Assembly (NCBI GenBank): GCA_035268685.1
Contig: DATFKK010000171.1
Location: 1-32,874, forward strand
DNA length: 32,874 nt
Reading direction: 5' to 3'
DNA from: Candidatus Krumholzibacteriia bacterium
Lineage (GTDB): Bacteria > Krumholzibacteriota > Krumholzibacteriia > JAJRXK01
Shown here: positions 1 to 32,874 of the stretch, piece after piece
Layout of the letters: each line of letters starts with the position of its first letter
Numbering within the stretch: the stretch's first letter is position 1
Position numbers and translations under genes: made by a program
Notes under the pieces: model-generated
What the model was told of the DNA's origin: nothing
Databases searched by the model: none
What the model saw: the letters and a program-made list of their open reading frames with translations, nothing else

Positions 1-418
1 CGTTGAGCACGTAGCCGCCCCCGCGTTCGGCCATCGACGTGGCGTAGAGGTGCGTGAGTTCGGTGAGCGCGATCACGTTCACGCGGATCATCTCGCTCAC
101 GCGATCGACGTCCTGGCCGAGGAAGTCGCCGTGCACGGCGAAGCCCGCGTTGTTCACCAGCAGGTCGATACTGCGGCCGCGCTGCGTGAGCCGCGCGAAG
201 AGCTCCGCCGCCGCCCCGGGCGCGCCGAGGTCGGCCGTCTCGATCTCGGCCTCGACGCCGTGGTGCTCGGTGAGATCGCGCGCCGTCTCGCGCAGACGCT
301 CCTCGCGGCGGGCCACCAGCACGCAGTGCACCCCGCGCGCGGCGAGTTCACGCGCGACGTCGCGGCCGATCCCGCTGCTGGCGCCGGTCACCAGCGCCCA
401 CCGTCCCCGGATGTCCAT
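1..418 (-). CDS. Short-chain dehydrogenase/reductase (SDR), partial
   Basis: Reading the minus strand from an ATG at 418 gives an open frame that runs off the left edge (139 codons visible). It begins MDIRGRWALVTGASSGIG, the classical SDR cofactor-binding glycine motif TGxxxGIG. It continues with the VLVARR segment that ends beta-2, the LLVNNAG motif after beta-4, and an NVIALTELTHLY helix. The catalytic Ser/Tyr/Lys are beyond the edge, so the substrate cannot be guessed. A GGAAGG ribosome site lies 6 bases before the ATG. The start is only 20 bases after the stop of the MDR oxidoreductase, on the same strand, so the two are probably co-transcribed. The family call is firm; the role is unknown. 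Confidence 0.85.
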   Translation of the reverse strand, partial: MDIRGRWALVTGASSGIGRDVARELAARGVHCVLVARREERLRETARDLTEHHGVEAEIETADLGAPGAAAELFARLTQRGRSIDLLVNNAGFAVHGDFLGQDVDRVSEMIRVNVIALTELTHLYATSMAERGGGYVLN

Positions 419-438
419 GCGTCGCCTTCCGCGGTGGC

Positions 439-1488
439 TCAGCGCCAGTCGATCACCAGCTTGCCCATCTGATCGGCGGCCTCGAGCCGCTCCCACGCCG
501 CCGGGGCCTCGGCGGGCGGGAACACGCGATCGACGACGGGTGCGACGTGGCCGGCCCGGAACAGGGCCATGACCTCGCGGAACTCGTCGTTGCTGCCCAT
601 GGTCGATCCGAGCACGCGTAGCTGCTTCCAGAACACGCGGGCGAGCTCGATCTCGGACACCGGGCCGGCGGTCGCGCCCGCGGTGACGAAGGCACCGCCG
701 GGGACGAGCACGCGCAGGCAGGGCTTCAACAGCGGCCCGCCCACGGTGTCGACGACCATGTCGACGCCCCGCTTGGCGGTGAGCCCGCGCACCTCGCGCG
801 ACCAGTCCTGGCCCTCGTCGAGCACGCCGTGGTCGGCGCCCAGTTCGAGGGCGCGGTCGAGCTTCCAGCGGTGGCGGCTGGTGACGATCGTCGTGCAGCC
901 CATCCAGCCGGCCAGGCCGAGCGCGGCGGTGGCGACGCCGCCGCCGATGCCGGTGATCAGGACGGTCTGCCCGGGACGCAGACGACCCTTCGTGAACATC
1001 TTCGCATAGGCGGTCAGCGCGGTCAGGCCGTAGGCCGCCGCCGCCACGGGATCGGCGTCGCCCACGTCGACGGCGTTCTCCACCGGGATCCGGTAGCGCG
1101 CGCGGTGGGTGCCGTGGGAGTGCTCGCCGATGAGTTCGACGTCGGGCGCGATGCCGGCCTCGGTGGGCGTTCCGGGGCGCGCGGGCCGGTCGAGACGGAC
1201 GGCCGCGTTGTGCACCACGCGACGGCCGACCCAGGCCGCGTCGACGTCGGATCCGACGGCCTCGACGATCCCGCAGCCGTCGACCCCGCCCACGTGCGGG
1301 TACTCGATCTCGACGCCCGGGATGCCCCTGCCCACCCACAGGTCCATGTGGTTCAGGGCGCTGGCCTCGGTGCGCACGAGCAGCTCGCCGCGGTCGGGAG
1401 GGCCGGGATCGGCCCAGTCGTCCACCACGGACACGTTCGGCGCAACCGGCCCCTTCGGGGCCTGTTCACGGATGGTGATCGCTTTCAT
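439..1488 (-). CDS. Zinc-free MDR oxidoreductase (quinone reductase-like)
   Basis: 349-residue medium-chain dehydrogenase/reductase. The GroES-like N-terminal half carries the LVRTEASALNHMDLWVGRG region and an HVGGVDGCGIVEAVG segment. The Rossmann half has ITGIGGGVATAAL, the NAD(P)-binding glycine-rich motif, then the SSRHRWKLDRALELGADHG-type second half of the fold. The four-cysteine structural zinc loop and the zinc-ligand cysteine are absent, so it belongs with quinone oxidoreductase-like MDR enzymes rather than zinc alcohol dehydrogenases. I chose the ATG at 1488 (MKAITI) because homologues begin this way; the frame stays open 12 codons further upstream. The SDR follows 20 bases downstream, suggesting a two-gene redox operon. 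Substrate unknown. Confidence 0.85.
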   Translation of the reverse strand: MKAITIREQAPKGPVAPNVSVVDDWADPGPPDRGELLVRTEASALNHMDLWVGRGIPGVEIEYPHVGGVDGCGIVEAVGSDVDAAWVGRRVVHNAAVRLDRPARPGTPTEAGIAPDVELIGEHSHGTHRARYRIPVENAVDVGDADPVAAAAYGLTALTAYAKMFTKGRLRPGQTVLITGIGGGVATAALGLAGWMGCTTIVTSRHRWKLDRALELGADHGVLDEGQDWSREVRGLTAKRGVDMVVDTVGGPLLKPCLRVLVPGGAFVTAGATAGPVSEIELARVFWKQLRVLGSTMGSNDEFREVMALFRAGHVAPVVDRVFPPAEAPAAWERLEAADQMGKLVIDWR

Positions 1489-1568
1489 GCGGGCGAGACT
1501 ACGCGGGCGGCCGCGGGCCAGCAAGGCCGGCGGGCGAACCGGGCATCGGTCCGATCACGATCCCGGAT

Positions 1569-1597
1569 TTGACAATCCGCCGCGCCGGGGCTTCACT
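1569..1597 (+). promoter_or_regulatory. Predicted sigma-70-type promoter of the his operon
   Basis: A perfect TTGACA (1569-1574) is followed after 17 bases by TTCACT (1592-1597), which matches the -10 consensus at three of six positions. Transcription would start near 1604, about 46 bases before the leader-peptide ATG at 1650. The region between the MDR gene (start 1488) and hisG (1876) holds no other gene. A perfect -35 hexamer in this GC-rich background is notable, but the -10 is weak and the call is a prediction. Confidence 0.5.
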
Positions 1598-1649
1598 GAT
1601 CCGGTCGCCGGACCCCCGTCCGGCCCCGAATCCCCGAGCGGAGCGATCG

Positions 1650-1715
1650 ATGTTCCCGCGGCACCATCACGGCCATCATCACCATCACGGCACCCGGGAG
1701 GGGTCCGTCGCGTAG
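1650..1715 (+). CDS. hisL: his operon leader peptide (21 codons, eight His)
   Basis: An ATG at 1650, preceded by GGAG at 1640-1643 with 6-base spacing, opens a 21-codon frame that begins MFPRHHHGHHHHHG and ends at TAG 1713-1715. Eight of nine consecutive codons (1662-1688) are histidine: three, then one Gly, then five. It sits between a predicted promoter and hisG, 161 bases upstream of the hisG start. This is the arrangement of the enterobacterial HisL peptide, which senses charged tRNA-His by ribosome stalling. No function beyond translation itself is implied. The call rests on the His run, the ribosome site, the position and the alternative folds described for 1693-1792. It is not similar in sequence to E. 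coli HisL outside the His run. Confidence 0.88.
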   Translation: MFPRHHHGHHHHHGTREGSVA

Positions 1716-1792
1716 GTGTTGGTCCGCCGCCGTCGAGCGCACCGAAACCGAACACGCCGGCCCCTTCCCGGGCCGGCGTTCGTGCTTCGGTG
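1693..1792 (+). promoter_or_regulatory. his attenuator: mutually exclusive hairpins between leader peptide and hisG
   Basis: Fold 1 (terminator-like) is a long hairpin at 1740-1792: 1740-1746 with 1786-1792, 1749-1753 with 1778-1782, and 1756-1763 with 1770-1777, closing a 6-base loop. Fold 2 (antiterminator-like) is two nested helices: 1693-1703 with 1761-1772 (11 pairs, T1765 bulged) and 1716-1723 with 1747-1755 (8 pairs, G1750 bulged). Fold 2 uses both arms of fold 1, so they cannot coexist. A ribosome at the leader stop codon (1713-1715) would cover 1700-1703 and 1716-1723 and favour fold 1. One stalled on the His codons would leave them free and favour fold 2. No clear T-run follows 1792, so termination may need Rho or another factor. 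A further small hairpin (1840-1845 with 1854-1859) lies 6 bases before the hisG ribosome site. Confidence 0.72.
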
Positions 1793-1875
1793 ACCCGTGT
1801 CGCCCGCCCGAGCGCCCCCGACGAAGTTCCGGCTCACCCCGGCGGCCCGAACGCCGCCGAACCCTGGAGGGAACC

Positions 1876-2736
1876 GTGGAGGCGACCATCCGCCTGGGCC
1901 TGCCCAAGGGCCGCATGCAGGACAACGTGCTGAAGCTCCTGGCCGACGCCGGCATCCGGGTCGGACTCGAGACCCGGGGCTACCGCGCCACCGTCAGTCT
2001 GCCCGGCTTCGAGGCCAAGATGCTCAAGCCGCAGAACATCGTGGAGATGTTGCACGCCGGTTCGCGCGACGTCGGCTTCGCGGGCAAGGACTGGGTGATC
2101 GAGAAGCGCCTCGACCTGATCGAGCTGCTCGACACGGGCCTCGATCCGGTGCGTATCGTGGCCGCCGCTCCCACCACCATGCTCGTCGACGGCGTCCTGC
2201 CGCGGCAGCACCTCGTGGTCGCCAGCGAGTACACCGGCCTGACCCAGGACTGGATCGCGCGCGCCGAACTCGACGCCAGCTTCGTCCGCAGCTACGGCGC
2301 CACCGAGGTCTTCCCGCCCGAGGACGCCGACGTGATCGTCGACAACACCGCGACGGGGTCGACCCTGCGGGCCAACGGCCTGGCCATCGTCGACGAGATC
2401 ATGACCTCGTCCACGCGGATGTACGCGCACCCGAAGGTCATGGACGACCCCTCGCGGCGGGCCATGGTCGAGGACCTCGTCCTGCTGCTGACCTCGGTGA
2501 TCGAGGCGCGCCAGCGTGTGATGATCGAACTGAACGTGAGCAACGACGACTTCGACGCCGTGATCGACGTGCTGCCGTGCATGCGCGAGCCCACGGTGTC
2601 GCGCCTGCATCACGAGGCGGGCTTCGCCGTGAAGGCGGCCGTGCCCCGCAAGGGACTGGCCGAGCTGATCCCCGTGATCAAGGCGCGCGGAGGGACCGAC
2701 ATCGTGGTCAGCGGTCTCGCGCAGATCGTTCCCTGA
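1876..2736 (+). CDS. hisG: ATP phosphoribosyltransferase, long form
   Basis: Catalyses the first step of histidine synthesis, joining ATP and PRPP to make phosphoribosyl-ATP. The 286-residue protein starts MEATIRLGLPKGRMQD, the usual HisG N-terminus, and carries GSRDVGFAGKDW and the PRPP-binding region DVIVDNTATGSTLRANGL. About 70 C-terminal residues, from MIELNVSNDDFDAVIDVLP to the end, form the ACT-like regulatory domain of long HisG. It should therefore be hexameric and feedback-inhibited by histidine, needing no HisZ, and none is present. The start is GTG at 1876 behind GGAGG (1866-1870). It is the first enzyme gene after the His leader and is followed 9 bases later by hisC. Confidence 0.96.
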   Translation: MEATIRLGLPKGRMQDNVLKLLADAGIRVGLETRGYRATVSLPGFEAKMLKPQNIVEMLHAGSRDVGFAGKDWVIEKRLDLIELLDTGLDPVRIVAAAPTTMLVDGVLPRQHLVVASEYTGLTQDWIARAELDASFVRSYGATEVFPPEDADVIVDNTATGSTLRANGLAIVDEIMTSSTRMYAHPKVMDDPSRRAMVEDLVLLLTSVIEARQRVMIELNVSNDDFDAVIDVLPCMREPTVSRLHHEAGFAVKAAVPRKGLAELIPVIKARGGTDIVVSGLAQIVP

Positions 2737-2745
2737 GGTGTGACG

Positions 2746-4464
2746 ATGGACCGAGCGACCTCTCAGACCCACGTCGACGTGAGCCGGCCCTACGTGCGGC
2801 CGACCATCCCGGCCCACGTCGACCTCCGTCTGGACGCGAACGAGGGCCCGCCACCGGCGCGCGCGATCCTCGATGCGGTGCGCGGCGCCGGCGGCGACGT
2901 CCTGCGCCGCTACCCCGACGGGGCGGACACGGAACGGGCCTTCGCCGCGTACTTCGGCGTCGAGCCCGAATCCCTGCTCATGACCGCGGGCGCCGACGAC
3001 GCGATCGACCGCCTGTGCCGGGTGGCGCTGTCGGGCGGCGGAACGCTGGTCCTGCCCTCGCCGAGCTTCGAGATGTTCGAGCGCTACGCCACGCTCGCCG
3101 GGGGCCGCGTGGTCCGGGTGCCGTGGCCCGAGGGAGCCTGGCCGGTCGATGCGGTGCTCGACACCATCGACGGCGGCACGCGCATGGTGGCCATGGTGAG
3201 TCCGAACAATCCGACCGGGGCCGTGGCGAGCTTCGACGCACTCGAGCGCGTGGCGACCGCGCACCCCGACGTGCTCGTGGTCCTCGACCACGCCTACGCC
3301 GAGTTCGCCGACGAGGACCTCACCCGGCGCGCGCTGGAACTGCCAAACGTGGTCGTGCTGCGCACCATGTCCAAGGCCTGGAGCCTGGCCGGCCTGCGCG
3401 TGGGCTTCGCCCTGGGCGCGGCCGAACGCATCGCGCCCCTGCGCGCGGCGGGACCGCCCTACGCCGTGTCGCAGATCGCCGTCGAGGTCGCGCGCGCGGC
3501 CCTGGAGAACGCCCGCGGGGCCATGGAGTCGACCGTCGCGTCCGTGCGCGACGAACGCGAGGCCCTCACCCGGCGCGCTGACGAACTCGGCCTGCGCCCA
3601 CTGCCCTCGCAGGCCAACTTCGTGCTGGCCGGCGCCGACGACCCGGCCCGCGTGGACCGCGGCCTGCAGTGCATGGGGATCAAGATCCGCACCTGGCCCG
3701 GCCACCCCGAACTCGACGGCTACGTGCGCCTGGGGTGTCCGGCCGATCGACGCGCCTTCGCCCGCTTCGACCGCGCCCTCGGTTCGCTGCTGCGCCCCGG
3801 GGCCCTGCTGCTCGACATGGACGGCGTGATCGCCGACGAGGGCGAGAGCTACCGCGAGGCCATCCGCGCCACGCTCGCCGAGTTCGACGTCGAGATGGAC
3901 CGCGAGCGCATCGCGCAGATGAAGGCCGCCGGAAACGCGAACAACGACTGGCGCGTGACCCAGCGCCTGCTGACCGAGGCCGGCATCGCGGTCGACTACG
4001 ACGAGGTCGTCGCGCGCTTCGAGCGCCACTACCAGGGCACCGACGGCCAGCCGGGCTTGCACGAGAAGGAGACCCTGCTCGTCGAACGAAACGTTCTCGA
4101 GGCGCTGCGCGCGCGCATGCCGCTGGCCATCGTCACCGGACGTCCGCGGCGCGACGCGATCCGCTTCCTCGAACGCTTCGAGCTGCTCGATCTCTTCGAC
4201 GCCGTGGTCACCGTCGACGACGTCGCCCGCGGCAAGCCCGATCCCGAACCCGTCGAACTCGCCCTGTCGCAGCTGGGCGTGCGGACGGCCTGGATGGTCG
4301 GCGACACGCCCGACGACCTGGTCGCCGCGCGCGCGGCCTCGGTGCTGCCGATCGGCATCGGCGCGCCGAGCCGCCGCGACGCCGTGTCGCTCGCGTCGCT
4401 CGACGACGCCGGCGCCTTCACCGTTCTCGATCGCCTGGCCGATCTGCAGGAGATGCTGCCATGA
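2746..4464 (+). CDS. hisC: Histidinol-phosphate aminotransferase fused to HAD phosphatase
   Basis: 572-residue fusion. Residues 1 to about 345 are a PLP fold-type I HisC: LDANEGPP near the N-terminus, VSPNNPTGA, and the PLP lysine K210 in TMSKAWSLAGLRVG. From about residue 350 a subfamily IA HAD phosphatase follows: nucleophile pair D357/D359 in LLLDMDGVIAD, the threonine loop IVTGRPRRDA, K497 in GKPDPEP, and acidic residues D520/D523/D524 in VGDTPDD. All four HAD motifs are intact. No separate histidinol-phosphate phosphatase is present, and HisB here has only its dehydratase domain. I infer that the HAD part dephosphorylates histidinol phosphate, the product of the step after HisC. I prefer the ATG at 2746 (GAGGTG 5 bases upstream) over a GTG at 2740. 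The stop overlaps hisB by 4 bases. Confidence 0.92.
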   Translation: MDRATSQTHVDVSRPYVRPTIPAHVDLRLDANEGPPPARAILDAVRGAGGDVLRRYPDGADTERAFAAYFGVEPESLLMTAGADDAIDRLCRVALSGGGTLVLPSPSFEMFERYATLAGGRVVRVPWPEGAWPVDAVLDTIDGGTRMVAMVSPNNPTGAVASFDALERVATAHPDVLVVLDHAYAEFADEDLTRRALELPNVVVLRTMSKAWSLAGLRVGFALGAAERIAPLRAAGPPYAVSQIAVEVARAALENARGAMESTVASVRDEREALTRRADELGLRPLPSQANFVLAGADDPARVDRGLQCMGIKIRTWPGHPELDGYVRLGCPADRRAFARFDRALGSLLRPGALLLDMDGVIADEGESYREAIRATLAEFDVEMDRERIAQMKAAGNANNDWRVTQRLLTEAGIAVDYDEVVARFERHYQGTDGQPGLHEKETLLVERNVLEALRARMPLAIVTGRPRRDAIRFLERFELLDLFDAVVTVDDVARGKPDPEPVELALSQLGVRTAWMVGDTPDDLVAARAASVLPIGIGAPSRRDAVSLASLDDAGAFTVLDRLADLQEMLP

Positions 4465-5048
4465 GCCAACGGACCGTGACCGTGCAACGCGAGACCGCGG
4501 AGACGCGGATCGACCTCACGCTCGACCTCGACGGCGTGGGCCGGGCCGACGTCGACACCGGTCTGGGCTTCCTCGACCACATGATCCACGCCCTGGTCAA
4601 GCACGCGCACTTCGACCTGTCGCTGGCCTGCGAGGGCGACCTCGAGATCGACGACCACCACACCGCCGAGGACTGCGCCCTGGCCCTGGGCGAGGCGATC
4701 GAGCGCGCACTGGGCGACAAGCGCGGCATCGGGCGCTTCGGCCACGCCTACGCTCCCCTCGACGAAGCACTCGCACGGTCTGTGGTCGACCTCAGCGGCC
4801 GCCCGCACGCCAGCGTGGACATCGGCTTCACGCGCGAGGGCCTGGGCGACGTCGCCACCGAGAACCTCACGCACTTCCTCGAGTCGCTCGCGATCCGCGG
4901 TCGCTTCACCCTGCACGTGGACGTGCTGAAGGGCCGCAACGACCACCACCGCATCGAGGCCGCGTTCAAGGCCACGGCGCTGGCCCTGCGGCAGGCCGTG
5001 CGCGTGGACGGCACCGAGGTGCCCAGTACCAAGGAAGTCCTCGCGTGA
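4461..5048 (+). CDS. hisB: Imidazoleglycerol-phosphate dehydratase (monofunctional)
   Basis: Converts imidazoleglycerol phosphate to imidazoleacetol phosphate, the HisC substrate. The 195-residue protein has the two manganese-binding duplicated motifs: DDHHTAEDCALALGEA (H66/H67) and NDHHRIEAAFKATALALRQA near the C-terminus. It also has the GLGFLDHMIHALVKH segment typical of the family. It lacks the N-terminal HAD domain of the E. coli bifunctional HisB; the HAD domain in this operon is instead on HisC. Its ATG overlaps the hisC-HAD stop (ATGA), and its stop overlaps the hisH start, so translation is probably coupled. Full length, no anomalies. Confidence 0.96.
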   Translation: MSQRTVTVQRETAETRIDLTLDLDGVGRADVDTGLGFLDHMIHALVKHAHFDLSLACEGDLEIDDHHTAEDCALALGEAIERALGDKRGIGRFGHAYAPLDEALARSVVDLSGRPHASVDIGFTREGLGDVATENLTHFLESLAIRGRFTLHVDVLKGRNDHHRIEAAFKATALALRQAVRVDGTEVPSTKEVLA

Positions 5049-5668
5049 AGATCGCCGTGATCGACACCGGCAGCGCGAACACGCGCTCGGTCGACGCCGC
5101 GCTGCGCCGCATCGACCTCGACCCGGTGCCGGTGACCGAGCCCGACGACGTGCTCGCCGCCGACCGCGTGCTGCTGCCCGGCGTGGGCGCCTTCGAGGCC
5201 GCCATGCGTCAGCTGCGGGAACAGTCGCTGGTGGAGCCGCTGCGCGAGCGTCTCCGCGCCGGCTGGCCCACGCTGGCCGTGTGCATCGGCCTGCAGCTGC
5301 TGTGCACGAAGAGCGAAGAAGGCGAGGGAACCGAAGGTCTGGGCGCCCTGCCGACCGTGGTCGGCCGCTTCTCGGGCGACGTCCGCGTCCCCCACATGGG
5401 CTGGAACCGGGTCCACGCACCGACCGGCGCCGACTGGATCGAGGACGGACACGCCTACTTCGCCAACAGTTACCGCGTCGACGGCGACGCGATCGAAGCA
5501 CTGAACGGAGAAGGCTGGAGCGTGGCCACCTGCGACTACGACGGATCCTTCGTCGCCGCCGCCGCGCGCGACGGGATCCTGGCGTGCCAGTTCCACCCCG
5601 AACTCAGCGGCACGTGGGGACTCGACCTGCTGCGCAGCTGGATCGTCCGCACCCGGGAGGCGCTCTGA
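5045..5668 (+). CDS. hisH: Imidazole glycerol phosphate synthase, glutaminase subunit
   Basis: Class I glutamine amidotransferase subunit that supplies ammonia to HisF through the synthase tunnel. The 207-residue protein has the LPGVGAFEAAM oxyanion-strand region, the nucleophile C80 in AVCIGLQLL, and the catalytic His/Glu in CQFHPELSG near the C-terminus. PHMGWNRV, conserved in HisH, is present. The start is a GTG at 5045 overlapping the hisB stop (GTGA). hisF begins at the base after its stop. The N-terminus (MKIAVIDTGSANTRSV) is slightly unusual, with DTGSAN where DYGxGN is common, but all catalytic residues are in place. Confidence 0.95.
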   Translation: MKIAVIDTGSANTRSVDAALRRIDLDPVPVTEPDDVLAADRVLLPGVGAFEAAMRQLREQSLVEPLRERLRAGWPTLAVCIGLQLLCTKSEEGEGTEGLGALPTVVGRFSGDVRVPHMGWNRVHAPTGADWIEDGHAYFANSYRVDGDAIEALNGEGWSVATCDYDGSFVAAAARDGILACQFHPELSGTWGLDLLRSWIVRTREAL

Positions 5669-6424
5669 ATGCTGACCCTGCGCATCATCCCCTGCCTGGA
5701 CGTCCGCGACGGCCGCGTGGTGAAGGGTGTGAAGTTCCAGAACCTGCGCGACGCCGGCGACCCGGCCGAGCAGGCGGTGGCGTACGAAGAGCAGACCGCC
5801 GACGAGATCTGCATCCTCGACGTGAGCGCCACGGTCGAGGGCCGCGCCAACCAGAACCCGACCATCCGCGACGTGCGCCGGGGGATCAGCATTCCGATCA
5901 CCGCCGGCGGCGGCGTGCGCGAGGTCGACGACGCCCGCCAGTTGCTGCGCAGCGGCGCCGACAAAGTGAGCGTGAACAGCGCGGCGGTGGCGCGCCCCGA
6001 GCTGTTGGGCGACCTGGCCGACCGCTTCGGGGTGCAGTGCGTGGTGCTCGCCATCGACGCCAGCCGCGAGAACGACGGCCGCTGGGTCGTGCGCACGCAC
6101 TCGGGCACGAGCAAGGCCCCGCTCGACGCGGTGGAGTGGGCGGCGCAGGGCGAGGCGATGGGCGCCGGCGAGATCCTGCTCACCAGCTGGGACCGCGACG
6201 GCACGCGCGAGGGCTACGACCTCGACCTGCTGCGCGCCGTGCGCAGCGCGGTCAACGTCCCGGTGATCGCATCGGGCGGTGCCGACAGTGCGAAGCACAT
6301 GGCCGAGGCCGTCACCGCCGGCGCCGACGCCGTGCTGGCCGCGTCGATCTTCCACGACGGCGACACCACCGTGGCCTCGATCAAGGAAGAGCTCGCCGGC
6401 CTGGGAGTGGAGGTCCGCCGATGA
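5669..6424 (+). CDS. hisF: Imidazole glycerol phosphate synthase, cyclase subunit
   Basis: A beta/alpha-barrel cyclase that uses HisH-derived ammonia to form imidazoleglycerol phosphate and AICAR. The 251-residue protein starts MLTLRIIPCLDVRDGRVVKG with the catalytic D11. The second catalytic aspartate D130 is in VLAIDAS. The phosphate-binding loops are ITAGGGVRE in the first half and IASGGADSAKHM in the second, reflecting the internal barrel duplication. The ATG at 5669 directly follows the hisH TGA, with GGGAGG at 5655-5660 as ribosome site inside hisH. The stop overlaps the next start by ATGA. Canonical length. Confidence 0.97.
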   Translation: MLTLRIIPCLDVRDGRVVKGVKFQNLRDAGDPAEQAVAYEEQTADEICILDVSATVEGRANQNPTIRDVRRGISIPITAGGGVREVDDARQLLRSGADKVSVNSAAVARPELLGDLADRFGVQCVVLAIDASRENDGRWVVRTHSGTSKAPLDAVEWAAQGEAMGAGEILLTSWDRDGTREGYDLDLLRAVRSAVNVPVIASGGADSAKHMAEAVTAGADAVLAASIFHDGDTTVASIKEELAGLGVEVRR

Positions 6425-7728
6425 TCGTCCCGTCGATCGACCTGCAGAACGGACACGCCGTCCAGCTGGTGGGCGGCAAGGAGAAGAAGCTCGACGCCGG
6501 CGACCCGGCGCCGCTGGCCCGCCGCTTCGGTGCGGTCGGCGAGATCGCGGTGATCGATCTCGACGCGGCCATGGGCAAGGGCTCCAACGCCGCCACCATC
6601 GAGCCCCTGCTGCGCACCACCCGCTGCCGCGTGGGCGGGGGCATCCGCGACGTCGACACGGCCCTGCACTGGCTCGACCGAGGAGCCCGGCAGGTGATCC
6701 TGGGCACGGCCGCCCGTCCCGAGATCCTGCGCGAGCTGCCACGCGAACGCACCTGCGCCGCCCTCGACGCCGTCCACGGCGACGTGGTCGTCGAGGGCTG
6801 GACGAAGAGCACCGGCACCGGCGTGGTCGAGCGCATGGAAGAGTTGCGCGACCACGTGGGGCACTTCCTCGTGACCTTCGTCGAACGCGAGGGCCGCATG
6901 GAAGGGCTCGACCTCGACTTCGCCCGCCGTCTGCGCGACGCCGCCGGCGACTGCCACCTGACCGTGGCCGGCGGCGTGGCCCGCCTCGACGAGATCGCCG
7001 AACTCGACGCCCTGGGCATCGACGTGCAGATCGGCATGGCCCTGTACACCGGGGCGATCCCGCTGGCCGACGGTTTCCTCGCACCCCTGCTGGCCAAGGA
7101 CCCCGAGGGCCCGTGGCCCACCGTGGTCTGCGACGAGAGCGGCGTCGCGCTCGGCCTGGTCCACAGCGACCTCGAGAGCGTGCGCCACGCACTGGACACC
7201 CTGACCGGCACCTACCACTCACGCCGCCGCGGTCTGTGGGAAAAGGGCAAGACCAGCGGCAACGTGCAGGAGCTGCTGCGCATCGACCTCGACTGCGACC
7301 GCGACGCGCTGCGCTTCACCGTGCGGCAGAGCGGCGTCGGCTTCTGCCACCGCGAGACCCGCACCTGCTGGGGCGAGGACCACGGCGTACCCCGCCTGGG
7401 ACGCCGGCTGAGGGCCCGGCTGGAGAACGCCCCCACCGGCAGCTACACGCGTCGCCTGTTCGACGACCCCGACCTGTTGGCGGCCAAACTCGAGGAAGAG
7501 GCCCGCGAGCTGGCCGAGGCCCGCGACCGCGACCACGTGATCGCCGAAGCCGCCGACCTGACCTATTTCACCCACGTGGCGCTCGCGCGCGCCGGGGCCG
7601 ACCACGCCGACGTCGGCCGCGCGCTCGACCGCCGCGAGTGGGCGGTGAAGCGCCGCAAGGGTGACGCGAAACCGGGCGCGATGGACGCCCTCCGCGAACG
7701 CCGCGAATCCGACTCCACGGGAGAGTGA
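6421..7728 (+). CDS. hisA: HisA-HisI-HisE trifunctional fusion
   Basis: One 435-residue frame carries three enzymes. Residues 1-225 are ProFAR isomerase (HisA barrel): D7 in VPSIDLQNG, VGGGIRD (71-77), D116 in ALDAV, and TVAGGVAR. Residues 232-318 are phosphoribosyl-AMP cyclohydrolase (HisI): the metal aspartates D291/D293/D295 in DLDCDRDAL and the zinc cysteines C292, C309, C316. Residues 325-410 are phosphoribosyl-ATP pyrophosphohydrolase (HisE), with the LEEEARELAEA acidic helix. HisI-HisE fusions are common; adding HisA in front is not an arrangement I know as standard. The HisA acid residue in the usual RDG loop is Glu (E157 in VEREG), as I recall for yeast His6. Start ATG 6421 overlaps the hisF stop. 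The fusion covers steps 2-4 of the pathway. Confidence 0.93.
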   Translation: MIVPSIDLQNGHAVQLVGGKEKKLDAGDPAPLARRFGAVGEIAVIDLDAAMGKGSNAATIEPLLRTTRCRVGGGIRDVDTALHWLDRGARQVILGTAARPEILRELPRERTCAALDAVHGDVVVEGWTKSTGTGVVERMEELRDHVGHFLVTFVEREGRMEGLDLDFARRLRDAAGDCHLTVAGGVARLDEIAELDALGIDVQIGMALYTGAIPLADGFLAPLLAKDPEGPWPTVVCDESGVALGLVHSDLESVRHALDTLTGTYHSRRRGLWEKGKTSGNVQELLRIDLDCDRDALRFTVRQSGVGFCHRETRTCWGEDHGVPRLGRRLRARLENAPTGSYTRRLFDDPDLLAAKLEEEARELAEARDRDHVIAEAADLTYFTHVALARAGADHADVGRALDRREWAVKRRKGDAKPGAMDALRERRESDSTGE

Positions 7729-7732
7729 CACC

Positions 7733-9019
7733 ATGACCACCGCCAGCCACGTCCTCCGCCGCGTCGACGCCGCCGACCTCCGCCGCACGCCGCGCGATCC
7801 CGTGCCGGCCGAGATCCTGGAGCAGGCCCGTGAGATCGTGACCAAGGTCCGCGCCGGGGGCGAGGTCGTGCTGCGCCGCTACGCGACGCAGTTCGACGGC
7901 CTGGCCGAGGACGCACCCATGATCCACACCGCGGCCGAGTTGGAGTCGGCCTTCGACGCCCTCGACGACGAGGCGCAGGGCGTGCTGCGCCGCACCGCCG
8001 AGCGCATCGACGACTTCGCGCGCTGGCAGCGCGAGGCCCTGCGCGACGTCGAGGTCCACGCCCACGGCATGCGCATGGGCCACCGCGTGATCCCCGTGGC
8101 AACGGCCGGCTGTTACGCCCCCGGCGGTCGCTTCCCGCTGCCGTCGACGGTGATGATGACCGCCGTCACCGCGCGCGCGGCCGGCGTGCCGCACGTGCTG
8201 GTGTGCTCGCCGAACCCACAGCCGGTGACCCTGGCCGCCGCGCACGTCGCCGGGGCCGACGGCCTGCTGGCGATCGGCGGCGCCCACGCGATCGCGGCCA
8301 TGGCCTTCGGCACCGAGACCGTCCCCGCCTGCGACGTGATCGTCGGCCCGGGCAACGCCTGGGTCACCGCCGGCAAGCAGCTGGTGGCCGGACGCGTGCG
8401 GATCGACTCGCTGGCCGGTCCGAGCGAGCTGCTGGTGGTCGCCGACGCCTCGACCGATCCCGCCCGCGCCGCTGCCGACCTGCTCGGTCAGGCCGAGCAC
8501 GACGTCATGGCCGTCCCCGCGCTGATCGCCCTCGACGACGGCGTGATCGAGTCGATCGAGACCGAGATCGAGACGCAGCTCGCCGACCTGCCCACCGCCG
8601 AGATCGCCACGGCCGCCCTTGAGAACGGCTACGCCGTCCGCGCCACCGACGCGGACGATGCCCTGGAACTGTGCGACGTGATCGCCCCCGAGCACCTGCA
8701 GTGGATGGCCGCGGGAACGGAGACCGCCCTGGAACGCCTGAAGAACTACGGCGGACTCTTCCTGGGCGACGACGCCGCGGAGGTCCTGGGCGACTACGGG
8801 GCCGGCCCGAACCACGTGCTGCCCACCGGCGGCAGCGCCCGCGCCAAGGGCGGCCTGAACGTCTACGACTTCGTGAAGGTGAACACCTTCATGCAGGCCG
8901 ACGACGGGGCCGACGTCGACCGGGTGGCCGCGGACTCCGCTGCGCTCGCCCGCATGGAGGGACTGGCCGCCCACGAGCGGGCGGCCACGCTGCGGCGGCG
9001 CGGCCTCGGACGCGGCTAG
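7733..9019 (+). CDS. hisD: Histidinol dehydrogenase
   Basis: Zinc-dependent NAD enzyme that oxidises histidinol to histidine in two steps, closing the pathway. The 428-residue protein shows VPVATAGCYAPGG-type substrate-loop sequence (here ending YAPGGRFPLPS), VIVGPGNAWVTAGKQLV for NAD binding, LAGPSELLVVAD, the zinc-ligand stretch LLGQAEHDVMA, and the catalytic APEHLQ. The start ATG at 7733 lies 4 bases after the hisAIE stop, with GGGAGAG (7719-7725) 7 bases upstream. It is the last gene of the operon, converging on proC with a 15-base gap that shows no obvious terminator. Confidence 0.96.
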   Translation: MTTASHVLRRVDAADLRRTPRDPVPAEILEQAREIVTKVRAGGEVVLRRYATQFDGLAEDAPMIHTAAELESAFDALDDEAQGVLRRTAERIDDFARWQREALRDVEVHAHGMRMGHRVIPVATAGCYAPGGRFPLPSTVMMTAVTARAAGVPHVLVCSPNPQPVTLAAAHVAGADGLLAIGGAHAIAAMAFGTETVPACDVIVGPGNAWVTAGKQLVAGRVRIDSLAGPSELLVVADASTDPARAAADLLGQAEHDVMAVPALIALDDGVIESIETEIETQLADLPTAEIATAALENGYAVRATDADDALELCDVIAPEHLQWMAAGTETALERLKNYGGLFLGDDAAEVLGDYGAGPNHVLPTGGSARAKGGLNVYDFVKVNTFMQADDGADVDRVAADSAALARMEGLAAHERAATLRRRGLGRG

Positions 9020-9034
9020 GAGCGCGGCCGGACC

Positions 9035-9832
9035 TCAGTGCTCGAGCTGTGAGGCCGACTCGTGCGAGCGGCGGATCCCGCGGATCGCCGCCGACGAGAA
9101 GCCCTCGTACTCCATCTCGTTCAGCCCGGCGATCGTGCACCCCATGGGCGTGGTCACCCGGTCGATCGCGCTCTCGGGGTGCTGATCGAGTTCCGTGACC
9201 AGCGTCGCCGCTCCCTTGATCGTCTGCGCCGCCATGGCCATGGCCTCGTCGGCGTGGAAGCCGATCTCGGTGCCGCCCTGCGACGTCGCGCGGATGAAGC
9301 GCATGGCGAAGGCGATGCCACAGGCACACAGGGCGGTCGCAGCGTTCATCAGGTCGTCGCGGATCACCATCACTCGACCCACGCTCTCCATGAGGCCGAC
9401 CACGGCGGCGACCTGATCGTCGCTCGCACCGCGGCTCGACACGCAGGTCATCGACTCGCGCACGGCGACCGCGGTGTTCGGCATCACGCGGAACAGGGGC
9501 AGCCCGTCGACGGCCGTCCACTCCGCCAGTTCGTCGAGCGTGACGTTGGTCACCACCGACGCCAGCACGGGTCGCCGAGATGCCAGGGCGGGCCGGATCG
9601 CGTCGATCAGGTCCCGGACCTGCGCGGGTTGCACGCACAGGAAGACGACGTCGGCACCGGCCACGGCCATCGCGTTGTCGTCGCTCACCGTCACCTCGGC
9701 CCCATCGAATTCCGCGAGCGCGCCCGGGTCACGACGCGTCAGCGTGAGGCCGATCTCGTCGGGACGGGCCGCCAGGAGACCACGGGCGATCGCGCCACCG
9801 ATGTTGCCGGCGCCGAGGATGCTCACGTTCAC
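9035..9832 (-). CDS. proC: Pyrroline-5-carboxylate reductase
   Basis: Reduces pyrroline-5-carboxylate to proline with NAD(P)H. The 265-residue protein starts MNVSILGAGNIGGAIARGL, the dinucleotide-binding GxGxxG motif. It has VFLCVQPAQV and the FRVMPNTAVAVRESMT segment conserved in ProC. The C-terminal signature region reads DRVTTPMGCTIAGL, close to the family consensus for the substrate-binding helix. The start is a GTG at 9832 with GGAGG 7 bases upstream. It is transcribed toward hisD and appears monocistronic, with degraded genes upstream on the same strand. Confidence 0.95.
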   Translation of the reverse strand: MNVSILGAGNIGGAIARGLLAARPDEIGLTLTRRDPGALAEFDGAEVTVSDDNAMAVAGADVVFLCVQPAQVRDLIDAIRPALASRRPVLASVVTNVTLDELAEWTAVDGLPLFRVMPNTAVAVRESMTCVSSRGASDDQVAAVVGLMESVGRVMVIRDDLMNAATALCACGIAFAMRFIRATSQGGTEIGFHADEAMAMAAQTIKGAATLVTELDQHPESAIDRVTTPMGCTIAGLNEMEYEGFSSAAIRGIRRSHESASQLEH

Positions 9833-9907
9833 GGTTCGACCTCCGATGGGGGCGCACGAGAGTGCAATGCGCGCCCGCCGATCGCAAGCCGGTCGTTTCA
9901 GGGCCGC

Positions 9908-10258
9908 TCAGGGCAGGCTCCTCGCGTCGAGTCGGGCGTGGTGGACCAGGACGACGTGATCCGCGAGTCGACGCAGGACGCCGTCGAGGACCTCGTCCAA
10001 CGCCGGGGCGTCGCGTGCCTCCTCTGGCAGGATGTGGTGGACGCGCAGCGCCTCGACCGAGGGTTCACGGTCCACCGGTGGCCGGACCAGACTGTACCAG
10101 CGCTCGCCGTAGTGTACCCGACCCTCCCGAACGGGAACCATTCCCACCGAGAGGATCACGTCGTGGCGGACGTCGAGACCGCTCGCCTCGAGATCGAGAG
10201 CCCACAGGACCTCTTCGGTCCAGGAACGCCGACGGCGGCGGGTGAACCAGCGGATCAA
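9908..10258 (-). pseudogene. DEDDh (DnaQ-like) 3'-5' exonuclease, C-terminally truncated
   Basis: 116 residues. The N-terminal half of a DEDDh exonuclease is well preserved: Exo I acidic pair in WALDLEASGLD, the ILSVGMVPVREGRV strand pair, VEALRVHHILPEEA, and Exo II as VLVHHARLD. The frame then stops at ARSLP. The Exo III region with the catalytic His and last Asp (about 80-100 residues) is missing, and no other frame downstream (to 9833) restores it. The product should be inactive. The start is a TTG at 10258 overlapping the stop of the preceding DUF294 remnant (TTGA), the coupling expected of an original operon. From family knowledge, a DnaQ-like exonuclease commonly follows DUF294 genes near acetate-type symporters, which matches the remnants at 14864-15219. 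Confidence 0.65.
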
Positions 10259-10917
10259 CCCAGCAACTCCACGCGGTGACGCTGGGCCAAGGCCTGCTGC
10301 ATGGACCGGATCTCGAGCAGCGTCTCCTTCAGGTGCCGCGCGTCGACGCGTTGGAGCTCCTCCATGCGCACCCGGTCGTCCGGCACGTCGCCCCGGCGCA
10401 CCGCCTCGAGCTGCCGTCGCAGACGCAGTTGCAGCAGGGAGCGGAAGCCCTCGGCGAGCAGATCGGCACCCTCGTGCGACAACGTTCCCTTGTCGCGAGC
10501 CGCGGCCAGACGCTCGAGAGTCGATCGCTCCCGCGAGCCCGACTCCAGACCGTACACGCGCGCCAGTCCGAAGATCGGCATCACGCCGGTCGCCTTCAGG
10601 TCGAGGCCCTCGAAGTACTCGCGGCACTCGGGCGTGTCGGTCTCGAAGACCAGAGCGTTGTCCTGGTCGGTCACGAGGAGCTGCTCCCGGCGCCCCTCCG
10701 ACCCGAACACCAGCAGCCAGGCGTAGCGACAGGGCGGCGCGCCGAGCTCGGCTTCCGCGTCGCGCAGGACACGGCGGAGGACGAAGGCGGGACTGTTCAC
10801 GTGGTGCCGCAACGGATCACTGTGCGTGACCAGTCCCCCGACCTCGCCCTCGCGTTCCACCGGCAGGTGGTGGAAGGCCTCTGCCGGCAGGGGTACCGGT
10901 GAGTCTACCCGCTGCAC
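10255..10917 (-). pseudogene. DUF294 nucleotidyltransferase-like protein with internal deletions
   Basis: 220 residues matching the CBS-DUF294-DUF294_C family, but heavily shortened. Residues 12-40 are the end of a CBS domain (GGLVTHSDPLRHH). Residues 64-91 hold the nucleotidyltransferase motif FGSEGRREQLL and TDQDNALVF (D84, D86). Residues 105-220 are a good DUF294_C domain (LDLKATGVMPIFGLARVYGL to the end). In family members I know, about 50 residues separate the SPAFVLRRV region from AEAELGAPPC, and about 100 separate the DQDNA region from the LDLK segment. Here they abut near 10768 and 10606, in frame. The cyclic-nucleotide and CBS N-terminus is also gone. The GTG start at 10917 has no evident ribosome site. 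A short functional derivative cannot be excluded, but decay is likelier given its neighbours. Confidence 0.62.
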
Positions 10918-10947
10918 CGACGGGGCCCGAAACGTCGATACCGCGAC

Positions 10948-13900
10948 TCAGACGTGCGTACGCTCGGCGGACCGGCGCAGGTTCCGGTCGATGGTCTCGA
11001 TCAGCTCCTGACGGCGGATCGGCTTGGTCACGTAGTCGTCCATGCCCGCGGCGATGCACTTGTCCCGGTCGCCCTGCATGGCGTGGGCGGTGAGCGCGAC
11101 GATCGGGATGTCGGCGCGATCGGCTCCGCAGTCGCCGGCGCGGATCCTCTGGGTCGCCTCGAAACCGTCGACGCGGGGCATCTGGAGGTCCATGAGTACG
11201 AGGTCGATCGACTCCCGACCCAATAGGTGCAGGGCCTCCTCGCCGTCCTGGGCTTCGATCACCCGGACGTCTCCACGTTCGAGGATCCGCGCGGCGATCC
11301 GGCGGTTCACGGGGTTGTCCTCGGCGAGCAGCACGCAGCTCCCCGCGGCCCCCGCTGCGTCGGAGTCGTCGTCGCCGTCGTCGGCGACGGGCGTCTCGTC
11401 GGCGACGAGGGCGAACCCGAGCTCGAGCACGAAGGTCGAGCCACGCCCCTCCTCGCTGTCGACATCGATCCCTCCACCCATGATCCGGGCGAGTTCCTGC
11501 GAGATCGCGAGTCCGAGCCCTGTCCCGCCGAAGCGCCGCGTGGTCGACGCGTCCACCTGGGAGAATGCGTCGAAGAGTCCCACCAGCTTCTCCGACGGGA
11601 TTCCGATTCCCGTGTCGATGATCTCGAAGCGCAGTCGACATCCCTCACGGTCGACGTGTCCCAGTCTCGTCTCGAGGCGCACTCCACCGCGTTCGGTGAA
11701 CTTGATCGCGTTGCTCAACAGGTTCAGCAAGATCTGTCGCAGACGCAGGGGATCACCGATCAAACGCCGCGGCACGTCTCCATCGACGCGGCAGCGGAAC
11801 TCGAGGCCCTTGTCCTCGGCCTTCATCTCGAGCAGGCTCTGGATTCCGTCGATCGTGCGGCCCAGGTCGAAGGGAACGTGCTCGACCTCGAGTCGCCCGG
11901 CTTCGATCTTCGAGAAATCGAGAATGTCGTTGATCACCGTCAGCAGGGTGTCGGCGCTCTCGTACACGGTCTCGGTGAAGTCACGCTGCTCGTCGTCGAG
12001 ATCCGAGTCCAGCAGCAGTTGCGTCATGCCCAGGATGCCGTTCATGGGCGTCCGGATCTCGTGGCTCATGTTCGCCAGGAACTGGCTCTTCGAACGATTC
12101 GCCGTCTCGGCGGCATCCTTCGCCTTCACGAGTTCGCGTTGCGTCGCCCGGCGTTCCTCGATCTCGTACTGCAGATCCAGCGTGCGTTCGTCGACCGCCG
12201 CCTCGAGTTCCCGATTCTTCACCTTGATCGCGTGGATGCGCCACCACACGCCGCCGGCGATCAGAATGGCAGTTCCGAGCACCACCGTGATCCGGAACCA
12301 CCAGGTGAGCCAGAAGGGTGGCACCACCACGATCTCGAGCCGGTCCCCCCGCGGATTCCAGACCCCGTCGTGGTTCGCGGCCTGCACCTCGAAGGTGTAG
12401 GTGCCCGACGGCAGATTCATGAACGTCGCGTGACGCCGTGTCCCGGCTTCGGCCCAGTCGTCCTTCAATCCCAGGAGACGGTAACGGTAGCGGTTCCGCT
12501 CGGGTTGGGCGTAGTGCAGACCGGCGAACCCCAGATCGATGACGTGCGTCTGATGGTCGATGGTGATCCGCTCCGTGTGCCCGACCGTCTGCTCGAGGAT
12601 CCGGCGATCGTGGACGACCTCACCGGGCTCGACGATCTGGTGATCGAGGGACAGACGGGTGAGGACGACGGGGGGCGCGAAGGAGTCCCGTCGCATGTCG
12701 GCCGGCCGAAACACGTTCAGACCCGCGATCCCGCCGAAGAACATCTCGCCGTCGTCTCCGCGGAAGTACGACATCCCGTTGAACTCGTCGCTCTGCAGCC
12801 CGTGACGGACGTCGTAGTTCTGGAAGACATCGTTCTGCGGATCCATGCGCGTGATCCCACGATTCGTCGACATCCAGAAGTGCCCGGAGACGTCTTCCAG
12901 GGCCGCGTAGACGACGTTGTCCGCCAGGCCATCGTCCTCGGTGTAGCGCACGAAACGGCCATCGTCGGGGTGGAAGTGGTACAAGCCACCATTGCTGCCC
13001 AACCAGAGATCGCCACGTCGATCCTCGTGGATCGACAGGATGATGTGGCCGTCGAAGGTCGTGCCGTCCTCGCCCACCGGGCGCACGCGTTCCACGACCC
13101 GCGTCTCCGGATCGATACGGTTCAGTCCGTCGCCGCCGACCCACAGGGCTCCGTCCTGAGCACGGTGGATCGAGTAGAGGAGGTCACTCCCGATCGTGGC
13201 CGGGTCGTCGGGGTCGTGCCGGAAGCTCTCGTAGCGCCGGGTGGCCACGTCGAGACGGTAGAGCCCTCCGCCGTAGGTGGTCACCCACACCGTGCCGGGC
13301 TCGCCGACTTCGATCGAGCGAAGGCCGGTGTGCCCGAGGCCCTGCTCGGCGTCCGGATCGGCCGGGAAGTGATCGAAGGTCCCGGTCGCGGGATCGAAGC
13401 GGCTGAGGCCGAAGCCGACCACCGACAGCCACAGGAAGCCGTCCGTGTCCTCTTCCACGGCGCGTACGCTGGCGGCCTCGAGGCGTTCGCCACCATCGGA
13501 CGTGGGAAGGAACTGTTCGACCGAACCGGTCCGCCGGTCGAGCGAGATCAGGCCGCCCCCCTCGGTTCCCATCCAGACACGACCGTCTTCGGTGCGATGG
13601 ATGGCACGGATCACGTTCACACCCTGGTGGGTGGGGTCGTCCGCGTAGAAGCGATAGGTCTGGAATCCCCGCTCGGTGGGGACGTGACGTGCGACGCCCT
13701 CGGTCTGCAGTCCGACCCAGACCACACCGGAGTGATCGATCATCAGCGAGGTGATCTGATCGCCCGGCAGGCTGCCCGGAGCCAATCGGTAGCGCACCGT
13801 GCGCAGGTTGCCCTCGTCGTCGAGGATACGCAGGCCCTGACTCGTGCCGATCCACAGGCGGCCGAGCCTGTCTTCCACGAAGGCACTGATACCCTGGACC

Positions 13901-14709
13901 TCGCTCTCGACGATGGCGGTCCTCGGCAACTCGGTCCGCTCGATCGCGTGCGTGGCCGGATCGATCGTGTAGATCCCGTGACCCGCGGTTCCGACGAACA
14001 CCTCGCCGTCGTGACCCTCGTACAACGAGCGAACGTCGATGTCTTCGTCGATCTCGACCCTCCGGGGCGCGTCGGCTCCGGCCGGCCACTCGAAGACGCC
14101 GCCGTGGGCTCCGATCCAGATCCCGCCGTCGCGCGCGGCCAGGAGCGCATAGACCGCACCCTGGTCGCCGAGAGGCTCGAGCTCGCCGGTGCCCTCGAAG
14201 GCCCGGATCCTGTGTTCGCCCGGTTCCTTCCAGTGCAGTCCGCCCGTTTCCGTCCCGATCCAGAGTCGGCCGTCGGAGCCGATGGCGACCGCCCGGATCC
14301 GATTCCCCCGCAACGCGGCGTTCACGCCCCCGACGTAGGAATTGAAGGTCTCGGTCCGCGGATCGAAGTGCGAGAGGCCGTGGAAGGTCCCCACCCAGAT
14401 CGACCCGTCGAGATCCTCCGCCAACGACAGCACGTACCCGTTGGTCAGTCCCGTCGTATCGGCGTTGTCGTGCATGAAGTGGTCGAAACGGATCCCGTCG
14501 TAGCGGTTCAGACCGTTCTGCGTGCCGAGCCACAGGTACCCCACACGGTCCTGCATCATGCAGGTGATCGTGTTCTGTGAGAGCCCGTCACGGATGTCCA
14601 GCTGGTGGAACTCGATGTCGGAGACCCGGATCTCCGCCGGGGAGTCCATCACCACCAGTCCGAGAACGGCGAGGACGAGGATCAGGTAGAGCGTGGGGCA
14701 TGCGCGCAT
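10948..14709 (-). CDS. Hybrid sensor histidine kinase: two-component propeller sensor, Y_Y_Y, HisKA, ATPase, receiver
   Basis: 1253 residues from ATG 14709; a longer frame opens at 14805, but this start places a hydrophobic signal/anchor at residues 5-20. About 14 Reg_prop repeats follow (for example [42 protein letters not shown]), enough for two seven-bladed periplasmic propellers. Next come a Y_Y_Y domain ([27 protein letters not shown]), one transmembrane helix ([19 protein letters not shown]) and a coiled coil. The HisKA phospho-acceptor is H883 in [12 protein letters not shown]. The ATPase has GTGLGLAIS, and the receiver has phospho-acceptor D1174 in [13 protein letters not shown] and a C-terminal KPI. 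There is no Hpt and no DNA-binding domain, so a separate partner must carry the output. The ligand is unknown. It is intact, although its neighbours on both sides are degraded. Confidence 0.93.
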
Positions 14710-14795
14710 GGGATCCAGGTTCCGACGGATGGTGGCGATGGGGACGCGTCTGTCGCCCCGGTATCGGCCACTCCGGCCGAGGCCTTGAGGAACAA

Positions 14796-14833
14796 GGGGA
14801 AGCACGCTCCCGGAACCGCGACCGTGCTTCCCC
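14796..14833 (-). terminator. Terminator-like hairpin after the symporter remnant
   Basis: A perfect 11-bp inverted repeat (14796-14806 with 14823-14833, GGGGAAGCACG/CGTGCTTCCCC) has a 16-base loop. Read on the minus strand it is followed by TTGTTCCT. It lies about 30 bases beyond the stop of the symporter remnant and before the kinase start. It therefore probably ended the original DUF4212-symporter transcript and separates it from the kinase unit. Confidence 0.6.
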
Positions 14834-14863
14834 GTGATTCCCCGTCGTCCGTCGACGCTCTGC

Positions 14864-15064
14864 TCAGTGGTCGCCGCCGGCGGCGGCCAGACCGAAGGCG
14901 AAGGCCACGACCTGGGCCACGCACCCGGGCGGATCGATCCCGAAGTAACCAGCGATGATCAACACGAAGTACTGCGCCACCTGGGTCCAGGTGATCCCCT
15001 TCATCCCGCCGACAACGGCGAAGGTCAGTCCGACGAGCAGGTAGGTCCAGGCCTCGACACTCGA
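14864..15064 (-). pseudogene. Sodium:solute symporter (VC_2705/ActP-like family) remnant
   Basis: About 66 codons in one frame join three well-conserved pieces of a roughly 500-600-residue symporter: the N-terminus SVEAWTYLLVGLTFA, the mid-protein [20 protein letters not shown], and the late segment [20 protein letters not shown], ending AAAGGDH and a stop. Junctions are near 15016, 14950 and 14878, and all keep frame. Homologues begin MSVEAWTYL; here the expected ATG is TCG (15064-15062), and no start codon is close in this frame. In the ancestor an ATGA overlap probably joined it to DUF4212; that overlap now reads TCGA. The original protein would have carried a small organic anion such as acetate with sodium. 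The fragment cannot function. Confidence 0.82.
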
Positions 15065-15219
15065 CGCCGGCCTCCCTCGTCGTCGCCCACGCCGTACTTG
15101 CGGTCGAGACGGTCCATCACGAGGGCGTACACCAAGACGACGAACCAGATCACCAACAACACGGCGATGAGCCGGCGATTGCTCTTCCAGTAGGCCTGCA
15201 CGGCCTCTCGTCTGTTCAT
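15025..15219 (-). pseudogene. DUF4212 symporter small subunit with internal deletion
   Basis: ATG 15219 (GAGGA upstream) opens MNRREAVQAYWKSNRRLIAV, followed by LLVIWFVV, the first half of a DUF4212 two-helix membrane protein that partners VC_2705-type symporters. It then jumps to LVYALVMDRLDRKYGVGDDE, the usual C-terminus. About 35 residues (the end of helix 1, the connecting loop with its conserved FWFAQQGS-type motif, and the start of helix 2) are missing at the junction near 15135. The junction is in frame and adjacent to repeated FVV-like codons, as expected for deletion between short repeats. The natural stop that would overlap the symporter start is mutated, so the frame reads on into symporter sequence to 15025. 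The family assignment is from memory of its motifs. Confidence 0.68.
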
Positions 15220-15297
15220 GGCAGGTCCTCGGGTCCCGGTGCGGACTGGTCCAATGTCATCAGTGGAGTGCACAGGTCACAGCCTCGGAACGATCGA

Positions 15298-15325
15298 GGG
15301 GCCGGAAGAGGTCTCTTCCGGCCCC
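15298..15325 (-). terminator. Terminator hairpin of the secreted repeat protein gene
   Basis: A perfect 12-bp stem (15298-15309 with 15314-15325, GGGGCCGGAAGA/TCTTCCGGCCCC) has a 4-base loop and lies 42 bases downstream of the stop at 15367. The following minus-strand bases (TCGATCGTT) are only weakly T-rich. It also marks the boundary before the degraded symporter locus. Confidence 0.6.
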
Positions 15326-15366
15326 GGAACGGTACGTACGACTCATGGAAGGCGTTCGGCGGGCGC

Positions 15367-16005
15367 CTACGACGTACCGTTCGTGAGAACCGTCACGGTG
15401 TCGGCGACCAGCTCCCGACCTTCGAAGAAGTCCGTGTCCATGTCGCCGGTCACGCTCACCACGTCTCCGGCCTCGACCTTCTGGTAGCCCTGATCGTCGA
15501 GCGGGTTGTAGGCCATCTCCTCGACCTCGACGGTCAGCTCGTCGAACCCGGTGTCGACGACGAACTCCTCGTCGTCCACTTCCTTCACCGTGCCCTGGAC
15601 GATGGTCTCGGACATGATCACCGGCGTGTGGACAGTGACGAAGTCGTCCTCCTCGTCCACGGCGCTGGCGTAGAAGTAGGTCCCGAGCTTGTCGACGTAG
15701 ACGCTGCTGGCCTCGATCGTGGTGGTCTCGAAGAAGTCGTCGTCGACGAGGCCGGACACGGTCACGTCGTCACCCGTCATGAGCTTGTAGGCATCGGCGT
15801 CGCGGTCACCGTCGTCCATCTCGACGATCACACTGCCATCGCCGTAGTCCAGCACGAACTCGTCGGGATCCACCGACTGGACTTCGCCGCTGATGCTGAT
15901 CCAGGCGTTGTCGGCCATCGCGTAGGGGTTCTCCTCGGCGGCGGCCGGGACGGCGAGGAATGCGCCGATCAGGAACGTGGAAACGATCGTCGTGATCGCT
16001 CTCAT
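15367..16005 (-). CDS. Secreted acidic protein with two OB-like repeats
   Basis: 212 residues. A signal peptide (MRAITTIVSTFLIGAFLAVPAAA) is cut before EENPYAM. The mature protein is very acidic and has two related units of about 80 residues, roughly 35-110 and 125-205. Each has a GxVxxVDxxEFVxD-type strand pair, a VxVSG/VSVTG turn, and a shared DDDFFE/DTDFFE motif followed by an A-x-x-V-x-V strand. The pattern resembles small beta-barrel (OB/DUF5666-like) periplasmic proteins, but I do not recognise a named family and assign no function. GGGAGA precedes the ATG at 16005. It stands alone, with 191 bases to the upstream TrkA-C gene (a 7-bp inverted repeat at 16141-16147/16158-16164 lies between). 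Confidence 0.85.
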   Translation of the reverse strand: MRAITTIVSTFLIGAFLAVPAAAEENPYAMADNAWISISGEVQSVDPDEFVLDYGDGSVIVEMDDGDRDADAYKLMTGDDVTVSGLVDDDFFETTTIEASSVYVDKLGTYFYASAVDEEDDFVTVHTPVIMSETIVQGTVKEVDDEEFVVDTGFDELTVEVEEMAYNPLDDQGYQKVEAGDVVSVTGDMDTDFFEGRELVADTVTVLTNGTS

Positions 16006-16196
16006 GGGGGTCTCCCTTCGTTTCTCGCTGTCTGTCGGCGCTTCCCGCACTCCACGTGGCATCGCTCGTCGAGCGGGGACCGCCGGAGGATACCGTCTCA
16101 ATCTGCGGGGACCGAGGTCCGGTGCCCATCCGTCGATCACGAGTCCGGGCCCCGGGGTGGGCTCGGATGCAGGCGGGGAGCGCCCCCACCCGGACC

Positions 16197-16982
16197 TCAA
16201 CCCTCGTGGGATTCGACGTCCTGCTGGTGCTCCGCGGCCTGCTGACGTCGCTGCTCGTGGACCGCTCGCCGGTGTGATTCCTCGCCCTCGGCGTTGTGGC
16301 GACGTTGCTGAAGGTCCTCGAGTTGTTCCTCGCGACCGTAGAGGATCAACACGTTCCCGCCGTTGATCCTCGTGTCACGGCGCGGGGCGCCGACGTAACG
16401 TCCGTCGTTGCGCTGGACACCGAGCACCAGGATCCCCTCTTCCGAGAGCTGGCACTCCTCGAGGGTCTGCCCCGCGACCCAGGCGTCGTCCTCGACCTGG
16501 AACTCGGTCACGGCGTAGCCCGATGACAGGGCGAGCAGTTCCTCGTAGTCGCGGGTGTCGAGGTCGGACCAGCGGGTCAGGGCCTTTCGGACCCATCGCT
16601 GCAGGTACCGATCGAGCCACTTCGAGTTGGCCAGCGCCCACAACACGACCACCCCACCGATCATCCAGAGCAGACGATCGAGACGATCGCTCGTACCGCC
16701 GCTGCCCACGAAGGACAGGATCAGCGACAGAATGATCGAGATCAGGCCGGCACTGCGTACGATCATGAGCCACATGATCACGCGTCGCCGCACCGGGTGT
16801 TCGACGACACTCTCGGCCTCGCCGGTCGTGAACCCCGTGCCGGTGAAGGCACTGCGGGCCTGGAAGCGCGCGGCCTGGTGCGACAGACCGGTCATGCTGA
16901 GCGCGGTCGCCGCCACCCGGGTGATGAGCAGGGAGATCCCGAGAACGATCAAGAGCGCAGCAACACCGAGAAGACCGAGCAC
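16197..16982 (-). CDS. Membrane protein with TrkA-C (RCK_C) domain
   Basis: 261 residues from a GTG at 16982 (GAGG upstream); a longer frame opens at 17081, but this start begins directly with the first hydrophobic helix. Three transmembrane helices are predicted at about 1-27, 65-92 and 100-120. The short conserved stretch ARFQARSAFTGTGFTT lies between helices 1 and 2. Residues about 150-230 form a TrkA-C-like domain (LVLGVQRNDGRYVGAPRRDT, NGGNVLILYGREEQL), which in potassium channels and transporters binds small ligands. The last 35 residues are Gln/Glu/His-rich and probably disordered. There is no pore motif or Rossmann TrkA-N domain, so it is more likely a regulatory or accessory membrane protein than a channel. 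Divergent from marC. Confidence 0.82.
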   Translation of the reverse strand: MLGLLGVAALLIVLGISLLITRVAATALSMTGLSHQAARFQARSAFTGTGFTTGEAESVVEHPVRRRVIMWLMIVRSAGLISIILSLILSFVGSGGTSDRLDRLLWMIGGVVVLWALANSKWLDRYLQRWVRKALTRWSDLDTRDYEELLALSSGYAVTEFQVEDDAWVAGQTLEECQLSEEGILVLGVQRNDGRYVGAPRRDTRINGGNVLILYGREEQLEDLQQRRHNAEGEESHRRAVHEQRRQQAAEHQQDVESHEG

Positions 16983-17102
16983 GGAGCACCTCGCAGGACG
17001 ATTCCGGATCCTGCTCCAGGGTGGGGTGGACCCAGAAGGGTGACCATCGGGGAACGACCGGTGCAGCACGCCGAGGCCCACCCGGGTTCGGACCGACGGC
17101 TG

Positions 17103-17130
17103 TCGTGTCGGGGCGCTCGTGTCGACACGA
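17103..17130. promoter_or_regulatory. TCGTGTCG half-sites: possible operator between TrkA-C gene and marC
   Basis: In the 254-base divergent region (16983-17236), TCGTGTCG occurs at 17103-17110 and again at 17117-17124, 14 bases apart. The second copy overlaps its own inverted copy to form a perfect 14-base palindrome (17117-17130). Spacing and position suit a dimeric repressor site. No regulator is adjacent, so this is only a candidate. Nothing else was recognised in the interval. Confidence 0.35.
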
Positions 17131-17236
17131 CCTGGGGATCACTCGTCCACTCTTGCGCGCCGGACCGGTGCGCCCTTCGGTGTGCGCATCGGGCGCGAAC
17201 CCCTTCGCGCTCCGGAGCCCGTGCCGGGGGAACCTC

Positions 17237-17848
17237 ATGGTCGAGACGCTCAAGCCGGCCCTGCTGCTGTTCATGCTGCTGAACCCATTCCTCCTGGTCG
17301 TCTACCTGATCGACCTCTTCGAGAAGGTTCCCGCGCAGCTCTTCGACCGGATCATGTTCCGGGCCACGGTGATCAGCACCGCGGTCTTCGTGGTCTTCGC
17401 CCTGGTCGGAGACGTGATCTTCCGGGATCTGTTGCAGGCGCGCTTCGCCTCGTTCCAGGTGTTCGGCGGCGTGGTCTTCCTGATCATCGGGCTCCGCTTC
17501 GTCTTCGAGGGCAACGAGGCCATCCCCGGCCTGCGCGGCGAGGGCGCCCACGTGGCGGGGGCCATCGCCATGCCGGTGATGATCGGGCCCGGAACGATCG
17601 GCGCGAGCGTCCTTGCCGGCGAGAACCTGGGCCCGATCATGGCCCCGCTCGTGATCGTGGTCGTGGTCATGATGAGCACGCTGGTGGTGCTCGCGCTGAA
17701 GCGTCTGCACGACTGGGTCCGGCCGCGCAACGAGCCCCTGGTGGAACGCTACATCGAGGCGACGGGGCGCATCACCGCGCTGGTGGTGGGCACGTTCGCC
17801 GTGGAAATGATCCTGACCGGCCTGAACGGTTGGTGGACCGCCCGCTGA
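17237..17848 (+). CDS. MarC family integral membrane protein
   Basis: 203 residues with six predicted transmembrane helices, the size and pattern of the MarC/UPF0056 family. Typical features are NPFLLVVYLIDLFEKVP after helix 1, the FQVFGGVVFLIIGLRFVFEG region, and PVMIGPGTIGASVL, a conserved loop rich in small residues. The biochemical role of this family is not settled (the link to antibiotic resistance was withdrawn), so none is assigned. The start is ATG 17237 with GGGGGAAC just upstream; the frame is open further upstream without homology. It is convergent with the small membrane protein at 17855, with only 6 bases between stops. Confidence 0.9.
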   Translation: MVETLKPALLLFMLLNPFLLVVYLIDLFEKVPAQLFDRIMFRATVISTAVFVVFALVGDVIFRDLLQARFASFQVFGGVVFLIIGLRFVFEGNEAIPGLRGEGAHVAGAIAMPVMIGPGTIGASVLAGENLGPIMAPLVIVVVVMMSTLVVLALKRLHDWVRPRNEPLVERYIEATGRITALVVGTFAVEMILTGLNGWWTAR

Positions 17849-17854
17849 ACCGAT

Positions 17855-18319
17855 TCAGAGCGTCTCACGCCAGACGAGCGCGAGCAGCAGGACGGTTCGA
17901 CCGGACCACACCGCCGTCCGCAACCAGTTGCTCCCGACCAGGCGTCGATGGGCAACGGGATCGAAGCCCCGCGACAGGCGCGCGTGCTGGGGAACCTGCA
18001 GCCACGCCGTGCTGGCCCAGATCACGACCACGAGCCCTCCGTTGATCGCCGTCCACAGCAGGGGCTCGCCCGCACGCCAGGTCGCGAGCAGCCACCACCC
18101 CGCCGTCGTTGCCTCGATCACCATGGCCGGCATGACGACCCGGGAGATCCGGCGCTGGTGCGCCGCCTCGAAGGCGGCGAAGGCCCCTCGTTCCACGCGG
18201 TCGAAGAGCGGGTAGTGCACCACCTGGACGACCCAGATCAGACCGCACAGGAACACGGTCACCGTGAGGTGCAGGAGCAGCACCTGGGTGGCGCTCAGCG
18301 CGACAGCGGTATCGGACAC
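17855..18319 (-). CDS. Four-helix membrane protein, function unknown
   Basis: 154 residues with four predicted transmembrane helices (about 12-33, 62-82, 88-108, 130-150). The first helix runs into a conserved-looking WVVQVVHYPLFDRV segment, and a HQRRISRVVMPAM stretch precedes helix 2. Small bacterial membrane proteins with an HYPLF-type motif are known to me only as uncharacterised. The start is a GTG at 18319, which overlaps the end of the peroxiredoxin-like gene by 25 bases. With the photolyase it forms a three-gene, tightly coupled minus-strand operon. No cofactor motif is visible. Confidence 0.75.
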   Translation of the reverse strand: MSDTAVALSATQVLLLHLTVTVFLCGLIWVVQVVHYPLFDRVERGAFAAFEAAHQRRISRVVMPAMVIEATTAGWWLLATWRAGEPLLWTAINGGLVVVIWASTAWLQVPQHARLSRGFDPVAHRRLVGSNWLRTAVWSGRTVLLLALVWRETL

Positions 18320-19242
18320 GTCGCCAGATCCTCGTAGTCGGGGACTTCGCTCGCCTCGCGATGGCGGAACTCCCGCACGATCTCACCGCCGTCGATCAGG
18401 AACACGCCCGGCAACTGGAAGCCGTCGCCGACGAGACGGCCCACTCCGTGACCGCGAACCAGGCCGGCAACGAACCCGCGGGTCCACGACCGCAGACCGA
18501 AGAGTTGCCGGAAGGTGCCGCGTCGCAGACGGAAGGCACGGTAGAGCGTGGCCGACGGATCGCTCACCTGCGCGGCGTCGTCCAGCCCGTGGGCGGCGAG
18601 GTACGAGACCGCGTCGCGGTCCGGAGCCATGTGCACGAGCACCAGACGAGTTCCACGGCCCTCGATCGTCGCCCGCTCGCGCGCCAGGTCGGCCAGGGCC
18701 TCGCGGCAGAAGGTGCAGCCGAAGTGCCGAAGGAACACGACCAGGTGCGGCGCATCGTGGGAATGTTGCTCGAGCGTCCTGCCGTGCGAAGTCCGGACCG
18801 TTCGCAGCGCGGCCCGTGCATCGAGTTCCCGGACGCTGGGGTCGGGGTCCGGACGGCCGGACCGTTCGAAGGCCCGCCAGAGGATGATGGCGAAGGGGAT
18901 CCACCACACGAAGTCGTTGGTGAGCAACGTCGCGCCGAAGGACACCGGCAGCGAACCCTTCACGATGGCCTGCAGGAACCCGATCGGGCCGAGGATCTTG
19001 CCCAACAGCCCCACGAGCACGATCGGCCAGTGACGCAGGGGATCACGCGACGCGGCCCAATAGCCCAGACCGTACACACCGACGATCATGCCCACGCACT
19101 GCCACAACTCCGGGTAACGTGGCGCGTCCATGCCCACCAGTTCGAAGTAGTGGCCCGGCCACGACACGACCCAAGCGCCCCAGATCACGTTGTAGATCGC
19201 CGCCGCCTGCAGCCATCGGCGCATCCAGAGTGGTGCGTTCAT
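18295..19242 (-). CDS. Membrane-anchored peroxiredoxin-like (AhpC-TSA_2) protein
   Basis: 315 residues in two parts. Residues 1-125 hold four predicted transmembrane helices (about 12-28, 46-64, 72-92, 108-124). Residues about 140-310 form a thioredoxin-fold domain of the Prx-like2/AhpC-TSA_2 type: VVFLRHFGCTFCREALADL with C176 and C179, then LVLVHMAPDRDAV, and a LPGVFLIDGGEIVREFRH strand pair near the end. The CxxC suggests thiol redox chemistry, probably cytoplasmic given the short tail after helix 4. The ATG at 19242 overlaps the photolyase stop (ATGA), implying coupled expression and a role in light or oxidative stress. Substrate unknown. Confidence 0.82.
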   Translation of the reverse strand: MNAPLWMRRWLQAAAIYNVIWGAWVVSWPGHYFELVGMDAPRYPELWQCVGMIVGVYGLGYWAASRDPLRHWPIVLVGLLGKILGPIGFLQAIVKGSLPVSFGATLLTNDFVWWIPFAIILWRAFERSGRPDPDPSVRELDARAALRTVRTSHGRTLEQHSHDAPHLVVFLRHFGCTFCREALADLARERATIEGRGTRLVLVHMAPDRDAVSYLAAHGLDDAAQVSDPSATLYRAFRLRRGTFRQLFGLRSWTRGFVAGLVRGHGVGRLVGDGFQLPGVFLIDGGEIVREFRHREASEVPDYEDLATCPIPLSR

Positions 19243-20954
19243 CGTTCCACGTCCTCTCGGCGACGGACGGCACGCAGGTCGTCCGGGGTGACGGCCACTC
19301 CGTCGAGCAGGCGCGAGCGCACGAACCCGAACACACGCGCGTCCTCCGCGCGCTTGTCGGGTTCACGTTTCGCGGCCGAGCGCAGGGGCATGGCCATGCG
19401 GTGGTTGCCTTCGAAGTGCGCACGGTGCCGGTCGAGGAAGGCCCAGTACAGATTGCTGATCGGACAATCCTTCTTCGGGTCGAAGGCGCACCCCGCGCAG
19501 TAGTCGCTCATCCGATGGATGTACGGCGTACCGCTCACGTAGGGCTTGGTCGTCATCAGACCGCCGACCGCGTACGTGGCCATCCCCAGCACGTTCGGCT
19601 CGACCACCCAGTCCCAGGCATCGGTGTAGGCGACCCAGAACCAATCGGTGAGCGCACGGGGATCGAAATCGAGAAGCGTCGCCAGATTGCCCAGGACCAT
19701 CAACCGGGTGATGTGGTGGCTCCATCCCTCGCGCCAGACGTCGTCCACCACGTGGTCGAGGCAGGCCAGGCCCGACTGGACGCCCCAGTACGCCGGGGCG
19801 AATGCCCCCTCGCCCACTCCGAAGAGATCGGGCCGCGCACCTCCGTCGGGCACGGTGTCGGCGTCGGGCCCGGTGTCGGCGTCGGGCCCGGGCCAGTCGG
19901 CACCCGACCACACCGACCATCCTCCGTCGCCCGGACGCGTCGCGACGCCGGGCTCGCCCGACGGCAGGGTACGGAAGCCATCGGTCTCACGGTGGACGTG
20001 GCGCACGAACTCGCGCCAGCCGAGGACCTGTCGGACGAAGCCCTCCTGACTGGCCAAGGGCAGGTCCAGAGCGACGACGTCGTCGAGCACCTCACGTGGG
20101 AGCAGCCGATGCAGGTTCATCAGGGTGCTCGATCGCGTGTGGAAGAGGGTCGAACTGCGCGTGCTCATCGCGTCCTCGTAGGGACCGAACACGGGCAGTG
20201 CGTTCCGGCGTGCCCACTCCCATGCGTGCCGCGCGTCGGCGGCGGTCGCCGGCACGGCATCGGGATCGAGGTCGCCGGGGTGGTCGCCGAACTCGCGGTC
20301 GATCCACACCGCGAGTTCGTCCTTGACCACGTCGTCGGAAAAGGTCGGAGGATCGGGCGCGGGGGGATCCCCCTTCCACGGCAACCGGTTCTCGGCATCG
20401 TGGCTGTACTTCTCTCCCACGGGCCCGCCGTCCTGCATCAGGATCCCGGTCTTCCGGCGCAGGTAGCGGTAGAACCGATCCATTCGCCACGGCGGAGTCG
20501 CGCCCACGGCGTCGCGGAAGTCCTCGGGCGAGCTCAACCAGCCCTCGTGCTCGACCACTTCCAACGCACCGGCATCGACCAGCGGCTGTACGTCGGCGCG
20601 CAGTTCGCGCTCGGCGGGCTCCATCAAGGTCAGACGACCGAGATCTTCCACCAGCGACCCGAGGGTCGCGGCGTAGGGCCGATCGGACTCGACATGGCGT
20701 ACGGCCACCCCGCGTTCCGCCTGCTCCAGCGCGAAGTGCCTCTGGTTCGCCCACACCGTCAGCAGACGCTGCCGGTGGTACGGGCGTCGGCGCGCCTTCC
20801 AATGGCTCTCGACCAGGACCACCCCGAGCGTGGACGGTTCGTCGCGCGAGAGCGGTCCGATGCGATCGCTCAACTGGTCCTCGTTCACGAAGAGCCAACG
20901 CCGACCGCGCGGATCGGGTGCGATCGACGCGAGCTGTTCGCGGAAAGAACTCAC
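19239..20954 (-). CDS. Iron-sulfur bacterial cryptochrome/photolyase (FeS-BCP, CryPro type)
   Basis: 571 residues matching the FAD-binding, 4Fe-4S photolyase-related family (DPRP/PhrB group) that repairs (6-4) photoproducts. The N-terminal antenna-binding Rossmann part contains WLFVNEDQLSDRIGPL and SHWKARRRPYHRQRLL. The FAD domain has WREFVRHVH, AYWGVQSGLACLDHVV and WSHHITRLMVLGN. Four cysteines, C398, C486, C489 and C497, fit the cluster ligands; spacings 88 and 3 equal those of Agrobacterium PhrB (C350, C438, C441, as I recall). The last spacing is 8 instead of 13, because DPKKDCP lacks the usual extra loop. A low-complexity insert with a twofold PDADTG repeat lies near residue 360. The start is GTG 20954. 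First gene of a three-gene operon. Confidence 0.92.
   Translation of the reverse strand: MSSFREQLASIAPDPRGRRWLFVNEDQLSDRIGPLSRDEPSTLGVVLVESHWKARRRPYHRQRLLTVWANQRHFALEQAERGVAVRHVESDRPYAATLGSLVEDLGRLTLMEPAERELRADVQPLVDAGALEVVEHEGWLSSPEDFRDAVGATPPWRMDRFYRYLRRKTGILMQDGGPVGEKYSHDAENRLPWKGDPPAPDPPTFSDDVVKDELAVWIDREFGDHPGDLDPDAVPATAADARHAWEWARRNALPVFGPYEDAMSTRSSTLFHTRSSTLMNLHRLLPREVLDDVVALDLPLASQEGFVRQVLGWREFVRHVHRETDGFRTLPSGEPGVATRPGDGGWSVWSGADWPGPDADTGPDADTVPDGGARPDLFGVGEGAFAPAYWGVQSGLACLDHVVDDVWREGWSHHITRLMVLGNLATLLDFDPRALTDWFWVAYTDAWDWVVEPNVLGMATYAVGGLMTTKPYVSGTPYIHRMSDYCAGCAFDPKKDCPISNLYWAFLDRHRAHFEGNHRMAMPLRSAAKREPDKRAEDARVFGFVRSRLLDGVAVTPDDLRAVRRREDVER
19854..19889. repeat. 18-bp tandem repeat (two copies) within the photolyase gene
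   Basis: GGTGTCGGCGTCGGGCCC occurs twice in direct tandem (19854-19871, 19872-19889) and encodes a repeated six-residue PDADTG-type unit on the minus strand. It sits in an Asp/Gly/Pro-rich insertion between conserved photolyase blocks, so length variation among strains would not disturb the fold. Confidence 0.9.
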
Positions 20955-21106
20955 GGGCTGCGGTCCCGGGTCGGGGGTCCTGTTCGTCTTCGCCGGAATC
21001 GTCGGCCCGGATGCTCGTCTCGGCTCTGGTGCCCTCCGGGCCGAGCCGCTAGACTGCGCCGGCGCGCCGCGGGACCCCTCCGGTCCCGGCCCCGCGATGG
21101 ACGACC

Positions 21107-22801
21107 GTGCCGACCGAAGTCACCCCGAGCCCTCTCCTCGTCCTCGCCGTCGTCGTGGTGGCCGGCGTCCTCGTCGGCAGCCTCGCGCGCCGGGTGCGTC
21201 TGCCCGCCGTCACCGGGCAGATCCTCGTCGGCGTGTTGATCGGTCCGTCGGTGCTCGGCCTGTTCGACCGGCACACGGTCCACGAACTCGCGCCCGTGAC
21301 CAACTTCGCGCTCGCGATCATCGCGGTGGCCGTGGGATCGCACCTGCACCTGCCGCGGCTGCACAACGCGCGCCGGCGCCTCTTCGCCCTGCTCGTCGCC
21401 GAGGCCGTGATCACGCCGGCGGCGGTGTTCTTCGCGGTGATCCTCCTGCCCGACGTGCGCTGGCACCTCGGCGTGCTGCTCGCCGCTCTGGCCATCTCGA
21501 CGGCTCCGGCCACGGTGCTCGCCATCGTGAAGGAGGAACGCGCCCAGGGTGTGTTCGTGAAGACGCTGGTCGCTGCCGTGGCGCTGAACAACCTGGCCTG
21601 CATCAGCGCCTTCGAGCTCGCCCACCTCGCCGTGGCCGCCGATCTCGATCCCTCGAGCGGTCACGGCCTGGCGAAGATCCTGATCGCGCCGGTCCAGCAA
21701 CTGGCGCTGGCGATCCTACTGGGGGGTGGGGCCGCGTTCGTGCTCAACCTCCTGACGCGCTCGGTCGTCCGGAGCGACCTGCTCACCACCTACAGCTTCG
21801 CCGCGATCCTGCTGGTGTCCGGCGTCGCCGATCTGTTCGGGATCTCGTCGCTGCTGAGCTGCCTGGTGCTCGGCGTGGCGCTGGCGAACATCGCGCCCGA
21901 GAAGGAGGACATCGGCCACGCCGTCTTCGACAACTTCGAGGTCGCGATCTACGCCGCCTTCTTCACGCTGGCCGGCATGGAACTCGACCTGGGCGTGGCC
22001 GCGCAGGGCGGACTGCTGGCGTTCACGGTGTTCGTGGCCCGGATCGCCGGCAAGTGGGGCGCGGCGACGGTGGCCATGCGCTTCGCACGGGCACCCCGGG
22101 AGGTCCGCCAGTTCCTGGGCTTCGCCCTCGTGCCGCAGGCGGGAGTGGCCGTGGGGCTGGTGCTGGTGGCCCAGGAGGACGCCGCCCTGGAGCCGGTCCG
22201 CGACCTTCTGCTGGCCGTGGGACTGACCGTGGTCACGCTCAACGAGATCGTCGGTCCGGTGCTCGCGCGCTGGGCCCTGGAGCGATCCGGCGACGCCGGA
22301 CGCGATCGCCGCCGGCTGATCGACTTCGTCCACGAAGAACACGTGACGACGACTCTCCGCGGCCAGACCAAGGAAGAAGCGATCACACAGTTGACCGAGC
22401 TCCTCGTGCGCACGCACAACGTGCACATCGACCGTGACTCGCTGCTGCACTCGGTGCTCGAACGCGAGAACCAGATCTCGACCTGTGTGGGCGAGGGTCT
22501 GGCGATCCCCCACGGCGAGCTCCCCGAGGGCGACGCCATCGCCGGGGTGATCGGGATCAGCCACGAGGGGCTCCACTTCGACACGCCCGACGGCCGGCCC
22601 GTGCACTGCATGGTCCTCTTGGCCACCCCTCATTCGATGCGCGACCGCCACCTCGAAGTGCTCGCCACCCTGGCACGCACGATCGGCTTCGACCACAACC
22701 TGCAGAACCAGCTCTTCAACGCGAGGACACCCGCTCACGTGTGCCAGGTCTTGCGTCACGAGACCTTCGAGGACCTGAACGTCACGATCGACGACGACTA
22801 G
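21107..22801 (+). CDS. CPA2 cation:proton antiporter with C-terminal PTS EIIA-2 domain
   Basis: 564 residues. The first 400 or so are a monovalent cation:proton antiporter with about 12 hydrophobic helices: LPAVTGQILVGVLIGPSVLGL near the N-terminus, LLAALAISTAPATVLAIVKE, and LSCLVLGVALANIAPEK. The remaining part, from about 415, is a fructose/nitrogen-PTS-type EIIA domain. Its phosphorylatable histidine is H469 in GLAIPHGELPEG, and the end reads LNVTIDDD. The fusion suggests that transport is controlled by the phosphorylation state of a PTS relay, or by an EIIA domain used as a ligand sensor. No HPr or EI is in the window. The start is GTG 21107, divergent from the photolyase over a 152-base gap. 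Confidence 0.88.
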   Translation: MPTEVTPSPLLVLAVVVVAGVLVGSLARRVRLPAVTGQILVGVLIGPSVLGLFDRHTVHELAPVTNFALAIIAVAVGSHLHLPRLHNARRRLFALLVAEAVITPAAVFFAVILLPDVRWHLGVLLAALAISTAPATVLAIVKEERAQGVFVKTLVAAVALNNLACISAFELAHLAVAADLDPSSGHGLAKILIAPVQQLALAILLGGGAAFVLNLLTRSVVRSDLLTTYSFAAILLVSGVADLFGISSLLSCLVLGVALANIAPEKEDIGHAVFDNFEVAIYAAFFTLAGMELDLGVAAQGGLLAFTVFVARIAGKWGAATVAMRFARAPREVRQFLGFALVPQAGVAVGLVLVAQEDAALEPVRDLLLAVGLTVVTLNEIVGPVLARWALERSGDAGRDRRRLIDFVHEEHVTTTLRGQTKEEAITQLTELLVRTHNVHIDRDSLLHSVLERENQISTCVGEGLAIPHGELPEGDAIAGVIGISHEGLHFDTPDGRPVHCMVLLATPHSMRDRHLEVLATLARTIGFDHNLQNQLFNARTPAHVCQVLRHETFEDLNVTIDDD

Positions 22802-22876
22802 GCGAGGCACTTGCCGCCGGCACGGGGTCGTGTCAGACTCCTGTTCAGTCTCCCCTCTCGCGCCCGGGTCCTCTGC

Positions 22877-25159
22877 ATGATCGACGAAATCCGCCGCCGC
22901 CGGATTCCGCAGACGCTGATCGGCTACGTCGTCGGTCTGTGGGGCGGAGCCCAGGTCATCGACTTCGTCGAGCAGCGCTACGCGCTGTCGCCCTACTGGG
23001 TCGAACTCTTCGTCGTCGCCTACCTCGTCCTGCTGCCGTCGGTGGTCGCGATCGCCTGGAACAAGGGCGCTCCGGGGCGTCAACGCTGGTCGAAGGTCGC
23101 GCTCGGGACGGTCGGCATCAACGCCGCGCTGGCCGTGGTCGTGCTCGTCGTCGGCTTCCACGGACGCGATCTCGGACGCGTGACCGAGACCGTGGTCGTC
23201 GAGACCGAGGAGGGAGAGACGGTCGAGCGCGAGGTGCCGCGCGAGGCCTTTCGCCGCACCGTCATGCTCGCCATTCCACGGGTGGAGGATCTCAGCGGCG
23301 ACGACCGCTGGTCGGCCGTGGAGTTCGAGCAGCTGCTCGAGATCGATCTCATGCAGAATCCCTTCCTCGAGCTGCGCTCCCCGTGGCTCGAGAACCAGCG
23401 CGCCCAGCGCGCCGGACTGGAGGACGCCAGCCGCATGCCGCGCGCCCTGGTCCACGAGGCGGCACGGCAGCGCGGGGCCGACGTGTTCCTCATGTCGTCG
23501 CTGCAGCCCGCCGAGGTCGGCTTCGAGCTCGAGATCGAACTCGTGTCCACCGACGACGGCCGATCGGTCGCCGCGACCATGCTCACGGGTGCCGACGTGT
23601 TCGAACTGGCCGACCGCGCGAGCGTCTGGATCCACCGCGGTCTCGAGGTCCCCGAGGTCGAATTCGAGGACCGTCCGGTGACCGATCTCATGACCGAGTC
23701 ACCGGAGGCGCTCCGGGCCAGCGCGAAGGGCGCCGTGGCCTTCCATCTGGAGTCGGACTTCGAGGCGGCGGCCGCGTTCCTGGCCCGCGCCACCGAGATC
23801 GACCCCACCTTCGCCATGGCGCACCTGTCGGAGTACAGCGTGAACGTCGTGCTCGGGCGCATGGGGGCGGCCCTGCCGGCGATCGAGGCCGCGATGCAGC
23901 ACTCCTACCGCTTGACCGAGCGCACGGAATTCCTGGTGCGCGCGACCTACCACGGTGCCCGCAGCGACGTCGAGAAGACGATGGCCGTGCTCGAGATGTG
24001 GGCACGTCTGCACCCGGACGACCCCATGCCCCGCAAGCTCCTGGCGCAGAACCAGCGCGTGACCGGAGACGCCGAGCAGGCCCTGGCGTCGTTGCGCGAC
24101 GCCCTCGAACTCGTCCCGGGAGACGTCGAGGTGCTCGAGTGGATGGTGAACGTCGCCAGCAGCGTCGGGGAACTCGACACCGCCGCCGACGCTGCGCGGC
24201 GCTGGGCCGAGCTGTTGCCGAACGAGGTCGCCCCGGTGCTGGCCCTGGCCGACGTGCAGAAGGACCGCGGCGATCTCGCGGCGGCGAGCGCCACTCTCGA
24301 GCGGGCCACGCTGCTCGACCCCACGCACGTCGACGCCCGCATGTCCCTGGCCGATCTGGCGACGCGTCAGGGCGACCTCGGGAAGGCGGCGTCGGTCTAC
24401 GCGGACCTGGCCGATGGAGCCGGCACGATGCAGGACCGCTTCGAGGCGATCGACGAACTCGTCACGCTGCGCCATCGCCAGGGCAGGATCGACGCCGCCC
24501 TCGCGGAGTTCGCGCGCTGGGAGGAGCTGGCCCGCGACGTCTTCCCGGCCGGCCAGCTCGCCGTCCGCACCTCGACGCGGATGTACCTGTTCGCCCTCGA
24601 CGGCCGCCCCGACGCGGCCCGTGCACGGCTCGACGAACTCCGGGCGGCCCTCACGGAACCGTTCTCGGGCTTCATCGCGCTGGGCGACGCCCAGGTCGCC
24701 CTCGCGGTCGAGGACACCGCGGCGGCCGGTACAGCCATCGATGCCCTCCAGCGAGCGGTCGACGCGACGGGCGTGGGGAGCCTCCAGCCGATCATCGAGC
24801 TCCTGCGCGCCCGGGAGCGCCTGCTGTCCGGCGACCCCGAGGCGGCGCTCGCCGCCTGTGATCGTGCGCACGCCCTGGACCCATCGGCCGGGAGCGTGGA
24901 CGTCCACCGCTCGCGCGCGCTGCTGCGGTCGGGCCGGATCGACGACGCGCTCGGAGCGATCGAGCGTGCCCTCGAGGTCGACCCCAGCGATCCTCGCGCC
25001 CTGCACCAGCGGGGACGGGTGCTCGCCGAGGCGGGGCGCGTGGACGAGGCGATCACCGCGTACGAGCGTGCATTGGTGACCTGGAAGGACGCCGACGACG
25101 ACTACCGTCTGGCCCGCCGCGCACGCTCCGAACTCGAGGCCCTGCGCCAGGGATCCTGA
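22877..25159 (+). CDS. Membrane protein with TolB-like and TPR domains
   Basis: 760 residues. After MIDEIRRRRIPQTLIGYVVG come three transmembrane helices (about 13-30, 41-61, 73-94). The RRR-then-helix start resembles the membrane module of TolB/TPR signalling proteins (KRRNVFRVAIAYL type). Residues about 125-250 (VMLAIPRVEDLSGDDRW, ADVFLMSSLQPAEVG) look like a TolB-N/FlgO-type beta-alpha domain. From about 280 to the end are roughly a dozen TPR-like helix pairs, for example GAIERALEVDPSDPRALHQRG and RVDEAITAYERALVTW. No kinase, cyclase or DNA-binding domain is attached, so it is probably a scaffold at the inner membrane. The start ATG 22877 is preferred to an upstream in-frame codon at 22811. 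A short inverted repeat at 25173-25178/25187-25192 follows. Confidence 0.82.
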   Translation: MIDEIRRRRIPQTLIGYVVGLWGGAQVIDFVEQRYALSPYWVELFVVAYLVLLPSVVAIAWNKGAPGRQRWSKVALGTVGINAALAVVVLVVGFHGRDLGRVTETVVVETEEGETVEREVPREAFRRTVMLAIPRVEDLSGDDRWSAVEFEQLLEIDLMQNPFLELRSPWLENQRAQRAGLEDASRMPRALVHEAARQRGADVFLMSSLQPAEVGFELEIELVSTDDGRSVAATMLTGADVFELADRASVWIHRGLEVPEVEFEDRPVTDLMTESPEALRASAKGAVAFHLESDFEAAAAFLARATEIDPTFAMAHLSEYSVNVVLGRMGAALPAIEAAMQHSYRLTERTEFLVRATYHGARSDVEKTMAVLEMWARLHPDDPMPRKLLAQNQRVTGDAEQALASLRDALELVPGDVEVLEWMVNVASSVGELDTAADAARRWAELLPNEVAPVLALADVQKDRGDLAAASATLERATLLDPTHVDARMSLADLATRQGDLGKAASVYADLADGAGTMQDRFEAIDELVTLRHRQGRIDAALAEFARWEELARDVFPAGQLAVRTSTRMYLFALDGRPDAARARLDELRAALTEPFSGFIALGDAQVALAVEDTAAAGTAIDALQRAVDATGVGSLQPIIELLRARERLLSGDPEAALAACDRAHALDPSAGSVDVHRSRALLRSGRIDDALGAIERALEVDPSDPRALHQRGRVLAEAGRVDEAITAYERALVTWKDADDDYRLARRARSELEALRQGS

Positions 25160-25255
25160 CCCCGTCGGGGGCATCCCCTCTTGTCGGGGGATCCGCACGC
25201 CCCTACCGTCGGGTGCGAGCCGCCCCCGAAGTCTCCGGATCCGGAGAGCCTTGCC

Positions 25256-26542
25256 ATGAACGAACCCGCGCTCGCTCCCGTCGACCCGTCCACGCTCGCC
25301 CGTCGCTTCGAAGCCGTGCGCGCGGCCACCCTGGCCCTGATCGCGCCGCTCGAGCCCGAGGACATGCAGGTCCAGTCGATGGCCGACGTCAGTCCGACGA
25401 AGTGGCACCTGGGCCACACCACGTGGTTCTTCGAGACCTTCGTGCTGGAGCCGCGGCCGGAGCACCGGCCGTTCCATCCTCGCTTCCGCGAGATCTTCAA
25501 CTCCTACTACCAGCAGGTGGGCGACCGGCACCCGCGGCCCGATCGTGGCCTGCTCACGCGGCCGAGACTGCGCGAGGTGCTCGAGTACCGCGAGCACGTG
25601 GAATCGCAGCTCGCCGGGATCCTGCACCGCGATCCCGAGTCGCTGGGCGAGCGCGCGCTGTCGCTGGTGGAACTGGGCCTGCACCACGAGCAGCAGCACC
25701 AGGAACTGATGCTCATGGACATCAAGCACGTGCTCGGCAGCAATCCGCTCGATCCGCGCTACCGTCCCGAGCGCGCGCCCGATCCCAGCACTCCGGCTCC
25801 TCTTCACTGGCACCGCGTCGACGGCGGTCTGGTCGAGATCGGCCACGACGGAAGGGGCTTCGGCTACGACAACGAATTCCCCCGCCACCGGGCCTGGGTC
25901 GAAGACGTCGAGATCGCGTCGCGACCGGTGACCAACCGCGAACTGCTGGAGTTCGTCGAGGACGGCGGCTATCTCGAGCCCACACTGTGGCTGGCCGACG
26001 CCTGGGACCACATGCAGAACCACGACCCCTGGTCGGCGCCCATGTACTGGGAACGCCGGGACGGCCGGTGGATGCAGTTCACGCTGCACGGTCTCGAGCC
26101 CCTGCGACTCGACGAGCCCGCGACGCATCTCTCGTACTACGAGGCCGACGCCTTCGCCCGGTGGACCGGCTACCGCCTGCCGACCGAGGACGAGTGGGAG
26201 AACATCGCGCACGATCTGCCCGTGGAAGGCAACTTCGCCGACGACGGCCGGTGGCATCCGCGCGCCTACACGGGCGATTCTGCCGACTCGGAGAACCGTC
26301 CCGTCCAGATGTTCGGCGACGTGTGGGAGTGGACGCAGAGCCACTACTCGCCCTACCCGGGCTTCCGGGCTCCGGCGGGCGCCGTGGGCGAGTACAACGG
26401 CAAGTTCATGGCCAACCAGTTCGTCCTGCGGGGCGGATGCTGGGCGACCCCGAAGGACCATGTGCGGGCGACCTACCGCAATTTCTTCCATCCGTGGACA
26501 CGCTGGCACTTCGGCGGCGTGCGTCTCGTCCGCGACGTCTGA
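25256..26542 (+). CDS. egtB: Ergothioneine biosynthesis sulfoxide synthase EgtB
   Basis: 428 residues. Non-heme iron enzyme that joins trimethylhistidine (hercynine) to a thiol (cysteine or gamma-glutamylcysteine) with oxygen. The N-terminal DinB-like domain contains KWHLGHTTWFFE (H51, at the same number as the mycobacterial iron ligand as I recall) and HHEQQHQEL with H143 and H147 spaced HxxxH. The C-terminal FGE-sulfatase/C-type-lectin domain has YRLPTEDEWE, GDVWEWTQSHYSPYPGF and VLRGGCWATP. GGAGAG (25243-25248) precedes ATG 25256. No EgtD methyltransferase is next to it, although the two are often paired. The modABC operon starts 45 bases downstream. Confidence 0.93.
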   Translation: MNEPALAPVDPSTLARRFEAVRAATLALIAPLEPEDMQVQSMADVSPTKWHLGHTTWFFETFVLEPRPEHRPFHPRFREIFNSYYQQVGDRHPRPDRGLLTRPRLREVLEYREHVESQLAGILHRDPESLGERALSLVELGLHHEQQHQELMLMDIKHVLGSNPLDPRYRPERAPDPSTPAPLHWHRVDGGLVEIGHDGRGFGYDNEFPRHRAWVEDVEIASRPVTNRELLEFVEDGGYLEPTLWLADAWDHMQNHDPWSAPMYWERRDGRWMQFTLHGLEPLRLDEPATHLSYYEADAFARWTGYRLPTEDEWENIAHDLPVEGNFADDGRWHPRAYTGDSADSENRPVQMFGDVWEWTQSHYSPYPGFRAPAGAVGEYNGKFMANQFVLRGGCWATPKDHVRATYRNFFHPWTRWHFGGVRLVRDV

Positions 26543-26587
26543 CCGGCTCCACGGTGAACTCCGGGAGTCCGTGGCGAGGAGAGATCG

Positions 26588-27337
26588 GTGCCCATTCGAG
26601 TTCTGATCCTGGCGTTCTGCGTTCTCACGAGCCTGCCGGCACTCGCGAGCGAAGTGCACCTGTCGGTCGCGACGAGTCTGACCGACGCCGTCCGCGACAT
26701 CCTCGCTCTCTACGGCGAGCGCCACGACGACGTGGTCCTGCGACCCAACTTCGCATCGTCGGGGGCACTGGCCCGGCAGATCGACCAGGGAGCACCGGCG
26801 CACGTCTACGCGTCGGCGAACGCGGCGTGGATGCAGTACCTGGTGGGCGAGGGCCGGGTCGTCAAGGGCAGCGTCCACACGTTGGCCCGCAACCGGTTGG
26901 TATTCGTCGGAGCCCCCGGCTCCGGAACCACGACGATGGCCGACCTCGCGGCGAGCGGGAGCATCGCCCTCGGAAGTCCGCGTAGTGTCCCGGCGGGGAC
27001 CTACGCGCGGCAGGCCCTCGAGGCCATGGGACTCTACGAAGAGCTCCGGCCCCGTATGGTGCTCACCCGAGACGTTCGGCAGGCGTTGCTCTACGCCGAC
27101 CGCGGCGAAACGGACGGCGCATTCGTCTACCGCACCGACGCCCGGCTCGCCCGGAACGCCGTCGTCCTCTTCGAGGTGCCCACGGACCTGCACGAGCCGA
27201 TCGTCTGCCCCGTCGGCCTGACCCCGGAGGGAAGCGAGAATCCGGCTGCCGTGTCGTTCTTCGCCTTCCTGGTCTCGGCCGAGGCGCGTGCGATCCTCGA
27301 GGAGTACGGATTCGACGTCGGTGTCGACGGGTCCTGA
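26588..27337 (+). CDS. modA: Molybdate ABC transporter, substrate-binding protein
   Basis: 249 residues. A signal peptide (MPIRVLILAFCVLTSLPALA) is cut before SEVHLSVATSLTDA. VATSLTDA and FASSGALARQIDQGAPAHVY are the ModA signatures that shape the oxyanion-binding pocket, and the later YADRGETDGAFVYRTDA is also typical. It delivers molybdate (or tungstate) to ModB in the periplasm. The start is GTG 26588 with a GGAGAG ribosome site. The stop overlaps the modB ATG (TGATG). No ModE regulator or molybdate riboswitch was seen. Confidence 0.93.
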   Translation: MPIRVLILAFCVLTSLPALASEVHLSVATSLTDAVRDILALYGERHDDVVLRPNFASSGALARQIDQGAPAHVYASANAAWMQYLVGEGRVVKGSVHTLARNRLVFVGAPGSGTTTMADLAASGSIALGSPRSVPAGTYARQALEAMGLYEELRPRMVLTRDVRQALLYADRGETDGAFVYRTDARLARNAVVLFEVPTDLHEPIVCPVGLTPEGSENPAAVSFFAFLVSAEARAILEEYGFDVGVDGS

Positions 27338-28026
27338 TGTTCGACTTCGCGCCCACGGACTGGCAGGCCATGGTCCTCTCGGCGCGGGTGGCCGTCACCG
27401 CCACCGTCGTCTCGCTGCCCTTCGGCATCGCGGTCGCCTACCTCATGGTCTTCACCCGGATGCGGGCGAAGGCCCTCTTCGACGGGATCGTGAACCTTCC
27501 TCTGGTCCTGCCACCGGTCGTGGTCGGGTACCTGCTGCTGCTCCTGCTCGGCCGTCGCAGCTGGCTCGGGCAGTGGCTCGAGAACGCCGGCATCGAGATC
27601 GTGTTCACCTGGAAGGCCGCGGTGATCGCATCGATGGTCGTGGGATTCCCTCTGCTCGTGCGCTCGGTGCGTATCGGCATGGAAGAGATCGACCCCCACC
27701 TGATCCAGGCCTCGCGGACACTGGGCGCTCGCTGGTACGACACCCTCATCACCGTGGTCCTGCCCCTCTCGCTGCGAGCCATCCTGGCCGGATCCACCCT
27801 CATGTTCGCGCGCAGCCTGGGCGAGTTCGGCGCCACCATCATCATCGCCGGCAACATCCCCGGCGTGACCCAGACCATCCCGCTGGCGATCTACGACTAC
27901 ACCAGTATGCCCGGTGGCGAGCGCATGGCCCTGGGACTGTGCGTGGTTTCGATCGTCCTGGCCCTGGCCGTGCTCATGGTGAACGAGGGGCTGGTGCAGC
28001 GCTTCGGCCGGGAGCGGCGGCGATGA
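27337..28026 (+). CDS. modB: Molybdate ABC transporter permease
   Basis: 229-residue inner-membrane permease with five or six hydrophobic helices. The ATPase-coupling EAA loop reads LIQASRTLGARWYDTLITVVLPLS. Two conserved segments, VNLPLVLPPVVVGYLLLLL and RSLGEFGATIIIAGNIPG, are typical of ModB. Its ATG shares a base with the modA stop, and its stop overlaps modC (ATGA). Full length. Confidence 0.95.
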   Translation: MFDFAPTDWQAMVLSARVAVTATVVSLPFGIAVAYLMVFTRMRAKALFDGIVNLPLVLPPVVVGYLLLLLLGRRSWLGQWLENAGIEIVFTWKAAVIASMVVGFPLLVRSVRIGMEEIDPHLIQASRTLGARWYDTLITVVLPLSLRAILAGSTLMFARSLGEFGATIIIAGNIPGVTQTIPLAIYDYTSMPGGERMALGLCVVSIVLALAVLMVNEGLVQRFGRERRR

Positions 28027-29078
28027 GACTCGAGGTCTCGCTGCACCGGCACCTGCCCGGCTTCCGGTTCGACGCCGAGTTCGTCGCCGAGGGATCACGC
28101 GTGGGGATCTTCGGCCCCTCGGGCAGCGGGAAGTCCACGCTGGTCAGCATGCTCGCCGGCCTCGTCCCCCCCGATCGAGGTCACGTCCGACTCGACGGCG
28201 ACACCCTCTTCGACGCGGGTCGCGGGATCGACCTGCCACCGGAACGGCGCCGGATCGGCGTGGTCTTCCAGCGCGCGCACCTCTTCCCGCACATGAACGT
28301 GCGCCGCAACCTGTTCTACGGACACGCGCGGGTGCCGGCCGCAGAGCGCAGGATCGACCCCGCCACCCTGATCGAGGTCCTCGGTCTCGGTGGTCTGCTA
28401 GAGCGGGGCGTGTCGCGACTGTCGGGCGGCGAGCGTCAGCGGGTGGCCATCGGACGCGCAGTGCTGTCGAACCCGCGACTCATCCTGCTCGACGAGCCCC
28501 TGACCGGCCTCGACGACCACCTGAAGTACCAGATCGTTCCGCACCTGAGAGAGGTGTTCGACCGCTTCGACGTTCCCCTGATGTTCATCAGCCACTCACT
28601 CGAGGAGATGCAGATGCTCACCGAGCGGGTGCTGGAGTTCGACGAAGGACGGCTCTGTGCGCAGACGACGACGGCCGACCTTGCTCGGCGCCGCATGGGA
28701 ACCGGCCAGAACGGCTACGTGAACCTGCTGAGCGCGGACCGCGTCGGAGAACACGACGGCTTGACGATCTACCGCTGGGGTCATCAGGAGATCCGCGTCA
28801 CCGACGGAGCGGCGAGTCCCACGTCGACGTTCGAGCTCGAGTCGAAGGACATCACGCTGTTCGAGCGTCGGCCCGAGGCCACGAGTGCCCGCAATACTCT
28901 GCAATGCCACGTCCGCGAGCTCTTCGGAGCCGGAAACCGCGTGGGCGTGGACCTCGCCTGCGGCAACGAGCGACTCGTCGTGCAGATCACGCGGGACTCC
29001 GCCCGAGAGCTCCGTCTGGCCCCGGATCGTCCCATCGTCGCCGTCTTCAAGGCCTCGGCCCTGCGCCGTCTGTGGTGA
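28023..29078 (+). CDS. modC: Molybdate ABC transporter ATP-binding protein
   Basis: 351 residues. Walker A GPSGSGKST (31-39), signature LSGGERQR (133-140), Walker B LILLDEP (to 159) and the switch histidine in MFISHSLEEM are intact. A C-terminal region (about 285-351, from SARNTLQCHVRELF) is the Mop/TOBE domain that binds molybdate and regulates transport. The start is ATG 28023, overlapping modB. The last 32 bases overlap the end of the convergent alanine racemase gene, so both C-terminal tails are encoded by the same DNA. Confidence 0.94.
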   Translation: MRLEVSLHRHLPGFRFDAEFVAEGSRVGIFGPSGSGKSTLVSMLAGLVPPDRGHVRLDGDTLFDAGRGIDLPPERRRIGVVFQRAHLFPHMNVRRNLFYGHARVPAAERRIDPATLIEVLGLGGLLERGVSRLSGGERQRVAIGRAVLSNPRLILLDEPLTGLDDHLKYQIVPHLREVFDRFDVPLMFISHSLEEMQMLTERVLEFDEGRLCAQTTTADLARRRMGTGQNGYVNLLSADRVGEHDGLTIYRWGHQEIRVTDGAASPTSTFELESKDITLFERRPEATSARNTLQCHVRELFGAGNRVGVDLACGNERLVVQITRDSARELRLAPDRPIVAVFKASALRRLW

Positions 29079-30255
29079 GCCCGGCGCCGGCCCCGACCAC
29101 GGCCGGCGTGGTCGCGATCCTCGGAATGTGGTCGGGGAGGCGCGTGAGCAGCTCGTAGTTCATGCTGTTGTTCATGTCGCTGAACGAACTCACCGTCATG
29201 ACCTGATCGCCCTGCCGTCCGATGAGCACGACCTCGTCGTGCACCTCGACCCCTTCGATTTCGGTGACGTCGATCACCAGCATGTTCATGTTCACGGTCC
29301 CCACCACCGGTGCCCGCTGCCCACCCACCAGGACGTGCCCATTGTTGCTCAGATCGCGGCCGAAACCGTAGCCGTAGCCCACGGGAACGGTCGCGATCCG
29401 GCTCGGCCGGGTGGTGAGATAGGTCTTCCCGTAGCTGACATAGGCACCCTCGGGCACATGGTTCACGCTGAGGATCTTGCTCTTCCACGTGAGAATGCGC
29501 TCGAGAGGATCCTCGCGCAGGCCGTGTTGGCGCAGGAAGGCCGATCGCGTCTCCTGGTTCGGCCAGAATCCGTAGCTGGCGATCCCGATCCGGACGAGAT
29601 CCATGATCGAATCCGGATAGTTGAACAGCGCACCCGAACACGCGGTGTGGCGGTAGCGCGGCTCGATTCCCTGATCTCGGAGTTCACCGCACAGACGGCG
29701 GAAGGTGGCGATCTGCTCCTCGATGCGATCGACGCTCTGCAGATCCTCCGCGCCGGCGTAGTGGGTACACAGGCCTTCGACCTCGAGCACGGCAGCGTCG
29801 TTTTGGAGCAACTCCACCACCTCGGGCAACTGGTCCTCGCAGAAGCCCGTGCGATGCATTCCCGTCTCGAGTTCTACGTGGATGCGTGCGGGGCGTCCGA
29901 GGTCACGGGCCGCCGCGATCGCTGCCCGCAGGCGCTCGAGCGTGAACACGAAGAACGAGACGTCGCGCTCTATCGCCCACGACAGGTGATCGTCGTCGAC
30001 GAAGCCGAGGATCATCAGGTCGCTGTTCGCGCCCATGGTCCGTTGCACACGCATGGCCTCGGCCACACTGAAGACCGAGAAGTGATTCACCCCGCAGTCT
30101 TCGATCAACGGGAGCAGGGACTCGATCCCGTGACCGTAGGCATTGGCCTTCACTACCATCGAGAAGCTCGTACCGTCGGGCACGAGCGACCGCAGGAAGG
30201 CAATGTTCCGGTTGAGGGCCGCACCGTCGAGCTCGATGTAGGAGGTGTGCAGCAC
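29047..30255 (-). CDS. alr: Alanine racemase
   Basis: 402 residues. PLP enzyme that converts L- to D-alanine for peptidoglycan. The PLP lysine is K36 in MVVKANAYGHG and the second catalytic base is Y275 in YVSYGKTY. HVELETGMHRTGF and VPVGYGYGFGR are family motifs. The usual MDQ loop reads NMNMLVIDVT, a variant I associate with some non-proteobacterial enzymes. The start is a GTG at 30255 with GGAGAA 5 bases upstream; the frame is open further upstream without homology. The last about 20 residues (Gly/Ala-rich) extend past the usual end into modC. A -10-like TATACA (30290-30285) sits about 30 bases upstream of the start on the minus strand. Confidence 0.93.
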   Translation of the reverse strand: MLHTSYIELDGAALNRNIAFLRSLVPDGTSFSMVVKANAYGHGIESLLPLIEDCGVNHFSVFSVAEAMRVQRTMGANSDLMILGFVDDDHLSWAIERDVSFFVFTLERLRAAIAAARDLGRPARIHVELETGMHRTGFCEDQLPEVVELLQNDAAVLEVEGLCTHYAGAEDLQSVDRIEEQIATFRRLCGELRDQGIEPRYRHTACSGALFNYPDSIMDLVRIGIASYGFWPNQETRSAFLRQHGLREDPLERILTWKSKILSVNHVPEGAYVSYGKTYLTTRPSRIATVPVGYGYGFGRDLSNNGHVLVGGQRAPVVGTVNMNMLVIDVTEIEGVEVHDEVVLIGRQGDQVMTVSSFSDMNNSMNYELLTRLPDHIPRIATTPAVVGAGAGLTTDGAGPRP

Positions 30256-30482
30256 GTCGATTCTCCGTGTACTCGAGGAAGGGCTGTATACGACGCCGGC
30301 GCAGGCTGCCACGGCACCCCCGGCGGTGTCGAGCGACGACACGACAACTTCACAAAGGCACCGGTCACGAGGCCCGGCGGCGGAGCGTAGAAGCCCGCGA
30401 GAACGATCCACGAGGAGACCGAGGACCCCGCCACTCGTGCGCGCCCGCTCCTTCACCCGATTCCGATGACGAGGAGACGACC

Positions 30483-30863
30483 ATGCGTTCCCGGAAGCCC
30501 TTCTCCCTGCTGGCCTTCGCCTTGATCGCGACGCTCGGCCTTGCCGTGGGCACCCCGCACGCCCAGCACTCCGGCGACGAACCGACGCGCATCCACCTGA
30601 CGGAGAAGAACGGGTACTTCCAGGCGAAGGAGACCCTCATGAACCTCGAACCCGGCACCTACGTGTTCGAGGTGAAGAACGAGGCCGGCAAAATGGTCGG
30701 TTTCCAGTTGCAGGACCTCAAGACCGGCGAGCAGCTCGCCATGGGGCCCATCAAACCCGGTAAGACCAAGGAGTACGAGGTCGAGATCAGCTCCAATGGG
30801 TTCCGTTACCGCTGCCCGATCAATCCGACTCCCTGGTACGAGGTGAACGTGGGCGGCATGTAG
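30483..30863 (+). CDS. Secreted cupredoxin-like protein lacking copper histidines
   Basis: 126 residues with a signal peptide (MRSRKPFSLLAFALIATLGL, cut near THPHA/QHSG-like residues 25-30). The mature part fits a small cupredoxin fold: LEPGTYVFEVKNEAGKMVGF, GPIKPGKTKEYEVEI, and the final loop FRYRCPINPTPWYEVNVGGM. Blue copper sites use two His, Cys and often Met. Here the Cys and a Met are kept, but the first His position (KMVGF) and the second (between CPI and the Met) have no histidine. Copper binding is doubtful; it may be a structural or protein-binding derivative. GAGGAG (30471-30476) precedes ATG 30483. It is divergent from alr over a 227-base gap with no other gene and is followed by a strong terminator. 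Confidence 0.82.
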   Translation: MRSRKPFSLLAFALIATLGLAVGTPHAQHSGDEPTRIHLTEKNGYFQAKETLMNLEPGTYVFEVKNEAGKMVGFQLQDLKTGEQLAMGPIKPGKTKEYEVEISSNGFRYRCPINPTPWYEVNVGGM

Positions 30864-30888
30864 ACCGTGCTCCCGCCACGTCACCCGG

Positions 30889-30918
30889 CGCCGGTCGTCC
30901 GAGGACGGCCGGCGTTTT
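30889..30918 (+). terminator. Intrinsic terminator after the cupredoxin-like gene
   Basis: A stem of 11-12 pairs (30889-30900 with 30903-30914, one T-G wobble) is followed directly by TTTT (30915-30918) and then GCGTTTCCTTT. It lies 25 bases after the stop at 30863. This is the best-formed intrinsic terminator in the window together with the one at 32267. Confidence 0.85.
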
Positions 30919-30952
30919 GCGTTTCCTTTCGCCACGATCTCGTGCGAGACGG

Positions 30953-30981
30953 TTGGTGGGAAGACTTCGGCGTGCTACCAT
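30953..30981 (+). promoter_or_regulatory. Predicted promoter of the secreted two-domain protein gene, with long leader
   Basis: TTGGTG (30953-30958) and TACCAT (30976-30981) are separated by 17 bases. Transcription from about 30988 would give a 5' leader of about 260 bases before ATG 31247. The gap 30919-31246 holds no convincing gene. A small GAGCG/CGCTC hairpin (31005-31009/31013-31017) is the only structure I noticed. Prediction only. Confidence 0.35.
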
Positions 30982-31246
30982 CGAACGCGCTTCGCAGGAA
31001 TGCGGAGCGATTCGCTCGACTCCTTCCTGCCCCTCACGCACGGGACGGAAGGGTCGCCCATCGCGATCGGGCCCTCCGCCACTGGACGCGCCGGATCGAA
31101 ACTCCCAGGTTCGAGAGCGACACCATCGCGCCAGCACCCACTCTCCACCGAGCCATTCGACTCGCGCGTTCGTCGCCACGAGCGTGTGTGTGGACGCTGT
31201 CCACGGTGGTGCCGTGTCCGGACCGTTCTCACAGAGGACGTGTTCC

Positions 31247-32233
31247 ATGCAACGACGGACAACGCAATTCCTGACCTTCCTCCTCGCCATCGCCGTGGCC
31301 TCTCCGGCGCTCGCCGACAAGACCCAGCCCTTCGAGGCCCTGGGTGACCTGTCCGACCGCGTGCCGACCGAGGAGACCGCCGAGAACAAGGGCCTGCTCG
31401 ACTGCTCCAACGCCACTCCCGTGATGCTCGACCAGACCTACACGGGCGACACGAACAACGGCGTGAACAACGTGTCGACGTACAGCTGCAGCTTCTTCGA
31501 CGAGTCGGGCCCCGAGCTCGTGTACGAGCTGACCCTCGCCGAGCCGGCCAACTTCACCGTGAACCTCATTCCCGAGGCCGGTGTCGACCTGGACCTCGCC
31601 GTGCTCGACCAGTGCGACGAGGACCTGGGCTGCCTGATCGTGGCCGACACGGGCGTGTCGACGAACACCCCGCAGTCGGGCACGATCTACTTCGTGGTCG
31701 ACGGCTTCCAGGGCGCGGCCGGGACCTTCACGCTCGAGTTCATCCGCGATCCCGATCCCGAGCCGATCGACGCCTGCGATCGCGTCGAGCAGCCGCTGCC
31801 CGGCGAAGAGGGCGACGTGCTGACCGGCGTGTTCCCGATTTCGGGCAACACCTGCGGCTCGCCGAACACGGTCGAGTTCCTCGACTGCGCCGACTTCGCC
31901 GAGGCCGGCAGCGACAACTGGTACGAGATCGTCCTGCTCCCGGACGCCTCGATCGACGCCGCGGTCACCAGCTCGGCCGACGGAGCACTCTGGATCCTCG
32001 ACGCCTGCAGCGAGCCGCTGAACTGCCTCGCCTACGGCGACGCCACGCTCACGGGTGAGACCGAGGTCGTGTCGTACACCAACAACACCGGTGAGACGCA
32101 GGCCGTGTACCTCGTCGTGGACTCCTTCGGCACCGACTCCTGCGGCGACTACACCGGTGAGATCACCATCAACCCGCCCGGAGTCGTGGACACCGAGCCC
32201 GCGAGCTGGGGCGGCATCAAGTCGAAGTTCTAG
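31247..32233 (+). CDS. Secreted protein with two PPC-like beta domains and C-terminal SWGGIKSKF
   Basis: 328 residues. A signal peptide (MQRRTTQFLTFLLAIAVASPALA) is cut before DKTQPF. Two all-beta units of about 120 residues follow (about 55-170 and 180-315). Each has an NWYEIVL/ELVYELTL strand, a D-rich LDLAVLDQC or LWILDAC strand, and a YFVVDGF/YLVVDSF strand, the pattern of bacterial pre-peptidase C-terminal (PPC) domains. Paired cysteines suggest disulfides, so export is likely. There is no peptidase or other catalytic domain. The last residues, ASWGGIKSKF, match the end of the neighbouring beta-helix protein (SFGGFKGRFR). GAGGA (31234-31238) precedes ATG 31247. Flanked by its own predicted promoter and a good terminator, it is monocistronic. 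Function unknown. Confidence 0.85.
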   Translation: MQRRTTQFLTFLLAIAVASPALADKTQPFEALGDLSDRVPTEETAENKGLLDCSNATPVMLDQTYTGDTNNGVNNVSTYSCSFFDESGPELVYELTLAEPANFTVNLIPEAGVDLDLAVLDQCDEDLGCLIVADTGVSTNTPQSGTIYFVVDGFQGAAGTFTLEFIRDPDPEPIDACDRVEQPLPGEEGDVLTGVFPISGNTCGSPNTVEFLDCADFAEAGSDNWYEIVLLPDASIDAAVTSSADGALWILDACSEPLNCLAYGDATLTGETEVVSYTNNTGETQAVYLVVDSFGTDSCGDYTGEITINPPGVVDTEPASWGGIKSKF

Positions 32234-32266
32234 TCGACGAGCCGTCGACGACGACGTCTCGGAACG

Positions 32267-32298
32267 GGGCCCTGTCGCGGAAGCGGTGGGGCCCTTTT
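32267..32298 (+). terminator. Intrinsic terminator after the secreted two-domain protein gene
   Basis: GGGCCCTGTCGC (32267-32278) pairs with GCGGTGGGGCCC (32283-32294) with three G-T wobbles, around a GGAA tetraloop, and is followed directly by TTTT (32295-32298) and CT. It lies 33 bases after the stop. The interval from here to 32462 shows no gene. Confidence 0.82.
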
Positions 32299-32462
32299 CT
32301 ATGGCCCGGCGCGGATTTCGTCCTCGCTTCCACGCCTTGACCACCGCGCTCGAGCATTTCTACCTGCAGGACCGGCTGGACGCGATCTCCGAAAGTCCGA
32401 GCCCCTCGAGGCCCGGCCCCCATCTCTCGAGGACGGACGAGACCCCAGACTGCATGACCACG

Positions 32463-32874
32463 CTAATTGTCCTGCCGGAACCTCCCCTTGAATCCGCCGA
32501 ATGATTGGTCTTCATTCGATACTGGGAGCAGACGGAAAGGCTCGAAGTCGACCACCGCATTGATCGTCACGGCCGGATTCGGCGGTGGATCGTTTCCATC
32601 CTTGATCCGATCCGCGATCTCTTGGCGGTCCGTGGTCCCCCAGTAGTTGTTCTCGAAGTTGAAGACTGTGACCGGTTCGTCCGGATAAGACGAGACTCGG
32701 ATGAAATCCTCGCCCGGCCTTGGGATCAGATCGCAATCGTTCATTCGCATCACGGCTCCGATCTCCAAGACGATGGCCGGACCCACAGTGTCCGTAAAGC
32801 TGGACGAGACCACATTCGCTCGAGCACCGCCTGTGCAGTAGAACGCCGCGAAGTCGACGTCGTGAACCTCAGCC
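32463..32874 (-). CDS. C-terminal part of a secreted beta-helix-type protein, partial
   Basis: The minus-strand frame is open to the right edge (136 codons visible, begun off-window). It shows irregular short strands (AEVHDVDFAAFYCTGG, VVSSSFTDTVGPAIVLEIG) and then NFENNYWGTTDRQEIADRI, PNPAVTINAVVDFEPF. This NNYWGT-DxxxI-D-VDFEPF ending is typical of the last coil of right-handed parallel beta-helix proteins from secreted or surface repeat families. The extreme C-terminus, QSFGGFKGRFRQDN, resembles SWGGIKSKF of the convergent neighbour. Base composition is about 56% G+C by counting lines, lower than the genes to its left, and codons ending in A/T are common. The role cannot be told from this fragment. 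Confidence 0.75.
   Translation of the reverse strand, partial: AEVHDVDFAAFYCTGGARANVVSSSFTDTVGPAIVLEIGAVMRMNDCDLIPRPGEDFIRVSSYPDEPVTVFNFENNYWGTTDRQEIADRIKDGNDPPPNPAVTINAVVDFEPFRLLPVSNEDQSFGGFKGRFRQDN

Follow-up and report, generated by a model that had tools for sequence, protein, structure and literature searches.

A probable ribosome-mediated attenuator of the histidine operon in Krumholzibacteriia, with His-rich leaders also found in other phyla

The window, i.e. the whole stretch of DNA analysed here, comprises 32,874 nucleotides from a Candidatus Krumholzibacteriia bacterium and carries a histidine biosynthesis operon close to its start, preceded by promoter-like boxes, a short His-rich open reading frame (ORF) and two alternative RNA folds. 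The features are listed below, with Shine-Dalgarno sites read from the sequence and genes assigned by their Pfam domains.

1569-1574, + strand: -35 box TTGACA, invariant in 4/4 his operons of the class
1592-1597, + strand: weak -10 box TTCACT, 3/6 match, spacer 17 in the window
1640-1643, + strand: Shine-Dalgarno GGAG of the leader ORF
1650-1715, + strand: leader peptide ORF, translated as MFPRHHHGHHHHHGTREGSVA, with its stop codon at 1713
1693-1703, + strand: antiterminator 5' strand, partner 1762-1772, from the MFE fold of 1690-1775 and covariation across loci
1716-1723, + strand: 5' strand of the inner antiterminator helix, partner 1747-1755 with one bulge (GTGTTGGT against ACCGAACAC)
1740-1792, + strand: predicted terminator hairpin, core 1754-1763:1770-1779, outer stem 1740-1746:1786-1792
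1762-1772, + strand: antiterminator 3' strand, overlapping the 5' arm, the loop and the start of the 3' arm of the terminator
1779-1790, + strand: interrupted U-tract TTCGTGCTTCGG, 5 T in 12, T-rich in most relatives
1867-1872, + strand: Shine-Dalgarno GGAGGG of hisG
1876-2736, + strand: hisG, long form with HisG and HisG_C domains (PF01634, PF08029)
2740-4464, + strand: hisC fused to a HAD-type phosphatase domain (PF00155 and PF13419)
4461-5048, + strand: hisB, IGP dehydratase (PF00475)
5045-5668, + strand: hisH (PF00117)
5669-6424, + strand: hisF (PF00977)
6421-7728, + strand: hisA-hisI-hisE in a single ORF (PF00977, PF01502 and PF01503)
7661-9019 as listed, + strand: hisD (PF00815), true start probably at about 7733

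The HAD domain fused to HisC is possibly a histidinol-phosphate phosphatase.

An earlier note on this DNA had claimed a TTGACA promoter, and the box is indeed present and kept in all four class operons; the -10 box of the window is poor, and those of the three class relatives are better (TATCAT, TATGAT and TACCAT, spacer 16). The 21-codon leader behind a GGAG site, which the note had described as holding eight His in nine consecutive codons, was confirmed, with the His codons at positions 5-7 and 9-13 of the ORF (within 1662-1688). To judge from its sequence, the ORF is what a His leader-peptide attenuator calls for, namely a short, apparently translatable frame with a run of regulatory codons ahead of the cognate biosynthetic operon.

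Two mutually exclusive folds had also been claimed for the region behind the His run. The hairpin at 1740-1792 has a free energy of -36.6 kcal/mol (z -5.3), equalled by 0/200 shuffles, and the alternative fold, which combines 1693-1703:1762-1772 with inner helices, reaches -49.4 kcal/mol for 1690-1775 (z -3.3; 1/200 shuffles). The folds overlap and share strands, so that only one can form at a time, and the inner pairing of the MFE antiterminator differs slightly from the 1716-1723:1747-1755 helix. Since the full 281-nt leader has a stability within the usual range of shuffles (z -1.5), the evidence sits in the specific helices, and thermodynamic folding bore out these helices but not the leader as a whole. 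A simple terminator scan found the hairpin only in the minus-strand reading. Its core, ACGCCGGCC...GGCCGGCGT, is common to most relatives across phyla.

The consequences of ribosome position were calculated by blocking the RNA as a ribosome would, codon by codon, with the RNA 3' end at 1775. In this calculation, the antiterminator formed with a probability of 0.5-0.9 as long as the ribosome stood no further than about codon 11, was gone by about codons 12-13 and stayed near 0 beyond, and the computed switch at codons 11-13 thus coincides with the end of the His run. The folds and this calculation agree with the earlier proposal that a ribosome at the leader stop would mask the antiterminator 5' strands; mutually exclusive folds with an antiterminator strand under the stop-codon ribosome, as required of the attenuator class, are present. 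Once the RNA is full-length, the energies of the two folds differ little and the equilibrium usually favours the terminator, and therefore antitermination must depend on the order of folding during synthesis. Known attenuators are likewise decided by the order of synthesis.

Four his operons of the class have upstream DNA available (the window, G034, G046 and G066), and each of them combines the TTGACA box with a His leader and a hairpin. The leaders begin with MxFRxQHHHG... in three cases and with MFPRHHHG... in the window, and the hairpins are centred on CGCCGGCC. The HisG of the window is 61% identical to that of G046 and stands apart from other class members on the HisG tree (weak support), and the class his operons may therefore lack one recent common origin. 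A His-run pattern search over the phylum gave no further his leader, the other matches being long non-leader frames and a cation-efflux-type protein. HisG was found in 5/80 class genomes and HisD in 4/78, while both searches were positive in 13/14 control genomes, and most of the class thus appears to lack the his pathway. As many of the class genomes are >90% complete, this points to apparently widespread histidine auxotrophy in the class, the genus-mate of the window's own genome included.

For a broader view, GTDB contigs were scanned, giving 80 long-form HisG loci, of which 79 upstream regions, the window and class genomes included, were tested for a His-rich leader, defined as a short ORF in which 5 or more of 9 codons are His. 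Such a leader was present in 28/79 regions, against 0.02 expected from dinucleotide shuffles, none on the antisense strand and 4/2846 control windows elsewhere in the same loci. A looser criterion adds L073, L084, L077 (whose HisG is the same as that of L079) and perhaps L031. The conserved His codons that the earlier note had expected in relatives are thus found. On the HisG tree, the distribution of the leader takes 13 changes compared with 23.8 for shuffled labels. Where flanking DNA sufficed, leader loci continue with hisG-hisC, usually in the full order hisG-hisC-(HAD)-hisB-H-F-A-IE-D; 51/79 regions have no leader by the criterion, many of them belonging to alphaproteobacterial operons without hisC, and alphaproteobacterial hisG-hisB operons of this kind carry no leader.

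By the labels of the metagenome-assembled genomes (MAGs), where labels and binning are imperfect, the leader loci span about eight phyla: Krumholzibacteriota, Gemmatimonadota, Planctomycetota, Acidobacteriota, Actinomycetota, Myxococcota, Spirochaetota and Sumerlaeota. L077 and L079 agree fully in HisG and leader but bear two phylum labels (Coriobacteriia and Gemmatimonadetes) and come from seemingly related binning efforts, the double label being likely a binning error. The leader of L068 is similar to those of Acidimicrobiia.

Covariation was assessed in silico: at every locus, the sequence reaching from the first His codon up to the hairpin was paired with the 5' arm and loop of that hairpin. 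Permutation of swapped partners was preferred over pair counts, as hand-chosen registers bias such counts. Own partners paired on average 3.2 kcal/mol better than swapped ones (z -7.8; 0/20000 permutations), and a set of 18 representatives also gave 0/20000. The signal is located inside the leader ORF (z -6.8); controls taken from the interval that separates the stop codon from the hairpin (z +0.9), from far upstream (z -0.6) and from hisG (z -0.8 and -0.2) showed none, and those from immediately upstream and from reversed sequence a weak one (z -1.6 and -1.8). A control downstream of the hairpin was positive (z -5.1), reflecting a second segment complementary to the terminator arm that follows the hairpin in several loci. 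The pairing evidence from these sequences is accordingly strong, if not perfectly specific, and the covariation between antiterminator and terminator arm, whose absence the earlier note would have taken as a refutation, is present.

The second segment, whose complement is the 5' arm of the terminator, is found about 10-30 nt past the hairpin in L063, L064, L070, L069 and others, is clear in Gemmatimonadota and may form another alternative fold.

Drawing on the leader, the folds, their conservation and covariation and the thermodynamic geometry, we propose a model for transcription start, leader translation, termination and the response to histidine, in which the his operon is very probably controlled by ribosome-mediated transcription attenuation. 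Transcription would start near 1600, with a ribosome on the His-rich leader closely trailing the RNA polymerase. With scarce His-tRNA, the ribosome would stall in codons 5-11 and leave 1693-1703 (and 1716-1723) free. Pairing with 1762-1772 (and 1747-1755) would then follow as soon as these have been transcribed, about 20 nt ahead of completion of the terminator, and transcription would proceed into hisG-hisC-HAD-hisB-H-F-A-IE-D. With plentiful His-tRNA, the ribosome would reach the stop codon at 1713 and cover the antiterminator 5' strands, upon which 1740-1792 would fold and transcription would end, most likely at an intrinsic terminator with the weak, interrupted U-tract TTCGTGCTTCGG. Control of the operon by charged tRNA-His, as the earlier note had put forward, is the best reading of the His-run leaders in relatives and the covarying antiterminator.

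The note was correct that no T-run follows the hairpin: the tail is poor, lies partly inside the hairpin and is weak across the class, where tails read TCGTTGG or TTCGTGCTTCGG, with the intermediate TTTCTGCGTC in G046. Hairpin tails in most homologues from other phyla are T-rich, for example TTTTTTCTTTT, TTTTGCGTTT and TTTTCGTTTCTT. When 289 kb of the window's genome were sampled and T counted in the 9 bases after each of 218 strong hairpins, 0/218 had T>=6 (maximum 5), and the attenuator tail, with T=4, was among the top 15. Because most of the relatives' hairpins have T-rich tails and no T>=6 tail occurs among these 218 hairpins, the missing T-run probably reflects an eroded terminator, i.e. 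an intrinsic terminator, rich in GC, whose interrupted U-tract is normal for this genome, and this is more probable than the different terminating mechanism suggested before.

The same sensing of His codons could be coupled to Rho, ending transcription on the C-rich untranslated stretch behind the leader and not at the hairpin itself, which we consider rather unlikely. The absence of a real U-tract would suit Rho, as would the base composition behind the leaders, where C outnumbers G in all four of the window's 40-nt blocks (15-19 against 12-14) and the third block is C-rich in 4/4 class leaders (18-22 against 10-13), but Rho would not need the hairpin, which is kept across phyla together with its core sequence and T-rich tails, and poor U-tracts are general in the window's genome. 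Rho is a possible helper of, or alternative to, intrinsic termination.

Translational control, in which the folds would hide or expose the hisG ribosome-binding site, is a known variant of leader attenuators (PMC9413887) and would fit the absent T-run, but we hold it to be very improbable: the last base of the hairpin, 1792, lies 75 nt ahead of the Shine-Dalgarno at 1867, the fold of 1796-1880 is no more stable than those of shuffles (z +1.0) and T-rich tails directly follow the hairpin in most relatives. The masking of the hisG start offered by the earlier note as an alternative is unlikely for the same distance. That the His-rich ORF is a chance or metal-binding peptide next to an unrelated hairpin is scarcely credible, since, although the class also has His-rich stretches in cation-efflux-type proteins (L096), the leader is found in 28/79 regions against 0.02 expected, at a fixed position before hisG and with a covarying antiterminator.

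The preferred reading, attenuation at an intrinsic terminator, places the element beside enterobacterial hisL (RF00514), which likewise has a His-run leader before the his operon and in which, as proposed here, a stalled ribosome favours the antiterminator over the terminator. The leader and competing folds agree with the earlier claim of the same logic, though the window has no match to RF00514 His_leader at gathering score or E<=10, and ten relatives have none at gathering score. As far as the folds show, the switch of the window is simpler than in enterobacteria, with the GC-rich core ACGCCGGCC and an interrupted U-tract, and the operon order differs. At gathering score, no Rfam family matched in the window; the sub-threshold matches at E<=10 were Thr_leader (RF00506) and an sRNA. 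Thr_leader was rejected, with 19.9 bits against a cut-off of 55 and codons for His, not Thr/Ile, as was a T-box riboswitch, there being no Rfam T-box match in the window.

Leader-peptide attenuation has long been documented mainly in Proteobacteria and Actinobacteria (PMC2965389) and later in Firmicutes, where His leader attenuators occur in the B. cereus group, Peptostreptococcaceae and Erysipelotrichales (PMC9413887), and hisS/hisZ leaders are described in bacilli (PMC2965389). These Firmicutes leaders also join a His peptide to alternative hairpins outside Proteobacteria, but belong to another phylum and have 3-5 consecutive His codons, the likeness resting on their descriptions. Flavobacteriaceae offer leader-peptide clues at amino-acid operons, and their structured hisG 5' element (PMC9723704) is similarly conserved and not in Rfam, although it belongs to Bacteroidota and is likened to the window by description. 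The proposed mechanism is classical His attenuation in a lineage new to it as far as the papers found go, which describe leader-peptide attenuation for Proteobacteria, Actinobacteria and Firmicutes and give hints for Flavobacteria; precedence in other groups is less certain, given the 2010 survey of Lopatovskaya et al. (cited in PMC4833913). Tentatively, the leader, the ACGCCGGCC core and the order hisG-hisC-HAD-hisB-H-F-A-IE-D might form a single attenuator family outside Rfam that reached about eight phyla through descent or joint transfer and needs no real U-tract in Krumholzibacteriia. An alignment for a new Rfam family could start from the 28 leaders, and their natural U-tract variants bear on how much U-tract regulated terminators need in GC-rich bacteria.

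Codon usage in the leader differs from that of the genes: the window leader has 4 CAT and 4 CAC, compared with 1 CAT and 44 CAC in the his genes counted (1876-9019; p 0.001), and over the 28 loci CAT makes up 98/185 His codons in leaders versus 12/56 in hisG. A possible effect of this preference is a leader free of structure or a slower ribosome. Over the initial 840 bases of the matched stretch, the hisG genes of G034, G046 and G066 have zero His codons, and that of the window has 5.
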